A DNA stretch of 64,000 bases from Clostridia bacterium (GTDB lineage: Bacteria; Bacillota; Clostridia; Christensenellales; Borkfalkiaceae), in the NCBI GenBank assembly GCA_017558825.1, contig JAFYTO010000005.1, positions 1-64,000 of the forward strand. The letters are read 5' to 3'. The notes below the pieces were generated by a model, which searched no databases, was not told the origin of the DNA, and saw nothing but the letters and a program-made list of their open reading frames with translations. Each line of letters starts with the position of its first letter. Position 1 is the first letter of the stretch. A program made the translations under genes and the position numbers. This document shows, piece after piece, positions 1 to 64,000 of this stretch.

Positions 1-1
1 T

Positions 2-523
2 GATTTAATCAGCAAACATATTATCAATAACCTTGTGGATTATGCTACAGGAGTGGAAGTTGGTCTTGATAGTAACGGACGCAAAAATCGTGGCGGACAT
101 TTGATGGAAGATTTGGTTGAATCATACATAAAGAAAGCGGGACTAATAAAAGGTAAAACTTATTTTAAGGAAATGTATTTAGCTGATATTGAACGCAAAT
201 GGAATCTTGACCTTTCTTCTTTATCTAATAATGGTGAAGCAAAGAAAAGATTTGACTTTGTAATTAAGGCAAATAACGTTGTTTACGCTATTGAAACTAA
301 TTTTTATGCTTCATCAGGTTCAAAATTGAACGAAACTGCACGTAGTTATAAAATGCTTGCCCATGAATCAAAGGCAATTGACGGGTTTGCTTTTGTGTGG
401 TTTACCGACGGTATTGGTTGGAAATCGGCAAAAAACAACTTAAAAGAAACTTTTGACGTGTTAGATAATATTTACAACATAACTGATTTGGAAAATGGCA
501 TTATTAAAAATCTTATAAAATAG
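2..523 (+). CDS. DpnII-family type II restriction endonuclease, C-terminal part
   Basis: The reading frame is open from base 2, so the N-terminus lies outside the window and the GTG at 35 is probably internal. The visible 173 residues resemble the C-terminal half of DpnII/MboI-type endonucleases, which cut GATC. Counting from the GTG codon, a GLDSNGRKNRGG block (residues 10-21) precedes a PD-(D/E)xK-like core: D74 in RFDFVI, then E87 and N89 in AIETNF, followed by GSKLNE. One base separates the stop from the downstream methyltransferase, as expected for a restriction-modification operon. The family call is from remembered motifs; GATC specificity is inferred. Confidence 0.85.
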   Translation, partial: DLISKHIINNLVDYATGVEVGLDSNGRKNRGGHLMEDLVESYIKKAGLIKGKTYFKEMYLADIERKWNLDLSSLSNNGEAKKRFDFVIKANNVVYAIETNFYASSGSKLNETARSYKMLAHESKAIDGFAFVWFTDGIGWKSAKNNLKETFDVLDNIYNITDLENGIIKNLIK

Positions 524-524
524 T

Positions 525-1334
525 ATGGCAACGAAACAAAAAACAATTAAATGGGAGCCTGACAACTTCGAGCTTGAGACTAATACTATTTGGGCTTTCC
601 CCGAACGTGGTAAATGGGCAACCCACGATGCAAAATGGCGTGGAAATTGGTCTCCATATATTCCACGCAACGTTATTTTGCGTTATTCACAGGAAGGAGA
701 TTTATTGCTCGACCAATTCGCAGGAGGCGGAACAACTCTTGTTGAAGCAAAATTATTAAATAGAAATATTATCGGCGTGGACGTTAATCCCATTGCTTTA
801 GATCGTTGCACGGAAAAATGCGCTTTTGAACGAGAGAAAATGGGAAAAGTTGATATAAAACTTGGAGATGCTCGCAAACTTGACTTTATTGAAAACGAAT
901 CAATAGATTTAATTTGTACACATCCACCTTACGCAAATATTATTCAATATAGCGAAGATATTGAAAACGACCTATCACACCTTGAAATAAAAGAATTTTT
1001 AACCGAAATATACAAGGTTGCAGAAGAAAGTTATAGGGTTTTGAAAAAAGGAAAGTTTTGTGCGATACTTATGGGAGATACCCGTAAAAAAGGTATGGTG
1101 CAGCCACTTGCTTTTGAAACTATGCGAGTTTTTGAACTTGCGGGATTTAAGACAAAAGAAATTATTATTAAAGAGCAACATAACTGCAAATCAACGGGCT
1201 TTTGGAAAACGAATAGCATAAAACACAACTTTTTACTTCTCGCCCACGAGTATTTGTTTGTGTTTAAAAAAATTAAAAGTGTAGCACACTATACTTTGCC
1301 TTGCAAAGTCGTGTGTTTTTGCAAGCAAAAATGA
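525..1334 (+). CDS. Site-specific DNA methyltransferase (adenine-N6/cytosine-N4 type)
   Basis: This 269-residue SAM-dependent amino-methyltransferase starts one base after the endonuclease stop. It shows the AdoMet-binding motif I DQFAGGGTT (residues 63-71), the acidic end of beta2 in GVDVNP (84-89), and a catalytic motif IV variant HPPY (133-136) in place of DPPY or SPPY. It should methylate the site recognised by the upstream nuclease, either as the sole methylase or as a second DpnA-like one. A Dam-like partner could lie upstream, outside the window. The last 18 or so residues, after LFVFKK, are Cys-rich and look like read-through into foreign sequence. Confidence 0.85.
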   Translation: MATKQKTIKWEPDNFELETNTIWAFPERGKWATHDAKWRGNWSPYIPRNVILRYSQEGDLLLDQFAGGGTTLVEAKLLNRNIIGVDVNPIALDRCTEKCAFEREKMGKVDIKLGDARKLDFIENESIDLICTHPPYANIIQYSEDIENDLSHLEIKEFLTEIYKVAEESYRVLKKGKFCAILMGDTRKKGMVQPLAFETMRVFELAGFKTKEIIIKEQHNCKSTGFWKTNSIKHNFLLLAHEYLFVFKKIKSVAHYTLPCKVVCFCKQK

Positions 1335-1365
1335 AAAGACTAACGAATTTTTCGTTAGTCTTTTA
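1334..1365. terminator. Bidirectional rho-independent terminator
   Basis: A perfect 10-bp stem (1338-1347 with 1351-1360) has a TTT loop, is preceded by AAAA and followed by TTTTA. It can serve both the methyltransferase (+) and the AraC gene ending at 1419 (-). Confidence 0.85.
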
Positions 1366-1418
1366 TACTGTCTAAAAAATCCCTTGTGGGGACTCGGTAA
1401 ACGGTTTCGCTTTTTTTG

Positions 1419-2219
1419 TTAAGAATTTCTATATTGAAGCGGGGTTGTTCCACGCTCTTGTTTAAATATTTTAGTAAAGTACGCGGGGTCAATAAAACCT
1501 AACTCTTCAGCAATTTGATGAACGGGAAGTTGAGTGTACCTTAAATAATCACACGCTTTGCTAATTCTTAGTTTTATTCTGTATTCCGCAGGCGGATATC
1601 CAAACATTTTTTTAAATAAACGCCTAAAATACACTTCGCTAACGTTTGAAAGGGTTGCAAGATGGTTAATATCAAAATTTTCATAGAAATATTTATGCAA
1701 ATATTCTACACCGTTTTTTATAATTAAAAAGTCTGCGTTAAAACGCTCAAATTTAAAATACTCATCGCTAATAATATTGAACGCGTTATACAGCTCGGCA
1801 TTAAATTTATTTTTAATTTGGTTAAAACTAAACGAAAGTCTTTCAATTTCGTAAATTACAGTTTTTAGACTTTGTGAATTAAATATATAAATTTCATTGT
1901 TTTGTAAAACTTCGCCATTTTCACTATACAAATTAAAGTTTACGCCTAGCGTTACGGCAACGCATTCATTAGTTTTAAAAAACTTACAACAGTATTCGCA
2001 CCCTGCGGGAATATAAACTGTATCGCCACTGTTTGCAGTGAGTTTTGCGCCGTTTTTTAATAAATATTCAACTTTTCCGCTCTCTATAAGCAAAAATAAA
2101 TGATATTTTTTAGGCTTGCCAACTGAAGAAAAACTTTCATTGTTTTGAAAACTTTGTTTAAGCGCGTTAACAAAACTTAGCCTATATTCACTTTTTAACA
2201 ATTTATCTAAATTAAACAT
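1419..2219 (-). CDS. AraC-family transcriptional regulator
   Basis: This 266-residue protein has an N-terminal cupin-like sensor (about residues 20-130, with PAGCEYCCKF) and a C-terminal double helix-turn-helix (about 165-266). The C-terminal signatures are LSNVSEVYFRRLFKK and, in the second motif, IAEELGFIDPAYFTKIFK. Such proteins bind a sugar and activate a neighbouring catabolic gene. It diverges from the glycosidase-like gene at 2343 across 123 bases containing the latter's promoter, so that gene is the likely target. The effector is unknown. Confidence 0.93.
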   Translation of the reverse strand: MFNLDKLLKSEYRLSFVNALKQSFQNNESFSSVGKPKKYHLFLLIESGKVEYLLKNGAKLTANSGDTVYIPAGCEYCCKFFKTNECVAVTLGVNFNLYSENGEVLQNNEIYIFNSQSLKTVIYEIERLSFSFNQIKNKFNAELYNAFNIISDEYFKFERFNADFLIIKNGVEYLHKYFYENFDINHLATLSNVSEVYFRRLFKKMFGYPPAEYRIKLRISKACDYLRYTQLPVHQIAEELGFIDPAYFTKIFKQERGTTPLQYRNS

Positions 2220-2292
2220 AAAATAATTTTAACATTAAATTTATAATATGTCAATAGTATCAAAAAATTATATTTTTAGATTAATTTGTCTA

Positions 2293-2321
2293 TTTACTAT
2301 TTTAAGGTTTGGTAATATAAT
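2293..2321 (+). promoter_or_regulatory. Promoter of the glycosidase-like gene
   Basis: TTTACT (2293-2298) and TATAAT (2316-2321) are separated by 17 bases, with an AGGGAGG ribosome binding site just before the ATG at 2343. The site lies between the divergent AraC gene and its probable target. Confidence 0.7.
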
Positions 2322-2342
2322 AGAGTAAAAAGGGAGGCCATT

Positions 2343-3791
2343 ATGAAACAAACTTCTTGGCAAATTATTTACACAAATTATTCTAAAATGCAAAAAAGGG
2401 CTATTGAGTTTTTAAATAGAGAAATGTCTAAATACGTGTTAAGGGAACTTGGCGAATATAAAATTCACGTTTTACCCGTATATAAGGAAAGTTCTTTAAC
2501 GGTTGAAAATAGTGCAATAGTTCTTTCACTTTATAACGATAGTAATATTATTAAAAATTATATTAAACCAAATGAATTTAATGAAAACGGCTTTATATTA
2601 AAAGTTATTGATAACCCAAACACTCCAGAAAGTTCACTCGTTTTAATTACTGCTAATAATGAAGATGCGCTCTACCGCGGTGCAGTTTATTTTATGGACG
2701 ATTACGTTACAAAATATTCCCCAATGCTTTCTGGTAAACTTCGTTATAGATTTTTTGACGGCAGGTTAGTGCCTGGAGAATATAAAGAACAAGTATTAAG
2801 CAAAACACGCTCAATTTTTGCTTGGGGGCATGCTATTAACGACTACCGCGCTTATATTGATAATATGGCACGCCTTGGCTTAAACCAACTTATTTTATGG
2901 AACGACTATGAGCCTTTAAACGCGCGTGATATAGTTGAATACGCACACTCGTATAATATTGAAGTTATTTGGGGCTTTGCTTGGGGCTGGGATGAAAAGC
3001 GTTGTGAAAACCTTACCGACCTTAACGATGAAATGCTTGAAAAAATGAAAATATCTGCCTTAGACGCCTACTATTCAACTTGGCAAGGGCTTGGAGATGG
3101 CATTTACTTCCAATCTTTTACCGAAACTAATATGGATACTTTAAACGGTAAGTGCATAGCAAGCGTTGTGACGGACTTTGTTAATGATATTGCGGGCATT
3201 ATTTTAGAAAAAGAGCCAAACTTAAAAATTCAATTTGGTTTACACGCCCTTTCTGTGCATAAATATATTCACGAAATTGCAAGGGTAGATAAACGCATAG
3301 AAATTTTATGGGAAGACTGTGGCGATTTTCCATATTCTTACGGTGTGTTCAATTTAGTTGATGAAGAAAAGTTTAAAGAAACTGTTAAATTTACAAAAGA
3401 CATTATTGAGTTAAGGGGTGTTGACTCAAAAACGGGTATTGTATTTAAAGGCCACACCACGCTTGATTGGACAAGGTTTATACACCAAAAAGGGCCTTTC
3501 ATTTTAGGCGAAAACTCAAATTTTGTTAAAGAGCACGATAAGTACTTGCGTAGTAGCGGTTGGAACACTCTTTCTGCCGGTTGGATTAAAAACGGCGAAA
3601 GGGCAAGGCTTATTGCCGACCTTGCTTTAACGCTAACAAACGGTAACGTAAACTTGTGTATGGCTGGAGCTTATGACGGCGGTATATTTTTGCCAATGGC
3701 ACTTTGTGCTGAAATATTTAAAAACCCAACTGAAAAGTTTGAAGATATTTTAGAAAGGGTAAACGGGCGCGAAGTAGTTGAATATAAATAA
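2343..3791 (+). CDS. Glycoside hydrolase-like protein (GH20/GH67-type architecture)
   Basis: This 482-residue cytoplasmic protein has no signal peptide. An N-terminal alpha/beta domain (about 1-130; ALYRGAVYFMDDY) resembles the GH20b/GH67 N-terminal domain that precedes catalytic TIM barrels in hexosaminidases and alpha-glucuronidases. The rest (about 140-480) looks like a TIM barrel: FAWGHAINDYRAYIDNMAR, LILWNDYEP, VIWGFAWGWDE, ILWEDCGDFP. Several Asp and Glu residues could be catalytic, but I cannot assign them. It probably acts on an imported oligosaccharide or glycoside, controlled by the divergent AraC protein. The exact family and substrate are uncertain. Confidence 0.55.
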   Translation: MKQTSWQIIYTNYSKMQKRAIEFLNREMSKYVLRELGEYKIHVLPVYKESSLTVENSAIVLSLYNDSNIIKNYIKPNEFNENGFILKVIDNPNTPESSLVLITANNEDALYRGAVYFMDDYVTKYSPMLSGKLRYRFFDGRLVPGEYKEQVLSKTRSIFAWGHAINDYRAYIDNMARLGLNQLILWNDYEPLNARDIVEYAHSYNIEVIWGFAWGWDEKRCENLTDLNDEMLEKMKISALDAYYSTWQGLGDGIYFQSFTETNMDTLNGKCIASVVTDFVNDIAGIILEKEPNLKIQFGLHALSVHKYIHEIARVDKRIEILWEDCGDFPYSYGVFNLVDEEKFKETVKFTKDIIELRGVDSKTGIVFKGHTTLDWTRFIHQKGPFILGENSNFVKEHDKYLRSSGWNTLSAGWIKNGERARLIADLALTLTNGNVNLCMAGAYDGGIFLPMALCAEIFKNPTEKFEDILERVNGREVVEYK

Positions 3792-3856
3792 AGGGATTGT
3801 TGCAACTACGCACAAATAAAGCAACTAATAAAAAACACTTTCAATACAAATAAAAA

Positions 3857-3884
3857 AAGCGGACTACCAAGTCCGCTTTAATTT
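3857..3884. terminator. Bidirectional terminator
   Basis: A 9-bp stem AAGCGGACT/AGTCCGCTT has an ACCA loop. A-runs and T-runs flank it, so it can end both the glycosidase-like gene (+) and the lyxose isomerase gene (-). A nearly identical stem recurs at 8870. Confidence 0.85.
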
Positions 3885-3892
3885 TTTAATTA

Positions 3893-4573
3893 TTAAAAGT
3901 TATATTCGTTTACCAAAAGGTGAATTGGCTTTTCATCCTCTTCAATTTCGCTAAATCTGCCAAGTGGGTTATAGAATACGTTATCGTTATTATCGTCATT
4001 AACTTTTGAAACTTCGCCAACTATAAGCATGCCAGCGCCTTTCTTAGCAATAAATCGGTGATAAACGTAAGGCTCAAGCGTAATACTGTTACCAGGCATA
4101 ACTTCAATTTGTTCGCCAGGTTTAAACGTTTTATAAACACCGTCCATAAATACTGTAACAGGTTTTTCCATATCAAGTTTATCATCTGCTGTTCTATGGT
4201 AAAGTTCTATAATTAAAACACCGCCTGCACGGTTGATAATATCCTCCGTTTTATCTAAATGGTAGTGGAGTGGAATGTCTTGACCGCACTCATCTAAAAC
4301 AATATATTTTTCACAATATGGTCTTTTCATAGTTTTATCATTATTGTCGCCATTTCTTACAGTGAATAATACTGCACCAGTTGTGTGGAAATCGCCAGAG
4401 CAAAAATCTGTAACGTCCCACCCAAGCATGCTATCTTTAATGGCGGAAACGTCTTCTTTAACGTTGTTCCAATCTTCTGGTTTAAGGTAAGCAAACCAAG
4501 GGAGCGTAATGTTAAATTCTTCAAATCTTGCTTTTGCCTTTTTTATGTATGAGTTAATTTGTGACCTTTTCAT
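3893..4573 (-). CDS. D-lyxose ketol-isomerase family cupin
   Basis: This 226-residue protein matches the length and metal site of the D-lyxose/D-mannose isomerase cupin family (PF07385). Candidate metal ligands are H103, H105 and E110 in PLHYHLDKTE, and H172 in PYVYHRF. The family interconverts D-lyxose with D-xylulose or D-mannose with D-fructose using a divalent metal. It converges on the glycosidase-like gene and may process a released sugar. A good AAGGAG-type site precedes the ATG. The substrate is inferred from the family only. Confidence 0.88.
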   Translation of the reverse strand: MKRSQINSYIKKAKARFEEFNITLPWFAYLKPEDWNNVKEDVSAIKDSMLGWDVTDFCSGDFHTTGAVLFTVRNGDNNDKTMKRPYCEKYIVLDECGQDIPLHYHLDKTEDIINRAGGVLIIELYHRTADDKLDMEKPVTVFMDGVYKTFKPGEQIEVMPGNSITLEPYVYHRFIAKKGAGMLIVGEVSKVNDDNNDNVFYNPLGRFSEIEEDEKPIHLLVNEYNF

Positions 4574-4747
4574 ATGAAAAAACTCCTTTTAGCTATTTTA
4601 TTTATATTATTTTATCAAATAGTAATTGTAAAATCAATATAAATATTAATTTTATACAATAATTTTTTAAAAAAAAGGTCAAATAGTATAATTTATTATT
4701 AAAATTTTTGAAAAATGTGATATAATAAAATAAAATTAAGGTGTAAT

Positions 4748-5884
4748 ATGAAGTCGGGATTGTATAAAAACAACTTTTTAGTTGATAGTTTTGAAAATTT
4801 AATAAAAGCTAATAAAATAAAAATTGCCACTAAAAATGATAAACTTTATATTGAAAGTGTAGATTCTAATTTGGTTGGCTATTTAGTTATAGATACTTCA
4901 ATTTATGGCATTTTAAAATACGCTTTTAAAGATACCAACTTGAGCGGTGTGTTTCTACCTACGGAATTAAAGTGTATTGAGTACAGTGCTTTTTACAATT
5001 TAAAGCAAATTAAATTAGACTTTGAAAACGTATATGGCTGGCAATATCTTAATTACGAAGTTGTTGGTAATGAAGAAAGGTTTCACGATTATACTAGACC
5101 AAGTATGGGTAAAGAAATTGTTGACGTTTACGACTACGTTTTAAAAGACGTTGAGGTTTTAGATAATGCTCAAATTCAAAAGTTTATTATTAAAAATGGT
5201 AATAAATTTATATGTAACGAAGATTATTTATCTATTTTTTATTCTATAATATTAAACGATGCTCCAGAAATTGAATTTTACAAAGCATATAAAAATTTAG
5301 CGTTTAAAAATTGGCTTTTAGGTATTTTACCTGAGGTTGAAGCTTCACGCTTACAAGCTCAAATAACAAATTGGCACGTTTACGGAGTGTTAGACCATAT
5401 TTTACATACAGTAAAACATATAAATTCGCTTACTAAAAATATGAGCTATGCTAATAGAAAATTGTTTGCAATATCAGCATTTTTTCACGATTTAGGAAAG
5501 CCTTGTTGTGCCACTAAAAAAGAAGTAAAAGGCGTAATGTGTGATACGTTTAAAGGGCATGCTACAAAAGGCGTAGAAATTTGGAATAGGGTATCAGGCA
5601 ATTTTATATTAAGCAAAAAAGATATTGGTTTTGTTGCCTTTTTAATTGAAAATCACGACTTTTTAATGGATTTTAACGTTTATAACGTTGAAAAGGTTGA
5701 TTGGAAGTTAATTAGAGAAGAACTTTTTAAAAACTTAGACGTTAAAGAAGATAGAGATGGCTGGCTATATGGTTTGGTTGCATTAGCGCTTGCAGATAAT
5801 ATGGCGCAAAATTTAGACCTTACTTATAAAAACGTTGAATTGCTTAACTCGTTTATGAAAGATTTTGAAAAAAGTGGCAAATAA
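4748..5884 (+). CDS. HD-domain phosphohydrolase with BspA-like leucine-rich N-terminus
   Basis: This is a 378-residue protein. Residues about 50-95 contain one or two BspA-type (LRR_5) repeats: YGILKYAFKDTNLSGVFLP, then IEYSAFYNLKQIKL. The C-terminal half (about 205-375) is an HD domain resembling the one attached to CCA-adding enzymes. Candidate metal ligands are H217 (LDHILH), H247-D248 (FFHDLGK), H271 (GHATKG) and a late Asp in ALADNMAQ. It probably hydrolyses a phosphodiester or nucleotide, but no nucleotidyltransferase domain is present. The stop codon lies inside the terminator loop. The function is not known. Confidence 0.75.
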   Translation: MKSGLYKNNFLVDSFENLIKANKIKIATKNDKLYIESVDSNLVGYLVIDTSIYGILKYAFKDTNLSGVFLPTELKCIEYSAFYNLKQIKLDFENVYGWQYLNYEVVGNEERFHDYTRPSMGKEIVDVYDYVLKDVEVLDNAQIQKFIIKNGNKFICNEDYLSIFYSIILNDAPEIEFYKAYKNLAFKNWLLGILPEVEASRLQAQITNWHVYGVLDHILHTVKHINSLTKNMSYANRKLFAISAFFHDLGKPCCATKKEVKGVMCDTFKGHATKGVEIWNRVSGNFILSKKDIGFVAFLIENHDFLMDFNVYNVEKVDWKLIREELFKNLDVKEDRDGWLYGLVALALADNMAQNLDLTYKNVELLNSFMKDFEKSGK

Positions 5885-5898
5885 AATTGCCACTTTTT
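5871..5898 (+). terminator. Terminator overlapping the stop codon
   Basis: A 10-bp stem (5871-5880 with 5887-5896) is followed by T-residues. The TAA stop at 5882-5884 sits in the 6-base loop. Confidence 0.8.
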
Positions 5899-5956
5899 AT
5901 TGTATTTGTAATCAATTTATTATATAATAATCATATAAAAATAATTGGAGTAATTT

Positions 5957-7183
5957 ATGGCTACTAAGAAATCTTCCACTACTAAAAAGAAGGCTACAAC
6001 TACTAAAAAGAAGGCTACAACAACAAAGAAAAAATCTACTACAAAGAAAGTTAAAAAAGCAGTTGCAGGATTACCGCCTTTAGCAAAAACTATAATTGCT
6101 GTTGTATGTTTTGTGTTAATTGCCACGTTTATTTTAGTTTGTTATTTTAGGCCTGATATTTATAAAAAATTATTAAACTTATTTGAACCTCAAGAAGAGA
6201 GTTTTGTAACAAGAGTAGAGGGTGATGACGTTTACGTTAATGAGCTTAAAGATTTAAAAGTTCATTTTGTTGACGTTGGTCAGGGCGATTCCATTGTAAT
6301 TAGTCTTCCAGACAGCACTACAATGTTAATAGACGCCTTTAATGATGCTGAACTTCTTGATTATTTAAAAAATACTTTAAATTTAAAAACCATTGATTAC
6401 TTAATAGCAACTCATAGCGATGCCGACCATATTGGAGCAATGGACGCAATTTTTAATAATTTCGAAGTTAAAAAGGTTTATAGGCCTTACGTTGAATATA
6501 CTGGTGAAAGTAATTTTGAAAATAATTTTAACGTTGGTAGTAAAGAAGTTAAAACTGACGTGTATAGAGACTTTTTAGATTTGCTTTCAAAAGAAACTTA
6601 CGTTGATGGTAGTGAAACTAAAAATTGCGAATGGGAATTCTTTAACTATAATAGCGATTTTTCTAGGAATATTCATTATAATGACAGTGTTTACACTTAC
6701 ACTTTTGACTTTTTAACTCCTACGGTTGCTATAGAAGACATTGAGTATGATGACGTTAATAGTTACTCGCCAATAATTAAGTTTAGTTATTGCGATACTG
6801 ACATATTGTTTACTGGCGATGCCGAGAAGGAAACTTTAGAAGAATTTCTAAACAAATACGTTTCTTCACAAGATAAACAATATTTAGACGTTGACGTGTT
6901 AAAGCTTGGGCATCACGGTTCTAAAACCTCAACCACTGAACAGTTATTACAACTAATAAAACCAGAACATGCAATTGCAAGTTGTGGGGCGGGGAATAAA
7001 TATGGACATCCGCATCAAGAAGTTTTAGATTTGTTACTTAACTACAACGATAATTCAGACGTGGCATTGTATAGAACAGACCTTAACGGAAACATTGTTT
7101 TAAACGTTTCAACAACAGGTTATAATTTTATCTTAGAAAATTCAAACGTTTTGCCTACTGATATGTATTTAGCTCCAGCCTAA
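5957..7183 (+). CDS. Membrane-anchored ComEC/Rec2-type metallo-beta-lactamase protein
   Basis: This is a 408-residue protein. Residues 1-35 are almost entirely Lys, Thr, Ser and Ala, with a repeated ATTTKKK unit resembling a histone H1 tail. A single membrane helix follows (about 44-64). The rest is a metallo-beta-lactamase domain like the C-terminal nuclease region of ComEC: VDVGQGDS (about 105-112), the metal motif THSDADH (152-158), FTGDAEKE, and KLGHHGSKTS near the C-terminus. The positive-inside rule predicts the basic tail in the cytoplasm and the hydrolase outside. A DNA-uptake or extracellular nuclease role is possible but unproven. It appears monocistronic, with its own terminator. 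Confidence 0.8.
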   Translation: MATKKSSTTKKKATTTKKKATTTKKKSTTKKVKKAVAGLPPLAKTIIAVVCFVLIATFILVCYFRPDIYKKLLNLFEPQEESFVTRVEGDDVYVNELKDLKVHFVDVGQGDSIVISLPDSTTMLIDAFNDAELLDYLKNTLNLKTIDYLIATHSDADHIGAMDAIFNNFEVKKVYRPYVEYTGESNFENNFNVGSKEVKTDVYRDFLDLLSKETYVDGSETKNCEWEFFNYNSDFSRNIHYNDSVYTYTFDFLTPTVAIEDIEYDDVNSYSPIIKFSYCDTDILFTGDAEKETLEEFLNKYVSSQDKQYLDVDVLKLGHHGSKTSTTEQLLQLIKPEHAIASCGAGNKYGHPHQEVLDLLLNYNDNSDVALYRTDLNGNIVLNVSTTGYNFILENSNVLPTDMYLAPA

Positions 7184-7192
7184 TTTTAGAAT

Positions 7193-7222
7193 AAGCGACT
7201 CTTTTAAGGGGTCGCTTTTTTT
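7193..7222 (+). terminator. Rho-independent terminator
   Basis: AAGCGAC (7193-7199) pairs with GTCGCTT (7211-7217), extended by a G-U and a C-G pair, followed by a run of seven T. Confidence 0.85.
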
Positions 7223-7315
7223 ATGCTTTAAAGTTTACAAAAACGCTTATTTTTAGACGTTTTTTAGCAAAATTTTATTTCTAAATTATAGTAATATGTT
7301 TTTTACGAGGTGCTT

Positions 7316-7624
7316 ATGAAAGTTAATTACACTTTATCTAACGGCAATTTATATTTTTATCTAATAGGCGAGCTTGACGAGTGCACAGCACAAAATACAA
7401 GGGCGGTTATTGATGACGTTATGGCTAAATATTCAAAAGCAAAAAACGTTGTGTTTAACTTTTCAAGTCTTTCGTTTATGGATAGTACGGGTATAGGTAT
7501 GTTGCTTGGTAGATATAAAAAAATCAAGGCAAAAGGAATGGGGGTATTTATAGAAAGTCCTTCAACCACAGTAGAAAAAATTATGCAAATTTCAGGGCTT
7601 TATAAAATTATGCCAAAAATTTAA
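7316..7624 (+). CDS. spoIIAA: Anti-sigma F factor antagonist SpoIIAA
   Basis: This 102-residue STAS-domain protein is the first gene of a spoIIA operon. S57 in FMDSTGIGML is the conserved serine phosphorylated by SpoIIAB. The dephosphorylated protein releases sigma F in the forespore. I chose the ATG at 7316 because GAGGTG at 7307-7312 is a ribosome binding site for it, whereas the GTG at 7310 lies within that site. The stop is 9 bases before spoIIAB. A sigma-H promoter is expected upstream, but I could not identify one confidently. Confidence 0.93.
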   Translation: MKVNYTLSNGNLYFYLIGELDECTAQNTRAVIDDVMAKYSKAKNVVFNFSSLSFMDSTGIGMLLGRYKKIKAKGMGVFIESPSTTVEKIMQISGLYKIMPKI

Positions 7625-7633
7625 GAGGTTTAT

Positions 7634-8068
7634 ATGCAAAACAAAATGAGTTTAAGTTTTATTTCAATTTCCCAAAACGAAGCGTTTGCTAGAAACGTTA
7701 TAGCTTCTTTTATGCTAAGTTTAAATCCAACGCTTTCTGAAATAAGTGACGTTAAAACTGCTGTTTCCGAAGCGGTTACAAACGCAATAGTTCACGGTTA
7801 TAAAAGCGAGATGGGAATTGTAGAATTGTCAGCCGTAATAGACGGGCAAAGCATACATATAGAAATTAAAGACGGCGGAGTTGGTATTGAGAACGTTGAC
7901 CTTGCAAAAGAGCCTTTTTTTACAACGGGCATAGAAGGGGAAAGGTCAGGAATGGGATTTACCGTTATGCGAACTTTTATGGATAGCGTTGACGTTATTT
8001 CTAAAGTGAACGAAGGCACTACGGTTATAATGAGTAAAAAGATATCAAACGGCGCCGACAAGGAGTAG
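7634..8068 (+). CDS. spoIIAB: Anti-sigma F factor / serine kinase SpoIIAB
   Basis: This 144-residue GHKL-fold kinase binds and inhibits sigma F and phosphorylates SpoIIAA. The N-box EAVTNAIVHG (about 46-55) supplies the Mg-binding Asn50. The G1 box is DGGVG (80-84) and the G2 box is GERSGMGF (about 102-109). It sits between spoIIAA and sigF with one base before the sigF ATG, the conserved order in Bacilli and Clostridia. Confidence 0.95.
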   Translation: MQNKMSLSFISISQNEAFARNVIASFMLSLNPTLSEISDVKTAVSEAVTNAIVHGYKSEMGIVELSAVIDGQSIHIEIKDGGVGIENVDLAKEPFFTTGIEGERSGMGFTVMRTFMDSVDVISKVNEGTTVIMSKKISNGADKE

Positions 8069-8069
8069 T

Positions 8070-8792
8070 ATGCTTTCTTTTGAGGAAACTTTAGAACTTA
8101 TAAGGCGCAGTAAAAAAGGAGATAACGAAAGTAAAGAAATTCTTTTAAAGAACAACGTTTTGCTTGTTAAAAGTTTAGTTTCGCGTTTTAAAAATAAAGG
8201 GGTAGATTACGATGACCTTTTTCAGCTAGGTTGTATCGGTTTTTTAAAAGCTATAACTAATTTTGATGAAAGTTTTAACGTTCGTTTTTCTACTTACGCC
8301 GTGCCAATGATATTAGGGGAAATAAAGCGGTTTTTAAGAGATGACGGCGAAATAAAAGTTTCACGCTTAATTAAACTTCAAGCGAGTGAAATATCAAAGT
8401 TTGTTGAAAGACAGTTAAAAGAAACTGGTGTAGAGCCTACCGTAGAGCAAATTGCAACTGCGCTAAATATGCAAAAAGAAGACGTGGTATTTGCAATGGA
8501 CTCTTCAAAAATGCCCGTATCTATTTATGAAACTGTAGAAGATGGTGATGAGGGCGGTTTAAGTTTAATAGATAAATTGCCGTCAAATTATTTAGAAGAC
8601 GAACACGTTGATTCGCTTTATTTAAAAAGTTTAATACAAACGCTTGACGAGCGTGAACAACAAATTATTTATTTAAGATATTTTAAAGATAAAACGCAAG
8701 GTGAAGTTGCAAGAATGCTTGGAGTTTCTCAAGTACAAGTTTCTCGTTTAGAAATGCGCATTTTAACAAAACTTAGAAAAAAAGCTGAATAA
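8070..8792 (+). CDS. sigF: RNA polymerase sigma factor sigma F (SpoIIAC)
   Basis: This 240-residue forespore-specific sigma-70 family factor has region 2 (DYDDLFQLGCIGFLKAI, then FSTYAVPMILGEIKRFLRD), region 3 (about 110-150) and region 4 (QTLDEREQQIIYLRYF, then TQGEVARMLGVSQVQVSRLE). Position and sequence fit SpoIIAC rather than sigma G or sigma B: it is the third gene directly after SpoIIAB. Its presence is the strongest evidence that this organism belongs to an endospore-forming lineage. Confidence 0.95.
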   Translation: MLSFEETLELIRRSKKGDNESKEILLKNNVLLVKSLVSRFKNKGVDYDDLFQLGCIGFLKAITNFDESFNVRFSTYAVPMILGEIKRFLRDDGEIKVSRLIKLQASEISKFVERQLKETGVEPTVEQIATALNMQKEDVVFAMDSSKMPVSIYETVEDGDEGGLSLIDKLPSNYLEDEHVDSLYLKSLIQTLDEREQQIIYLRYFKDKTQGEVARMLGVSQVQVSRLEMRILTKLRKKAE

Positions 8793-8869
8793 AAAGGCGG
8801 AAATATAATCTTTTAAGCAAGAATAATAATATATGGTAGAAGGCACTATATTTATTTATGTAAATAAAA

Positions 8870-8894
8870 AAGCGGACTTATTAGTCCGCTTTTG
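8870..8894. terminator. Bidirectional terminator
   Basis: An AGCGGACT/AGTCCGCT stem has a TATT loop and flanking A and T runs. It lies between sigF (+) and gdhA (-). Its stem is the same as the terminator at 3857. Confidence 0.85.
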
Positions 8895-8906
8895 TTTATT
8901 TAATTA

Positions 8907-10304
<1,398 letters not shown>

Positions 10305-10412
10305 TAATTTAATAAATAAATTATTAAAATTTGTTAAACAGTGCTAATTAAGGCGTCTTTTTGCGTATAATAAAATAAATAATAAAATTTTTACTAAACG
10401 CTTAAAAAACAG

Positions 10413-10441
10413 TTGCAATTATAATTTTTTTTTGTTATATT
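10413..10441 (+). promoter_or_regulatory. tRNA operon promoter
   Basis: TTGCAA (10413-10418) and TATATT (10436-10441) have a 17-base T-rich spacer, ending 19 bases before tRNA-Val. The tRNA operon at 38882 (-) has virtually the same promoter. Confidence 0.85.
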
Positions 10442-10460
10442 ATATAGGCACTTAACTTTT

Positions 10461-10536
10461 GGGAGTTTAGCTCAGCTGGGAGAGCATCTGCCTTACAAGC
10501 AGAGGGTCATAGGTTCGAGCCCTATAACTCCCACCA
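10461..10536 (+). tRNA. tRNA-Val (anticodon TAC)
   Basis: This is a full cloverleaf. The acceptor GGGAGTT pairs with AACTCCC, the anticodon loop is CTTACAA, the T-loop is GGTTCGAGCC, and the CCA end is encoded. The gene is identical over its whole length to the tRNA-Val at 38784-38859 on the other strand. Confidence 0.97.
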
Positions 10537-10544
10537 AATAAAAT

Positions 10545-10619
10545 GGCACCATAGCCAAGTGGTAAGGCCAAGGTCTGCAAAACCTTTACGCCCCGGTCCG
10601 AATCCGGGTGGTGCCTCCA
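10545..10619 (+). tRNA. tRNA-Cys (anticodon GCA)
   Basis: The acceptor GGCACCA pairs with TGGTGCC, the anticodon loop is CTGCAAA, the discriminator is U, and CCA is encoded. It follows tRNA-Val after 8 bases and is co-transcribed with it. Confidence 0.96.
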
Positions 10620-10625
10620 GAAAAA

Positions 10626-10656
10626 GAGAGCAAGTCGTTGACTTGCTCTCTTTTTT
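10626..10656 (+). terminator. Terminator of the Val-Cys tRNA operon
   Basis: A perfect 11-bp stem (10626-10636 with 10640-10650) has a GTT loop and is followed by six T. Confidence 0.92.
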
Positions 10657-10828
10657 AACTAAATCCGCTGATGGCGGAATAAATCCACTATCGTGGATGA
10701 AATCGCTTCGCGATGAAATCATGCTTGGCAAGGTTAATGAAAGGCGGATTTAATTTCATCTGAAGCCGAAGGCTGAAGATTTCATCCGAACGGCGTGAGG
10801 ATTTCATCGTGCGAAGCACGATTTTATT
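10657..10828 (+). repeat. Multi-hairpin repeat element, copy A (172 bases)
   Basis: A chain of short hairpins is separated by AAATC, GATGAAATC or ATTTCATC spacers. Hairpins are at 10664-10678, 10684-10697, 10702-10714, 10764-10774 and 10806-10822, plus a degenerate one at 10784-10802. A non-palindromic core (about 10718-10760) contains GGTTAA and GCGGATTTA. The ends are short inverted repeats (AACTAAATC and GATTTTATT). It starts directly after the tRNA terminator. Copy B at 38373-38542 has the same order, spacers and core but different, still-paired stem sequences. No coding frame is credible. Confidence 0.85.
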
Positions 10829-10890
10829 CAATATACAAGGCTAATATAAGGCTTTTCAACCAATAGTCTTTCCGTTTTGGTTAGCCAATA

Positions 10891-10917
10891 AAACCTCGCT
10901 AAATAGCGGGTTTTTTT
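10891..10917 (+). terminator. Terminator-like hairpin before the TIM-barrel/MBL gene
   Basis: AAACC(T)CGCT pairs with AGCGGGTTT with one bulged T, followed by seven T. No gene precedes it except the repeat element, so it may end transcription that runs through the element. Confidence 0.7.
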
Positions 10918-10983
10918 ATTTTTTTCATATTGATTTTTTATTTAACGTATGTTAAAATTGATTATATAAATTAGGTGGTTGCA

Positions 10984-12570
10984 ATGTTAGGTGTTTCTTT
11001 ATCTTATGCTAAACTTAATAATGGCGAATATAGTGATTTATTGCCTAAATTAAAAGACCAAGGCGTTAAAAGTATTGAGTTAAGAACAGTTCCGCCTTCT
11101 GCTTGTAGTGGGGACGTTTTGCGCATTGCAAAAAACCTGTGGAATATGGGCTTTCAAGTTACAATTCACGCCGACCCGCAAACGGAAGAAGATTCGCTAA
11201 AAAACGTTTTTGAGCCTTTAAAAGATTTACTCAACGCTTTACGCCAAAGCGAACTTATAATCGTTTTACACCCAGTAAACGGCGATAACGTAAAAATGCT
11301 TACTAATTTATCAAATTTTGCGTTAACGAAAAATTATCCTATTAAATTTGCGCTTGAAAATAACCGCAAAATGCCCGACAAAACTGACGGGGATACTACT
11401 GTTTTTGTGTTAGATATTGTAAAGCAAGTTAACCGTGAAAACGTTGGAATTTGTTTTGATATGGGGCATTACGCTTGGTATAGCGCTAATTTTAAATGCG
11501 AAAACAAACTTCCTGCAAAAGAGTTTTTAAAACGTGTTATACACACTCATATTCACTCTTATAGCGAAAGGACGCATTTTCCTATTGAAAGCGTTAAAGA
11601 ACCGTTGTTAAACTATATAAACGCGCTTCCATACACTTACGTTGGCGTATATAATATTGAACTTGAACATAGAAGGTTTGCACATTTATTTAGTGAAGAA
11701 GATGGGCTTATTACGTCTATAAATAGTTTAAAAAGCGTTTATCCATTAGTTGCTAAAATTTACGATAATAATAGGCAAAATTACGACAAATGGTTTAAAA
11801 ACTCGCTTGAAATTTTTGATAAAAATGAAGGTTGTTTTGGTTCTTTAATTTCTCCGTCGTCATACTTGTTTTCAACAAACGGATATAAATGGGCTATGGA
11901 TGTGGCGTTTTTAGCGTTATACGATATAGCAAATACGCCTAAAAATATAAAAGAGTATTTTAAAGATTTGAACTGTTACTTTTTAACTCACGGCCACCGT
12001 GACCATTTTGAAGACCGCACCATTAGCGCGCTTAAAGATAGCGATATAACTTTTATTGTTCCTACTTTTTTAATGGAAAGTGCACTTTATTGTGGTATTA
12101 AAAGGGAGCGCATTATTGAAGTTAAGGAAGGTGACGAGTTTAAAGTTGGTCCGCTTTCCGTAAAGGTCTTACAAGGTAGGCATTTTAGAAAAGAAAATGG
12201 AAAAGGTGTAGATTGCGTAGGTTATCTTATAAAAGGCGAAAATGTGCCTACGTTAGCCTTTCCAGCAGACGTTAGGGATTACAGTTTAAATGATTATCCT
12301 GCGCTTAATGCCGACCATTGTTTCGCTCATATTTGGCTTACGGACAATGCGCTTGACTATAATAGTTATTTTCCTCTAATAAAAGATTTTACTAAATTTA
12401 TGCTTAACGCATCGCAAAAAAGCATGTTTTTAACGCATTTATATAGAAATCGTGAAGAGAATTTTATATGGACGGAAAAGCACGCGGAATTAGTTGAAAG
12501 TAAAATTTTAAAAGTTTCGCCTACTACAAGCGTTCATATTCCAAAATATGGTGAAATTTTTAAACTTTAA
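10984..12570 (+). CDS. Fusion of xylose-isomerase-like TIM barrel and metallo-beta-lactamase domain
   Basis: This is a 528-residue protein. The N-terminal half (about 1-260) looks like an AP-endonuclease-2/sugar-isomerase barrel: VTIHADP, IIVLHPVNGD, NVGICFDMGHY, VIHTHIHSYSERTHFP and YNIELEH offer barrel-end His, Asp and Glu metal ligands. The C-terminal half (about 290-528) is an MBL-like fold with LTHGHRDHFED (H about 335), VLQGRHF and FPADVRDYS. The start is the ATG at 10984, preceded by AGGTGG; the upstream GTG lies in that site. A 95-residue gene follows after 20 bases. I know no function for this domain pair; hydrolysis of a sugar derivative is a guess. Confidence 0.7.
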   Translation: MLGVSLSYAKLNNGEYSDLLPKLKDQGVKSIELRTVPPSACSGDVLRIAKNLWNMGFQVTIHADPQTEEDSLKNVFEPLKDLLNALRQSELIIVLHPVNGDNVKMLTNLSNFALTKNYPIKFALENNRKMPDKTDGDTTVFVLDIVKQVNRENVGICFDMGHYAWYSANFKCENKLPAKEFLKRVIHTHIHSYSERTHFPIESVKEPLLNYINALPYTYVGVYNIELEHRRFAHLFSEEDGLITSINSLKSVYPLVAKIYDNNRQNYDKWFKNSLEIFDKNEGCFGSLISPSSYLFSTNGYKWAMDVAFLALYDIANTPKNIKEYFKDLNCYFLTHGHRDHFEDRTISALKDSDITFIVPTFLMESALYCGIKRERIIEVKEGDEFKVGPLSVKVLQGRHFRKENGKGVDCVGYLIKGENVPTLAFPADVRDYSLNDYPALNADHCFAHIWLTDNALDYNSYFPLIKDFTKFMLNASQKSMFLTHLYRNREENFIWTEKHAELVESKILKVSPTTSVHIPKYGEIFKL

Positions 12571-12590
12571 TTATAAAAGGAGAGTTTATT

Positions 12591-12878
12591 ATGAGAGAGA
12601 GTACAAGCGGTTTTTGGCTTGAAGAAAAGGACGGCAAAATTAGCATTGGTTACACAGATTTTGGCGTTAGCGAATTTGGTGGAAGCGATTTTGAAATGAC
12701 TTATTATTTAGACAAGGAAAATGCAGAGAAATTTAAAGAAGCGTTAAAGCAAAAATATAAAGGCACTTTAAAACAAATGATAACTTCCGCTTTTACAAAA
12801 AACTTTAACGACCAAAAGTTTTGGGATTTTTGTAAAGAAAACGAAATTATATATACGTCATCTACTTGGACAAGTTAA
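12591..12878 (+). CDS. Small uncharacterised protein
   Basis: This 95-residue soluble acidic protein has an AAAGGAGAG ribosome binding site 20 bases after the preceding gene, so it is probably co-transcribed. The N-terminal half looks like a beta-sheet (FWLEEKDGKISIGYTDFGV), then comes an amphipathic helical segment (YLDKENAEKFKEALKQKY). No signal peptide or membrane helix is seen. I do not recognise a family. Confidence 0.75.
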   Translation: MRESTSGFWLEEKDGKISIGYTDFGVSEFGGSDFEMTYYLDKENAEKFKEALKQKYKGTLKQMITSAFTKNFNDQKFWDFCKENEIIYTSSTWTS

Positions 12879-12883
12879 AAAAT

Positions 12884-12914
12884 AAAAAACCAACTCGTTG
12901 TGAGTTGGTTTTTT
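12884..12914. terminator. Bidirectional terminator
   Basis: AAAAAACCAACTC pairs with GAGTTGGTTTTTT around a GTTGT loop. It ends the small gene (+) and the AEC transporter gene (-). Confidence 0.88.
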
Positions 12915-12925
12915 GAATTGCATTT

Positions 12926-13876
12926 TTAGATAATAAGCATAAGTAGGTAGTATAGGGCAGGAATTGTTAAAACTGAAAGAATTGTTGTTCCAATTGTAAA
13001 TATTGCTGCACTTTTACTGTCGCCACCAAAGTTATCTGCAAAAGTTGTTGCTAAACTTGCACTTGGCATTGCAAACGCTACAAACATACCTAAAACAAGT
13101 TCATTTGGAACGTTAAGCCATATTTTTAACGTTAATAAAATTGTGCTAATAATAAACGGCACCAAAATAAGTTTATAAAGCGAAACGATATACATATTTT
13201 TGTTTTTAAATATGCTTGAAAGTTTTATACTGCCAAGTTTAATACCAATTATAATCATAGATATTGGCGTAACGATTGCTTGTGAGCGTGAAAGATAATC
13301 ACTAACTTGTGGTAAAACAGATGAAACATTTGTAAAGTTTAAAATCAAACCAACTGCAAAGCCTATTAAGCAAGGGTTACTAACTAATTTTTTAAGTGAA
13401 ATATTCTTTTTGTCACCAGAAATTGAGTAAATGCCGATAGTGTACATTGAAACGTTGTTTATTAAGTTTACAATAATAACGCCTGTTACAACAAGTGGCA
13501 TATCGCTAAATACTGCGGCGGCGAGTGGAATGCCTAAAAAGCCGTTGTTGCCTGCAAAAATTTCAAAACGTGCAACGCCTTGCGTTTTTAAGTCCTTAAT
13601 ATAACTTGTTGCAGGCTTTGAAAAAAAGTAACACGCAATAGTGTAAAGTATGCCAATAACTATAGAGAGTAAAACAATTTGTAAAGCGTGGCTATCAAAC
13701 GTTATATCTATTAAGTTAGAGGCAACCATAAACGGTACGCCAACGTAAATTAAAATGCGTGAAAGTGGTGTTGATTCTTTATCGCATACAAGCCCCGTCT
13801 TTGCTAAAATATATCCGGGAATTGCAAGTGCAATAAATATTAACACGTTCGATAACATTGTAAAAAAAGCGTCCAT
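12926..13876 (-). CDS. AEC-family (auxin efflux carrier-like) transporter
   Basis: This 316-residue membrane protein has about ten hydrophobic segments arranged in two halves. Features typical of the family (PF03547) include LAIPGYILAKTG at the N-terminus, FAGNNGFLGIPLA in the middle, and the final helices MPSASLATTFADNFGGD and TIGTTILSVLTIPALYY. In bacteria such proteins move malate, other organic acids or amino acids. It lies 4 bases downstream of the aminotransferase gene in the same direction, so the two form an operon. Transport of an aromatic keto or amino acid is possible but speculative. Confidence 0.92.
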   Translation of the reverse strand: MDAFFTMLSNVLIFIALAIPGYILAKTGLVCDKESTPLSRILIYVGVPFMVASNLIDITFDSHALQIVLLSIVIGILYTIACYFFSKPATSYIKDLKTQGVARFEIFAGNNGFLGIPLAAAVFSDMPLVVTGVIIVNLINNVSMYTIGIYSISGDKKNISLKKLVSNPCLIGFAVGLILNFTNVSSVLPQVSDYLSRSQAIVTPISMIIIGIKLGSIKLSSIFKNKNMYIVSLYKLILVPFIISTILLTLKIWLNVPNELVLGMFVAFAMPSASLATTFADNFGGDSKSAAIFTIGTTILSVLTIPALYYLLMLII

Positions 13877-13880
13877 AATT

Positions 13881-15068
13881 CTATCCTTTTAAATTGTAGG
13901 TTTTGGCAAGTTTTTCAAATGCAGGTAAAGAGTTTAAAACAACGCGTTTTTCTACGCAAGTTGCAATTCTTACATATCCTTCTAAACCAAACGTGTTAGA
14001 CGGAACTAAAAGTAAGCCAAGTTCTTTAGCTACGTCACTAAACTCGTTAGCGTCATCAATAGGGCACTTCATAAACAAGTAGAACGCGCCTTTTGGGCTT
14101 GGGCAAGTAAAGCCGAACTTTGTTAAGTTTTCAACTAATATATCACGATTGTCTTTATAAACTGACATATCGCAAAGTTCATCGCTACATTTTGCAATAA
14201 GTTTTTGGAAAAGTGAGGGAGCGCAAACGTAGCCCATACATCTGCCTGCGCCTAAACACGCGCTATACACGTCTTGGTAATTTTCGCACTTTTCACTAAC
14301 TGCAATATAACCAATTCTTTCGCCTGAAATTGAAAGTGATTTACTATATGAATAACATACGATAGTGTTATCGTAGTATTTAGGAATGAAAGGAATATTA
14401 ATGCCGTCAAAAACAATTTCACGGTAAGGCTCGTCAGTAAGTAAATAGATAGGGTGACCAAACTCTTGCTGTTTTTCGTTTAAAATTTTAGAAAGTTTAA
14501 TAACGTCTTTTTCACTATAAACAGCGCCACTTGGGTTGTTTGGCGTGTTTATAATAACCACTTGTACGTTTTTAGTAAGTTTTCTTTTAAGGTCGCTAAA
14601 ATCTATTGAAAAGTCGTTTTTATTGCAGTTTACTGCTTTAAATTTAGCGCCTGCATTTTCACTAAATACTGCGTATTCTGGAAAGTACGGTTTGAAAGTT
14701 AAAACGCAATCACTCTTTTTAGAGATTAACGCTTTTAACGTTATTGCTAATCCAGATGCCGCACCGCAAGTAATATAAATTAAATTCTTATTATATTTAA
14801 AGCCGTATCTATTTTTAATAGTGTTGCAAATTGCATTTCTTGCGCTTTCATCGCCTTGTGCGGAGGTGTATAAGTGTACGCCGTTTTCATTTAAAAGTGA
14901 AGTAAGCGTTTCCTTTATAATGTCAGGAGTTTTAGAAGACGGGTTGCCAAGAGTAAAGTCAAAAACGCTATCTTCGCCAGCTTTTGCTTTTAAAATTTTG
15001 CCGTATTCAAAAAGTTCTCTAATTTTAGAACGGTTTGTGCCTTTTTTAATCATATTTTTGTTAATCAT
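13881..15068 (-). CDS. PLP-dependent class I aminotransferase
   Basis: This 395-residue fold-type I aminotransferase has FTLGNPSSKTP near the N-terminus, the NTPNNPSG motif, DEPYREIVFDG, and the Schiff-base lysine in YSYSKSLSISGERIGY. It is related to aspartate/aromatic aminotransferases. It diverges from the aromatic operon and could carry out the missing last step, phenylpyruvate and hydroxyphenylpyruvate to Phe and Tyr. That is inferred from position. The ATG at 15068 has an AGGTGA site 4 bases upstream; a second in-frame ATG lies five codons later. Confidence 0.9.
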   Translation of the reverse strand: MINKNMIKKGTNRSKIRELFEYGKILKAKAGEDSVFDFTLGNPSSKTPDIIKETLTSLLNENGVHLYTSAQGDESARNAICNTIKNRYGFKYNKNLIYITCGAASGLAITLKALISKKSDCVLTFKPYFPEYAVFSENAGAKFKAVNCNKNDFSIDFSDLKRKLTKNVQVVIINTPNNPSGAVYSEKDVIKLSKILNEKQQEFGHPIYLLTDEPYREIVFDGINIPFIPKYYDNTIVCYSYSKSLSISGERIGYIAVSEKCENYQDVYSACLGAGRCMGYVCAPSLFQKLIAKCSDELCDMSVYKDNRDILVENLTKFGFTCPSPKGAFYLFMKCPIDDANEFSDVAKELGLLLVPSNTFGLEGYVRIATCVEKRVVLNSLPAFEKLAKTYNLKG

Positions 15069-15152
15069 AATGTCACCTACGCTAATTTTAGCACAAACTA
15101 AAAATTAACGCAAAGAAAAATCAATATTTTTAAAATATATATTAAAAATATG

Positions 15153-15181
15153 TTGACTTTGCTAAAAAAACGCAATATAAT
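15153..15181 (+). promoter_or_regulatory. Promoter of the aromatic amino acid operon
   Basis: TTGACT (15153-15158) and TATAAT (15176-15181) are spaced by 17 bases. Transcription should begin about 15188, just ahead of the leader-peptide ribosome binding site. Confidence 0.9.
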
Positions 15182-15201
15182 GTATGCAAAGGAGCAAAAT
15201 T

Positions 15202-15252
15202 ATGAAGTCAATATTTGTCTTTTATTACGAATATTACTTTACTAACCAATAA
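15202..15252 (+). CDS. Phe/Tyr-rich leader peptide of the aromatic operon
   Basis: This 16-codon ORF (ATG 15202, TAA 15250-15252) is preceded by AAGGAG. It encodes MKSIFVFYYEYYFTNQ, in which seven of sixteen residues are Phe or Tyr, clustered at residues 5-13. Placed between a consensus promoter and an attenuator, it has the form of a ribosome-stalling leader like those of pheA, pheS or trp in Enterobacteria. Scarcity of charged tRNA-Phe or tRNA-Tyr would stall the ribosome before the TAACC segment at its 3' end. The reading frame and composition are direct observations; the sensing role is inferred. Confidence 0.85.
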   Translation: MKSIFVFYYEYYFTNQ

Positions 15253-15338
15253 TTCTTATTCGGTTATTTTTTTGCGTACCAAAAATTTGTTTTTAGTATA
15301 AAAGGTGGCCGAATTTGTATTCGGTCATTTTTCTTTTT
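15243..15338 (+). promoter_or_regulatory. Transcription attenuator of the aromatic operon
   Basis: Mutually exclusive pairings are visible. Segment 1 (15243-15252, end of the leader ORF) pairs with segment 2 (15256-15266, one bulged C). Segment 2 (ATTCGGTT, 15258-15265) can instead pair with segment 3 (GGCCGAAT, 15307-15314) over 8 pairs. Segment 3 pairs with segment 4 (ATTCGGTC, 15319-15326) to form a terminator followed by ATTTTTCTTTTT. A stall at the Phe/Tyr codons would mask segment 1 and favour 2:3, allowing read-through. Confidence 0.85.
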
Positions 15339-15350
15339 AAGGCGGTTATT

Positions 15351-16367
15351 ATGATAGTAGTAGTTAAAAAAGAACACGAGCAAAAACAGTTTGACAACTT
15401 AGTAAAGTTCATAAAATCACAAGGCCTTGAAGTTGACGTTAGTAATGGCGCTCACACTACTATTTTAGGCTTAGTTGGCGATACAAGTAAAGTAGATATT
15501 GACCTTTTACTTTCGCTTGACATTGTTGAAAACGTTAAGCGTATTCAAGAGCCGTTCAAGTGCGTTAACCGCAAATTCCACCCAGAAGATACTATTGTAG
15601 AAGTTGCTGGCAAAAAAATTGGCGGAACAAACTTTAACTTTATGGCAGGCCCTTGCTCTATTGAAAGTGAAAAGCAAATTATTTCTATTGCGGAAGAAGT
15701 TAAAAGGGCTGGCGCGTCATTTTTAAGGGGAGGTGCATTTAAACCGCGCACTTCGCCATATTCTTTCCAAGGTTTAAGGGAAGATGGTTTAAAACTCTTG
15801 TTAAAAGCAAAAGAAGAAACGGGTATGCCTATCGTTACCGAACTTATGAGCGTTAACCATCTTGACTTGTTTAAAGACGTTGATATTATACAAATTGGCG
15901 CGCGCAATATGCAAAACTTTGAACTTTTGAAAGAGGTAGGCAAAACTAAAAAGCCTGTCTTGTTAAAACGTGGTCTTGCAAACACTATTGAAGAGTGGCT
16001 TATGAGTGCTGAATACGTTATGAGTGAAGGCTGTAAAGACATAATACTTTGTGAGCGTGGCATAAGAACTTATGAAACTTACACAAGAAACACGCTTGAC
16101 CTTTCCGCCATTCCAATTTTAAAAGATTTAACGCACTTGCCGGTTATTGTTGACCCTTCACACGCATCGGGCGTTGCAAAACTTGTTAAACCGTTATCGC
16201 TTGCTTCAGTTGGTGCTGGCGCACACGGACTTATGATTGAAGTTCACAATGACCCTAAACACGCACTTTGCGATGGTGCTCAATCTATTACTCCAGATGC
16301 GTTTGGCGATATTGTTAAAAGCGTTAACGTTATGCTTCCAATTGTTAATAAGGATTTACAATTATGA
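15351..16367 (+). CDS. aroF: 3-deoxy-D-arabino-heptulosonate 7-phosphate synthase (type I-beta)
   Basis: This 338-residue enzyme condenses phosphoenolpyruvate and erythrose 4-phosphate, the committed step of aromatic synthesis. Residues about 1-70 form the ferredoxin-like/ACT-like regulatory domain found in Thermotoga-type enzymes, where it mediates Tyr or Phe feedback. The catalytic barrel shows MAGPCSIE, RGGAFKPRTSPYSFQG, QIGARNMQNFELL, LLKRG, ILCERGIRTYE and VDPSHASG. I chose the ATG at 15351, with AAGGCGG 5 bases upstream, because the longer frame would begin inside the terminator hairpin. It overlaps tyrA by 4 bases. Confidence 0.95.
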   Translation: MIVVVKKEHEQKQFDNLVKFIKSQGLEVDVSNGAHTTILGLVGDTSKVDIDLLLSLDIVENVKRIQEPFKCVNRKFHPEDTIVEVAGKKIGGTNFNFMAGPCSIESEKQIISIAEEVKRAGASFLRGGAFKPRTSPYSFQGLREDGLKLLLKAKEETGMPIVTELMSVNHLDLFKDVDIIQIGARNMQNFELLKEVGKTKKPVLLKRGLANTIEEWLMSAEYVMSEGCKDIILCERGIRTYETYTRNTLDLSAIPILKDLTHLPVIVDPSHASGVAKLVKPLSLASVGAGAHGLMIEVHNDPKHALCDGAQSITPDAFGDIVKSVNVMLPIVNKDLQL

Positions 16368-17209
16368 ATATAGGCGTAATAGGCTTAGGCTTAATAGGCG
16401 GTTCTTTTGCTAAAACAATAAAAAAGAACACACAGCATAAAGTTTTTGGCTACGATATAAATTCCGTAACCGTTTTAAAAGCGCAAATGACAAACGCTAT
16501 TGACGGTGTTTTAGATGAAAACGCTGTTAAAGACGTTGATTTGTTAGTGGTTGCAACTAATCCAGACGTATTTTTAAGCGCCGTTGAAAAATATTTGCCA
16601 CTTTTAAAAAGCGGTGCAATAGTTGTGGACTTTTGCGGTACGAAAGAAAAAATTGTTGCCACTATGAAGCTTTTATCTAATACTTATAATGACTTAAAGT
16701 TTTACGGTGGCCACCCAATGGCTGGCAGGGAATTTTCCGGATTTGACCGTTCTACTTCAACACTTTTTGCAAAAGCTTCAATGATATTAGTTCCAGTTAA
16801 TACGGACATTTTTGATAACGATTTTATTAAAAAGTTCTTTTTAGAACTCGGCTTTTTAGAGGTTGTGTTTACTACTAGCGAAAATCACGATAAGGTTATA
16901 GCGTACACTTCGCAACTTTGTCATATTGTATCTAATGCTTTTATAAAAAATAAAACTTCGCAAAAGCATTACGGTTACTCAGCAGGCAGTTATAAAGATT
17001 TAACGCGCGTTGCTAGGCTTGATAGTGAAATGTGGTCAACGTTAATGCTTGAAAATAAAGAAAATTTATATAGTGAACTATGTGAATTTATTGATAATTT
17101 ACAAGAGTATAAACAAGCGCTTGAAAAAGGAGATAAAGCCTTATTAAAACAAATTTTACAAGAAGGTAGCGATATTAAAATTGCAACCGATTTTACAAAA
17201 TCTAAGTAA
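16364..17209 (+). CDS. tyrA: Prephenate dehydrogenase
   Basis: This 281-residue enzyme oxidatively decarboxylates prephenate to 4-hydroxyphenylpyruvate for tyrosine. The Rossmann motif is GVIGLGLIGGSFA at the N-terminus. VDFCGTKEKI, GGHPMAGREFSGF (substrate and catalytic His region) and SQLCHIVSNAF are typical of the family. No chorismate mutase or C-terminal ACT domain is fused; a mutase is present in the PheA protein of the same operon. It is translationally coupled to aroF through ATGA, and aroB follows after 9 bases. Confidence 0.94.
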   Translation: MNIGVIGLGLIGGSFAKTIKKNTQHKVFGYDINSVTVLKAQMTNAIDGVLDENAVKDVDLLVVATNPDVFLSAVEKYLPLLKSGAIVVDFCGTKEKIVATMKLLSNTYNDLKFYGGHPMAGREFSGFDRSTSTLFAKASMILVPVNTDIFDNDFIKKFFLELGFLEVVFTTSENHDKVIAYTSQLCHIVSNAFIKNKTSQKHYGYSAGSYKDLTRVARLDSEMWSTLMLENKENLYSELCEFIDNLQEYKQALEKGDKALLKQILQEGSDIKIATDFTKSK

Positions 17210-17218
17210 TGGAGAGTT

Positions 17219-18232
17219 ATGCTTAAATTAGATATAAAAACTTCGTCAAATTATACTGTTACTATTGATAATTCGTTAAACTCTTTTAACGAGGCGGTTA
17301 TGCCTATAATTGCTGGTAAAAAAATAGCGGTAATTTGCGATGAAAATGCAAAAAAATTACATATTAAGGGGCTTAAAAAAGCGCTTAAAGGACAAAATTG
17401 TTATTTTATAACCGTAAAAAGCGGAGAAAATAGCAAAAGTTCAAAAAACTATATTAGTTTGGTAGAAAAACTCGCTTCGCTCTCATTTACACGCAGTGAC
17501 TGTGTTATAACGTTTGGTGGCGGAGTTGTTGGAGACCTTGGCGCTCTTGTGGCTTCTACTTATTTGCGTGGAATAACGCTTGTAGCAATGCCTACAACGC
17601 TTTTATCTGCGGTAGACAGTTCGGTTGGTGGTAAAACAGCAATCAATTTAAAACAAGGCAAAAACTTGCTTGGCACGTTTTATCAGCCTAAAGCGGTTTA
17701 TATAAATACTGAGTATTTGCAAACATTGCCAAATAGAGAACTTTTAAGCGGTTACGGTGAAATTATAAAATATGCTTTTATAGATGCAAGCGTTAATTAT
17801 TATGACGTTAAATACGGCAATTATGAAACCTTGATTTATAAGTGCTTAAAAATAAAAAACGCTGTAGTTAGCAAAGATGAAAAAGAGGGTGGTCTTCGCA
17901 AAATTTTAAATTTGGGGCATACTTTTGGTCACGCCATAGAAAGCCTTTCCTCTTATTCAATTTCTCACGGCGAATGTGTTGTTAAAGGTATAAAACTTGC
18001 AATAGAACTCTCTAAGAGTTTGTATAATTTAGATGCTCAAAAAGTTGAAGAAATGTATAATCTATTAACAGTAAAAGGGCACAACTTAGACGTTGACTTT
18101 AAAATGGAAGACGTTATTAAGCAAATATATAATGATAAAAAACGCCAAAAAAACAGCATTAGTTTTATTGCTGTTAAAGATATTGGCAAAGTGGAAATTG
18201 AAAATATTTTAATAGAGAATTTAACTTTTTAA
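17219..18232 (+). CDS. aroB: 3-dehydroquinate synthase
   Basis: This 337-residue enzyme cyclises DAHP to 3-dehydroquinate using NAD and a divalent metal. It has the NAD-binding segment TFGGGVVGDLGALVASTYLRG, AMPTTLLSAVDSSVGGKTAIN, SGYGEIIKYAF with a metal-ligand Glu, LNLGHTFGHAIE and SHGECV with metal-ligand His residues. It lies between tyrA and aroA in the same direction with gaps under 10 bases. Confidence 0.95.
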   Translation: MLKLDIKTSSNYTVTIDNSLNSFNEAVMPIIAGKKIAVICDENAKKLHIKGLKKALKGQNCYFITVKSGENSKSSKNYISLVEKLASLSFTRSDCVITFGGGVVGDLGALVASTYLRGITLVAMPTTLLSAVDSSVGGKTAINLKQGKNLLGTFYQPKAVYINTEYLQTLPNRELLSGYGEIIKYAFIDASVNYYDVKYGNYETLIYKCLKIKNAVVSKDEKEGGLRKILNLGHTFGHAIESLSSYSISHGECVVKGIKLAIELSKSLYNLDAQKVEEMYNLLTVKGHNLDVDFKMEDVIKQIYNDKKRQKNSISFIAVKDIGKVEIENILIENLTF

Positions 18233-18239
18233 TTTGATT

Positions 18240-19481
18240 ATGAACGTGATAGTAAGCAAAAGCACAATAAACGGAACGGTTGTTTCTCCTCCGTCAAAAT
18301 CATATGCGCATAGGTTAATATTAGCATCTTTTTTAAGTGGAAAGCGTGTTAAAATTAAAAACGTGGGAACTTCTAAAGATGTGCTTGCCACTCTTAATGC
18401 AGTTAAGGCGCTTGGTGCTAGCATTGAAACTTACGATAACTATGTTATCGTAGAAAAACAAAATTTAATAAACGGTGCTACTATAAACTGTGATGAAAGC
18501 GGTTCAACGTTAAGATTTTTAATGCCTATAATACCTGCATTAAAAATTAGTGCTACACTTACGGGCTCGCCTACGCTATTATCTCGCCCTAACGAAAAGT
18601 TAATTGAGTGTTTAACTCAAAACGGTGCTAAAATTGACGAGTTTAACATATCGGGCGAACTTAAAGCGGGAACTTATTATATAGACGCGTCAATTAGTTC
18701 ACAGTATATTACAGGGCTTTTATTTGCGCTTTCTATATTGGATGGCGAAAGCAAAATAGTAATGCTTAACAAAGTTGTTAGTTCGCCTTATATTGTAATT
18801 ACGCTTGACGTGTTAAAAACCTTTGGCGTAAACGTTTGTTATAGCGGTAATGAAATTACTATAGTTGGCAACTCTTACGTTAAAACTGTTGATGAAGTGT
18901 GCGTAGAGGGCGACTGGTCTGGTTCTGCATTTATTTTAGCGCTTGGAGCGATTAACGGCAAGGTAACGGTAAATAATTTAAACGTAAACTCTACGCAAGG
19001 CGATAAGGCTATTTTACAAATATTAAAAGATTTTGGCGCAAAAGTAAGCGTTAACGGAACTAGCGTTACGGTAGAAAAGAGTGAATTAAAGGGAATAGAA
19101 GTTGATATAGATAAAATTCCAGATTTAGCCCAAGTAATTTCGGCAGTGGCTTCTTATGCAAAGGGTAAAACTCTTATTAAAAACATTGAAAGGCTTAAAA
19201 TTAAGGAAAGTGATAGGGTAAGCGCAATAGTAAATTCATTAACTGCTATAGGTGTAAATGCTAAAATAGACGGCAACTCTATTATAGTTATAGGTGGCAA
19301 TCATTTAGGCGGGGTTATTGACGGAGGCAATGACCATAGAACGGTTATGGCTGCGGTTGTTTGTGCTGTAAATGCAAGCGAACAAGTTGAAATTTTGGGC
19401 GCACAAGCGGTAAACAAGTCCTATACGGAATTTTTTGAAGATTTTAAAAAGGTAGGTGGAAAATTCAGTGTCAATATTTAA
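18240..19481 (+). CDS. aroA: 3-phosphoshikimate 1-carboxyvinyltransferase (EPSP synthase)
   Basis: This 413-residue enzyme transfers enolpyruvyl from PEP to shikimate 3-phosphate. Signatures are PPSKSYAHR (shikimate phosphate binding), DESGSTLRFLMP, SSQYITGLLFALS, KIPDLAQVISAVAS and RLKIKESDRV. I chose the ATG at 18240 over an in-frame TTG six bases earlier; there is no clear Shine-Dalgarno site, so coupling to aroB (7-base gap) is likely. The end overlaps the aroC start by 14 bases. Confidence 0.94.
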   Translation: MNVIVSKSTINGTVVSPPSKSYAHRLILASFLSGKRVKIKNVGTSKDVLATLNAVKALGASIETYDNYVIVEKQNLINGATINCDESGSTLRFLMPIIPALKISATLTGSPTLLSRPNEKLIECLTQNGAKIDEFNISGELKAGTYYIDASISSQYITGLLFALSILDGESKIVMLNKVVSSPYIVITLDVLKTFGVNVCYSGNEITIVGNSYVKTVDEVCVEGDWSGSAFILALGAINGKVTVNNLNVNSTQGDKAILQILKDFGAKVSVNGTSVTVEKSELKGIEVDIDKIPDLAQVISAVASYAKGKTLIKNIERLKIKESDRVSAIVNSLTAIGVNAKIDGNSIIVIGGNHLGGVIDGGNDHRTVMAAVVCAVNASEQVEILGAQAVNKSYTEFFEDFKKVGGKFSVNI

Positions 19482-20532
19482 CGGCAAAAACATTAAAATT
19501 GAAATATATGGCAAATCTCACGCAAGCGAAATTGGCGTTAAAGCAAGTGGTTTTCCATCTTTTAAAATAGACGAAGGCAAACTGAGCGAGTTTTTAAATA
19601 GGCGTAAGGCGTCAAGTGGTGCATTTTCTACACAAAGGAAGGAAAGCGACAAGCCTTTGTTTTGTGGTTTACAAGACGGTGTAATTAACGGCGATTTTAG
19701 CGCGAAAATCATTAATGAAAACGTTAAGAGTGGCGACTATAATAACCTTTACGGTAAACCACGCCCATCACACGCAGATTACGCTTGGTTTAAAAAGGAC
19801 GGAGCGCTTAATTTTAGCGGTGGCGGTAGGTTTAGCGGTCGTTTAACAGCTCCGCTTTGCATTGCGGGTGGTATTGCCAAACAATATCTTGAAAGTAAAG
19901 GAATATACGTTGAGGCGTATTTAAGCCAAATTGGTTTAGTAAAAGGTAAGTCTTATAAAGACGGTAAAATTTCAAAAGAAGAACTTGTCGCGTTGCGTAA
20001 TGGCGAAGAAATTCCAAGTTTAACAAATAAAAGTGAGATGCTCGAAGCTATTATAAGTGCAAAAAATGACGGAGATAGCGTGGGCGGTGTTATTGAGTGT
20101 ATAGTTTACGGTTTAAGCGCAGGGTTTGGCAATAATTTGTTTGGCGGTTTAGAAGGAAAAATAGCGTATTCTTTATACGCGGTGCCAGCCGTTAAAGGCG
20201 TTGAATTTGGCTTAGGTTTTGAATTAAGTAAAATGCTTGGTAGCCAAAGTAACGACAGTTTGTATTACAATGGCGAAAGCGTTGAGTTTAAATCAAATAA
20301 TATGGGCGGTATAAACGGCGGTATTTCTAACGGTCAGCCAATAACTATAAGCGTTGCAATAAAGCCAACGCCGTCAATTTACAAAGAGCAACAAACTGTT
20401 GACCTTGTAAACAAGCAAAACACTACAATAAAAATTGAAGGTAGGCACGATAGCGCCATTGCTGTTCGCGCCGTACCTTGTATTGAAAGTGCGGTTGCTC
20501 TTGCAATTTTAGATGAAATTTTAGGGGAGTAA
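19468..20532 (+). CDS. aroC: Chorismate synthase
   Basis: This 354-residue FMN-dependent enzyme eliminates phosphate from EPSP to give chorismate. Family motifs are IYGKSHASEIGV, FLNRRK, RPSHADYAWF, SGGGRFSGRLTA and NMGGINGGISNGQPI, ending with KIEGRHDSAIAVRAVP. The start is the GTG at 19468 with AGGTGG 7-8 bases upstream; a GTG at 19456 lies inside that site. The gene begins within the 3' end of aroA. Confidence 0.94.
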   Translation: MSIFNGKNIKIEIYGKSHASEIGVKASGFPSFKIDEGKLSEFLNRRKASSGAFSTQRKESDKPLFCGLQDGVINGDFSAKIINENVKSGDYNNLYGKPRPSHADYAWFKKDGALNFSGGGRFSGRLTAPLCIAGGIAKQYLESKGIYVEAYLSQIGLVKGKSYKDGKISKEELVALRNGEEIPSLTNKSEMLEAIISAKNDGDSVGGVIECIVYGLSAGFGNNLFGGLEGKIAYSLYAVPAVKGVEFGLGFELSKMLGSQSNDSLYYNGESVEFKSNNMGGINGGISNGQPITISVAIKPTPSIYKEQQTVDLVNKQNTTIKIEGRHDSAIAVRAVPCIESAVALAILDEILGE

Positions 20533-20534
20533 TT

Positions 20535-21674
20535 ATGGATTTAATTAGTCTAAGAGAACAAATTGATGCAATAGATACAAAAATAGTTGAACTTTATAAA
20601 GAGCGTATGGAGGTTTGCAAAAACGTTGGCATAGAAAAGGCAAAAAGCAATAACAACGTTTTAGATGCAAATAGAGAAAATCAAATTATTTATAGGCTTT
20701 CTTCACTTGTTGATAACGATTTAAAGTTATACGTTAAAGAACTTTACGAAGTAATGTTTTCAACTAGTAGGGCGTATCAATCTAAATACGTTAAAAAAGA
20801 AAGTGAAACGGTTAAAAAAATTGAAGAACTTTTAGAAAAAGGCGTTCTTGATTTTCCCGTTAGCGCAACCGTTGCGTGCCAAGGTATTGAAGGTGCAAAC
20901 AGTATGACGGCGACAAACAAATTGTTTCCTATAAATAATATTACTTACTTTAAAAACTTTGAGGGTGTATTCTCTGCTGTAGAAAAGGGCTTTTGTGACT
21001 TTGGCGTTTTGCCAATAGAAAACAGTACTGCAGGTTCTGTATTAGAAGTTTACGACCTTATGAAAAAATATAATTTTAGCATTGTAAGAAGCGTTAGAGT
21101 TAAAATTGACCATTGCTTGGCCGTTATTAAAGGCGCTAAATTAAGTGAGGTTAAAAACGTTTTATCACACAGTCAAGCTCTTAAACAATGCTCTAACATT
21201 ATTAAAGAACTTAAACTTAATGAAGTTTTGGCTGAAAATACTGCAGTAGGTGCAAGAAGTTTAGTTGAAAGCGGAGATAAGGTAACAGCCGTTATTTGCA
21301 GTGAAGACTGCGCTAACGCTTACGGTCTTGAAATTTTAAAGAAAAATATTCAAAATAGCGCATCAAACTATACACGCTTTATCTGCATTAAAAAAGATTT
21401 AACTCTTTATAAAGAGGGTCAAAAAATTAGCTTTATGACAAGTCTTTCACACACGCCAGGTAGTTTAAGTCGTTTACTTTCACGCTTTTACTCGCTTGGA
21501 TTAAACCTTACTAAAATAGAATCACGCCCAATAGAGAACAGTGACTTTGACTTTATGTTCTATTTTGACTTTGAAGGTAGCGTTGAAGATGCAACGGTTA
21601 GAACCTTAATTGCAGAACTTCAAAACTCTTCTGAAAACTTCGTACTTTTAGGTAGTTATAAGGAGATTGTATGA
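20535..21674 (+). CDS. pheA: Bifunctional chorismate mutase / prephenate dehydratase (P-protein)
   Basis: This is a 379-residue three-domain protein. An AroQ-type chorismate mutase (about 1-85) has LREQIDAIDTKIVELYKERM. A prephenate dehydratase (about 105-285) has YFKNFEGVFSAVEKGFCDFGVLPIENS-type substrate residues and NYTRFICI. A C-terminal ACT domain (about 295-375) has TPGSLSRLL and the ESRP motif used for Phe feedback. It makes phenylpyruvate. Two bases separate it from aroC, and its stop overlaps the next start (ATGA). Confidence 0.95.
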   Translation: MDLISLREQIDAIDTKIVELYKERMEVCKNVGIEKAKSNNNVLDANRENQIIYRLSSLVDNDLKLYVKELYEVMFSTSRAYQSKYVKKESETVKKIEELLEKGVLDFPVSATVACQGIEGANSMTATNKLFPINNITYFKNFEGVFSAVEKGFCDFGVLPIENSTAGSVLEVYDLMKKYNFSIVRSVRVKIDHCLAVIKGAKLSEVKNVLSHSQALKQCSNIIKELKLNEVLAENTAVGARSLVESGDKVTAVICSEDCANAYGLEILKKNIQNSASNYTRFICIKKDLTLYKEGQKISFMTSLSHTPGSLSRLLSRFYSLGLNLTKIESRPIENSDFDFMFYFDFEGSVEDATVRTLIAELQNSSENFVLLGSYKEIV

Positions 21675-22906
21675 AATATTGCTTAATTGGCGAAAAGTTA
21701 GGACATAGTTTTTCAAAAATAATACATCAAAAATGTGGGTTAAATTATACCTTAAACGAAGTTTCATATCAAAATTTAAAAGACTTTATTACAAACTGCC
21801 AGTTTGACGGCTTTAACGTAACTATTCCGTATAAAAGAGAGGTTATGAAATATCTTGACGGAATTAGCAGTGAGGCGCAAGGTATAGGTGCGGTAAACGT
21901 AGTAAAAAACGAAAACGGTCGCCTTTACGGTTTTAATACCGACTATGACGGATTGGTTTTTGCGTGTGAGCAAAAGGGTGTTACGGTAAGCGGTAAAAAC
22001 GTTTTGGTTTTAGGTAGCGGTGGCGCAAGTAAAACGTCAGTTTATTACGCTAAGCAAAACGGAGCAAAAAGCGTAACGGTAGTTAGTAGAACCGGCGAAG
22101 TTAATTATGAAAACGTTTATAACCTTGTAGATACGCAAGTTATTATAAATACTACGCCCGTAGGTATGCAGCCAAACAGTTATGATAAAATTATCAATCT
22201 AACGTCTTTTAAAAATTTAGAAAGCGTTGTTGATTTTATTTATAATCCTGCAAAAACTCAGCTTTTAATTGATGCGGAAAAGTTGGGCTTAAAATGCGTT
22301 GACGGACTTTCAATACTTGTTGAACAAGCCTTAAAAGCGCAAGATATTTGGCTTAATAAAACGCACGCGCTTGTAGATAGCGTAAAAATGCTTAACGATA
22401 TACGCCAAATGACTTTAAACGCCGTTTTAATAGGAATGCCGTCATCAGGCAAGTCAACGCTAGGCAAAACGCTTGCAAAGGCGTTAAATAGGCGTTTTTA
22501 CGACTGTGACGAACTTTTTTTAGAAAAATTTAACGTAAGCCCAGGCGATTATATAATAAAATATGGTGAAACCGCTTTTAGAGAAAAGGAAAGTGAAGTT
22601 ATAAAAGAACTTTCCAAAACGACTGGCGCTGTTATTTCAACAGGTGGCGGTGTAGTTGAAAGAGAAGTAAATATGCAAAACCTAAAAATAAACGGTGTTA
22701 TAATTTACGTAATGCGTGATGCTGACAAACTTATTGAAGACGGTAGGCCATTATCAAGTAGCGTTGGGGTACACGCACTTTTTGAAAGGCGTAAGCAAAA
22801 GTATTTAGATTATAGTGATATTACCGTAGATAATAACGGGGAAATTGAAAACGCAAATAAGGAGATTTTTAAAGCTTATGAAACTGCTTGTAATAAATGG
22901 TGTTAA
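21671..22906 (+). CDS. Shikimate dehydrogenase - shikimate kinase fusion
   Basis: This is a 411-residue two-domain protein. Residues 1 to about 245 are an AroE-type shikimate dehydrogenase (LIGEKLGHSFSKIIH, FNVTIPYKREV, NTDYDG, LGSGGASKTSVYYA). Residues about 250-411 are an AroK/AroL-type kinase with Walker A GMPSSGKST (255-263), the shikimate-binding DCDELF, STGGGVV and an RPL lid. It therefore does two steps of the pathway, 3-dehydroshikimate to shikimate 3-phosphate. The pairing of these two domains is unusual compared with separate genes or the fungal AROM and plant DHQD-SDH proteins. Confidence 0.93.
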   Translation: MKYCLIGEKLGHSFSKIIHQKCGLNYTLNEVSYQNLKDFITNCQFDGFNVTIPYKREVMKYLDGISSEAQGIGAVNVVKNENGRLYGFNTDYDGLVFACEQKGVTVSGKNVLVLGSGGASKTSVYYAKQNGAKSVTVVSRTGEVNYENVYNLVDTQVIINTTPVGMQPNSYDKIINLTSFKNLESVVDFIYNPAKTQLLIDAEKLGLKCVDGLSILVEQALKAQDIWLNKTHALVDSVKMLNDIRQMTLNAVLIGMPSSGKSTLGKTLAKALNRRFYDCDELFLEKFNVSPGDYIIKYGETAFREKESEVIKELSKTTGAVISTGGGVVEREVNMQNLKINGVIIYVMRDADKLIEDGRPLSSSVGVHALFERRKQKYLDYSDITVDNNGEIENANKEIFKAYETACNKWC

Positions 22907-23303
22907 CCTTAATATGCTTGGCATAAGAGAGCCAGGTTTATATGGAAAAGGCGATTATAAGTCGCTTGTAAAATTTATTAAGAACAGCGCAAAAAATAAT
23001 GGGGTAAGTGTTAAAGCTGTGCAATTTAATAGTGAAGAAAAGATTGTAAAAGCTATTCAAAAAGCGTATAAAAGGTTTGACGGCATTATTATAAATGCGG
23101 GCGCATATACTCACACAAGCGTTGCTATACTTGACGCGTTAAAAGCCGTTTCTATTCCTACCGTTGAAGTGCATTTAACTAACATAAACGAGCGTGAAGA
23201 GTTTAGAAAGTTTAGTTATATTAGTTTATATGCAGAAAAAGTTATAGTTGGTTTAGGTTTTGAAGGTTATAATAAAGCTATAGAATATTTTGTAAGTAAA
23301 TAA
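22878..23303 (+). CDS. aroQ: 3-dehydroquinate dehydratase, type II
   Basis: This 141-residue enzyme, the usual dodecameric type II length, dehydrates 3-dehydroquinate. It has NGVNLNMLGIREPGLYG, the catalytic Tyr region, FDGIIINAGAYTHTSVAILDAL, VEVHLTNINEREEFR and a conserved C-terminal segment. I chose the ATG at 22878 because MKLLVINGVNLNMLG is the standard N-terminus; AAGGAG lies about 13 bases upstream. It overlaps the AroE-AroK gene by 29 bases and is the last gene of the operon. Confidence 0.95.
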   Translation: MKLLVINGVNLNMLGIREPGLYGKGDYKSLVKFIKNSAKNNGVSVKAVQFNSEEKIVKAIQKAYKRFDGIIINAGAYTHTSVAILDALKAVSIPTVEVHLTNINEREEFRKFSYISLYAEKVIVGLGFEGYNKAIEYFVSK

Positions 23304-23332
23304 AAAAACGCGGTTACTCAACCGCGTTTTTA
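23304..23332. terminator. Terminator of the aromatic operon
   Basis: ACGCGGTT (23308-23315) pairs with AACCGCGT (23320-23327) around ACTC, with A- and T-runs on both sides. It may also end the ABC operon arriving on the minus strand. Confidence 0.88.
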
Positions 23333-23340
23333 ATTTTATT

Positions 23341-24123
23341 TTATTTATCGCTAACCATATTCTTTTTAAAGGTAAATATGGTTAAAATTACACTTGCAAT
23401 CATATACACAAAAATTGTTGTAATTGCAACTACTGCATAACCGTCAAACTTGTATAAAACTTTAAGTGCGTTTGTTGCACCAGAAGTTATTCTTCCTAAA
23501 TATACGGACGGATAAAACGGTAAAAATTTACAAAAAGTTTCAAAACCGCCCATAGTTTCAAGAGGCATCCAACATCCGCCTAAAATGCCTGAAAGACTAA
23601 TAAATATTGAGCATATTCCAGGTGCACTTTTATCGTTAAACGCCGTACCAAATAAAATGCCTAAACAAATATTTAAAATTAAAATAGGTAAGTTTGTTAC
23701 AAACAGAAGTAAAACGTTTGGTAGAGCAATAAATTCCACCTTGCTAATAAGTGCAATTATAAATGCCGTAAGTAAACAAATTATGGTTTGTAAAATGCCA
23801 ATAATAAAGCCAACTATTGCGTAGCCTAAAATAAAATCATAGTCTTTCATAGGCGAAGAATAAAGCCTTTTTAAAAAGAAAGTTTGCCTATCTTTTGAAA
23901 CTATGAGTGCAAGCGTAAGCATTATAAACGAGTAAGAAAACACAATAATTCCAGGGGTTAACGACTTTACTTCAAAAGTAGGCGTATTTCCGCCAGAATA
24001 CTTGTTTATGAAAAAGAATAAGAAAAGCATTGCAATAGGAAAGCCTAAGCAAAACACATACATTAAAGGGTCTCTTAAAAGTTCTTTAAAATTTCTTTTG
24101 GCAAAATTTATAGTTTTATTCAT
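23341..24123 (-). CDS. ABC-2 type transporter permease
   Basis: This 260-residue membrane protein has six predicted helices. The cytoplasmic N-terminus (AKRNFKELLRDPLMYVFCLGFP) is typical of the ABC-2 family. It also has ISLSGILGGCWMPLE and SVYLGRITSGA segments common to drug or antibiotic exporters. It overlaps the ATPase gene by 8 bases. The probable role is export of a drug, peptide or lipid-like compound; the substrate is unknown. Confidence 0.9.
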   Translation of the reverse strand: MNKTINFAKRNFKELLRDPLMYVFCLGFPIAMLFLFFFINKYSGGNTPTFEVKSLTPGIIVFSYSFIMLTLALIVSKDRQTFFLKRLYSSPMKDYDFILGYAIVGFIIGILQTIICLLTAFIIALISKVEFIALPNVLLLFVTNLPILILNICLGILFGTAFNDKSAPGICSIFISLSGILGGCWMPLETMGGFETFCKFLPFYPSVYLGRITSGATNALKVLYKFDGYAVVAITTIFVYMIASVILTIFTFKKNMVSDK

Positions 24124-24832
24124 AATCTTTAACCACCTTTATAAACGCGTCTTCAAAAGTTTGAGTGTTAGTTTGAGCTTTAATATCTTCAACCGTGCCT
24201 GTTTTTAACACCTCGCCTTTTGAAAGTATGGCTACTTCATCACACAAATTTTCAATTTCTTCTAAGTAGTGTGAAGTTAAAATAATTGTTATTTTGCCTT
24301 TTAAATTTTCAATAATTTTCCAAAGCTCTCTACGCGCAAAAACGTCAAGCCCAAGCGTTGGCTCGTCTAAAAACAATATTTTTGGCTTTGAAATTAGGGC
24401 AATAGCAATAGATAAACGCCTTTTATAACCGCCGGAAAGCGTTTTTGCCGTTTGATTTAAAACGCCTGATAAACCAAATGTGTTTATAATGTTATTTAAA
24501 TACTCTTTATCGCAAGAGTTATAAATATTTGCAAAAAACTCTAAATTTTCTAAAACGGTAAGGTTGGTGGCAACTGCAGTTTCTTGTGGAGAAACGTCAA
24601 TAATTTGCTTAATACTATTAATATCACTATCTAAATTTAGACCGTTAACAGTTATCGTGCCACTCGTTTTTTTAGTTAAGCCACATAAAATTTTAATAAG
24701 TGTTGTTTTACCAGCGCCGTTTACGCCAAGCAAACCGAACAATTTACCTTGCTCAATTTCCAAACTAACGCCTTTAAGTGCGCGAGTAGTTTTATAATCT
24801 TTTGTAAGATTGTTAATTGAAATTATGCTCAT
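24116..24832 (-). CDS. ABC transporter ATP-binding protein
   Basis: This 238-residue ATPase has Walker A GVNGAGKTT, a Q-loop, the signature LSGGYKRRLSIA, Walker B ILFLDEPTLGLD and the H-loop LTSHYLEE. It partners the ABC-2 permease encoded immediately downstream and overlaps the AbrB-like regulator gene by 4 bases, so all three genes form one transcript. Its closest functional class is the DrrA/CcmA-type exporters. Confidence 0.94.
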   Translation of the reverse strand: MSIISINNLTKDYKTTRALKGVSLEIEQGKLFGLLGVNGAGKTTLIKILCGLTKKTSGTITVNGLNLDSDINSIKQIIDVSPQETAVATNLTVLENLEFFANIYNSCDKEYLNNIINTFGLSGVLNQTAKTLSGGYKRRLSIAIALISKPKILFLDEPTLGLDVFARRELWKIIENLKGKITIILTSHYLEEIENLCDEVAILSKGEVLKTGTVEDIKAQTNTQTFEDAFIKVVKDYE

Positions 24833-25029
24833 TTATTTAAACTCCCGCTTAAAACTTTGTCAGTTAAATCTTCAATAAAATCGGCCTTTACAATGGCAAT
24901 GCCCTTGTCTTTATCACTTAAAACAATAACGCTATCACCAGGCTTAATGTCAAACATATTTCTAATTTCTTTTGGTATTACAATTTGCCCCTTTTCGCCA
25001 ACTTTACAAATCCCTATGTGTTTATCCAT
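24829..25029 (-). CDS. AbrB/MazE-like swapped-hairpin DNA-binding regulator
   Basis: This is a 66-residue protein with the AbrB/SpoVT fold: KVGEKGQIVIPKEIRNMFDIKPGDSVIVL, split here by function into the GQIVIPKEIR core and the GDSVIV strand. It is the first gene of the exporter operon, behind a consensus promoter and a perfect palindrome at 25044-25059. Autoregulation of the exporter is likely. The ribosome binding site is AAAAAGGAG. Confidence 0.88.
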   Translation of the reverse strand: MDKHIGICKVGEKGQIVIPKEIRNMFDIKPGDSVIVLSDKDKGIAIVKADFIEDLTDKVLSGSLNK

Positions 25030-25043
25030 ATTTACTCCTTTTT

Positions 25044-25059
25044 GTATAACAGGTTATAC
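25044..25059 (-). promoter_or_regulatory. Palindromic operator of the exporter operon
   Basis: GTATAAC and GTTATAC form a perfect inverted repeat separated by 2 bases, at about +5 to +20 of the transcript. It is a likely binding site for the AbrB-like protein. Confidence 0.6.
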
Positions 25060-25070
25060 TTTTCATACTT

Positions 25071-25099
25071 ATTATACTATTGTAAAAATGCCTTGTCAA
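25071..25099 (-). promoter_or_regulatory. Consensus promoter of the AbrB-ABC operon
   Basis: Read on the minus strand, TTGACA (25094-25099) and TATAAT (25071-25076) are separated by 17 bases. Both boxes are perfect. Confidence 0.92.
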
Positions 25100-25100
25100 T

Positions 25101-25133
25101 AAAAAAACGCTCTATTCAACTGAATAAAGCGTT
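25101..25133 (-). terminator. Terminator of the suf operon
   Basis: A 13-base stem (25106-25118 with 25121-25133, one mismatch) is followed on the minus strand by a T run. It lies immediately upstream of the exporter promoter. Confidence 0.8.
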
Positions 25134-25146
25134 ATTTGTTTAAAAT

Positions 25147-26067
25147 TTATTTTAAAAAGCCGTTTACAATTTGTTCTTCGGCTTCTTTTTCAGTTAAGCC
25201 AAGTGACATAAGTTTTATTAGTTGTTCGCCAGCAATTTTACCAATAGCAGCTTCGTGAACTAAACTTGCGTCAATGTGGTTGGCAGTAAGTTTAGGTTCT
25301 GCAATAACTTTGCCGTTATTCATAATTATGGCATCGCACTCGGTTCTACCGTTACACTTATTATTGCCGTTTAAAGTTGAAACGTAACTTTGTTTAGACG
25401 TATCTTTTGCAATAGAGCGTGATACAACGTGCGTTGTTGAGTTAACGCCTTGCAAGTCAACGGTAAACTCGGTGTTAGCAACTTGAGAGCCGTGTGTCAT
25501 AATTTTTTCGTGAACTATAAGCGTTGCATTGTCTTTTAAAAGGGCTGTTGTTACTCGGTTGGTGCTGTCTACGCCTTTAATTTGTGCCGTATCCATTTCA
25601 AAATATCCGTTTTCATCAACTTCAATTTTAGTGGTAGGGTTTAAAATGTTTAAGCCGTTGCCATCGCCTTCGCCATAGTGTTTCTCAATATACTTAACTT
25701 TTGAGTTTTTGCCAATGTAGAATGAGTGAATACCGCTATGTTCTGAGTTTTGATGCCCAGTATTGCAAATACCACAGCCTGCAACAATAGTTACGTCACA
25801 GTTTTCTTCAATAATAAAATCGTTATAAAGTATTTCAGTCAAACCACTTTTAGTTAAAATAACAGGGAGGTCAACCCTTTCATTTTTAGTGTTTGCTTTA
25901 ACTCTAATTTCAATACCGTCACTATCATTTTTAGAAGTGATTGACACGTTTGACGACTCGTTTCTTACTGTAGTTTTACCGTCAATTCTAATATTTACGG
26001 CGCTATTTGGTATAGCTTCAAGCCCTGCAACTTCTTTTAGTAAGTTTTTTTGTAAATCGCTAAGCAT
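25147..26067 (-). CDS. SufB/SufD-family Fe-S assembly scaffold, short form
   Basis: This 306-residue protein is clearly shorter than SufB of Proteobacteria or Bacilli, which runs to about 450-500 residues. It has the beta-helix core with GCGICNTGHQNSEHSG, a Cys/His-rich segment, and the C-terminal region EPKLTANHIDASLVHEAAIGKI shared by SufB and SufD. It pairs with SufC. The two-gene arrangement matches the SUF-like minimal system (SmsCB) of archaea and anaerobic bacteria, in which one B protein homodimerises. It lies 3 bases after sufC. Confidence 0.88.
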   Translation of the reverse strand: MLSDLQKNLLKEVAGLEAIPNSAVNIRIDGKTTVRNESSNVSITSKNDSDGIEIRVKANTKNERVDLPVILTKSGLTEILYNDFIIEENCDVTIVAGCGICNTGHQNSEHSGIHSFYIGKNSKVKYIEKHYGEGDGNGLNILNPTTKIEVDENGYFEMDTAQIKGVDSTNRVTTALLKDNATLIVHEKIMTHGSQVANTEFTVDLQGVNSTTHVVSRSIAKDTSKQSYVSTLNGNNKCNGRTECDAIIMNNGKVIAEPKLTANHIDASLVHEAAIGKIAGEQLIKLMSLGLTEKEAEEQIVNGFLK

Positions 26068-26070
26068 TGT

Positions 26071-26793
26071 TTACGCCTCCTTATCTTTAAGTGCGTTGCA
26101 CGTTGAAAAAGAGAGTAAATTTGGCATAATTTCTTGTTTATTGCCGTCATTTTTTACTTTTCCGTCTGCAATAACTATAATTCTATCTGCAATATTCAAT
26201 ATTTTTTCTTGGTGAGAAATTATTAAAAGCGTGCCTTGAGTTTTTTGAGCAATTCTTTCAAAAACGGAAATTAAGCTGTTAAAACTCCAAAGGTCAATGC
26301 CGGCTTCAGGTTCGTCAAAAATAGTAAGTGAAGCACTGCGTGCCATAGTAACGGCAATTTCTATACGCTTAAGTTCTCCGCCAGATAAACTTGCGTTAAT
26401 TTCACGGTTAACGTATTCGCGCGCACATAAGCCAACTTCGCTTAAATAGGCGCAAACTTCCGCAACTTTTAATTTTTTACCGCAAGCCATATTAACAAGG
26501 TCGTATACCGTTATACCTTTAAATTTTACAGGTTGTTGGAAAGCAAACGCAATACCTTTTTTAGCGCGTTCAGTAATAGTTAAATTAGTAATATCTTCGC
26601 CGTTAAATAATATTTGACCGCTTGTTGGGGTTACAATGCCCATAATTATTTTTGCAAGGGTAGATTTGCCACTACCGTTAGGGCCTGTAAAAGCAACGAA
26701 CTTACCGTCAATTTTCAAGTTGATATCTTTTAAAATTTCTTTTTTGCCATTTTGGGTGTTAACCGTATAGCATATATTTTTTAATTCTAACAT
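26071..26793 (-). CDS. sufC: SufC, Fe-S assembly ATPase
   Basis: This 240-residue ABC-type ATPase has Walker A TGPNGSGKST, the SufC-typical Q-loop segment AFAFQQPVKFKGI, the signature SLSGGELKRIEIA, Walker B LTIFDEPEAGIDLWSF and ISHQEK. It is the first gene of a sufC-sufB operon with its own promoter. No sufS, sufU or iscS lies beside it, so sulfur delivery must come from elsewhere or from sulfide. Confidence 0.94.
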   Translation of the reverse strand: MLELKNICYTVNTQNGKKEILKDINLKIDGKFVAFTGPNGSGKSTLAKIIMGIVTPTSGQILFNGEDITNLTITERAKKGIAFAFQQPVKFKGITVYDLVNMACGKKLKVAEVCAYLSEVGLCAREYVNREINASLSGGELKRIEIAVTMARSASLTIFDEPEAGIDLWSFNSLISVFERIAQKTQGTLLIISHQEKILNIADRIIVIADGKVKNDGNKQEIMPNLLSFSTCNALKDKEA

Positions 26794-26824
26794 ATTCTGC
26801 CTTTTGTATAATTTAATAAAATAA

Positions 26825-26853
26825 ATTATAGTTTAAGAGTTGTATTTAGTCAA
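26825..26853 (-). promoter_or_regulatory. suf operon promoter
   Basis: On the minus strand, TTGACT (26848-26853) and TATAAT (26825-26830) have a 17-base spacer, 32 bases before the sufC start. Confidence 0.85.
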
Positions 26854-26986
26854 GCAAATAACTTGCTTTTTATTAAACATTATAATTCTTTCGCCTTTTT
26901 GCTTTTTTTATGCTATATTTCAACTTTAAATAATTTTAAAATTCTATAATTAAACTAAAAAACATAAAATAGTATAGGTTTTAATT

Positions 26987-27571
26987 ATGTTGATAGTGTC
27001 GTACGTTTTAAATAAAATTAAACAAAATCAATTACTTTTTATTTCTTTAATAGTTGTGTTTTTAGTAGGTTTTTTACTTGGAATATTTTTTGATTTGCCT
27101 CAACTTTTAAGCGAATTATATTCTTCGTTTGTGATAGATATTTTTAATAATGCTTTGTTTAATAAAGAACCAATATTTTCCTTCTTTTTTACTAGAATTT
27201 TAAACTTAATTTTACTTTATTTAATATCATTTTTATTATGTTTAAACGGCATATCGTTTTTTGGTATTTTTGCCTTAATTTTTTATAGGGCATACGTTTT
27301 GGCGGTGGCAGTTAAAACTTGTGCTATTTCCTTAAAATTTTTAGGAATAATACCTTTCATTTTCACCGTATTTTTAGAGAGTTTTACAGTAACGTTTTCG
27401 CTAATAATTTACGCTGTTTTATGCTATGAATACTATGAAAAAAGGAGGGATTGTTTTATTGAAAAACACGTTAAAAAAACCCTAATTTGTTTTATTATAG
27501 GAGTGCTTGGAATTATAGTGGAATGCCTATTTTTAATCTGTATATTTAGGCCTATAAATTTTTATTTTTAG
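26987..27571 (+). CDS. spoIIM: Stage II sporulation protein M-like membrane protein
   Basis: This 194-residue protein has five or so membrane helices, with FLVGFLLGIFFDLPQ after the first. The architecture and length match SpoIIM/DUF95. In B. subtilis SpoIIM works with SpoIID and SpoIIP in peptidoglycan remodelling during engulfment. It is followed by a dacF-type gene, as in several Clostridia. The call rests on topology and the early GxxxG-like region, so it is somewhat less secure than the spoIIA genes. Confidence 0.75.
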   Translation: MLIVSYVLNKIKQNQLLFISLIVVFLVGFLLGIFFDLPQLLSELYSSFVIDIFNNALFNKEPIFSFFFTRILNLILLYLISFLLCLNGISFFGIFALIFYRAYVLAVAVKTCAISLKFLGIIPFIFTVFLESFTVTFSLIIYAVLCYEYYEKRRDCFIEKHVKKTLICFIIGVLGIIVECLFLICIFRPINFYF

Positions 27572-27618
27572 GGTGTATAATTTTGTAAAAATTCCAAAAA
27601 ATATTAGCAAGGTGAATT

Positions 27619-28761
27619 ATGAAAAAAATTAAAATTTTATTGGTTTTATTTGTATTTTGCTTTGCTTTAACAGGTTTAAATAAAAGCGTTACGATTGTTA
27701 ATGCAAACACTGGCGAAAGTAAAGCTTCGTTTTTAATGGATTATAATAGTGGTACGGTAATTTCTAAACATAATGAAAACGAGCGTTTAAAAATTGCAAG
27801 TATGACAAAAATAATGTTGTTGCTTTTATGTTATGAAAATATAGAGGCTGGTGCTTTAAGCTTAGATGAAACGATAGTCGTTTCTAAAAACGCTTCTAAT
27901 ATGGGAGGCTCTCAAGTATTTTTAGAAGAAAACGGCGAGTATTTAGTTAAGGACTTGATAAAGAGTATTATTGTTTCTTCTGCAAACGATGCAAGCGTTG
28001 CTATGGCAGAAAGGCTTTACGGTAGTGAAGAAAATTGCGTTAAAAAGATGAATGAAAAGGCTGAAAGTTTAAATCTTAAAAACACGCTATTTTCTAATTG
28101 TACTGGGCTCCCAAAACCAATGCAATATTCTTCTGCTAAAGACGTAGCGTTAATTTTTAAAGAGTTAATTAAGCATTCAAACTATTTTGAATATTCTAAA
28201 ATTTGGCTTGATAAAATTGACCATAAAAACAACTCTACCGAACTTGCTAACACTAACAAATTGGTTAAGTTTTACGATGGTTGTGACGGTGGTAAAACCG
28301 GATACACTAGTGAGGCCGGTTTTTGTTTAACTGCAACGGCAAAACGAGGAAATATGCGCTTAATAGCCGTGGTAATAGGTAGTCCTACATCAAAGGATAG
28401 GTTTGGTGAAGTTTCTAAAATGTTTAATAACGGTTTTAATAATTATGAAAATAAAGCTGTTGTAGACGTAAATTCGTATCAAAATGAATTTGTAAAAGTT
28501 AAAAACGGCGAGGTAAGCCAAGTTGAAATAAAGCCAAAAAACAATTTCTACGTTTTTTCTAAAAAGGGTGAAGATGCTAACGTTTTAATTGAACAAAACG
28601 TAAATAAAGTATGCGCTCCATTAAAATGTGGAGAAAAGGTGGGCGAAATTGTAGTTTACTCAAACGGCACTGAGATAGGTAGAGTTGACTTAGTTTCTAC
28701 TAAAGACGTTAAAAAACTTAATTTTTTTGGCAACGTTTTACAAATTTTAAAAGAATGGTAA
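27619..28761 (+). CDS. dacF: D-alanyl-D-alanine carboxypeptidase (PBP5/DacF type)
   Basis: This is a 380-residue secreted or membrane-attached peptidase with an N-terminal signal sequence (about 1-29). The three penicillin-binding motifs are present: SMTK (S61 and K64), SAN (121-123) and KTG (226-228). A C-terminal beta domain follows (about 280-380). It trims the terminal D-Ala of stem peptides. Its neighbour spoIIM supports a sporulation role (DacF), but DacA/DacB-like functions cannot be excluded. Confidence 0.9.
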   Translation: MKKIKILLVLFVFCFALTGLNKSVTIVNANTGESKASFLMDYNSGTVISKHNENERLKIASMTKIMLLLLCYENIEAGALSLDETIVVSKNASNMGGSQVFLEENGEYLVKDLIKSIIVSSANDASVAMAERLYGSEENCVKKMNEKAESLNLKNTLFSNCTGLPKPMQYSSAKDVALIFKELIKHSNYFEYSKIWLDKIDHKNNSTELANTNKLVKFYDGCDGGKTGYTSEAGFCLTATAKRGNMRLIAVVIGSPTSKDRFGEVSKMFNNGFNNYENKAVVDVNSYQNEFVKVKNGEVSQVEIKPKNNFYVFSKKGEDANVLIEQNVNKVCAPLKCGEKVGEIVVYSNGTEIGRVDLVSTKDVKKLNFFGNVLQILKEW

Positions 28762-28778
28762 GCTTAATACAAACAAAA

Positions 28779-28814
28779 TGTAAGAACTTTAAAAATGTTC
28801 TTGCATTTTTTTTT
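28779..28814 (+). terminator. Rho-independent terminator
   Basis: TGTAAGAAC (28779-28787) pairs with GTTCTTGCA (28797-28805, one G-U), followed by nine T. Confidence 0.85.
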
Positions 28815-28851
28815 ATATTGTATTAAAATATAAAAATATAAGGAGTTTTTT

Positions 28852-29625
28852 ATGGGCGTTGCCGACAAATTTCAATCTACTGTAGATTATACGACAAAAC
28901 TTGATAATTTTGAAGGTCCGCTTGACCTCTTGCTTTATTTAATTAAGCAAGCGGAAGTTGACGTTAAAGATATTTTCGTATCTGAAGTTACCACTCAGTT
29001 TTTAGAGTACGTTTATAACAGCGATATTGATATGGAAACGGAAAGCGAATATTTGTCAATTGCGGCAACCATAATAGAAATAAAGTCAAAGGCTATTATT
29101 CCTAACGAACAAGCCGTTATGGAGGCTGAAGAAGAAAGCAATATGCTCATTAGAAAAATTGAAGAGTATAAGCTTTTAAAAGAATCGGCAGACAAGCTTA
29201 AAACGCTTGAAAACGTAGATAGGTTTTACAAAAAACCTGACGAAGATGCTTTTGACGTTAAAGTTGTTTATAAAGACTTTAATTTGGACGGATTGCTTTC
29301 CGCCTTTACAGACCTTCTTAAAAGGGTTGATATTAAAGAAACTATAGAAAATACCGAAAAAGAAATTCCTAAAGAAGTTTTTACCGTTGCTCAAAAACTT
29401 TTCTTTATAAGGGAAGAGCTTACAAAGCGTAAAACTATGAGCTTTTACGATTTGTTTACAAGGTTCTCTACTAAAAGCGAAATGATTGTAACGTTTCAAG
29501 CGCTTTTAGAACTTTTAAAACATCAATTTTTAACTTTTGAGCAAGATGATACGTTTGGAGATATAACATTACATTTTAACGAAAGCGGAGGAACTGAAAT
29601 TGAAAACCTTGACGAGTATAATTGA
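28852..29625 (+). CDS. scpA: Segregation and condensation protein A
   Basis: This 257-residue kleisin of the SMC-ScpAB condensin has the N-terminal signature FEGPLDLLLYLIKQAEVDVKDI and the C-terminal winged-helix segment FLTFEQDDTFGDITL. It bridges Smc heads with ScpB to organise and segregate chromosomes. Its end overlaps scpB by 26 bases, indicating translational coupling. Confidence 0.95.
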   Translation: MGVADKFQSTVDYTTKLDNFEGPLDLLLYLIKQAEVDVKDIFVSEVTTQFLEYVYNSDIDMETESEYLSIAATIIEIKSKAIIPNEQAVMEAEEESNMLIRKIEEYKLLKESADKLKTLENVDRFYKKPDEDAFDVKVVYKDFNLDGLLSAFTDLLKRVDIKETIENTEKEIPKEVFTVAQKLFFIREELTKRKTMSFYDLFTRFSTKSEMIVTFQALLELLKHQFLTFEQDDTFGDITLHFNESGGTEIENLDEYN

Positions 29626-30334
29626 GTCCGTATTATTTGTTTCTGGCGAGGCTGTTGCCATAAAAGATATTGCAGATAAAACCGGATATAGTGAAAAAGA
29701 AGTGCTTTCTACCGCAAAAGAAATGCAATCTAAATACGGAGAAGATTGCGGTATTAACCTTTTAATTTTTAATAAAAAATTACAACTTTCTTCAAATCCT
29801 AACAATGCTGAAGAAGTTTCCAACGTTTTAAAGCCTATAAAAGAGCGTGAACTTTCACGCAGTATGCTAGAAGTTGCGGCAATTATAGCGTATAAACAGC
29901 CAGTTACACGTATAGACTTAGAAGAATTGAGAGGCTCAAACAGTGAGTTTGCTATTCAAAATCTCTTAAAGCTTGGTGTAATAGAGGTTGTTGGTAGAAA
30001 AGATACTGTGGGTAAACCTATTTTGTTTGGCACTACCGATGCGTTCTTAAAGCGTTTCCAAATTTCTTCTCTTAGCGAACTTCCAGATTACGAAGAGCTC
30101 TTAGATAGAATATCTAAACTTCGTTCTCCTACGCAAGATAGCACGTATTTGTTTGAAAAAGAAGTGTACGTTGAAGAAAGTGAAATTAAAGAAAACTTTA
30201 TTGATGAAGTTGACGGCGCTCAAGAAATTGCAGTTACTCAAGAAGAAGTTAACAATACTGACGATATTATTGATTTTGATGAAGAAGAATTGCCAGACTT
30301 TTTGCAGGGCGAAGACGTAGAAATTATAAGGTAA
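29600..30334 (+). CDS. scpB: Segregation and condensation protein B
   Basis: This 244-residue double winged-helix partner of ScpA has ESVLFVSGEAVAIKDIA at the N-terminus, then EVAAIIAYKQPVTRIDLEELRG and the YGTTDAFLKRF-like segment (here FGTTDAFLKRF). The C-terminal 40 residues are acidic. The start is a TTG at 29600 with GGAGG 8 bases upstream, located inside scpA; no ATG gives a complete N-terminus. Confidence 0.94.
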   Translation: MKTLTSIIESVLFVSGEAVAIKDIADKTGYSEKEVLSTAKEMQSKYGEDCGINLLIFNKKLQLSSNPNNAEEVSNVLKPIKERELSRSMLEVAAIIAYKQPVTRIDLEELRGSNSEFAIQNLLKLGVIEVVGRKDTVGKPILFGTTDAFLKRFQISSLSELPDYEELLDRISKLRSPTQDSTYLFEKEVYVEESEIKENFIDEVDGAQEIAVTQEEVNNTDDIIDFDEEELPDFLQGEDVEIIR

Positions 30335-30342
30335 GGTGAGTT

Positions 30343-31215
30343 ATGAACTATTTTCATTTAAGGTTTCCAGATGGTAAATTTAAAGCGTTGACAATTAGTT
30401 ATGACGACGGTTGCAAAGCGGACGAAAGGTTTATTGAAGTTCTTAATAAATACGGTTTAAAGGCTACGCTTAACATAAATAGCAATTATATTCCATTGAC
30501 GGAAGATAGTGAATATTCAAAAACCCGCGCATCTTTTAAAGCGTTAAAAGAATTTATGGCATCTGGGCATGAATTGGCGGTGCACGGCGCAAGCCACGTT
30601 GCTAATGGCCGAATGACTATTCAGGACGGTATTGCCAACACTTTACTTGGAAGGCGTGGTATAGAAAATGCGTTTAATACTATAATTCGTGGTATGGCTT
30701 ATCCAGATAATGGCATAAACAACCCTATATATCCAACAACAAAAGAAAAGGTAAAAGAATATCTAAAAGATATTGGTATTTGTTATGCGCGCTCTTTAGG
30801 TGGCGATAATGATAAATTTTTATTGCCTGACGATTGGTACGAGTGGATGCCAACTGCTCATTTTTTAAGTAAAAATCTATTTGACTATTTACAAGCGTTT
30901 ATAGACCTTAAATTACCGTCATATAACGCTGCGCGTGGGGCAAAATTGTTTTATCTATGGGGTCATAGTTACGAGTTTGACCAAAAAGATTTATGGGGGC
31001 AATTGGAAAATTTTTGCCAAAAAGCGTCTTTTAAAGACGATATTTGGTATGCAACAAACATAGAAATTTACGATTACGTTAACGCATATTCTATGCTCGT
31101 ATTTAACATTGATAAAACTATTTGCTATAATCCTACGGTAATAACCGTATGGTTTGAAGCATTTGGCAATGTGTATAAAATTGAACCTGGCCAAACTTTG
31201 TATTTCAACAACTAA
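30343..31215 (+). CDS. Polysaccharide deacetylase-like (CE4) protein
   Basis: This 290-residue protein has no signal peptide. CE4 motifs are visible: TISYDDG (catalytic Asp and metal Asp, about 19-25) and HGASH (HxxxH metal site, about 81-85). The later motifs are less standard (GMAYPDNG, LWGHSYEFD). It probably removes an acetyl group from a sugar inside the cell or from an imported saccharide. It follows scpB after 8 bases, so it may share that transcript without functional linkage. Confidence 0.82.
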   Translation: MNYFHLRFPDGKFKALTISYDDGCKADERFIEVLNKYGLKATLNINSNYIPLTEDSEYSKTRASFKALKEFMASGHELAVHGASHVANGRMTIQDGIANTLLGRRGIENAFNTIIRGMAYPDNGINNPIYPTTKEKVKEYLKDIGICYARSLGGDNDKFLLPDDWYEWMPTAHFLSKNLFDYLQAFIDLKLPSYNAARGAKLFYLWGHSYEFDQKDLWGQLENFCQKASFKDDIWYATNIEIYDYVNAYSMLVFNIDKTICYNPTVITVWFEAFGNVYKIEPGQTLYFNN

Positions 31216-31233
31216 TAAAAACTATAAAAAATG

Positions 31234-31262
31234 GACAAGATTTTAAAACTTGTCTTTTTTTT
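31234..31262 (+). terminator. Rho-independent terminator
   Basis: GACAAG (31234-31239) pairs with CTTGTC (31249-31254), followed by eight T. Confidence 0.75.
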
Positions 31263-31265
31263 AAA

Positions 31266-31294
31266 TTGTATATCAACACTTGTTTTGATAAAAT
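31266..31294 (+). promoter_or_regulatory. Promoter with overlapping palindrome
   Basis: TTGTAT (31266-31271) and TAAAAT (31289-31294) have a 17-base spacer. An inverted repeat TATCAA...TTGATA spans 31270-31290, covering the spacer, and could be a repressor site. Confidence 0.6.
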
Positions 31295-31320
31295 TAAGAA
31301 AAACGTTTTAGGAGTTAAAA

Positions 31321-32193
31321 ATGTATAAAAAAGGATTTTATTGTGCTCTTGGCACACCGCTTGATAAAGATGGCAACTTAATGGTTGAAAGTTTTAAAAT
31401 TCAAATAGAAAATATGATAGATGCAGGTTGTGCAGGTTTATTGTGTATGGGCTCTATGGGTGCGGAAGCAGGGCTTTCTTATGCAACTTACAAGAAAACT
31501 GCGGAAGTTGCTTGCGCTGTTGTAAATGGCCGCGTTCCACTTTTAATTGGCGCTATGGATAACTCTGTTTTTAGAGTTAAAGAAAGGTTAGAAATGCTTA
31601 AAGGTTTAAACTATGACGGGTTGGTTTTAACCGCACCATTTTATCAAATGGACCCACCTAAAACGTTGGTTAAATTCTTTAAAGATTGTGCAGATATCAG
31701 TGAAAAGCCTTTATATTTATATGATTTGCCTATTATTACAAAACAAAAAATTTCTTTTGATATGATTAAGGAAGTTGCTAAACATCCTAACATCAAAGGT
31801 GTTAAATCTATTGATACAATTTTATGTCGTTTAATAAAATTAAATCTTAATGATTTTGAGGCTTTCCATAGTAATTTAGACGCGTTTGACGTTGGTGTAA
31901 GTTATGGTATAGACAAGGTTTTAGACGGCATGTTTGCTTGTATGCCTAAAACTTCAAAAGCAATAGGTGAAGCGATAGAAAACGATGATATTAACGCGCT
32001 TACAAAAAGCCTTAAAAATATGATAGATTTTCGTAACCTTTTAGTAAAATATTCTCTTTGGCCTGCCTTTACGGTTGCTATGAATTTACTTAAAATGGAA
32101 GGCTATTACGGCTATGGCTACGTTGATTATAACGTTAGTGAAGAAGGCGTTAAAGATATTGAAAATTTCTTAAAGGAAATTGGAGAACTTTAA
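31321..32193 (+). CDS. DapA/NAL-family Schiff-base aldolase or synthase
   Basis: This 290-residue TIM-barrel protein belongs to the dihydrodipicolinate synthase/N-acetylneuraminate lyase family. The Tyr of YLYDLP and the Schiff-base Lys of IKGVKSID are in place. The oxyanion motif reads GSMGAEAG, a departure from the GTTGE of true DapA, so a lyase acting on a sugar acid or sialic-acid-like substrate is more likely. It is monocistronic, next to an AraC gene. Confidence 0.85.
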   Translation: MYKKGFYCALGTPLDKDGNLMVESFKIQIENMIDAGCAGLLCMGSMGAEAGLSYATYKKTAEVACAVVNGRVPLLIGAMDNSVFRVKERLEMLKGLNYDGLVLTAPFYQMDPPKTLVKFFKDCADISEKPLYLYDLPIITKQKISFDMIKEVAKHPNIKGVKSIDTILCRLIKLNLNDFEAFHSNLDAFDVGVSYGIDKVLDGMFACMPKTSKAIGEAIENDDINALTKSLKNMIDFRNLLVKYSLWPAFTVAMNLLKMEGYYGYGYVDYNVSEEGVKDIENFLKEIGEL

Positions 32194-32204
32194 TATATAA
32201 TATT

Positions 32205-32236
32205 AAAAGCGAGCAAACATGCTCGCTTTTTTAATT
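32205..32236. terminator. Bidirectional terminator
   Basis: AAAAGCGAGC (32205-32214) pairs with GCTCGCTTTT (32221-32230). It is shared by the aldolase gene and the AraC gene converging from the right. Confidence 0.85.
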
Positions 32237-33085
32237 TTGTTTTCTGTATTTTTTTGGAGAAATTCCAACGTGTTTTGTAAAAAATCTTGTAAAATAATGC
32301 ACGCTTTCAAAGTTTAATTCTTCGCTAATTTCAGTAAAAGTTTTTCCAGTTGTTTTAATTAAATTTTGAGCATCTAAAAGTTTCTTATTAGCAACGTAAT
32401 CTAATATTGTTGTTTGCGTTGCTTTTTTAAATTCCTTACATAGCGTTGTTCTATTTGTGTTAAACAAAAATGCAAGTTCTTTAAGCGTTATTTTTTCCTT
32501 GTATTTGTCGTCTAAATATCCTATAAGTTCGCTAACGTTAAAAGTATATAAACTACTTTTGTCAACCGTGTTTTGCTTGCCTAACAATTCACGCATAATT
32601 GACAGTAAAAAATACTCAAGCAAAATTTTTAAAAGTTGTTCAGATGCAAAAGGTTGGCTTTTATTTTTTTTCATATTATATACGGGCACGTTGTGAGGAG
32701 GCATAAAAACGTTTCTTCCTTCCTTTACTATTTCAGCAAGTTTTTTAATATTGCTTTCACTTAGTAATATAGGCGCTTTTGAAAAATATTCACTTTTAAA
32801 CCCTTCGCAAGTAAAGCCTATTATAATAACGGTTGTTTTTTGCGTTTCATAACAGCTTAAACTGTGTTTTTCGTTTAAGCTGTGAATAATCATCATATTT
32901 TTATTAAGTTTACCGTTATAATTGTCTGACGCAACTTCCAGCTCTCCACTAGAAACGTACACTAGTTCGTAAAAAGGGTGTTTGTCAAACTCGGTAACAG
33001 TATTTTTATCAAAGTCAAAAAAGTGGACGTTTGCTATGCCGGTAACGCTTAACGTGTTATCCATTGTTTTAATTTTAAATTCCAT
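32231..33085 (-). CDS. AraC-family transcriptional regulator
   Basis: This 284-residue protein has an N-terminal cupin sensor (FFDFDKNTVTEFDKHPFYELVYV) and a C-terminal AraC double HTH (about 185-284: LKELAFLFNTNRTTLCKEFKK and ISEELNFESVHYFTRFFTKHVG). It diverges from the M24/ASRT genes over 175 bases that hold a 15-base palindrome, so it probably controls them; the aldolase gene is another candidate. The ligand is unknown. Confidence 0.93.
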   Translation of the reverse strand: MEFKIKTMDNTLSVTGIANVHFFDFDKNTVTEFDKHPFYELVYVSSGELEVASDNYNGKLNKNMMIIHSLNEKHSLSCYETQKTTVIIIGFTCEGFKSEYFSKAPILLSESNIKKLAEIVKEGRNVFMPPHNVPVYNMKKNKSQPFASEQLLKILLEYFLLSIMRELLGKQNTVDKSSLYTFNVSELIGYLDDKYKEKITLKELAFLFNTNRTTLCKEFKKATQTTILDYVANKKLLDAQNLIKTTGKTFTEISEELNFESVHYFTRFFTKHVGISPKKYRKQN

Positions 33086-33213
33086 AACTTATTCCTCAAA
33101 GCCATTTTAACCTAAAAAATGTTAACTGTCAATAAATAAATTTACGATTGTGCAAAAAACATTAACGATTTTATAAATACTTTATAATAGAGGTGTTGTA
33201 TAATTTTTTTAAC

Positions 33214-33228
33214 GAACCGTTTGGGTTC
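33214..33228. promoter_or_regulatory. Palindrome upstream of the M24 gene
   Basis: GAACC-GTTTG-GGTTC is a perfect 5-bp inverted repeat just downstream of TATAAT-like sequence (33184-33189 and 33199-33204). It is either an operator or a 5' leader hairpin. Confidence 0.45.
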
Positions 33229-33260
33229 AAAGTAATAATTTTATTTTTAGGAGAATTTTT

Positions 33261-34436
33261 ATGAATAGAATTTGTATCCCTGATTACGAATATCATGAAA
33301 GAATTGCAAAAGCTGCTAAACTCGTTGCAGCTAGAGGTCTTGACGCTATGCTCGTTGTTTCTACTGAAAGCGACTATGCTAACGCAAGATATTTCTCAGG
33401 CTTCTGGCCATTATTTGAAAGAGCGGGTGTTTTAATTGGCGCTAACGGAAAAGCGGTTTTATTAGTTGGTCCTGAATCTGCTATCTTTGCTAAAGACTTT
33501 GGTAAAATTGACAAAGTTATGGTTTTAAAAGAATTCCGTGAATCTGCTGACCCAGCATATCCAGAATTAGTTCCAGATACTTTTAAAGATGCGTTTAACT
33601 ACATTGGCGTTAACGGCGAATATGCTAAAATTGGTTTAGGTAGCTACGTTGAATGTACACTTCCTATTTTAGACGGTTTAAAGGAAAACTTCCCAAAAGC
33701 TGAAATTTCTTACTGCAATGACATTATGGTTGAACTCCGTTCTATTAAGAGTGAAAACGAAATTGCTTGTATGAAAGAAGGCTTTAGAATTATTGAAATT
33801 GCTACTGATGAAGTTATTAAAGCTTTAAAACCAGGTGTAACTGAACTTCAAATGGTTGGTATTGCTCAACGCGTTATTTACGAAAACGGTGCTGAATACG
33901 AAGGTTTACCAATGTACGTATTTAGTGAATCTTCTACTCGCCACGCAATTAGCCGTTCTACATATAAACAAATTGGTAAAGATGATATCGTTCAACTTAA
34001 CCTTTCTGCTAAAATTGACGGTTATTCTCCAGCAATCGGCTTACCAGTATTTATGGGTAAAGCAGAAGGCGAAAAGAAAGAGCTTGTTGAATTCTGTTTA
34101 AAGATGCACAACTGGACTACTGAAAACTTAAAGGCTGGTCTCCCTGCAGACGTTATTCCTAAAAAGTTCTTACAAATGTTCAATGATGCAGGCTACGGCA
34201 AAAACTACGTTTACGGTCCTTGCCACGGCACAGGTATGATTGAAGTTGAAGCTCCTTGGATGGAAACTTCTTCAAACTACATCTTAAAACCTAATATGAC
34301 TTTCCAAATTGACACGTTTATTTCTGGTTCTACTTTCGGTTGCCGTTGGGAAAAAGGTTGCGCTATTACTGAAACTGGCGTTGACTCTTATACTGATTAC
34401 TTAGAAAGAAAGGGCTTAATTGAACTTAACTTCTAA
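33261..34436 (+). CDS. M24-family (creatinase/aminopeptidase P-like) protein lacking standard metal ligands
   Basis: This is a 391-residue protein with a creatinase-type N-domain (about 1-150) and a pita-bread C-domain. Of the usual five M24 metal ligands, the first Asp is N247 (VQLNLSA), the second is A258 (GYSPAIG), H322 is kept (GPCHGTGM), the first Glu is D351 (FQIDTF) and E371 is kept (CAITETG). H228 occupies the position of the substrate His. It is therefore probably not a dinuclear metallopeptidase; creatinase, which is metal-free, shows that such a fold can still act on C-N bonds. It has an ASRT gene 15 bases downstream and a creatininase-family gene next. Confidence 0.88.
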   Translation: MNRICIPDYEYHERIAKAAKLVAARGLDAMLVVSTESDYANARYFSGFWPLFERAGVLIGANGKAVLLVGPESAIFAKDFGKIDKVMVLKEFRESADPAYPELVPDTFKDAFNYIGVNGEYAKIGLGSYVECTLPILDGLKENFPKAEISYCNDIMVELRSIKSENEIACMKEGFRIIEIATDEVIKALKPGVTELQMVGIAQRVIYENGAEYEGLPMYVFSESSTRHAISRSTYKQIGKDDIVQLNLSAKIDGYSPAIGLPVFMGKAEGEKKELVEFCLKMHNWTTENLKAGLPADVIPKKFLQMFNDAGYGKNYVYGPCHGTGMIEVEAPWMETSSNYILKPNMTFQIDTFISGSTFGCRWEKGCAITETGVDSYTDYLERKGLIELNF

Positions 34437-34451
34437 TTTATAGGTGAAATT

Positions 34452-34817
34452 ATGGGTAAAGTTGTTGGTAAAAAATATTGGATTATTCCTGACTGTGAAC
34501 TTCCACCAGAAGGCGAAGGTGTTTTAAAAGGTCATGAAAGCGTTATAGTTGTAAACGACTCTAATAAAACTGCAACTATTAAAGTTAAAATTTTCTACGT
34601 TGACAAACCTTGCTACGATGAAATTGTTTGGACTGTTGAACCTCAACGCGTTAGATGCTTTAGAATGAATAACGTTGACGATATGTGCGGCTACGTTGTT
34701 GAAAAGGAAGCGCAATACGCTATGAAACTTTCAAGCACTCAACCAATCGTAGTTCAATACGGAAGGCTTGATAATAGGCAAACAAACCTTGCTTATTACA
34801 CAACGCTTGCGTTCTAA
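34452..34817 (+). CDS. ASRT-like (sensory rhodopsin transducer family) beta-barrel protein
   Basis: This 121-residue protein matches the Anabaena sensory rhodopsin transducer family (PF07100): YWIIPDCELP, GHESVIVVND, KIFYVDKPCYDE, VEPQRVRCFRMN, and the terminal IVVQYGRLDNRQTNLAYYTT. No rhodopsin gene is present. Homologues in heterotrophic bacteria have been proposed to bind sugars or metabolites. Its place directly after the M24 gene suggests it handles the same substrate. It has its own terminator. Confidence 0.85.
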   Translation: MGKVVGKKYWIIPDCELPPEGEGVLKGHESVIVVNDSNKTATIKVKIFYVDKPCYDEIVWTVEPQRVRCFRMNNVDDMCGYVVEKEAQYAMKLSSTQPIVVQYGRLDNRQTNLAYYTTLAF

Positions 34818-34837
34818 TAGGATATAAAAACCAAATT

Positions 34838-34867
34838 AAAGAGTACGAATTTTCGTACTCTTTTTTA
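34838..34867 (+). terminator. Rho-independent terminator
   Basis: AAAGAGTACGAA pairs with TTCGTACTCTTT (stem 34841-34849/34852-34860 and flanks), followed by T6ATTT. Confidence 0.85.
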
Positions 34868-34904
34868 TTTTTTTAAAATTTTAATTTTAATGGTTAATTG
34901 TGTA

Positions 34905-34933
34905 TTGACATAGAGCGCTAATTGTGGCATAAT
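34905..34933 (+). promoter_or_regulatory. Promoter of the creatininase-family gene
   Basis: TTGACA (34905-34910) and CATAAT (34928-34933) are 17 bases apart, after the ASRT terminator. The gene is separately transcribed. Confidence 0.8.
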
Positions 34934-34975
34934 ATTAAAAAACAATCAATTTGTTATAAATTGGGGGAAATATCT

Positions 34976-35713
34976 ATGCAAATGCTTGAAATGTTATACG
35001 ATGAAATACAAGACGCGGTTGACCGCAAAGTTCCGTTCGTTATTCCTATTGGAACTTTAGAATATCACGCACGTCACGCTTCTTGCGGTACGGATACGCT
35101 TGTTATTACAGGCTGTTTAAGAGAACTTGAAAAAGAAAAGGAAATTGTTGTTTGCCCACCTATTTGGTACGGTGTTGCTTCTTATGCAGTGTGCGGTCCA
35201 AAACCTAGCCATTTCCACGTTGATGAAGATGCTTATGTGAACTATTTATATTACGTTTTAAAATCTATGATAGATGCGGGTCATAAAAACATTTATCTTG
35301 TTGCTCATCATCAAACGGAAGGCGCGGGATTAATGCCAATGACTATCGCTTGTCATAAAGCCGCTAAAAAAGTAACTATGGAATATATGGAGCAAAAACT
35401 TGGCAAAGGCTGGTGGGGCAGTGACGATTATGCTACTTATTATGAAGATATGGGCAGTTCAGACGATCCGTTCTCATATATTAAAGTTATTCCGCTCATT
35501 GGTGCAGACGCTCAAATTAAATGCGGTGGTTTTGACCACGCTGGCAAGTGGGAAACAAGCCTTATGATGGGAACATACCCTGAACTCGTTGACCTTTCTC
35601 GTTGTGAGCGTAATACTGAATGGTTTGCAAAAAGTGCTGTTGAAGCAAGTGAAGAAACTGGCAAACATATGGTAAATTGCACTCTTGAATGGCTTAGAAA
35701 AACTATTGTTTAA
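34976..35713 (+). CDS. Creatininase-family amidohydrolase
   Basis: This 245-residue protein has IPIGTLEYHARHASCGTDT (the family's Glu, His and Asp metal site), YLVAHHQTEGAG (replacing the usual NGHGGN) and the metal Glu in HAGKWETSLMM. Members hydrolyse cyclic amides: creatinine, or formamido-pyrimidines as in ArfB and MftE. I start at the ATG at 34976 with GGGGGA 8 bases upstream. It follows a non-metal M24 protein and an ASRT protein, which suggests a joint pathway for an unknown cyclic amide or sugar-linked compound. Confidence 0.87.
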   Translation: MQMLEMLYDEIQDAVDRKVPFVIPIGTLEYHARHASCGTDTLVITGCLRELEKEKEIVVCPPIWYGVASYAVCGPKPSHFHVDEDAYVNYLYYVLKSMIDAGHKNIYLVAHHQTEGAGLMPMTIACHKAAKKVTMEYMEQKLGKGWWGSDDYATYYEDMGSSDDPFSYIKVIPLIGADAQIKCGGFDHAGKWETSLMMGTYPELVDLSRCERNTEWFAKSAVEASEETGKHMVNCTLEWLRKTIV

Positions 35714-35720
35714 AAAAATA

Positions 35721-35750
35721 AAGTCGTGTTAAACTTAACACGGCTTTTTA
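35721..35750 (+). terminator. Rho-independent terminator
   Basis: An 11-bp stem (35721-35731 with 35736-35746, one G-U) is followed by TTTTT. Confidence 0.82.
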
Positions 35751-35797
35751 TATGCATAAAATATAGCAATTTATTTTTAATAAATACGTTCAAAGAA

Positions 35798-35826
35798 TTG
35801 AAAAATTTAAAATAATGTTGTATAAT
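35798..35826 (+). promoter_or_regulatory. Promoter of the DUF1292-pyrE-pyrB operon
   Basis: TTGAAA (35798-35803) and TATAAT (35821-35826) have a 17-base spacer. No PyrR attenuator or T-box is visible in the 26-base leader. Confidence 0.8.
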
Positions 35827-35852
35827 AACTAAAACAACATTAGGAGTTTATT

Positions 35853-36182
35853 ATGAGCAAGAAAATTGATGAAGAAATGATTAACGAAGAAGTTGAAGAA
35901 TTAGAAGAAATTGTTGAACTCATAGATGAAGAAGGAACTTCTCACCAATACTATCACATAGGAACTATGGATGAAAACGGTAAAAAGTACGCCTTTTTTC
36001 AACCTGCAGAAGAAATTGAGGGTGCTGACCCTGATGACGTTGTAGTTTTGGAATTAGACGAAGAAAACGAAGCATTACTTCCTATTGAAGATGAAGATTT
36101 GTTACAAAAAATATTTGATAAATTCGTTGCTGAATATGAAGGCGAATACGCTGAAGAAGGCGATGAAGATTTTATTAACTAA
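35853..36182 (+). CDS. DUF1292 family protein
   Basis: This 109-residue, strongly acidic protein (rich in Glu and Asp) has the DUF1292 pattern: VELIDEEGTSHQYYHIG, then KKYAFFQPAEE, and a DDVVVLELDEENEALLPIED-like strand ending the domain. It is found widely in Firmicutes, often near alanyl-tRNA synthetase or yrrK genes, but its function is unknown. Here it is the first gene of a pyrimidine operon, 9 bases before pyrE. Confidence 0.85.
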   Translation: MSKKIDEEMINEEVEELEEIVELIDEEGTSHQYYHIGTMDENGKKYAFFQPAEEIEGADPDDVVVLELDEENEALLPIEDEDLLQKIFDKFVAEYEGEYAEEGDEDFIN

Positions 36183-36191
36183 GGGTGAATT

Positions 36192-36839
36192 ATGGAAAAT
36201 ATTAAAACGTTAATTGCAAAAGATTTACTTAAAATTAAGGCAGTATTTTTTAGCCCAAACGAGCCTTTTACTTGGGCAAGTGGTATTAAAAGCCCTGTCT
36301 ATTGTGATAATAGGCTTACTCTTACTTCAGTAGAAGTTAGAAATGACGTTGAAAATGCGCTTGCAAAAACAGTTATGGAAAACTATCCAGACGTTGAAGT
36401 TTTAATGGGAACTTCTACTGCTGGTATTGCACACGCGGCAATTACAGGTCACATTCTTAATTTGCCTATGGGTTACGTTAGGTCTGGCGCAAAAGACCAT
36501 GGCAGGCAAAACCGTATAGAAGGCAGGCTTGAAAAAGGGCAAAAAGTAGTTGTTATTGAAGACCTTATTTCTACTGGTGGTAGCGTTATTGAAGTTGTTG
36601 ATGCGTTAAGAGAAGCTGGTGCTGAAGTATTAGGTGTTGTGAGTATATTCACTTACGGAATGCAAAAGGGTATTGATAGGCTTAATGAGGCAAACGTTAA
36701 AAACGTATCACTTACAAATTTTGATGCGATTGCTGAGGTTGCTGCAGAAGAAGGGTATATTGAAAAGGGCGATATTGAAAGGCTTATTAAGTTTAGAAAT
36801 AATCCGTCTGATGAAAGCTGGATAAAGGGGAACAATTAA
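36192..36839 (+). CDS. pyrE: Orotate phosphoribosyltransferase
   Basis: This 215-residue enzyme joins orotate to PRPP to make OMP. It shows [36 protein letters not shown] (the catalytic loop) and the PRPP motif [14 protein letters not shown]. Its stop codon overlaps the pyrB start by one base. The other pyr genes are not in the window. Confidence 0.95.
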
Positions 36840-37915
36840 TGAGAAGTGTTATTGATATTAGCGACTTAACGGTTAGTGAAGTTGATGAACTTATTACCGT
36901 TGCGCAAGACATTATTAAAAACCCTTTAAAATATAGTGAAAAATGTAAAGGCAAAAAAATAGCAACGCTATTTTTTGAGCCATCTACTAGAACAAGGCTT
37001 AGTTTTGAGGCTGCTATGATAGAGCTTGGAGGTAGTGCAATAGGCTTTTCTTCTCCGTCATCTAGTTCTGCTTCAAAAGGCGAAAGTATCGCAGATACTT
37101 CAAGGGTTGTAAGTTGTTATGCTGATATTATTGCAATGCGCCACTACTTAGAAGGCGCTGCAACGGTTGCCGCATTAAATGCTTCTATTCCAGTAATTAA
37201 CGCTGGCGATGGCGGACACTGTCATCCAACACAAACTCTTGCGGACCTTTTAACTATTAAAACTGAAAAGGGTAGGCTTAACGACCTAACCATCGGTTTT
37301 TGTGGTGACTTAAAATATGGTAGAACTGTTCACTCGCTTCTTAATGCGCTTGCTCGTTACAAAAATATTAAAGTTGTTTTAATTTCTCCAAACGAACTTA
37401 AAGTTCCTACTTACGTTAAGAGTGAAATTTTAGATGCGTACAATATGCCATATATTGAAACAACAAATTTAGAAGAATGCTTGCCTGAGCTTGACGTTTT
37501 ATATATGACGCGTATTCAACAAGAGCGTTTTGACTGTCAAGAAGAGTATGAAAGGCTTAAAGATAGTTACGTTTTGAATTTGGAAAAGTTAAACAAGGCA
37601 AAAAGTGATACTATAGTTTTACACCCACTTCCAAGAGTAAACGAAATTAGCGTTGACGTTGATAGTGATAAGCGTGCTTGCTATTTTAAACAAGTGTTAA
37701 ACGGCAAGTATATGCGTATGGCACTCATTTTAAAACTTTTAAGCAGTGTAAACGAAGAAAGTACTTTGCTTAAAGAAGAAGGTTTAATCTATAATAAATA
37801 TAAATGCACAAACGATAAATGCATTTTAAAAACAGAACAAGAACTTACGCAAATTGCAAAAGTTAACGCCCTTGGAGATAAGAGATGTTACTATTGCGAA
37901 AAAGAAATTAAATAA
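36839..37915 (+). CDS. pyrB: Aspartate carbamoyltransferase with C-terminal PyrI-like zinc motif
   Basis: This is a 358-residue protein. Residues 1 to about 305 are a complete catalytic chain: [12 protein letters not shown] (carbamoyl phosphate), [47 protein letters not shown] and HPLPRVNEI. The last 45 or so residues add C323, C328, C350 and C353, arranged C-x4-C-x21-C-x2-C, like the zinc domain of the regulatory chain PyrI. The nucleotide-binding domain of PyrI is absent. The tail may organise the oligomer rather than sense CTP. Confidence 0.93.
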
Positions 37916-37921
37916 AAAATA

Positions 37922-37960
37922 AAAATACCAAAACACGGAGTTTTGGTATTTTTTTTGTTT
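37922..37960. terminator. Bidirectional terminator
   Basis: A 13-bp stem (37922-37934 with 37940-37952) around ACGGA is followed by T. The A-rich flank lets it serve the S23 gene on the minus strand too. Confidence 0.88.
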
Positions 37961-37974
37961 TAAATGCAGGTAGT

Positions 37975-38322
37975 TTATTGCATATTAGTTTTAGCAGTGT
38001 TGATTGAGGAAATTAAAATCTTTCTAATTGCACCACAATCGTGAATAAGCATTTTTAAATTTTCATCCGTTAATATTTCGGCTTTTTGTAAAAGTTCAAG
38101 CCAATATTCTGTTTCATAACATTCCTTTAAAGCAATTTGCAATTTAGAAACAAAATCTGCTTTGCTTTGAGCATATTTTGCTTCTCTAACGTTTGCTCCA
38201 ATAGACGTTGCACTACGTTCTAATTGATTTATTAGAGAATAGTGACCTTTAATATTAGTGGTCAAATTTAAAATATTGATAGCGAAATCCATAGACAAAT
38301 TTGCAAGTTTATTTTCAGTCAT
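37975..38322 (-). CDS. S23-family four-helix bundle protein
   Basis: This 115-residue all-helical protein matches the 23S rRNA intervening-sequence protein family (PF05635/TIGR02436): LSMDFAINILNLT, LINQLERSATSIGANVREA, SKADFVSKLQIALKECYETEYWLELL. Relatives are encoded inside 23S rRNA insertions of spirochaetes and others, and the Avd protein of diversity-generating retroelements shares the fold; biochemical function is unclear. I use the ATG at 38322, with AGGGTG upstream, over an in-frame GTG nine bases earlier. It lies 50 bases after repeat copy B in the same direction. No separate promoter is obvious. Confidence 0.9.
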   Translation of the reverse strand: MTENKLANLSMDFAINILNLTTNIKGHYSLINQLERSATSIGANVREAKYAQSKADFVSKLQIALKECYETEYWLELLQKAEILTDENLKMLIHDCGAIRKILISSINTAKTNMQ

Positions 38323-38372
38323 AACAAACACCCTTTTTCAAGATAATAACACAAAAGTAAACTTAGAGCAAT

Positions 38373-38542
38373 AATAAAATCCTGCTTTGCAGGATGAAAT
38401 CCAAACAAATTTGGATGAAATTTTAGCCTAACGGCTTTAAATGAAAGTAAATCCGCGCAACTTAACCATGTGAAACAGGATTTTATCGCGTAGCGATTTC
38501 ATCTACAATGGTAGATTTATTCCGCTGAATGCGGATTTAATT
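38373..38542 (-). repeat. Multi-hairpin repeat element, copy B (170 bases)
   Basis: Read on the minus strand it has the same plan as copy A: AATTAAATCC end, three hairpins, a core with GGTTAA and GCGGATTTA, three more hairpins and a GATTTTATT end. Stem sequences differ from copy A but remain paired, for example TCCTGC-AAA-GCAGGA here against TCGTGC-GAA-GCACGA, and TCTAC/GTAGA against TCCAC/GTGGA. It begins directly after a tRNA operon hairpin and leads to the S23 gene. Confidence 0.85.
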
Positions 38543-38579
38543 GAAAGAGACTCAAGTTTTTTAATCTTGAGTCTCTTTC
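38543..38579 (-). terminator. Hairpin ending the Val-Gly-Gly tRNA operon
   Basis: A 14-bp stem (38543-38556 with 38566-38579) directly follows the tRNA CCA end. On the minus strand its 3' side ends CTCTTTCAATT, a weaker U-tract than the one in the other tRNA operon, so read-through into repeat B and the S23 gene is plausible. Confidence 0.7.
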
Positions 38580-38653
38580 TGGAGCAGGCGACGGGAATCG
38601 AACCCGCAACCAATGCTTGGGAAGCATTTGTTTTACCACTAAACTACGCCTAC
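38580..38653 (-). tRNA. tRNA-Gly (anticodon CCC)
   Basis: The acceptor GTAGGCG pairs with CGCCTGC (one G-U), the anticodon loop is TTCCCAA, the T-loop is GGTTCGATTC, the discriminator is U, and CCA is encoded. It is the last tRNA of the operon. Confidence 0.94.
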
Positions 38654-38701
38654 ATAAATAAAAAAACAACACGGAGTTTATTCACGTGCTGCCTTTTGAA
38701 T

Positions 38702-38776
38702 TGGAGCGGGAAACGGGACTCGGACCCGCGACACCTGCCTTGGCAAGGCAGTGCTCTACCACTGAGCTACTCCCGC
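38702..38776 (-). tRNA. tRNA-Gly (anticodon GCC)
   Basis: The acceptor GCGGGAG pairs with TTCCCGC (one G-U), the anticodon loop is TTGCCAA, the T-loop is GGTCCGAGTC, the discriminator is U, and CCA is encoded. Confidence 0.96.
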
Positions 38777-38783
38777 AGAGATA

Positions 38784-38859
38784 TGGTGGGAGTTATAGGG
38801 CTCGAACCTATGACCCTCTGCTTGTAAGGCAGATGCTCTCCCAGCTGAGCTAAACTCCC
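38784..38859 (-). tRNA. tRNA-Val (anticodon TAC)
   Basis: It is identical to the tRNA-Val at 10461-10536, including the encoded CCA, and is the first gene of this operon. Confidence 0.97.
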
Positions 38860-38881
38860 GTATCTTGCTTAACGCCTTTAT

Positions 38882-38910
38882 AATATAGCAAAAAAAAATT
38901 ATAATTGCAA
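38882..38910 (-). promoter_or_regulatory. tRNA operon promoter
   Basis: On the minus strand, TTGCAA (38905-38910) and TATATT (38882-38887) have a 17-base spacer. Similarity to the promoter at 10413 extends through CAGTTGCAATTATAATTTTT, indicating duplication of a promoter-tRNA unit. Confidence 0.85.
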
Positions 38911-39354
38911 CTGTTTTAACGCCATTTTTTAAAATTTTTTTAATTTTTTTTATTTTGCATTTTTAACAACTTTTTATGCCGATAAAATAGGGTGTGTTTG
39001 TAGCCTGTAAATGCAAAAAGTTATAAAGTGTATTTTTTAAAACTTCAAATAAATGTTAAAAATTTGAATTTTTTTGATAGTTTAATGTTAATTAAAAAAT
39101 TTTCACATAGTTTTCACTCATTTAATTATATTTATTTAATAAAAACACTTTACATTGTGTTATTTTTTGTGTTATAATTGTGTCAAAATAAGGCGTACTA
39201 TGCCCTTTTTCAATATAATTATTTTATTATTATATAATAATATTATTGCTAGGGTAGTTTCGCCACAGTGTATTCAGGCAATTTTTTGTAAAATTCGGTT
39301 AATTCCGTTTTTATAAATTGTAAATATTTTATTTTTCTTTGGAGGTTAAAAACA
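38911..39354. other. AT-rich intergenic region before the sugar transporter
   Basis: These 444 bases hold no gene I can support. I see the candidate promoter at 39149-39178, a short imperfect hairpin near 39191-39210 (AAGGCG...GCCCTTTTT), and the GGAGG ribosome binding site at 39340. The extreme AT content limits further interpretation. Confidence 0.6.
39149..39178 (+). promoter_or_regulatory. Candidate promoter of the sugar ABC transporter
   Basis: TTTACA (39149-39154) and TATAAT (39173-39178) have an 18-base spacer. This leaves a leader of about 170 bases before the solute-binding protein gene. Confidence 0.55.
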
Positions 39355-41334
39355 ATGAAAAAACTCATATCAGTTCTTCTTTGCTTATGTCTTTCATTTG
39401 CGCTTGTTGCTTGTAATCCTATAGACAATGGAACAACAGTAAAAATAGAAGTTATGACTGGCGAAGATAACGGCTTAGGTCTTCAATGGTCTGACGTAAT
39501 GAAAGAAAAAGTTGAAGAAGCGTTAAAAGACAAACAGTATGGTGACAAAGTTGGCGTAACTTGGGACAATATTAACCAAGAAGGTCGTATTGGTAACTTC
39601 TCTACTGACACTGCTCACATCTACTTTACAAACGGTGCTACAATAATGCAAGGTTTGGCAAACGAAGCTTATCTTGAACTTACTGACGTGTACAAGAGAA
39701 CAGAAGTTCGTAATGGTGAAACAATCACTATTGAAGATAAAATCTATGAAGAAATGAGGTCTACTTACGGCATTAAACAAAATGACGGTTCTTGGAGATA
39801 TTATGGTCTTCCATACCAAGAATACTACTGTGGTTTATCTTACAACCGTGCTCTTTGGAAAAAATATGGTTTCTATTTTGTAACTGAAGATTATCCAGAC
39901 GCTGTTGAAATTAAGTGTGACGATTTTGGAAAATCGTTCTATGTTGCAGGTTCTAACGGTGATGAAATGAGCTCTGATGCTTTAGATTATATCACTCCAG
40001 GTCCTGACGGTAATTTAGAAACTGATTATGATAACGGTTTGCCATCTTCTTGGTTTGAATTTATCACGTTATGTGATTATATGGCTTATGTAGGTGTTGA
40101 CCCTGTTGCATTATCAGGTGAATATATCAACTATGCGAACTCAATGCTTGAAGGTATGTATGAAAACCTTTTAGGTAATGATAGAACTGCTACTACAAGA
40201 AGCCTTACTGGCGAACTTGACGTTGTTGTTGGTTATGAAAATGAGCCATTATTCCCAGTAAACTCTTCTAGTTCTTTATACAACATTAAAAAACCTAAAG
40301 TTCAACGCATTACTATTACTGAAGATTCAGGTTACTACACTTCTTGGACAATGGAAAAATATTTTACTACATTGTTAGTTCAAATTTTTGAAAACTATTC
40401 TTGGTGGTCTAAAAAAACTGTTGATGCGCGTCTTTCTCACTTAAAGACTCAAAAAGAATTCCTTTACGGTGTTTATAGACCTGATAAAGAAATTGCAATG
40501 CTTTCTGAATTTAGTTATTGGCAAAACGAATCTATCATCCGTGCTAACTATGACGAAGTTATATACAACTCTAATGGTTTAATGTCTGGCATTAATGACG
40601 TTGACATTAGTTGGATGCCACTTCCAGTTAACATTGAGCACCAAGTAACTGGTGAAGACCAAGAAGTAGCAATTTCTTGCGTATCTTCTGTTGGCAACAC
40701 TCCTATTACTGAAAACACTGCTGGTGATAAACCTACACTTATCACTCTCGTAGGTTCATTAAACACAGTAGTTGCTGTAAACGCTTTCAACGTTCAACCT
40801 GGCACTAAAGTTTATGACGCTGTTATTGATGCTCTTGCAGTTGTATATTCAGATGATTGTTTATCTGCAGCTACAGCATCTTCTGGCCAATTCTGGACTT
40901 TAGATTATTCATTAACTGATGACGATAAATTAGTTGCAACTAAGTTCTATAACGATATTGATACTATGAGAAAAGCTGGTAAAACTTTCTACCAAGTTTC
41001 TGAAAGTGAAGCTTACAACAAAAATATGGGTCAATTATTCCAACACGGCTTTGGCACAAGAATATTCGGCTTTGGTAGTGCACATCATAACGCAGTTGAA
41101 ATTTACAAACTTCCAAACACAAGAATTTCTCAAAAACAATGGGTGCAAGATGCAAACAAGCATATACCATATGAAACAGAAAGAGAAAGCAAATATCTTC
41201 GTACAGGTACTATGATGTTTGAAGAACTTATGATTGACTATAGTGCATGGAAAGGCGCTAACGGTGGTGTTGCTACTATAGTTGATAATGCTAGATATGC
41301 TCCTTGTTACGATAACGGTGGTTATGACGGCTAA
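39355..41334 (+). CDS. Extracellular solute-binding lipoprotein of a sugar ABC transporter
   Basis: This is a 659-residue lipoprotein with signal peptide and lipobox LVAC, where C20 is lipidated. It is larger than common family 1 binding proteins (about 420 residues) and rich in aromatic residues (Trp and Tyr), as expected for oligosaccharide binding. Two MalF/MalG-type permeases follow, so it is the substrate receptor of a carbohydrate importer. No ATPase is encoded here; a shared MsmK/MsiK-like ATPase elsewhere is probable. The oligosaccharide is unknown. Confidence 0.85.
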   Translation: MKKLISVLLCLCLSFALVACNPIDNGTTVKIEVMTGEDNGLGLQWSDVMKEKVEEALKDKQYGDKVGVTWDNINQEGRIGNFSTDTAHIYFTNGATIMQGLANEAYLELTDVYKRTEVRNGETITIEDKIYEEMRSTYGIKQNDGSWRYYGLPYQEYYCGLSYNRALWKKYGFYFVTEDYPDAVEIKCDDFGKSFYVAGSNGDEMSSDALDYITPGPDGNLETDYDNGLPSSWFEFITLCDYMAYVGVDPVALSGEYINYANSMLEGMYENLLGNDRTATTRSLTGELDVVVGYENEPLFPVNSSSSLYNIKKPKVQRITITEDSGYYTSWTMEKYFTTLLVQIFENYSWWSKKTVDARLSHLKTQKEFLYGVYRPDKEIAMLSEFSYWQNESIIRANYDEVIYNSNGLMSGINDVDISWMPLPVNIEHQVTGEDQEVAISCVSSVGNTPITENTAGDKPTLITLVGSLNTVVAVNAFNVQPGTKVYDAVIDALAVVYSDDCLSAATASSGQFWTLDYSLTDDDKLVATKFYNDIDTMRKAGKTFYQVSESEAYNKNMGQLFQHGFGTRIFGFGSAHHNAVEIYKLPNTRISQKQWVQDANKHIPYETERESKYLRTGTMMFEELMIDYSAWKGANGGVATIVDNARYAPCYDNGGYDG

Positions 41335-41391
41335 AAACTATATTAAGTGGTGCTAACTTAGCACCACTTAGTAAAATTTATATGGTGAATT

Positions 41392-42408
41392 ATGGAAAAC
41401 GTTTCTACTATAAAAAAGAATACTTTAACTAAAAAAACGTTAAAGCGTTCTACAAAAAGGCTTATATTTTACGTTTCAATGGTAACAGTGCCAATGTTTT
41501 TATTCGTATTGTTCTATTTCTACGTAAACTTTGACGCTTTAGCAATGGCGTTTAAAAAATTTAAATTAGTTAATTATATTGCTTCAGACGGCAGTATAAG
41601 ATATAAAGAAGAACAACTTTTTGTTGGATTTGAAAACTTTAAATATATTATAGATGAATGTATTATACATATAGATAACGGTAGAGTGTTTAGACAGTCT
41701 ATTGTTTATGGTTTTTATATGTACTTATTTACTACGGTTATAAACACCTCAATGGGTTTATTGCTTTCTTACTATATATATAAAAAGTATTTATTTGCTT
41801 CATTCTTTAGGCTTATTCTCTTTTTACCAAGTATCATTTCGTCAGTTGTACTTGCACTTTTATTTAAGTACATTGTTAATGACGTTTATGAAGGTTTGGT
41901 TGATGGAGCTATAGGTTTTATGAGGCCTGATACTCCTGAAGACCCTAAATTTGCAATGTTATTATTCTATAACGTATGGACTGGTTTTGGTGGTGGCGTA
42001 CTTGTATATACAAGTACAATGTCTGGTATTAACGACTCTGTTGTTGAATCTGCTCAACTTGACGGTGTTTCTGCAATAGGTGAATTTTTCCACATTACAA
42101 TGCCAATGATTTTCCCTACGTTTACTACGTTCTTAATAACAGGCTTAGCGGGCATACTTACAAACGGTGGTCACTTATACACGTTCTATGAGCAAAGCGC
42201 GGGTGACGTTGTAACTCTTGGTTACATTATTTACGTTCAAACGTTATATGCTAATATGTACGAAAGTACTCCACCTCCATCAATGAACGTTCCTAAAATG
42301 ACGTTCCCTCAACTTACGGCACTTGGCTTAATGATTACAGCTATTACGTTGCCATTGGTATTAGGAACTAAGAAGCTTTTAGAAAAATTCGGTCCTACGG
42401 CTGGTTAA
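41392..42408 (+). CDS. Sugar ABC transporter permease (MalF/UgpA type)
   Basis: This 338-residue membrane protein has six or so helices and a Lys-rich cytoplasmic N-terminus. The EAA-loop motif appears as VESAQLDGVSAIGEFFHITMP-like sequence near residues 215-235, where it docks on the ATPase. It is the first of the two permeases, 57 bases after the binding-protein gene and 13 bases before the second. Confidence 0.92.
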   Translation: MENVSTIKKNTLTKKTLKRSTKRLIFYVSMVTVPMFLFVLFYFYVNFDALAMAFKKFKLVNYIASDGSIRYKEEQLFVGFENFKYIIDECIIHIDNGRVFRQSIVYGFYMYLFTTVINTSMGLLLSYYIYKKYLFASFFRLILFLPSIISSVVLALLFKYIVNDVYEGLVDGAIGFMRPDTPEDPKFAMLLFYNVWTGFGGGVLVYTSTMSGINDSVVESAQLDGVSAIGEFFHITMPMIFPTFTTFLITGLAGILTNGGHLYTFYEQSAGDVVTLGYIIYVQTLYANMYESTPPPSMNVPKMTFPQLTALGLMITAITLPLVLGTKKLLEKFGPTAG

Positions 42409-42421
42409 TAGGAGGTAAGTT

Positions 42422-43492
42422 ATGGTTAAAACAGTAATGAAAAAACGTAATAAAAACTTAACTGCCTTTGCTATTATTTTAATGACGATTGCATTTTTAT
42501 ATACAATTACGTTATTTATTCCGTTAATTTGGGGTTTTATAACTTCATTAAAAAACGTAACTCAATTTAACGGTGGCTGGCTTGAAGTTGACGGTGGTAA
42601 GGGAGACGTTCTTGGTTTCCCTAACATGAGGTATTGGACAGAATATAAATATTGGGTAACTGCACCGCAACATTCCCCAAATACTTGGAAGAAGTATGAC
42701 TTTATTAAAAACTACAACAATATTTTTGGTAACTATTACGTAGTATTTAAAGGCTTCACAATGGACAAAAAGGACTTCTCTCAAGGCTTTAAAGCTGGTA
42801 TTTTTACAAAAGTTACAGTTCCTCAAAAAACAGGTCAAATTGGATTTATTGATTTCGTATTAAACTCAGTAATTTACTCAGTTGGTAACGCTGTTATTGG
42901 TGGATTTATGCCTTGCTTTATGGGTTATTTATGCTCTAAGTATAGATACAAGTTCAGTTCATTAATTTACTCACTTGTTATTATCGTAATGGTTACACCT
43001 GTTTACGGTACTGTACCTGTAGTTATTAACCTTTTAAGAAACATTTGGTTCTACGATAGTTTTATTGGTAACTTTATACATAACGCAGCCGGTTGGGGTG
43101 GTATGTACTTCCTTATTTTCTACGCTTTCTTTACAAGTTTATCTGACTCGTATAATGAAGCTGCAGAAGTTGACGGCGCATCACAACTTATGGTAATGTT
43201 CAAAATTTGCTTACCTCTTGCTATTAAGATGATGATGACAATTGCGCTTATTAAGTTTACAGGTTTCTTTAACGACTATTCTACACCAATGCTTTACTTA
43301 CCATCATGGCCTACACTTTCACTTGCAATCATTAGAATGCAACAAAAGCCTAATATGCTTAACAGTATGCTTGATAACGTTCCTACAAAGATTGCTGCAA
43401 TTATGTACCTTGCTATTCCACTTTTAACAATATTCGTGGTGTTCAATAAGCAACTTATGGGTAACATCTCTATGGGTGGTATTAAAGAATAA
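42422..43492 (+). CDS. Sugar ABC transporter permease (MalG/UgpE type)
   Basis: This 356-residue partner of the preceding permease has the EAA motif YNEAAEVDGASQLMVMFK and the family's C-terminal IMYLAIPLLTIFVVFNKQLM. A long extracytoplasmic segment follows helix 1 (about residues 40-130), containing many Trp and Tyr residues. It ends in a strong terminator. Confidence 0.92.
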   Translation: MVKTVMKKRNKNLTAFAIILMTIAFLYTITLFIPLIWGFITSLKNVTQFNGGWLEVDGGKGDVLGFPNMRYWTEYKYWVTAPQHSPNTWKKYDFIKNYNNIFGNYYVVFKGFTMDKKDFSQGFKAGIFTKVTVPQKTGQIGFIDFVLNSVIYSVGNAVIGGFMPCFMGYLCSKYRYKFSSLIYSLVIIVMVTPVYGTVPVVINLLRNIWFYDSFIGNFIHNAAGWGGMYFLIFYAFFTSLSDSYNEAAEVDGASQLMVMFKICLPLAIKMMMTIALIKFTGFFNDYSTPMLYLPSWPTLSLAIIRMQQKPNMLNSMLDNVPTKIAAIMYLAIPLLTIFVVFNKQLMGNISMGGIKE

Positions 43493-43505
43493 TTACTAAA
43501 AATAA

Positions 43506-43533
43506 AAAGACTAACTTGTGTTAGTCTTTTTTT
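43506..43533 (+). terminator. Terminator of the sugar ABC transporter operon
   Basis: AAAGACTAAC (43506-43515) pairs with GTTAGTCTTT (43520-43529) around TTGT, followed by T. Confidence 0.85.
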
Positions 43534-43541
43534 ATTAAATT

Positions 43542-43563
43542 AAAAGCGCGGCTTTTAGCCGCG
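43542..43563 (-). terminator. Terminator of the esterase operon
   Basis: CGCGGCT (43547-43553) pairs with AGCCGCG (43557-43563). The A-run at 43542-43545 gives the U-tract on the minus strand. Confidence 0.8.
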
Positions 43564-43566
43564 TTT

Positions 43567-44283
43567 TTATTTTACTATTTTATTAATTGCTTTTGTTATA
43601 ATCTTGCGTTCTTGTTTAGAAACAGGCTCATCAAAGTCGTTAAACTTATCTTTTGATATATCAATGCCAGTTAAAACCTTAAGCCAGGTTAAGCCTAGCA
43701 TATATCTTCCTGCGCCTAATGAAGCGTGTAATCCGTCATTATGCGAATGCTCAAGCCCTAATTTAATTGCGGTTTGCATAACACTGCCACTTGGTAAAAG
43801 CCCGTCAAATTCAAAAGCTTTAAAAGCCTTTTTATACGCTTTCTTAACGTCTTTGAACATATCGTTAAAGGAAGAATAGTTAAGCTCTTCAAGTTTTATG
43901 CTTCCGTCTTGATATGCCCAAGTTTCGTGCAAGAAAATTTTTGCATTAGGGCAAGTTTTTTTTGCGTAATTATAAAGTTCAGTTAAGTATGGTATATAGC
44001 TTTTATAGTCAACGCTATATTTGCTTGCTTGTTGAAGCGTTATTACGTCAGGGCAACTTTCAAGTACTTGGCGAATGGAAACCATAACGTCTGTACTAAC
44101 TCCGTTAAACTGTAATTGATAAGCTTGGTTATCTTCAACTAAGTTTTTATAATGAGTGTTAAGAGAACAACCGCCTATGTAAAGGTTTATTACGTCAACT
44201 CGCTCGTTATAATTTTTTGCTATTTGATTTATATATCTTTGCGCATCTTGCGAAAAGCTATTTCCAATAGAAACAACCCTCAT
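43567..44283 (-). CDS. SGNH-like hydrolase (DUF4886)
   Basis: This 238-residue protein has SIGNSFSQDA at the N-terminus (block I of SGNH hydrolases with the nucleophile Ser), VITLQQASKYS, HETWAY, and a C-terminal Asp-His pair in NDGLHAS. DUF4886 members sit in polysaccharide-use loci and are thought to be sugar esterases. No signal peptide is seen. The gene is 14 bases downstream of a second SGNH gene and converges with the sugar transporter. Confidence 0.82.
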   Translation of the reverse strand: MRVVSIGNSFSQDAQRYINQIAKNYNERVDVINLYIGGCSLNTHYKNLVEDNQAYQLQFNGVSTDVMVSIRQVLESCPDVITLQQASKYSVDYKSYIPYLTELYNYAKKTCPNAKIFLHETWAYQDGSIKLEELNYSSFNDMFKDVKKAYKKAFKAFEFDGLLPSGSVMQTAIKLGLEHSHNDGLHASLGAGRYMLGLTWLKVLTGIDISKDKFNDFDEPVSKQERKIITKAINKIVK

Positions 44284-44297
44284 AATATTATTCCTTA

Positions 44298-45593
44298 TTA
44301 CATTTTACCAAGTTCTTTAACTAAGTTTCTGTAAACTGCGTCTGCAATTTGATAGCGTCCTTCAGGAGTAGGGTGGTAGCCGTTAGTGTCAAACCACTCG
44401 GTAATAGTGGAACGGCAGTTTACAGGTTTTACAGTATGTGGATAGCCGTATTCCGTGTCAAATTGAGCGGTCATATGTATAAACTCTAAAAAGTCCTTAT
44501 AACCGTCTTCAAGTGAAAGTTCTTCATAAACCATATTGAGTTCGGTGGTGTAATGCAAAATATCATAATAGTCGGCAAAAGGTAATTCAGCACCGTAATT
44601 ATTGCCCATGCCACCTTTGCAAGAAGGGAGTTGTGGGGCAAGAATTTTAATTTTAACGTTAGGAATATCTCTTTTAATTAAATCAATAACCTCACGTGCT
44701 TCTTCTTTAACAATTTTGCAATAATCGTGCCTAGTGTTTTCAAATGCTATTTGGCGCATTAAACCGTTAGAACCAAGTAAAATATAAACCACGTCTATAT
44801 TATTAACGCCAATGCGCTTCATATAAGACTTAAGGTCAATTTTTTTAGTTTCTTCATCATAGAAAGGGTTAGGCTTTTCTTCTGAAGAAGAGTAAATTTT
44901 AATAGGCTCTGTATTAACCGCATTTTTATAGTGTGTTAAATATCCGCCTTCAGGTTTTGGGCAGTTGTCATCGTAGAATCTGTTAAGTTTAAGATAATCT
45001 ACTTGTAAAGTTTCAATTTGCCAAACGTTACCGTTTTCATCTTTCCAAAGTGAGTGTTGGTCCTCAACAGTTTTTTTGTTTGGAGCTTTTACCCAAACTG
45101 CACCTGGAATAACCGTAGAGTAGTTGTTCCATTGCCAGCCGCCGTAACCTTCAAAGCCAACTTCATCTTTAGTGCATGAGCCAACAAACTTAACGTTTTC
45201 AAAGCCGTGACCCTCTGGTGTGCCGCCAGTTTCGGCAATTCTTCTTTGAAGTTCTTTAACCCAAACGCCGTTAGACGTAAGAGAATCGCCAATACATAAA
45301 ACGTTTACAGGCTTAGACGGTTTAACTGCGCTAACAACGTTTAAAATAGTTTTAGCAGAGCCTAAAAGCCTTCTTTCTGCATTGTAAACGGAAATAGACA
45401 ACTCGTGTTGACCTTCTTCTTGAGGCGTAAATTCATAATATCTTGGGAAAGCCTTGCCTTTTTCTGAAAGGGCTACAATAGAGTAGCAGTATGGGTTTGG
45501 CGCTTCAATTACGCTTTTATAAAAAAGTTGAAAAGTGTCCCCAACAACTAAATCGTATTGTTTTGCTAAAAAAACTCTAACTTTACTGTCCAT
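44298..45593 (-). CDS. SGNH/GDSL-type carbohydrate esterase
   Basis: This is a 431-residue protein. Residues about 1-95 form a beta-rich domain. The SGNH catalytic domain follows with block I CIGDSLTSNG (nucleophile Ser, about residue 104), GYGGW (block II Gly), LLGSNG (block III Asn) and the C-terminal catalytic pair in NGYHPTPEGR. It has no signal peptide, so it probably deacylates imported saccharides delivered by the neighbouring ABC transporter. It is co-transcribed with the DUF4886 gene. Confidence 0.85.
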   Translation of the reverse strand: MDSKVRVFLAKQYDLVVGDTFQLFYKSVIEAPNPYCYSIVALSEKGKAFPRYYEFTPQEEGQHELSISVYNAERRLLGSAKTILNVVSAVKPSKPVNVLCIGDSLTSNGVWVKELQRRIAETGGTPEGHGFENVKFVGSCTKDEVGFEGYGGWQWNNYSTVIPGAVWVKAPNKKTVEDQHSLWKDENGNVWQIETLQVDYLKLNRFYDDNCPKPEGGYLTHYKNAVNTEPIKIYSSSEEKPNPFYDEETKKIDLKSYMKRIGVNNIDVVYILLGSNGLMRQIAFENTRHDYCKIVKEEAREVIDLIKRDIPNVKIKILAPQLPSCKGGMGNNYGAELPFADYYDILHYTTELNMVYEELSLEDGYKDFLEFIHMTAQFDTEYGYPHTVKPVNCRSTITEWFDTNGYHPTPEGRYQIADAVYRNLVKELGKM

Positions 45594-45755
45594 AAATTGC
45601 TCCTAATTCGTTATTTTATTTTTAATAACATAAATATTATACCATATTAAAGTTTTAAAAGTAAATATCAAACCTTATTTTTTTTGTATAAAAAAATGAA
45701 CTTTTAAGGTGAAAATTATAAAAAAATAAAGCCCTAAAATTAAGGCGTTATTTGC

Positions 45756-45784
45756 TTGCATTATATACTGCTAAATGGTAAAAT
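45756..45784 (+). promoter_or_regulatory. luxS promoter
   Basis: TTGCAT (45756-45761) and TAAAAT (45779-45784) have a 17-base spacer, 22 bases before the luxS ATG. Confidence 0.65.
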
Positions 45785-45806
45785 ATTTATATAGAAGGAA
45801 GAAATT

Positions 45807-46274
45807 ATGCAAAGAATTCAAAGTTTTACAGTTAATCATTTAAAATTAAAACAAGGTTTATACGTTTCTAGAAAAGATAAATGTAACGGCGTAACCGCTA
45901 CAACTTTTGATTTGCGCTTTACTGCGCCTAACGTTATGCCTGTTATGAATAGCGCTGCAATTCACACTATTGAGCATTTGGGTGCTACTTTTTTAAGAAA
46001 TTCCGCAGTAAAAAACAAGGTTGTGTATTTTGGGCCTATGGGCTGTAAAACAGGCTTTTATTTAGTTATGTTTGGCAGTTTAAAGCCACAAAACGTTTAT
46101 GGGGTTATTGTTGATATGCTTGAGTTTATTATAGGCTATAATGGCGATATTCCAGGCGCAACAATGATTGAGTGTGGTAATTATAGCGAGCAAAATTTAG
46201 AAGAGGCTAAAATATACTGCAAAGATTATTTGCGTGTATTAACAACTGAAAAGAATTTTATTTATGAAAATTAA
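45807..46274 (+). CDS. luxS: S-ribosylhomocysteine lyase
   Basis: This 155-residue metalloenzyme cleaves S-ribosylhomocysteine to homocysteine and the AI-2 precursor DPD. The HxxEH metal motif is HTIEH (53-57), C80 in GPMGC is the catalytic Cys, and C123 in MIECGNYSE is the third metal ligand. It is monocistronic, with a promoter and a shared terminator. It may serve only methyl-cycle recycling; signalling cannot be inferred. Confidence 0.96.
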   Translation: MQRIQSFTVNHLKLKQGLYVSRKDKCNGVTATTFDLRFTAPNVMPVMNSAAIHTIEHLGATFLRNSAVKNKVVYFGPMGCKTGFYLVMFGSLKPQNVYGVIVDMLEFIIGYNGDIPGATMIECGNYSEQNLEEAKIYCKDYLRVLTTEKNFIYEN

Positions 46275-46304
46275 AAAAGCAGGCTATTTTAGCCTGCTTT
46301 TGTG
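46275..46304. terminator. Bidirectional terminator
   Basis: AAAAGCAGGCT (46275-46285) pairs with AGCCTGCTTTT (46291-46301). It is shared by luxS (+) and the TSCPD gene (-). Confidence 0.88.
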
Positions 46305-46553
46305 TTATTTATTTTTCATTTTATATTCTTCTAAAGCTTTTGCAAGTTGGTCTGGGCAAGAAGTGCCGTTTCTACATTTAATGCCTTTTAAAAGGTTAAT
46401 AACGTTGTCAACACTATTGTTTTCAACAAGTTTTGCTATGCCTTGTAAATTGCCAGAACAACCACCAATAAATTTAACGTTTTTAACGGTATCGTTTTCA
46501 ACTTCAAATAAAATTTGCCTTGAACAAGTGCCAAGTGTTTTATAAGTATGCAT
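46305..46553 (-). CDS. TSCPD domain protein (TIGR03905-like)
   Basis: This 82-residue protein ends in the namesake motif TSCPDQLAKAL. It has four or more Cys residues: C9 in TLGTCS, GGCSGN, and the KCRNGTSCPD pair, which could bind metal. The same domain is attached to class II ribonucleotide reductases, while the stand-alone form is common in Clostridia and of unknown function. Nine bases separate it from the DUF4364 gene upstream. Confidence 0.88.
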   Translation of the reverse strand: MHTYKTLGTCSRQILFEVENDTVKNVKFIGGCSGNLQGIAKLVENNSVDNVINLLKGIKCRNGTSCPDQLAKALEEYKMKNK

Positions 46554-46562
46554 AAACTCTCC

Positions 46563-47087
46563 TTAATCAACTAAATGCTCGTAAATAGAAGCATAAAGGT
46601 TTGCCGCTTTATCTTGCCATTTTTTATAAATGTTTTTTGCAATTTGCCTATTAGGCACGCTAAACTTTAACTCTAGTAGCGGTTGGCTAGTGTCGTTAAT
46701 TTTAAGATATACGGTATACGTAGAATCTTTATTCATATAATAGTCTGCAACGCATTCTTGCTTTTTACGATAATGAGTGCGATTTTTCTTAACGAATGCA
46801 GAAATAGATTCGCGAATAGATGACGGAATTTTAACGTAAAACTCAGCTAAGCAATATCTGCCTTCTGGGGTAATAGTATATAATTCGTCACCATACGAAG
46901 CAACGTTATAAATAAAGTTTTCATCAATAAGTTTATTTAATAACGGCTTGCAGTCCATATAGGAAATCCACGTGTTTGAAGCGCAACACATGTCTAGTAA
47001 AGTATTTTCTGATAAAGGGCATTCCATCTTGTCAAACACGAATAATAATATTAATTTGTTTACAAAATTATCGCCTTTGACAAGCAC
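46563..47087 (-). CDS. DUF4364 family protein, winged-helix-like
   Basis: This 174-residue protein has an N-terminal winged-helix-like region (NKLILLFVFDKMECPLSEN, then LLNKLIDENFIYNV and YTITPEGRYCL) and a C-terminal alpha/beta region. The family is limited to Clostridia-type Firmicutes and has been linked to DNA binding, but the role is unknown. It shares a direction with the TSCPD and HPr-like genes. Confidence 0.8.
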   Translation of the reverse strand: MLVKGDNFVNKLILLFVFDKMECPLSENTLLDMCCASNTWISYMDCKPLLNKLIDENFIYNVASYGDELYTITPEGRYCLAEFYVKIPSSIRESISAFVKKNRTHYRKKQECVADYYMNKDSTYTVYLKINDTSQPLLELKFSVPNRQIAKNIYKKWQDKAANLYASIYEHLVD

Positions 47088-47120
47088 AGTTTTATCCTCC
47101 GCAAAAAATTGTGCTAGTTA

Positions 47121-47348
47121 TTAGCAAGAAAATTGTTTTAATTCTTCAAGTAAATCATCGCAGTTGTCAGAGTAAATTTCAACTGTTACAGGCTTAGTTA
47201 AGTCTAAGCTAAAAATACCAAGAATTGATTTTGCATCAACAACGTATTTGCCGTGTTTAAGGTCGATATCGTATGGATATTTTTGAACGATAGCAACAAA
47301 TTGAGAAACTTGGCTAGTCATAAGTAAAGATATTTGTATAGATTTCAT
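47121..47348 (-). CDS. HPr-like protein without the phosphorylatable histidine
   Basis: This 75-residue protein has the HPr fold pattern: KYVVDAKSILGIFSLDL corresponds to the Ser46 region, VTVEIYSDNCDDLLEEL to the last strand and helix. The active-site segment that normally reads GLHARPA is LLMTSQVSQ, so His15 is missing. It could be a Crh-type regulator carrying the Ser46-equivalent in AKS. I start at the ATG at 47348, which has AAGGAG 10 bases upstream. Confidence 0.8.
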   Translation of the reverse strand: MKSIQISLLMTSQVSQFVAIVQKYPYDIDLKHGKYVVDAKSILGIFSLDLTKPVTVEIYSDNCDDLLEELKQFSC

Positions 47349-47428
47349 AGTAAAATGCTCCTTGTAAAATAAAGTAGAATTATTATACATAATTTTTAAA
47401 TAAAAAGCAATTGTTTTTTAAATTATTC

Positions 47429-47457
47429 TTGATAGTTACAAAAAGTTGTGGTAAAAT
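47429..47457 (+). promoter_or_regulatory. Promoter of the gene at 47489
   Basis: TTGATA (47429-47434) and TAAAAT (47452-47457) have a 17-base spacer. Confidence 0.65.
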
Positions 47458-47488
47458 AAAATATATACTCAATATAAGGTGGGTTCGT

Positions 47489-48280
47489 ATGAGAACGCGT
47501 GAAGAATCATTAAATAATTTTAGTAAATTAGTAGGCGATTTAATAGAATCAAACTACCTTTTAGCCAACTCTAAGATATTTGAAGTTGTAACTTCAATTA
47601 ACTCTTCTAAACTTTTAACTGAAACTTTTAAGTATTTTATTGAAGGCTTTAATTTTGAAGAAGTTTTAAGTAATTGTTTCATTGAGGAGGCTGGCGTTAA
47701 GAAATTTGTTTTACCAACTAAGAATACTGACGTGTTGGCGCTCGTATATTTAATGCTTCGTGAAATCAATTTTAAAAATTTGCAACTTACTGACCTTTTA
47801 GAGTATTTTGATTCTACTAAGAATTACGACCTTGCTTATAAGGCGTTTGGCGAGCAGGTATTGCTTCCATTTAAAACCTACGTTTATCAAGTTGGTAGGG
47901 TTTTAATTAACAGCACTCAATCTGAAAGTGAGGCTCAGGCAGAAGCGCAAAAAACTGCTCAACCGGAAGTTAAAAACGAGGCTATAAGAGCAGTTGGTGA
48001 AGATGCTGAAGAAACTCCTGCTGTTCAAAAATTGCCAATAAATACACGCTTAATTAGGCTTTTAGACTTAGATAGGCTTTCCATTGTTCAAAGCAGACTT
48101 TCTAAAGAAGATAAAAACGAACTTTTATACGTTTTAAACTTGTTTGCTGAAGAAATTAAGAAAGGTGATAGCGATAAAATTAACCTCGCGTATTTAGCAT
48201 ATTTTTACGCGTTAAAGCCATATAGACGCGTGCAAAACAACATAAAAGAAATTACGGCAATTTTATACAATGAAATTTAA
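47489..48280 (+). CDS. Uncharacterised helical protein
   Basis: This is a 263-residue soluble protein. Two helical regions (about 1-145 and 185-263) flank a low-complexity acidic linker rich in Ala, Glu and Gln (about 147-180: [10 protein letters not shown] and [10 protein letters not shown]). I recognise no family. The start is the ATG at 47489 behind AAGGTGGG. It is the first gene of an operon with dtd and a QueG-like gene, 8 bases before dtd. Confidence 0.8.
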
Positions 48281-48288
48281 GGTGTAAT

Positions 48289-48726
48289 ATGCGAGCGGTA
48301 GTTCAAAGAGTAAAAGAAACTAGCCTAACTGTTGACGGTAAAATTATTTCTCAAATTCCGTTTGGCTTAGTTGTGTTTTTAGGTGTAAAAAAGGGCGATA
48401 GCAAAGAATCCGCGTTAAAACTTGCAAATAAAATTAGCAATCTTCGCATTTTTGAAGACGAAAATGGCAAGATGAACAAAAGCGTAAAAGACGTTGGTGG
48501 GCAAATATTAAGTGTTTCACAATTTACGCTATATGGCGATACTACTCACGGTAACCGTCCAAGTTTTATAGAGGCTGAAGTGCCAGACGTTGCTAAGCCG
48601 TTATACGAGTATTTTAGCAAATGCTTAACTGATAACGGAATTGTTACTAAACTTGGCATTTTTGGTGCTGACATGAAAATATCGCAGTTAAATGATGGCC
48701 CTGTTACTATAATTTACGAGATGTAA
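48289..48726 (+). CDS. dtd: D-aminoacyl-tRNA deacylase
   Basis: This 145-residue enzyme hydrolyses D-aminoacyl-tRNAs, and Gly-tRNA-Ala, as a proofreading step. The family signatures are the N-terminal [17 protein letters not shown], the SQFTLYGDT motif and the Gly-cis-Pro motif in DGPVTI near the C-terminus. Length and motifs are standard. One base separates it from the QueG-like gene. Confidence 0.96.
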
Positions 48727-48727
48727 T

Positions 48728-49405
48728 ATGATAAACGAATTAGAGTTAAAGCAAAATTTAATAAATATGGGAGCCGATTTAGTCGGCTTTTCAAATATAA
48801 AAACAAGTCCGATTTTAGGGCAAGGTGATTTAACTTATGCGGTTACAATAGCCGTAAAGCTTTCTGATGCTGTTTTAAAAACTATTGAAGAAAGACCAAC
48901 TATTTCTTATTTTCACGAGTATCGCACGGCAAACGCGCTTTTAGACTCCATTAGTTTTAGACTAGTGCGAATTTTAGAAAAAGAAGGATATAGTGCGTTT
49001 CCAATACCAGCATCGCAAAGCACGGCAGAAGATAAAGAGGCGTATAAAGGTTTATTTCAACATAAAACGGCAGCAAGGCTTGCGGGGCTTGGGTTTATTG
49101 GTAAAAGCGGTTTATTTATTAGCAAGGAATACGGCTCTAAAATTAGGCTAGCAACCGTTCTAACAAACGCACCACTAGTAAGTGAAAATGCGCCGCTAGA
49201 AAGTTTGTGCAAGGGTTGTAACAAGTGTGTTTTAGCGTGTCCTGCAGGTGCAATAAGTGGTAAAGAATACGTTGAAGGCATGCAAAGAGAGGATTTCTTT
49301 TCTGCTGAAAAGTGTTCTCATAATATGAAAAACTATAAAGATATAGGGCGTGGTGCAGTATGTGGCATTTGCATAAAGGTTTGCCCGTTTAACAAGTTAA
49401 AATAG
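48728..49405 (+). CDS. QueG-like 4Fe-4S reductase, short form
   Basis: This 225-residue protein is related to epoxyqueuosine reductase: MGADLVGFSNI at the N-terminus, KTAARLAGLGFIGKSGLFI, and two ferredoxin clusters CKGCNKCVLACP and CGICIKVCP. It lacks the C-terminal HEAT-like domain and much of the cobalamin-binding length of QueG (about 380 residues). It is probably a distinct corrinoid-reductase-like protein of anaerobes rather than true QueG. Confidence 0.82.
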   Translation: MINELELKQNLINMGADLVGFSNIKTSPILGQGDLTYAVTIAVKLSDAVLKTIEERPTISYFHEYRTANALLDSISFRLVRILEKEGYSAFPIPASQSTAEDKEAYKGLFQHKTAARLAGLGFIGKSGLFISKEYGSKIRLATVLTNAPLVSENAPLESLCKGCNKCVLACPAGAISGKEYVEGMQREDFFSAEKCSHNMKNYKDIGRGAVCGICIKVCPFNKLK

Positions 49406-49425
49406 TTTAAAATATACGTAAAAAG

Positions 49426-49454
49426 TTGACATTTTAGATAAAATTTGTTATATT
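49426..49454 (+). promoter_or_regulatory. Promoter of the kinase-lysS operon
   Basis: TTGACA (49426-49431) and TATATT (49449-49454) have a 17-base spacer. Confidence 0.8.
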
Positions 49455-49492
49455 GTAAAAAATATACGGAAGGCGGAGAAAATACGTTATTT

Positions 49493-50044
49493 ATGAAAGA
49501 TAAAAAAATTTCTTTAGCAGGCGATTTGGGGAGTGGTAAAAGCACCGTTGGTAAGCTTTTAACTCAAAAATACGGGCTTGAAACTGTTTCTATAGGTAAA
49601 ATACATCGCCAAATGGCAAGTGATTATGGTATGGACGTTACAGAGTTTAACGTTTATATGGAGTCGCACCCTGAAATTGATAACGAACTTGACGCTAGGC
49701 TTAAGGGGTACGAACTTAAAAGCGGTAATTATTTATTTGATTCTAGAATGGCGTTTCACTTTGTTCCATCTAGCTTTTCGGTTTATTTGATTACCGATGC
49801 CAAAATTGCTGCAAAGCGCATATTTAAGGAAAATCGCAGTAACGAGAAATACGCAAGCGTTGATGACGCTGTTAATAAACTGATTGAAAGGCGTGCAAGC
49901 GAATCACTTCGTTACTCTAAGTTTTACGGTGTAGATATTACTGATATGTCTAATTATGATTACGTTTTAGATACGGGCAATTTAACACCACAACAAGTTT
50001 TTGAAAAAATTAGTGCCGAATTTGAAAAATGGCTTAACAAATAA
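49493..50044 (+). CDS. Cytidylate kinase-like P-loop kinase
   Basis: This 183-residue protein has Walker A GDLGSGKST (about 10-18) and an NMP-kinase-like layout: VSIGKIHRQMASDYGMDVTEF, then IDNELDARLKGY, DSRMAFHF and ITDAKIAAKRIF with a lid Arg. It resembles the archaeal-type CMP kinase family (Cmk2). The ATG at 49493 is the only start giving a standard N-terminus, though the purine-rich AAGGCGGAG lies about 12 bases upstream. The gene is 12 bases before the lysyl-tRNA synthetase gene, and the pairing could be operonic only. Confidence 0.8.
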   Translation: MKDKKISLAGDLGSGKSTVGKLLTQKYGLETVSIGKIHRQMASDYGMDVTEFNVYMESHPEIDNELDARLKGYELKSGNYLFDSRMAFHFVPSSFSVYLITDAKIAAKRIFKENRSNEKYASVDDAVNKLIERRASESLRYSKFYGVDITDMSNYDYVLDTGNLTPQQVFEKISAEFEKWLNK

Positions 50045-50056
50045 GGAGAATTTACT

Positions 50057-51625
50057 ATGCATTGGGCTGAAAAAATAGCAGAAGAAGTTATTAAAAGGAA
50101 CCCTAACAAAGCTGAATACGTTTGTGCTGCGGGCATTAGCCCTTCCGGCTCTGTTCACATTGGCAATTTTAGAGACGTTGCCACAAGTTTTTACGTTGTA
50201 AAAGCACTTCAAAAAATGGGCAAAAAGGCTAAACTCCTTTTCTCTTGGGACGAGTTTGATAGATTAAGAAAAGTTCCTTCAAACATTGCTAAAATAGCGC
50301 CTGACTTTGAGAAATATTTAGGTATGCCTTACGCGCTTATTCCAGATCCACACGGCGAATGCTCTTCATATGCTGAATACAACGAAGTAGAGTTTGAAAA
50401 ATCGCTCAAAGAACTTGCTATTGACGTAGATTATAAATATCAAGCAAAAAATTATATGTCTGGCATGTACGTTGACGGCATTATTAATGCTATTAAAAAG
50501 AGAAAAGAAATATATGACGTTTTAATGAAGTATAAAACTCAAGATAGTGACGAGGGCGAAAGAGAAATGTACTATCCTTTAAACGTTTATTGTAGCGATT
50601 GCAAAAAGGATACTACCAAGGTTATTTGCTCTACTGATGACGGTGAAGAGTTGACTTATACTTGTAAGTGTGGAGCTACTCATACTGTAAAAGTTAGAGA
50701 ATATAATATGATTAAACTTGTTTGGAAAGTTGACTGGCCTATGCGTTGGGGCTTTGAAGGCGTTGACTTTGAGCCAGGCGGAATTGACCACGCTTCACAA
50801 GGCGGTAGCTACGTTGTGGCTAGTGACCTTGCTAAAACAGTGTTAGGTGTTGAACCTCCTCTTTTCCAAGGTTATGGCTGGCTCTCTATTGCTGGGCTTG
50901 GCGATATGCACTCTTCAACAGGCAATAACATTACTCCAGCAACTGTTTTAAAGGTTTACGAACCTGATATGATAAGATGGCTTTTTGCTAAATACGAGCC
51001 AAAAGCAGCGTTCTCGTTTAATTTTGATGATACTATTATTCGCCACTATTCTGAATTTGACAAAGGATATGAGGCGTATAAGAAAGGCGAAACTGACGAA
51101 TTTAATACTGCAGTTTATGATTTTAGTTTAATTGATGGCAAAGATACTGTTTCAAAAGTGCCTTTTGGCGTTCTTTCTTCAGTTGCAACTATTGTTGACT
51201 TTAACCCTGTAGCCGTTAAAGAAATTCTTAAAAAAGTTGGAGTTGAGTTTACTAAGCAAGACGAGTCAAGGCTTCAAAGAGTTAAAGATTGGATAACGGT
51301 TCATCAACCAAACAAGCTTTACAAACTTTTAAACAATAAAAACGTTGAGTTCTATAACGGGCTTAATGATGAAGAAAAAGAAGCTGTTAAAAAACTTTAC
51401 AATTATATTAATGAAAATGCAGTTGTAAATGAAAAAGACGTTCAACAATTCTTATATTCAGTTATCAATGATGAAGCACTTACTAAAAAAGAAAATATGG
51501 CGCGTCAACAAAGGTTCTTTAAGGTGTTCTATAACTTGTTATTTGGTTTAGATATGGGCCCAAGATTGTATTTATTCCTTGCCGCTATTGATAAAAACGA
51601 ATATTTAGAACTTTTAAACTTCTAA
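50057..51625 (+). CDS. lysS: Lysyl-tRNA synthetase, class I
   Basis: This 522-residue class I enzyme charges tRNA-Lys. The Rossmann signature is HIGN (34-37), with SPSGSVHIGNFRD around it. The KMSKS loop is replaced by DMHSSTGNN (about 283-291), as in archaeal enzymes. A zinc-like CSDCKKDTTKVIC...CKCG segment lies near 178-215, and helical anticodon-binding regions form the C-terminus. Most bacteria, including most Firmicutes, use the unrelated class II enzyme. Whether a class II copy also exists cannot be seen here. Confidence 0.94.
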   Translation: MHWAEKIAEEVIKRNPNKAEYVCAAGISPSGSVHIGNFRDVATSFYVVKALQKMGKKAKLLFSWDEFDRLRKVPSNIAKIAPDFEKYLGMPYALIPDPHGECSSYAEYNEVEFEKSLKELAIDVDYKYQAKNYMSGMYVDGIINAIKKRKEIYDVLMKYKTQDSDEGEREMYYPLNVYCSDCKKDTTKVICSTDDGEELTYTCKCGATHTVKVREYNMIKLVWKVDWPMRWGFEGVDFEPGGIDHASQGGSYVVASDLAKTVLGVEPPLFQGYGWLSIAGLGDMHSSTGNNITPATVLKVYEPDMIRWLFAKYEPKAAFSFNFDDTIIRHYSEFDKGYEAYKKGETDEFNTAVYDFSLIDGKDTVSKVPFGVLSSVATIVDFNPVAVKEILKKVGVEFTKQDESRLQRVKDWITVHQPNKLYKLLNNKNVEFYNGLNDEEKEAVKKLYNYINENAVVNEKDVQQFLYSVINDEALTKKENMARQQRFFKVFYNLLFGLDMGPRLYLFLAAIDKNEYLELLNF

Positions 51626-51630
51626 GAATA

Positions 51631-51658
51631 ACCCCTTGCTAAAAAGCAAGGGGTTTTT
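51631..51658 (+). terminator. Terminator of lysS
   Basis: ACCCCTTGCT (51631-51640) pairs with AGCAAGGGGT (51645-51654), followed by TTTT. Confidence 0.88.
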
Positions 51659-51667
51659 AATTAAAAA

Positions 51668-51693
51668 AAAGGATAACCGAAAGGTTATCCTTT
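51668..51693. terminator. Terminator of hpt
   Basis: AAAGGATAACC (51668-51678) pairs with GGTTATCCTTT (51683-51693) around a GAAA tetraloop. A-rich flanks give a U-tract on the minus strand for hpt. Confidence 0.85.
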
Positions 51694-51698
51694 AATAT

Positions 51699-52238
51699 TT
51701 ATTTTTCGTAAACTTCACGTTTTAAAATATAAACTTCATCAAACGTTCTATAGTCCTCATCGTAGTCAAGGCCGTAGCCTACAACGAACTCGTCAGGAAT
51801 AGTAAAGCCTATATATTCAACTTTCAAATCAACCTTGCGTCTATCGGGCTTATCAAGTAAAGTTATAATTTTAATTGATGCAGGATTTCTTTGTAAAAGA
51901 ATGCGTTTTAAGTAAGAAAGAGTGTTGCCGGAATCTACAATATCTTCAACAATAATAACGTGCCTGCCTTCAATAGGAACGCTAAGGTCTTTTATAAGCT
52001 TAACTTCGCCGTTTGATTTTGTTTCTTTACCATAGCTGGAAACAGCCATAAATTCCATTTGGCAAGGTATAGTAAGTGCTTTTAAAAGGTCAGCAGTAAA
52101 GAAAACGCTGCCTTTTAATATGCCTATAAAAAGTGGATTTTTTCCATTGTATTCTTTGTCTAATTCGCTGGCAAGTTCGCTTATGCGTTTAGCTAATTGC
52201 TCTTTGCTAACTAAAACTTTTTCAAAATCTTTATACAT
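51699..52238 (-). CDS. hpt: Hypoxanthine phosphoribosyltransferase
   Basis: This 179-residue type I phosphoribosyltransferase for purine salvage has GILKGSVFFTADL, the flexible loop with SSYGKET, the PRPP motif VIIVEDIVDSGNTL, and the base-binding YIGFTIPDEFVVGYGLDY-type C-terminus. It probably uses hypoxanthine and guanine. It lies upstream of an independent terminator and is not coupled to rpmB (65-base gap with a terminator). Confidence 0.95.
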   Translation of the reverse strand: MYKDFEKVLVSKEQLAKRISELASELDKEYNGKNPLFIGILKGSVFFTADLLKALTIPCQMEFMAVSSYGKETKSNGEVKLIKDLSVPIEGRHVIIVEDIVDSGNTLSYLKRILLQRNPASIKIITLLDKPDRRKVDLKVEYIGFTIPDEFVVGYGLDYDEDYRTFDEVYILKREVYEK

Positions 52239-52275
52239 AATTTATCCTAAAAAGTATTTTTTAATAAAACAAAAA

Positions 52276-52293
52276 GACCGTTAAATAACGGTC
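52276..52293 (-). terminator. Terminator of rpmB
   Basis: GACCGTTA and TAACGGTC form a tight hairpin. The A-rich stretch 52267-52275 supplies the U-tract on the minus strand. Confidence 0.78.
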
Positions 52294-52302
52294 ATTGTTT
52301 TT

Positions 52303-52491
52303 TTATGCTCTTTCAACTTTTTTGCTCTTAAGGCAACGTGCACACACGTATTCAGTTGAAACTTTGCCATCTTCAACAACTCTTACCTTTTGAACGTTTG
52401 CATTATATAAGCGAGGAGTTTTACGGTTACTGTGGCTTACTAAATTACCAGATAATTTACCTTTACCGCATACGCTACAAACTTTTGACAT
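52303..52491 (-). CDS. rpmB: 50S ribosomal protein L28
   Basis: This 62-residue ribosomal protein has two Cys pairs, CSVC near the N-terminus and CARC near the C-terminus, so it is the zinc-binding (C+) form. NLVSHSNRKTPRLYNANVQKV is its central signature. I start at the ATG at 52491 with GGAGGTG 6 bases upstream; the longer frame has no support. Confidence 0.96.
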   Translation of the reverse strand: MSKVCSVCGKGKLSGNLVSHSNRKTPRLYNANVQKVRVVEDGKVSTEYVCARCLKSKKVERA

Positions 52492-52534
52492 AACTAACAC
52501 CTCCAAATTACAAGTTACATTTTTTTGCATAAAT

Positions 52535-52563
52535 AATATAACATTATTTGCTATAAAAAGCAA
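52535..52563 (-). promoter_or_regulatory. rpmB promoter
   Basis: On the minus strand, TTGCTT (52558-52563) and TATATT (52535-52540) have a 17-base spacer. A perfect 12-base palindrome GCGTTATAACGC (52564-52575) abuts the -35 box. Confidence 0.75.
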
Positions 52564-52632
52564 GCGTTATAACGCAATTTGACAAATTTATTTATTAAAT
52601 ATTTAAAAATATGGCAAATTGTTTAAAAACCC

Positions 52633-52661
52633 TTGCAAAAAGTTATAGTTTATTGTAAAAT
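52633..52661 (+). promoter_or_regulatory. Promoter of the Asp23-fakA operon
   Basis: TTGCAA (52633-52638) and TAAAAT (52656-52661) have a 17-base spacer. Confidence 0.75.
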
Positions 52662-52690
52662 ACTTATATAATATTCATTAGGAGGAAACT

Positions 52691-53041
52691 ATGTCGGTTA
52701 AAACAAACAATGCATACGGAAATATTTCTATATCCGATGAAGCAATTGCAAAAGTTACTGCTTATGCTTCTTTAGAGTGCTATGGTATTGTTGAAATGGT
52801 ATCAAGGCGCGCTCTAGATAGTTTCTTCAAACTATTTGGAGTTGATAAAGGTGCTAAGGGTGTTAAAGTCGTAACTAATGGCGACCGCATTTTTATTGAC
52901 GTTTACGTTATTATTAAGTTTGGCGTATCAATATCAGCCGTTGCAAATTCTTTAAAAGATGCAATTAAATATAAAGTTGAAAGTTTCACAGGTATGGTTG
53001 TTGATACGGTTAACGTTAATATAACGGGTGTTAAACTTTAA
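52691..53041 (+). CDS. Asp23/Gls24 family protein
   Basis: This 116-residue protein has the family pattern NISISDEAIAKVTAYASLECYGIVEM, a central Gly-rich turn and VYVIIKFGVSISAVANSLKDAIKYKVES. It resembles YloU, which in Firmicutes is nearly always just upstream of the FakA/YloV gene, as here (22-base gap). Its exact role is unknown; envelope stress and membrane association are known for relatives. Confidence 0.93.
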   Translation: MSVKTNNAYGNISISDEAIAKVTAYASLECYGIVEMVSRRALDSFFKLFGVDKGAKGVKVVTNGDRIFIDVYVIIKFGVSISAVANSLKDAIKYKVESFTGMVVDTVNVNITGVKL

Positions 53042-53063
53042 TTTTACAGAGGGTTATATATTG

Positions 53064-54686
53064 ATGAAAACAATAAATGGTGCGTTGTTTGCCAAAATGG
53101 TAACTAACGCTTCTAAATTATTAGATATAAATAAAGATAAAATTGACGCGCTTAACGTGTTCCCGGTTCCAGACGGAGATACCGGCACGAATATGTCGCT
53201 TACTATGAAGTCATCTGTTAGCGAGTTAATGCAATGCAAATCTAACGGCTTGGCTCAAATTGCAGACAGTGTTATGCGTGGCGCACTTAAAGGTGCTCGT
53301 GGTAACAGTGGTGTTATTACTTCTCAAGTGTTGCGCGGAGTATGTTCAGTTCTTCGTGATCACGAAAATGTTGACGTTAAGACTTTTATTAAAGCATTAA
53401 AATACGCAACAGACGTTGCATACAGTGCCGTTTCTAATCCTAAAGAAGGTACAATGCTTACAGTATCTCGCTTAATTTCAGAAGGCGTTGCAGATTCTAA
53501 GGCAAAATCTTTTGAAGAATTGTTTGAAGAAATTATTCGCGATGGTGAAATTGCATTAAATAAAACTCCAGATATGCTCCCTGTATTAAAGAAGGCGGGC
53601 GTAGTAGACTCGGGTGGTATGGGCTTATTAACCATTTATAAAGGTATGCAAAAAGCCGTATTAAACGAAGAAATTGAAGGTGTTGAAATAGATGCTCCTG
53701 TAACTGAGAACAAAGTTACGCTTGAACATGCGGATATTTTAAATTTGGGTACTATAGAGTTTGGTTACTGTACTGAATTTTTCATCACAAATCTTAAAAA
53801 GAAAACAACTATTGCCGATATTAATAAATTCCGTGAATATTTAATGACTATTGGCGATTGCGTATTAGTTATTGGCGACCTTGAATTTGTAAAAGTTCAC
53901 GTACACACTAATAATCCAGGCAAAGCGCTTTCACACGCGTTAGAACTTGGCGAAATAGACAAAGTTAAAATTGAAAATATGCTCGAGCAAAATCGTGAGC
54001 TTATTAAAAAATATAATGCGGAAAAGAAAAAGCACGGAATGCTAGCAATTTGTTCCGGTGAAGGCTTTAAAGCAATATTTAAAGACGTTTGCGTTGACCA
54101 AGTTATTGAAGGTGGTCAAACAATGAACCCAAGTGCTTCTGATATTGCTGATGCAATTTGCAAAATTAACGCTGAATACGTTTATATTTTCCCTAACAAT
54201 AAAAATATAATTTTAGCTGCTGAACAAGCTAAACAGCTTATTGAAGGTAAAACAATACACGTAATTCCTACTAAAAACGTACCTCAAGGTATTTCTGCAG
54301 CACTTTCTTTTGACCCTGAAGAAGAAGCAGACGTTAATAAAATTAATATGCTTCACGCAATAGACAACGTTGTTGCTGGTCAAGTAACTTATGCTGTAAG
54401 AACTACTAAAATTGATGATTTTAACTTGAAAAAGGGCGATATTATTGGTCTTAACGATAAGCGCATTTTATCAAAGGGCAACAATATAGAAGAATGCACA
54501 CTCTCTTTAATTGAAACATTAAAAGAAAGCTTCCATTCTATAATTAACTTATACTATGGTGCAGATATAACTGAAAGTGATGCAGAAAAGGTATGCAACG
54601 CAGTTCAAGAAAAATATCCAGATTGTTCCGTTGAATTATTTAACGGCGGTCAGGCTGTATATTACTTTATTGTTTCATTAGAATAA
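53064..54686 (+). CDS. fakA: DhaL-domain kinase, FakA/YloV type
   Basis: This 540-residue protein has an N-terminal DhaL (DAK2) ATP-binding domain with DALNVFPVPDGDTGTNM (about 30-46) and RGARGNSG-like GALKGARGNSGV. Middle and C-terminal domains follow (about 220-540) with YCTEFFI and HVHTNNPG. In Firmicutes FakA phosphorylates fatty acids bound to FakB for phospholipid synthesis. I use the ATG at 53064, with AGAGGG about 10 bases before it, rather than the earlier in-frame TTG. recG follows in the usual yloU-yloV-recG order. Confidence 0.92.
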   Translation: MKTINGALFAKMVTNASKLLDINKDKIDALNVFPVPDGDTGTNMSLTMKSSVSELMQCKSNGLAQIADSVMRGALKGARGNSGVITSQVLRGVCSVLRDHENVDVKTFIKALKYATDVAYSAVSNPKEGTMLTVSRLISEGVADSKAKSFEELFEEIIRDGEIALNKTPDMLPVLKKAGVVDSGGMGLLTIYKGMQKAVLNEEIEGVEIDAPVTENKVTLEHADILNLGTIEFGYCTEFFITNLKKKTTIADINKFREYLMTIGDCVLVIGDLEFVKVHVHTNNPGKALSHALELGEIDKVKIENMLEQNRELIKKYNAEKKKHGMLAICSGEGFKAIFKDVCVDQVIEGGQTMNPSASDIADAICKINAEYVYIFPNNKNIILAAEQAKQLIEGKTIHVIPTKNVPQGISAALSFDPEEEADVNKINMLHAIDNVVAGQVTYAVRTTKIDDFNLKKGDIIGLNDKRILSKGNNIEECTLSLIETLKESFHSIINLYYGADITESDAEKVCNAVQEKYPDCSVELFNGGQAVYYFIVSLE

Positions 54687-54691
54687 TTTTT

Positions 54692-54724
54692 AAAGAGAAA
54701 CTCTTATGTGGTTTCTCTTTTTTA
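54692..54724 (+). terminator. Hairpin between fakA and recG
   Basis: AAAGAGAAAC (54692-54701) pairs with GTTTCTCTTT (54711-54720), followed by T. It sits just before the recG ribosome binding site, so it may give partial termination. Confidence 0.75.
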
Positions 54725-54736
54725 TTTAGGAGTAAC

Positions 54737-56746
54737 GTGGAATTAACAAATATTAAGTATATAAGCGATAAACGCGCTTCACAATTGAATAAATTAGGTG
54801 TAAAAAGCGCGGAAGATTTAGTTCGCTATTATCCGCGTTACTATCTTGATTTGACCAAAATTACAAAGGTTAACGAGGCTTACCATAATGATTGTATTTT
54901 AACTTTAGCTCGTGTAGAGCTAGAACCTCGTGTTTCAAGTGGCGGAAGAATTAAATATGTAAAAACTTATTGTTCGCAAGGTGCGGACACTTTTGAGGTG
55001 ATTTGGTTCAATCAGCCATACGTTGCGGAAAAACTTGAATGTGGTAAAGAATACTTTTTTTACGGGCGTGTTACTAACAAATACGGCGTATGCTCAATGA
55101 CAAATCCTGTATTTGAAAACGCGGAAGAAAACAACAAATTAAAAGGTTTTATTCCGGTATATAGCGTTAAGGGCAACCTAACCCAAAGCGTTGTTAGATA
55201 TGCGTGCCAAAGTGCAGTTAAGGCTCTTAATTTAGAAAGTAGCATTCCAAATGATTTGTGCTATAAATACGCATTAATGCCTTTAAAAAAAGCTTATTTA
55301 GAAATACATAATCCAACTACTCAAATCAATTTAAACAATGCGCAAGAGCGTATTGCTCTTGAAGAATATTTTGCTTTAATTAGCGCGTTTAAAGTGTTAA
55401 AAGGCGATAAAAAACGCGTTAGAATGCATAAATATGAATGTTCTGCATCAAAACTTAAAGAATTTACAAACTCATTTGGCTTTGAATTTACAAGTGGTCA
55501 AAAACAAGCCGTTAATGAAATTTACAGCGATTTAACAGGTGCAAACGTTATGAATAGGCTTATTCAAGGTGACGTTGGCTCTGGTAAAACAGCAGTTGCG
55601 CTTTGCGCTATTTATATGTCGTTAACTAGTGGTTATCAAACAGCGTTCTTAGCTCCTACAGAAGTGCTTGCACGCCAAAATTATAACATTGCTTTGAAAT
55701 ATTTTGGAAGCCAAGAAGTTTGCTTTTTATCTGGCTCGTTATCACAAAAAGAAAAGAGAGAATTAAAGCAAAAAATATCTAAAGGCGAGTATAAAATTAT
55801 AGTTGGAACTCACGCAATTATTCAGCCAGACGTAGAATTTAAAAATTTGGCATTGTGCGTGTGTGACGAACAACAACGTTTTGGTGTTGCTCAAAGGAGT
55901 GCGCTAGAAGAAAAAGGTAGCGTTGTTGACGTTTTAGTTATGAGTGCCACCCCAATTCCAAGAACGCTCTCGTTAATTTTTTACGGCGACTTAGATATTT
56001 CTACAATTTACGATAAGCCAACTATGCGTGCTTCATTAACAACTCGCATTGTTCCTGAAAATAAATACGATGACCTTTTAAACTTTGTAAAACAAGAAAT
56101 TAAAAAGGGTAATAGAGCGTATTTTGTTTGTCCTAAAATTGAGGGCGATGATGAAGGAACTTTAATTAGCGTTAAAGAACTCTATGAAGAACTTTGTAAT
56201 GCTTTAAGGGGAGTTAGCGTTGGGCTTATGCATGGCAAGTTGAAAGATAGCGAAAAAGTTGAAATTATGAGTGATTTTGTTACTGGTAAAATTGAAGCGC
56301 TTGTTTCTACTACCGTTATTGAAGTAGGTGTTGATGTTAAAGATGCAACCGTTATGGTTATTTATAATGCAGAGCGTTTTGGACTTTCACAATTACATCA
56401 ACTTCGTGGTAGAGTTGGGCGTAGCAATAAAGAAAGCTATTGTTTTTTACTAGACACGGCTAAAAACCAAACGGCAAAGGATAGGTTAAAAATTATAAAA
56501 ACTTGTCAAGACGGGTTTAAAATTAGTGAGGCTGATTACGACCTTCGCGGTGGGGGAGATTTTTTAGGCGAGCGTCAGTCTGGTAGATTTATGACTGCGC
56601 TTGGAGGTTTAAAATACTCTTCAAAAACTATTTTCTTTGCAAAACAGCTTAGTGATGAAGCTTTCTCAAATGAAAAAAACATTCTTAATCTTAAAAAATT
56701 AGCAATTGAAAAACAAGAAAAACTTAAAGATGTTACGTTAAACTAA
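54737..56746 (+). CDS. recG: ATP-dependent DNA helicase RecG
   Basis: This 669-residue branch-migration helicase acts at stalled forks and recombination intermediates. An N-terminal wedge/OB domain (about 1-200) is followed by SF2 motor motifs: GDVGSGKTAVA (Walker A), APTEVLARQNY, the DEQQRFG box (DEQH in most RecG), MSATPIPRTL, and motif VI QLRGRVGRS. The start is a GTG at 54737 with AGGAG 5 bases upstream; no ATG fits. Confidence 0.95.
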   Translation: MELTNIKYISDKRASQLNKLGVKSAEDLVRYYPRYYLDLTKITKVNEAYHNDCILTLARVELEPRVSSGGRIKYVKTYCSQGADTFEVIWFNQPYVAEKLECGKEYFFYGRVTNKYGVCSMTNPVFENAEENNKLKGFIPVYSVKGNLTQSVVRYACQSAVKALNLESSIPNDLCYKYALMPLKKAYLEIHNPTTQINLNNAQERIALEEYFALISAFKVLKGDKKRVRMHKYECSASKLKEFTNSFGFEFTSGQKQAVNEIYSDLTGANVMNRLIQGDVGSGKTAVALCAIYMSLTSGYQTAFLAPTEVLARQNYNIALKYFGSQEVCFLSGSLSQKEKRELKQKISKGEYKIIVGTHAIIQPDVEFKNLALCVCDEQQRFGVAQRSALEEKGSVVDVLVMSATPIPRTLSLIFYGDLDISTIYDKPTMRASLTTRIVPENKYDDLLNFVKQEIKKGNRAYFVCPKIEGDDEGTLISVKELYEELCNALRGVSVGLMHGKLKDSEKVEIMSDFVTGKIEALVSTTVIEVGVDVKDATVMVIYNAERFGLSQLHQLRGRVGRSNKESYCFLLDTAKNQTAKDRLKIIKTCQDGFKISEADYDLRGGGDFLGERQSGRFMTALGGLKYSSKTIFFAKQLSDEAFSNEKNILNLKKLAIEKQEKLKDVTLN

Positions 56747-56781
56747 GTAAACTATGTTTACTTAAATATGGAAATATTAAA

Positions 56782-57729
56782 ATGAAATACGTTGAACTTA
56801 CTATTTATACAACTTCATCAGTGCAGGAACTTATTAGTGACGTCTTATGGCAGTTCACAAACTACGGCGTTGCCGTTTGTGACGATAATGACGTTTTAGA
56901 ACTTATAAATAAAAGGCGCAATACTTGGGATTATTTAGAAGATGGTGTAACAAAAAATTTGGGCAATAATGCAACTTTAATTAAGTGTTATTTAGACGTT
57001 GATACGTCTTCTAGCACAATTCCACTAATTCAAAAGGCTGTAGAACAGCTTAGAGAAAATGGCAAAGAATATTTTGATTTTGGCACTCTTGAAACTATAA
57101 CTCGCATTGTTGACGGTGATGATTGGATAGAAATTTGGCGCAAGCACTATAGACCAATGGATATGGGCAAGGTTGTTATTTGTCCTGAATGGATAGACTA
57201 TGAGCCAAAAGAAGGTCAATGCGTTGTTAAAATAGATAGTAATATGGCGTTTGGTACGGGCGAACACGAAACAACTAGTATGTGTATAGACTTTCTAATT
57301 AAATACCTAAACGGCAATAGCGTTGTTATAGACGTTGGCACAGGTTCTGGCATATTAGGTATTACAGCAGTTAAACTTGGTGCTAAAAAAGCCGTTATGA
57401 CAGATATTGATGAAGTAGCCGTAACCACTGCAAAGCATAATGCCATATTAAACGGTGTAGAAAGTAATTGCGTTATAACGCTTTCTAATTTGCTTGAAAA
57501 AAATGATAGTGTGGGTAGTTTAGTGGTTGCTAATATTACTGCAGATATTTTATGTATTTTAAGTAATGATATTTTAAACCATTGCGAAAACGGCTCTCAC
57601 GTTATTTTAAGTGGTATTTTAAAAGAAAAAGCACAGCAAGTTGTTGAAACTTATTCAAAATTAGGCTTTAATTTAGTAGATAGTAAAAATAAAGGTGAGT
57701 GGGTAGCACTCGTATTCAAAAGAGTATGA
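56782..57729 (+). CDS. prmA: Ribosomal protein L11 methyltransferase
   Basis: This 315-residue SAM-dependent methyltransferase has an N-terminal ferredoxin-like domain (about 1-100), WIEIWRKHYRPMDMG, the conserved SNMAFGTGEHETTSMCI, motif I IDVGTGSGILGI and VANITADIL. It trimethylates ribosomal protein L11. Its stop overlaps the mtaB start (ATGA), and the coupling of prmA with a tRNA modifying gene is common in Firmicutes. Confidence 0.94.
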   Translation: MKYVELTIYTTSSVQELISDVLWQFTNYGVAVCDDNDVLELINKRRNTWDYLEDGVTKNLGNNATLIKCYLDVDTSSSTIPLIQKAVEQLRENGKEYFDFGTLETITRIVDGDDWIEIWRKHYRPMDMGKVVICPEWIDYEPKEGQCVVKIDSNMAFGTGEHETTSMCIDFLIKYLNGNSVVIDVGTGSGILGITAVKLGAKKAVMTDIDEVAVTTAKHNAILNGVESNCVITLSNLLEKNDSVGSLVVANITADILCILSNDILNHCENGSHVILSGILKEKAQQVVETYSKLGFNLVDSKNKGEWVALVFKRV

Positions 57730-58964
57730 AAGCTGTAGTATTTACGCTTGGTTGCAAAGTTAACGCTTGTGAAAGCCAGTCAATAATTAAAAATTTAGAA
57801 GATTTAGGCTATCACGTAAGCGTGGAACTTTCTTATGCCGACCTATACGTTATTAACACTTGTGCGGTTACTAAAGAGGCGGAAAAAAAGTCGCGCCAAG
57901 CAATAGCAAGAGTTAAAAAATTTAATAAAGACGCTAAAATAATAGTTGTTGGGTGTGCTTCACAATTAAACGCCAATAATTTTGCTTGCAAAGACGGCGT
58001 AAGTTTGGTAAGCGGAACGGTGGGTAAAAGTCAAATCCACAAAAATTTAGATAAAACCGGGATAGACGTTAAAGAATTAACTGAAAATTACGAATATTTT
58101 ACCGCTCCAAAACAAGTAAAAACTCGTGCGTTTGTTAAAATTCAAGATGGTTGCAACAACTTTTGTTCTTACTGTATAATTCCATATTTGCGTGGAAGAA
58201 GCAGGTCCCGTTCAAAAGAGAGCGTGCTTGAAGAAATTAATGCATTAAGCGCGTTAGAAGTGGTTTTAACCGCAATAAACGTTACTGCTTATAATGATGA
58301 TGGTAGCGACCTTGCTTCGCTTATTGACTTTATTAAAAACGTTGACTGTCGTATAAGGCTTGGCAGTATTGAAGAAAACGCAATTAACGAAAATTTACTT
58401 AATAAATTAAGTAACTTAAAAAATTTTGCACCGCATTTTCACTTGTCGCTTCAGTCTGGTAGCGATAAAGTTTTAAAAGATATGAATAGAAAATATACGG
58501 CCTCAGCCTTTTTAAACGGTGTAAATTTAATTCGCAAATACTTTAAAAATGCCGGCATTACAACTGACGTTATAGTTGGCTATCCAACTGAAACTGAACA
58601 AGACTTTTTATCTACTTTAGACTTATGTAAAAAAGCCAAATTTTCAGATATTCATCCCTTTGTTTTTTCCCCGCGTGAAGGCACGGTGGCTTGCAAGTTA
58701 AAAGACTTGTCTCCAAGCGTTAAAAAGCAAAGATTAAATGCTTTGATAGAGTTAAAAAAGCAGTTGAAAAACGAATTTATTTGCGCTAATTTAGGAAAGG
58801 TGGAAGAAGTTATTTTAGAGGATTTTGACGGCGTTTACACTAGTGGTTATACCGGCAATTACGTAAAAGTTTACGTAGAGGGAAAAATGCCTAGTGGCAG
58901 TTATAAAATATTGTTAAATAGTGCCTATGATGATGGCGCTATTGGTAAAGTTATAAATAATTAA
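57726..58964 (+). CDS. mtaB: tRNA (t6A37) methylthiotransferase
   Basis: This 412-residue radical-SAM enzyme makes ms2t6A at position 37. An N-terminal UPF0004 domain has three Cys ligands (TLGCKVNACES, NTCAVT, VVGCASQ). The radical SAM core has CNNFCSYCIIPYLRG, and a TRAM-like domain (about 350-412) ends the protein. TLGCKVN points to MtaB rather than MiaB. I use the ATG at 57726, where the standard N-terminus begins. Confidence 0.94.
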   Translation: MKAVVFTLGCKVNACESQSIIKNLEDLGYHVSVELSYADLYVINTCAVTKEAEKKSRQAIARVKKFNKDAKIIVVGCASQLNANNFACKDGVSLVSGTVGKSQIHKNLDKTGIDVKELTENYEYFTAPKQVKTRAFVKIQDGCNNFCSYCIIPYLRGRSRSRSKESVLEEINALSALEVVLTAINVTAYNDDGSDLASLIDFIKNVDCRIRLGSIEENAINENLLNKLSNLKNFAPHFHLSLQSGSDKVLKDMNRKYTASAFLNGVNLIRKYFKNAGITTDVIVGYPTETEQDFLSTLDLCKKAKFSDIHPFVFSPREGTVACKLKDLSPSVKKQRLNALIELKKQLKNEFICANLGKVEEVILEDFDGVYTSGYTGNYVKVYVEGKMPSGSYKILLNSAYDDGAIGKVINN

Positions 58965-58976
58965 GGAGTAAGAAAA

Positions 58977-59318
58977 ATGGAAAATTGTTTGTTTTGTAAA
59001 TTTATAAGTGGTGAAATTCCAGTAACAAAAGTTTATGAAGATGAAAACTGTATTATTATAAGAGATATTGAGCCTAAGGCTAAAAATCACTATTTATTAA
59101 TAGTAAAAAGTCACTTTAAATATCTTGCAGAAATGACTAGCGAGCAAGCAGAAATGCTTAAAAAGGCACTTCAAACGCTTCCAACACTTAAAGATTTATT
59201 GGGTCTTGAAAACGGATATAGGCTTGTTATTAATCAAGGCGATGACCCAGGGCAAACTATACCGCATCTTCACGTACACGTATTATGTGGTCAAAAAATG
59301 GGTTGGACACCAGCATAA
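58977..59318 (+). CDS. HIT family (HINT-type) nucleotide hydrolase
   Basis: This 113-residue protein has the catalytic triad motif HLHVHVL near the C-terminus, and CLFCKFISGEIP at the N-terminus where two Cys residues may bind zinc with other His residues. HINT proteins hydrolyse AMP-lysine and other phosphoramidates. It begins 12 bases after mtaB with an AAGGAG site and is probably the last gene of the prmA operon. Confidence 0.95.
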   Translation: MENCLFCKFISGEIPVTKVYEDENCIIIRDIEPKAKNHYLLIVKSHFKYLAEMTSEQAEMLKKALQTLPTLKDLLGLENGYRLVINQGDDPGQTIPHLHVHVLCGQKMGWTPA

Positions 59319-59373
59319 AAAGCGCATAAAATAAACTTTTTTATCATAGATTAAAAAATACCCCGTTAAAACG

Positions 59374-59402
59374 TTGACAAGTGTTTTTTGCTTTGATATA
59401 AT
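59374..59402 (+). promoter_or_regulatory. rpsU promoter
   Basis: TTGACA (59374-59379) and TATAAT (59397-59402) have a 17-base spacer. Both boxes are perfect, fitting a highly expressed ribosomal gene. Confidence 0.92.
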
Positions 59403-59455
59403 AAAAAGGCTTTTTTAAGCAACTTATAAGCCAAAGGGTAAAGGAGGGTTGTTAA

Positions 59456-59635
59456 ATGTCTACTGTTAAAGTTGGTGAAAACGAATCATTGGATAGCGCA
59501 TTAAGAAGATTTAAGCGCAAATGTTCACGCGATGGCATCATTGGTGACCTCCGCCGTAAAGAATTTTACGAAAGACCTTCGGTAAGAAGAAAAAAGAAAG
59601 CCGAAGCTGCTAGAAAAAGAAACGTTAAAGGTTAA
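59456..59635 (+). CDS. rpsU: 30S ribosomal protein S21
   Basis: This 59-residue, very basic ribosomal protein begins [20 protein letters not shown], followed by [19 protein letters not shown] and a Lys/Arg tail. The family is unmistakable. The ribosome binding site AAGGAGGG is near-perfect, with a consensus promoter 54 bases before the start and a terminator 18 bases after the stop. It is short enough to be missed by ORF callers with a size cut-off. Confidence 0.97.
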
Positions 59636-59652
59636 TAAAATTTATTTTTACG

Positions 59653-59686
59653 TCCGCAAAAGTTTTTTTGCGGATATTTTTTTTAT
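59653..59686 (+). terminator. Terminator of rpsU
   Basis: TCCGCAAAA (59653-59661) pairs with TTTTGCGGA (59666-59674), followed by a long T-run. Confidence 0.88.
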
Positions 59687-59695
59687 GGAGGGTAT

Positions 59696-60103
59696 ATGCA
59701 AAACGACAAAAGTATTAAGCAGTACGCAAAAGAAGCTAAAAAAAGATTAAAAAGTTCTTTTTGGCAAGAATACAAAAACAACGTTAAAAACGGCGTAATT
59801 AAAGCAGAAGAAGATGGAACTTCTCCGTCAAAAGTCGTTGAATATTACCAAAGCAAAGCCTCTGTTACCGTAAGGGGTATAAAGAGTGAAGATGAGGAGT
59901 TTTATTTGAAAGTCAAAGAACTTCTTTTAAGCGTTGGCGAGGTTAGTGATGCTATAGGAAGACTTACAGATAAAGATTATTTTAATACTCTTACTTACGA
60001 GCAAAAACAACGTTACACATTTGAAATTTCATCTAAATACGTTAAGGCTAAAGAGAGATTTTATAGAGAAGTAGAATATGAAAATTCAACTAATGTAAAA
60101 TAA
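59696..60103 (+). CDS. Uncharacterised small helical protein
   Basis: This 135-residue soluble, charged, mainly helical protein is preceded by a GGAGGG site. The first 45 residues are very basic (KQYAKEAKKRLKSSFWQEY), the rest amphipathic helices (VKELLLSVGEVSDAIGRL and YTFEISSKYVKAKERFYREV). I do not recognise a family. It sits between the rpsU terminator and its own terminator; no clear separate promoter is seen, so it may depend on read-through from rpsU. Confidence 0.7.
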   Translation: MQNDKSIKQYAKEAKKRLKSSFWQEYKNNVKNGVIKAEEDGTSPSKVVEYYQSKASVTVRGIKSEDEEFYLKVKELLLSVGEVSDAIGRLTDKDYFNTLTYEQKQRYTFEISSKYVKAKERFYREVEYENSTNVK

Positions 60104-60109
60104 AAAAAT

Positions 60110-60152
60110 AGCACTAAAAACTGAAACTATATTGGTTTTTAGTGCTTTTTTA
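60110..60152 (+). terminator. Rho-independent terminator
   Basis: AGCACTAAAAAC (60110-60121) pairs with GTTTTTAGTGCT (60135-60146), followed by TTTTT. Confidence 0.85.
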
Positions 60153-60237
60153 TATATTTTTTAAAAATACTATTGTATTTTTTGGCGTTTGTGTTATTAT
60201 ATTATAAACTAAGTAATAGTTAAACTATAATAAAAAA

Positions 60238-60301
60238 GCAAGCATTTTTTAACTAGGACAGTCCCTACAAGGATATATGTTTCAATATCGTAAATGCTTG
60301 C
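60238..60301 (+). ncRNA. Unassigned structured leader upstream of the RyR-domain gene
   Basis: A perfect 10-bp closing stem GCAAGCATTT/AAATGCTTGC encloses 44 bases containing two smaller hairpins: AGG...CCT around 60254-60265 and GATAT...ATATC around 60272-60289. The 3' strand of the closing stem is also part of an alternative inverted repeat TTGCAT...ATGCAA (60298-60323). It lies 136 bases before the start of the RyR gene, downstream of the preceding terminator. I could not match it to a riboswitch, ribozyme or CRISPR repeat that I know. Confidence 0.45.
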
Positions 60302-60436
60302 ATAATTATTGTACTTGATGCAAAATAAAAAGTCAACAAATTAAAAACATTAAAAATAAACCTAATGAAAAAAAGATTGTAAATAGAAGCTAGGTGTTAG
60401 CGTTATTTGCAACGTCTTTAATAAGGAGAACTTGTA

Positions 60437-62617
60437 ATGGTATATCAAGTTGTAACGGCAATTTGCCTTGCCGTATTAGTATTTGAAGTCTTACTTGTTG
60501 TTATTTCAATACTAACAAAAAATAGAGAAGAGCGAATATTGTTTATTCGCAGTTTTAAAAAGGGTAAATGTGCAATTATCTATTTTACTGCAATTCCGCT
60601 TTACTGTATGGCGCACTTATATAATGGCGAAAATTTTATTAGCGCATTTTTTATGGCTATACCTGAAGTGGCAGGATTGGTTGTGTTAAAATACGATTTT
60701 GATTCGCTATTAAATTTAATGAGCGCCTTTAAAATTTATGAATTTACTATTTATTTTTGCTTTGTATTAATAGCCATAAACGCTATTATGTTTGCTTTAT
60801 CTTTAACAGCGCAACATATTTGGAATTTTATAAATAGTTTAAAAAATGCCGTTTCTAAAAAAGACGAGTTAATTCTTATTGGCAATAACGAGCAAAACCT
60901 TGATATATATACAAGTGATAGTAATTACGTAAAATCAATTATAGACAATATTAAGGGGGAAGATAGTTCTAAATTATACCTTAAAAACGTAGTTCATTTT
61001 TCAGTATCAAACGTTGAAAATTACATAAAAAATAAGTTTGATAAAATTTTAGCCCAAAACAAAAAAAGAGTTGTAATTATAAATACGGGCAATGATGAAA
61101 ATAATATGCTTTACTGTAGGTATTTTATTTCAAACGTTTCATTGCTTAAACAAGAATTAAAAGAAAAAGTGTTTGAACGCCTCAAAATCTTTGTTTTTGG
61201 CGATAGTAGGTTTCAAACGATATACGATGATATAGTTCACGATGGTTTTGGAACGATAACGTTTGTAAATAAGTATCAAAAAGTTGCAATGGATTTTATA
61301 AACAATTATCCGCTATCTTTATTTATGAATGAAGAGCAAATTGATTATAAAACAGCGTATATAAAACCAGACGTAAACGTTAACGTATGTTTTATTGGGT
61401 TTGGAAAAACTAGCCAACAAATCTTTTTAACTTCAGTTGCCAATAATCAGTTTATTACTGAAGAAAATGGAAGCCCTGTATTAAAACAAGTAAACTATCA
61501 TATATTTGATAAAAACAATGCTCAAAATAACAAAAACTTAAATCATAGTTATTACCGCTTTAAAAATGAAGTTGACAGTGCTAATAAAAAAGAGTATTTG
61601 GAACTTCCTAAACTTCCTGCAAACGAAACGTATTACGGTTTAGATATTAACGACACGAAGTTTTACGTTAAGTTAAAAGAGGTATTAAAGCCGGGCAGTA
61701 AAAACTGCAATTACGTAGTAATAGCTTTTGGCTCGGATTTAGAAAATATAGATTTAGCTCAAAAAATTATAGAGAAACGCAAAGAGTGGAATTTAACCAA
61801 CTTAAACGTTTTTGTAAAAGTTCGTAAGTATCATAAAGAGCAAACTCTATTAGAGCAAGATAATTGCTATTTTATTGGAAACGAAAAGAAAGTTGTTTAT
61901 AATATAGACAAAATATTAGAAGATAAAATTCAAAAGATGGCTAAACTTCGCGATGAGATTTACGAACTTGAGTATAACGTTGACAAAACAGGAAAAACAA
62001 CATTAACTCAAAGTGACGTTGCTGAAATTTTTGAAAGGGCTAATAAGAATTGGTATACTCAAAAAAGCCAACTTGAAAGAGAGTCTAGTTTATATTGTTG
62101 TTTAAGTTTACGCTCAAAGCTTCATATGTTAGGGCTTGACTATGCTGACAATAGCGACAGTAGGGAAGCAGTAACGGAAAAAGAGTTTTTAGAAATATAT
62201 GCAAACGGTGATATGCCAAACGTTACTAAGTATAAAGTTACAGCAAACGGTAAAAAGATAGTGTTTTATCCGCTTGAGTTAATTAAGTCTAAAAGATATA
62301 ACTTGGCTGTATTAGAACACTTGCGTTGGAACTCGTTTATGATTAGTAAAGGCGTTATTCCAGCAACTAAAGAACAAATTTTAAGCGAGCAAAAAATTGT
62401 TGACGGCATAGCCAAATTTACAAGCGGCAAAAATTACGGTTTAAGAAGGCACGGCAACTTAACTACGTTTGAAGGTTTAATTGATTTTAGGAAAATGGTG
62501 GCGGAGCGTGATAAGGTAGATGAAATTGATAAAGACGTAATTAAATACGACTATCAAATTTTAGACGATGCATATTGGCTTTTAACCAGCAGTGGTAAAA
62601 AAATAGTAAGAAAATAA
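60437..62617 (+). CDS. Membrane protein with Rossmann-like and C-terminal RyR domains
   Basis: This is a 726-residue protein. Residues 1-145 contain about four membrane helices. Residues about 150-290 and 310-510 look like two alpha/beta Rossmann units of the TrkA-N/RCK kind (LILIGNNEQNLDIY; then VCFIGFGKTSQQIFL and YVVIAFGSDLENIDLAQKI). The C-terminal 100 or so residues resemble the RyR module: LAVLEHLRWNSFMISKGVIP, KNYGLRRHGNLTTFEGL and VIKYDYQILDDAYWLL. This suggests a ligand-gated channel or membrane sensor responding to a nucleotide. Start: AAGGAG 9 bases before the ATG. Confidence 0.7.
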   Translation: MVYQVVTAICLAVLVFEVLLVVISILTKNREERILFIRSFKKGKCAIIYFTAIPLYCMAHLYNGENFISAFFMAIPEVAGLVVLKYDFDSLLNLMSAFKIYEFTIYFCFVLIAINAIMFALSLTAQHIWNFINSLKNAVSKKDELILIGNNEQNLDIYTSDSNYVKSIIDNIKGEDSSKLYLKNVVHFSVSNVENYIKNKFDKILAQNKKRVVIINTGNDENNMLYCRYFISNVSLLKQELKEKVFERLKIFVFGDSRFQTIYDDIVHDGFGTITFVNKYQKVAMDFINNYPLSLFMNEEQIDYKTAYIKPDVNVNVCFIGFGKTSQQIFLTSVANNQFITEENGSPVLKQVNYHIFDKNNAQNNKNLNHSYYRFKNEVDSANKKEYLELPKLPANETYYGLDINDTKFYVKLKEVLKPGSKNCNYVVIAFGSDLENIDLAQKIIEKRKEWNLTNLNVFVKVRKYHKEQTLLEQDNCYFIGNEKKVVYNIDKILEDKIQKMAKLRDEIYELEYNVDKTGKTTLTQSDVAEIFERANKNWYTQKSQLERESSLYCCLSLRSKLHMLGLDYADNSDSREAVTEKEFLEIYANGDMPNVTKYKVTANGKKIVFYPLELIKSKRYNLAVLEHLRWNSFMISKGVIPATKEQILSEQKIVDGIAKFTSGKNYGLRRHGNLTTFEGLIDFRKMVAERDKVDEIDKDVIKYDYQILDDAYWLLTSSGKKIVRK

Positions 62618-62620
62618 AAT

Positions 62621-62657
62621 AAAGCGTTGCAGTATAGCAGCGCTTTTATTTTTTTAT
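62621..62657 (+). terminator. Terminator of the RyR-domain gene
   Basis: AAAGCGTTGC (62621-62630) pairs with GCAGCGCTTT (62637-62646, one G-U), followed by TTATTTTTTTATT. Confidence 0.82.
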
Positions 62658-62683
62658 TAAGTTTAAAAGTATAGTAACGATAA

Positions 62684-62710
62684 AAAAGGACAGTAGGTAA
62701 CTGTCCTTTT
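62684..62710. terminator. Terminator of rpsT
   Basis: AAAAGGACAGT (62684-62694) pairs with ACTGTCCTTTT (62700-62710). The A-run gives the U-tract for the minus-strand rpsT gene. Confidence 0.85.
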
Positions 62711-62725
62711 ATTATTTTTGTTAAA

Positions 62726-62998
62726 TTATTTGCTTGCTTTTAAAGCGTTTAACTTCTTTGCAAGACCGCTCTTTTTGTTTGCAGCGGTGTTTTTAGCAAA
62801 AATGTTTTTAGTTACTGCTTTATCAATTGCAGCCATAGTAGCAGGGAAAGCTTTTTCTGCTTCTTCAACCTTGCCAGCATCAAGTAATGCGTTAAGGTTT
62901 TTAATGTAAGTTTTTACTTCTGATTTTTCGCTTTTATTGATTGCTGCTTTTTTGCTGTTTACAAGAACACGCTTTTTAGCCGATTTAATGTTTGGCAC
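62726..62998 (-). CDS. rpsT: 30S ribosomal protein S20
   Basis: This 90-residue basic three-helix protein binds the 5' domain of 16S rRNA. It has PNIKSAKKRVLVNSKKAAINKS-like N-terminal helix residues, a LDAGKVEEAEKAF middle and the KSGLAKKLNALK end. The start is a GTG at 62998 with AAAGGAG about 9 bases upstream. It has its own promoter and terminator and is divergent from murI. Confidence 0.95.
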   Translation of the reverse strand: MPNIKSAKKRVLVNSKKAAINKSEKSEVKTYIKNLNALLDAGKVEEAEKAFPATMAAIDKAVTKNIFAKNTAANKKSGLAKKLNALKASK

Positions 62999-63041
62999 TG
63001 TAATATCTCCTTTGAAATGAATTCAATTTTTTACTATGGCT

Positions 63042-63070
63042 ATTTTAGCACAATTTTTTTAAACTTGCAA
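63042..63070 (-). promoter_or_regulatory. rpsT promoter
   Basis: On the minus strand, TTGCAA (63065-63070) and TAAAAT (63042-63047) have a 17-base spacer. Confidence 0.75.
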
Positions 63071-63186
63071 CTTTTTTTAACAATAAAAATAAAAAGGTTG
63101 AAATATTTTATTAAAAATTTCTTTGTTTTATATCTATAATGCAGTTTTTAAGTAATTTTTAAACTTTTGTTTAAATAAATTGTACT

Positions 63187-63948
63187 ATGTACAGTTTAAA
63201 TAATTTGCCAATAGGCGTGTTTGATAGTGGCATAGGTGGATTAAACGTTTTATATAAACTTTTAAAAACGTTTAAAAATGAAAACTTTGTATATTTTGGA
63301 GATAATTTAAACGCTCCTTACGGAAACAAAAGTAAAGAGGAACTGCTTTTGCTTTGTAAAAATGCCGTTAACGAACTTTTACGTTATAAAGTTAAAGCCG
63401 TTGTAATAGCGTGCAATACCGCTTCAACTAACTGTTTAGACCTTTTAAAAAAAGAGTTTCCAAACCTAATTATTATAGGAACTTTTCCCACTGTTATAAA
63501 CACAAAACAAACCATATTATTTGCAACAGTAAACACTGCTAAAAGTAGTTTTATAAAAAGCAAATTTAATAGGTGCAAAATTGCGCCTTTAAAAAACCTG
63601 GCAAAAAATATAGAGGAGTATTTTCTATTAGATTTTCCTATTGATTTGAGTGAGGTAAAAAAGCAGTCAAAAATAAAATATAAAAACGTAATTCTTGGTT
63701 GTACGCACTATATTTATTTCAAAAAAGAGTTTAAAAGTATTTTTGGTTGCAGGGTGTACGATGGTGTAAACGGCGTTGCAAAACGGCTAAAAAACGAACT
63801 TAAAGACTGTGCAAATATTGCTTTTAATAGAACATTGTATTTTATTGGAAGTGGCGCAAGTCTTAATTTTTTAGTTTTTAAAAGGTGCTTTAGGGTTATA
63901 AGTGGTTTAAAAGTGGTCATAATTCCCAAAAAAATTAAAAAAAATTGA
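63187..63948 (+). CDS. murI: Glutamate racemase
   Basis: This 253-residue cofactor-free racemase supplies D-Glu for peptidoglycan. It shows GVFDSGIGGLNVL (catalytic Asp), YFGDNLNAPYG, the first catalytic Cys in VIACNTAS and the second in ILGCTHY. Residues match the family, but no Shine-Dalgarno sequence is visible before the ATG at 63187. A TATAAT-like box at 63135-63140 could be its promoter. The C-terminus is Lys-rich. Confidence 0.92.
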   Translation: MYSLNNLPIGVFDSGIGGLNVLYKLLKTFKNENFVYFGDNLNAPYGNKSKEELLLLCKNAVNELLRYKVKAVVIACNTASTNCLDLLKKEFPNLIIIGTFPTVINTKQTILFATVNTAKSSFIKSKFNRCKIAPLKNLAKNIEEYFLLDFPIDLSEVKKQSKIKYKNVILGCTHYIYFKKEFKSIFGCRVYDGVNGVAKRLKNELKDCANIAFNRTLYFIGSGASLNFLVFKRCFRVISGLKVVIIPKKIKKN

Positions 63949-63967
63949 AAAAATTTTATAAAAGTGG

Positions 63968-63996
63968 TTGCAAGTTACCAAAAAGTATGTTATTAT
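63968..63996 (+). promoter_or_regulatory. Promoter of the next, off-window gene
   Basis: TTGCAA (63968-63973) and TATTAT (63991-63996) have a 17-base spacer, at the edge of the window. It resembles the tRNA promoters at 10413 and 38882. Confidence 0.6.
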
Positions 63997-64000
63997 ATTG

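Follow-up and report, generated by a model that had tools for sequence, protein, structure and literature searches.

What governs the eight-gene shikimate operon that begins with aroF in this Clostridia genome, and what part is played by the short reading frame, crowded with Phe and Tyr codons, that precedes its first gene? The locus lies in a 64,000-nt stretch of contig JAFYTO010000005.1, referred to here as the window. Judged from its sequence and those of its relatives, the segment 15153..15338 is very probably a ribosome-mediated transcription attenuator, at which a shortage of charged tRNA-Phe or tRNA-Tyr would lead to read-through into the shikimate operon. A preliminary description of this DNA had proposed a Phe/Tyr leader-peptide attenuator, and the conserved leader frame and alternative pairing described below support that reading.

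The leader features all lie on the + strand. A sigma-70-type promoter match, TTGACT - 17 nt - TATAAT, occupies 15153..15181 and agrees with the consensus at 11 of 12 positions, bearing out the consensus promoter described earlier. It is followed by a Shine-Dalgarno-like AAAGGAG (15188..15194; 5/6 match to AGGAGG) and by a leader ORF of 16 codons, MKSIFVFYYEYYFTNQ* (15202..15252), with ATG at 15202 and TAA at 15250-15252, which is kept across relatives. Seven of its 16 residues are Phe or Tyr, exactly as first described, and the Phe/Tyr codons extend from 15214 to 15240. The 163-nt leader RNA folded more stably than all 200 of its shuffled versions (z = -4.24). The consensus sequences for promoter and Shine-Dalgarno site, the T-box core motif and the score thresholds used in this work are general knowledge.

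Downstream, eight genes on the same (+) strand, from 15351 to 23303, were identified by homology, and they run from DAHP synthase to AroQ as previously listed. The first, aroF (15351..16367), encodes a DAHP synthase with an N-terminal ferredoxin-like domain (NF006421 and TIGR01361 over cut-off; PF18152, PF00793). The enzyme is a relative of PDB 1rzm, which we take to be the DAHP synthase of Thermotoga maritima, and its ferredoxin-like domain presumably serves feedback by Tyr and Phe. Next come tyrA, prephenate dehydrogenase (16364..17209; best family 167 bits, below the cut-off of 295), aroB, 3-dehydroquinate synthase (17219..18232; TIGR01357 over cut-off), aroA, EPSP synthase (18234..19481; TIGR01356 over cut-off), and aroC, chorismate synthase (19456..20532; TIGR00033 over cut-off), the true start of which is probably slightly downstream of 19456. 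The remaining genes are pheA, chorismate mutase and prephenate dehydratase (20535..21674; families below their cut-offs), an aroE-aroK fusion of shikimate dehydrogenase and shikimate kinase (21671..22906; PF08501 and PF01202 over cut-off, NCBIfam below), and aroQ, type II 3-dehydroquinate dehydratase (22878..23303; TIGR01088 over cut-off). Together, the genes take the pathway from DAHP synthase as far as prephenate dehydrogenase (tyrA) on one end branch and prephenate dehydratase (pheA) on the other.

A strong two-way terminator found by the terminator scan closes the operon at 23304..23331. Inside the operon, a weak 5-pair terminator match lies on the + strand at 19609, and promoter-like matches numbered 37 on both strands, versus 23.5 expected. 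In view of these internal promoter-like matches, it is possible that the later genes are partly independent of the leader. On the other side, a PLP-dependent aminotransferase gene (NF005305; 13881-15068) diverges from the operon, and its product could perform the last step to Phe and Tyr. Since this upstream gene is divergent, the terminator before aroF cannot serve it and can serve only the shikimate operon.

In the window by itself, the Phe/Tyr score of the leader (7 in 12 codons) was borderline, with p of about 0.05 (about 1 in 20 dinucleotide shuffles), and aroF loci were therefore gathered from relatives. The first set comprised 30 and 25 loci from relatives and 80 named loci, the best 80 of at least 595 matches; these 135 loci, minus 2 duplicates, gave 133, including L140, L142 and L143, in which the aroF start is uncertain. 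Up to 420 nt upstream of aroF were scanned for an ORF with at least 6 Phe/Tyr within 12 codons. Such an ORF was found at 82 of the 133 distinct loci, versus 4.9 expected from shuffles. Among all 190 amino-acid pairs, Phe+Tyr was the most enriched (82 versus 4.5 expected), followed by Ala+Phe (46 versus 8.6 expected). Two further samples, both leaning towards relatives, gave Phe/Tyr leaders in 55 of 89 aroF loci of the class (4.3 expected; from 144 matching genomes, the 29 most similar loci listed plus 60 chosen at lower ranks) and in 10 of 29 loci of the phylum (0.9 expected; the most similar loci listed, out of 135 matching genomes). Two of these loci were already in the first set, one was drawn into both samples, and the samples were not summed.

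When internal starts were allowed, leader loci rose from 82 to 89 of 133, and the other 44 had no leader within 420 nt. The follow-up counts used 88 leader loci, leaving out L028, in which the intervening region is too short, and 45 leaderless loci, which include L028. A promoter match of at least 10/12 was present within 90 nt 5' of the leader start at 68 of 86 leader loci, two more having been dropped for too little upstream sequence, versus 2.1 expected from shuffling. The 160 nt before aroF contained a terminator with an energy of at most -8 kcal/mol at 81 of 88 leader loci, versus 17 of 45 leaderless ones. Among the carriers with species names are C. ganghwense and the culturable Clostridium magnum (DSM 2767, L103) and Oscillibacter valericigenes (Sjm18-20, L062); many others are metagenome-assembled genomes, several of them from herbivore guts. 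Among the nearest 30 loci, L016, L017, L019, L023 and L029 were leaderless in the scan, and in L029 the leader sits further out, about 457 nt upstream of aroF. In family f14 as a whole, the leader was observed about 330-460 nt from aroF, much further than elsewhere (L029; L165 233-313).

The coding pattern was followed in alignment A3, which holds 33 matches from the 36 loci given (L018 and L028 partly misaligned). Within the run, Phe or Tyr accounted for 218 of 296 codons in frame, versus 59/265 and 49/264 in the other frames. Of 2543 comparisons between one Phe/Tyr codon and another, 437 were synonymous and 810 were Phe-Tyr exchanges, so what is retained is 'Phe or Tyr' and not one given residue. 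Such retention is as expected if a ribosome were to stall on either, and the codon pattern leads us to infer that the leader ORF is translated. It is conceivable that the frame encodes a functional micropeptide, or that it is a plain short ORF standing beside an unrelated terminator, for AT-rich DNA can give Phe/Tyr-rich frames by chance, and 13 of 133 reverse complements reached the same score. Outside the Phe/Tyr run, however, the peptides differ widely between loci, and both the distance held between stop codon and segment 2 and the co-variation of three RNA segments, presented below, speak against this explanation, which we regard as very improbable. The more distant leaders L103, L108, L111, L261 and L302 share, by eye, a FYFSWGYFYFSAGYFFCKK-like peptide pattern and are more alike than Phe/Tyr content alone needs.

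An attenuator that responds to Phe only or to Tyr only would also contain both codons if one amino acid were limiting in practice. A precedent is the aroF leader AroR of Corynebacterium glutamicum, which reads Phe-Tyr-Phe, and yet Tyr availability is reported to be without effect on transcription (PMC11802643). In the present family, the two kinds of codon are similar in number (438 Phe and 358 Tyr over 88 leaders), both occur in 87 of 88 leaders, and they swap at the same positions; moreover, the operon carries the branches to both amino acids. On these grounds, a response to a single amino acid is unlikely, and from the codons and the free exchange between relatives dual sensing of Phe and Tyr would be expected. 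Trp was found in 0 of 15 leaders of the window type (alignment A2, described below), and in 12 of all 88 leaders; the wider samples had it in 20 of 65.

The RNA downstream of the leader ORF can pair in two mutually exclusive ways. Segment 3 (15301..15314) is common to both. With segment 4 (15319..15332), it forms a terminator (-15.3 kcal/mol) whose 14 pairs enclose a loop of 4 bases and which is followed by the U-rich tail CTTTTT (15333..15338); the U-rich terminator expected directly before aroF is thus in place. With segment 2 (15258..15271), close 3' of the stop codon, it forms an antiterminator of 14 pairs including G-U. Both pairings are therefore longer than the 8-10 bases of complementarity noted at the outset, a figure that is about right for a third pairing, the weak candidate 'protector' (1:2) hairpin at 15243..15266 (arms 15243-15252 : 15256-15266; -4.4 kcal/mol).

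Conservation of these pairings was assessed on A3, which was fitted to the terminator, and on A2, which consists of 15 hand-chosen loci of the window type; the antiterminator was unused in building either. On A2, 96.6% of cells were paired in the terminator, with 6 pairs showing double changes, and 97.3% in the antiterminator, with 3 doubly changed pairs, versus 26-57% for slid pairings. On the 33 rows of A3, the terminator had 97.9% of cells paired with 6 doubly changed pairs (48 cells), and the antiterminator 95.8% with 4 (23 cells); such pairing counts are inflated by kinship among the sequences, and the covariation and swap tests correct for descent only in part. The numbers of doubly changed pairs in A3 were matched by 15 of 500 shuffles for the terminator and 6 of 500 for the antiterminator, and the numbers of doubly changed cells by 0 of 500; in the antiterminator, 33 of 500 shuffles had as many additional pair types. 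At A3 columns 103, 160 and 195, all three strands co-vary at one position.

Taken locus by locus, antiterminator energies surpassed shuffles (p at most 0.05) at no more than 21 of the 85 loci, a signal too weak to be used by itself, and swapped-partner tests were for this reason used together with covariation. Over 85 loci, many of which have differing hairpin sequences, the segment-2 region paired better with its own segment 3 than with swapped partners (z = -8.7, 0/5000 permutations). The controls pairing the Shine-Dalgarno region (z = -0.1) or the promoter (z = -1.1) with segment 3 were flat; the control pairing the promoter with the middle region scored when all loci were taken (z = -3.2), though not among loci of the window type. 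The stop codon holds its place as well: in all 15 A2 loci, its first base lies 5-10 nt 5' of the core of segment 2. The preliminary description had named phylogenetic comparison as a check, and conservation of the leader frame and of the alternative pairing is contrary to the outcome that it regarded as refuting.

Of the three-way choice of pairings originally envisaged, the terminator and the antiterminator stand with their compensatory changes, and the third pairing is without comparative support. The 1:2 pairing was no better than shuffles, with 77.9% of cells paired in A2 and 63.5% in A3, and the protector hairpin, having no covariation in either alignment, is not counted as an established part. 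The swap test did show the classical layout, in which the Phe/Tyr run pairs with a downstream segment, for the 66 loci outside the window type (z = -10.5), but not for the 19 window-type loci. A protector hairpin is usual in leader-peptide attenuators, although not universal.

A variant of the attenuator would do without this hairpin, the ribosome-binding region of the leader pairing instead with TTTTTGCGTA 3' of segment 2 and thereby shutting an untranslated leader. In the 19 window-type loci, the Shine-Dalgarno region did pair better with its own TTTTTGCGTA than with swapped ones (z = -3.5, 1/5000 permutations) while the promoter-middle and Shine-Dalgarno-segment 3 controls were flat, and long matches occur in L005, L006, L024, L026 and L039. 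Against this, a control was equally high among the other 66 loci, the own pairing was no better than the cross pairing in L009, L011, L014, L040 and others, and family f16, by eye in A3, retains the segment with the pairing absent. In the window, moreover, the pairing region is partly upstream of the likely transcription start. Taken together, the variant is possible but doubtful. As for the TTTTTGCGTA segment itself (window 15267-15277; A3 columns 106-118), it overlaps and follows segment 2, is kept across families and is without a consistent pairing partner; it may act as a pause site for transcription or as a further pairing element. A conserved TTTTTG stands 3' of segment 2 and could conceivably make the polymerase pause.

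Returning to attenuation by alternative pairing of segments 2, 3 and 4, the following order of events is proposed. With ample Phe and Tyr, the ribosome would get to the stop codon and hide the start of segment 2, leaving segments 3 and 4 to fold into the terminator ahead of aroF. If the ribosome were instead stuck on the Phe/Tyr codons, segment 2 would be free to pair with segment 3 once the latter has emerged; this pairing would pre-empt the terminator, and RNA polymerase would read on into the operon. In a masking model, the probability of the antiterminator before segment 4 is made was 0.97-0.98 with the ribosome at the Phe/Tyr codons and 0.23 with the ribosome at the stop codon, an order of events that, in the model, is that of classical attenuation. 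In the full-length leader at equilibrium, the terminator was favoured wherever the ribosome stands (0.71-0.95), meaning that the choice would have to fall during transcription and be kinetic. With no ribosome, the antiterminator still formed before segment 4 (0.96). Both results count against the attenuator reading, the 1:2 hairpin that is meant to stop such a ribosome-free antiterminator being without covariation support.

The locus nevertheless has the parts by which leader-peptide attenuators are recognized, namely a Phe/Tyr-rich ORF, an intrinsic terminator, an exclusive antiterminator and the matching ribosome geometry. What sequence and comparison establish is an ORF, two mutually exclusive pairings that bear compensatory changes, a stop codon placed just 5' of segment 2, and a terminator that follows the promoter match and precedes aroF. 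The attenuator appears to be conserved, in a family widespread before aroF in Clostridia, and is very likely ribosome-mediated.

T-boxes are commonly regarded as the standard Gram-positive way to match amino-acid genes to tRNA charging, and they would sense tRNA directly, without translation. They are common in this group, and the window's own genome has 9 T-box matches, 7 of them over cut-off. Across the window, the region before aroF included, there was however no match to the T-box family (RF00230) at cut-off, and none of the weak matches fell on the leader stretch. The T-box core motif occurred in 0/133 and in 2/118 further aroF upstream regions, never alongside a leader, and the leader segments here are far too short for a T-box. 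The probability that the window's leader is one is negligible.

The downstream genes of 7 of the 9 T-boxes were viewed, and six places could be named: pheS-pheT (specifier read as UUC), trpB, cysE-cysS, a leuA-like gene and, behind the two T-boxes below cut-off, ileS and thrS. Two T-boxes on contig C18 of the same genome (L033 and L035) were observed about 3 kb apart, and the proteins encoded after them resemble one another by eye, with a helix-turn-helix-like stretch at the N-terminus. With T-boxes before pheS-pheT and the others and none before aroF, the same cell probably relies on T-boxes where charging is concerned and on the leader for synthesis. A search of the window's genome with the leader model found no second copy of the leader (best other match E = 0.19).

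Across 396 genomes of the order, the leader-RNA model R1 gave 25 matches in 24 genomes. Twenty of the 25 lie before aroF, 5 of these being loci in the model or twins of them, and 2 form a tandem ahead of a gene for a TrpX-like substrate-binding protein (G237), whose match is below the family cut-off. The matches L163, L167 and L168 were counted as spurious, with no leader. As the model reaches only 24 of 396 genomes, our account of the distribution rests on the ORF score. In G237, the region 1501-1824 of L164 (the same place as L169) contains tandem Phe/Tyr leaders at 1521-1571 and 1666-1731, with a terminator-like hairpin after each, before the TrpX-like ABC transporter substrate-binding protein.

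Twenty transporter loci with PF04392 proteins were also inspected. Two genomes of the window's family, G020 and G036, carry mostly-Tyr leaders followed by terminators, and neither has an aroF match. In these two genomes, the leader peptides with their terminators stand before PF04392 proteins at L186 1238-1404 and L184 1188-1401 (MFTYTYYYYYYIGDLMMR, MTFVNVYYYSYYYIGGIKMQ); one of the transporter proteins with such a leader matches the TrpX-like family below cut-off. L190 has a shorter mixed run, L200 reaches the score via an unlikely long ORF, and 5 of the 20 loci have the T-box core motif. The mostly-Tyr leaders before TrpX-like transporter proteins, in two genomes without detected aroF, are a further argument against sensing of one amino acid at the aroF leaders, as they indicate that Tyr codons are likely read.

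These observations suggest, without proof, that the composition of a leader follows its target gene. One may go further and propose an old, class-wide regulon in Clostridia, in which leader peptides and not T-boxes control how much Phe and Tyr is supplied, each leader being fitted in composition to its target, while pheST and trpB of the window's cell remain under T-boxes. We consider the chances of this proposal to be evenly balanced. If true, the regulon would include mixed leaders before the shikimate operon, mostly-Tyr leaders before TrpX-like transporters of genomes in which aroF was not found, and, in a single genome, a tandem pair of attenuators ahead of such a transporter.

If the leaders work as predicted, much of Clostridia would have a second, translation-coupled device for aromatic synthesis, and many uncultured gut species would be covered by a leader for which no Rfam family was found, none matching it at its cut-off. 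One genome with a leader for synthesis and a T-box for pheST, both for the same amino acid, would allow a direct comparison of why the one device or the other is retained. As attenuation requires coupling of transcription and translation, the leaders would also bear on how tight this coupling is in Clostridia.

Neshat et al. 2014 are said to have described the aroR leader peptide before aroF in Corynebacterium glutamicum. In the attenuator of E. coli pheA, a Phe-rich leader is combined with a choice between antiterminator and terminator, and the device is concerned with Phe only and with pheA alone. The window's leader resembles it in having a leader of this kind (pheL in E. coli) and the same choice of structures, and scored 16 bits against the corresponding family, RF01859 Phe_leader, with a cut-off of 55. 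The pheL leader of pheA is named in PMC11802643. C. glutamicum aroR, with Phe-Tyr-Phe, precedes aroF (PMC4046766, PMC11802643). Like the window, it has Phe and Tyr codons in a leader peptide before a DAHP synthase gene, and the mode of control, predicted here, is ribosome-mediated attenuation. It differs in belonging to an actinobacterium, in having Phe-Tyr-Phe only and in being reportedly indifferent to Tyr, whereas the leader here has 7 Phe/Tyr among 16 residues and stands before eight genes in Clostridia.

The uORFC-13-1 motif before aroF is known from Acholeplasma and unassigned environmental sequences, with 24 examples, and its authors propose Phe-dependent attenuation with 'at least one' Phe codon (PMC8632094). 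Its promoter, uORF with one or more Phe codons and intrinsic terminator before aroF are like those of the window. In the available text, the motif is described with Phe and without Tyr or an antiterminator; the two were compared by description, and environmental members may overlap.

A literature search, largely of papers outside subscription, gave no report of clostridial aroF genes preceded by Phe/Tyr leaders. The rarity of leader-peptide attenuation in Firmicutes was nonetheless put too strongly in the preliminary description. Leader-peptide attenuators are reported for the his operons of Firmicutes (his attenuators in 17 genomes; PMC9413887) and for hisS/hisZ of bacilli (PMC2965389), and ilv of Staphylococcus aureus has a Leu-rich leader attenuator (PMC5794164); to these are added the aroF leader of C. 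glutamicum and the 82/133 and 55/89 loci reported here. The his and ilv systems, as described there, are like the present one in their ribosome-mediated attenuation, partly where relatives use T-boxes. They differ in the amino acids concerned and, for his, in its 17 genomes versus the counts of aroF loci given above. The kind of device is thus already known, and its points of interest here are its breadth, the putative sensing of two amino acids and the side-by-side use of T-boxes.
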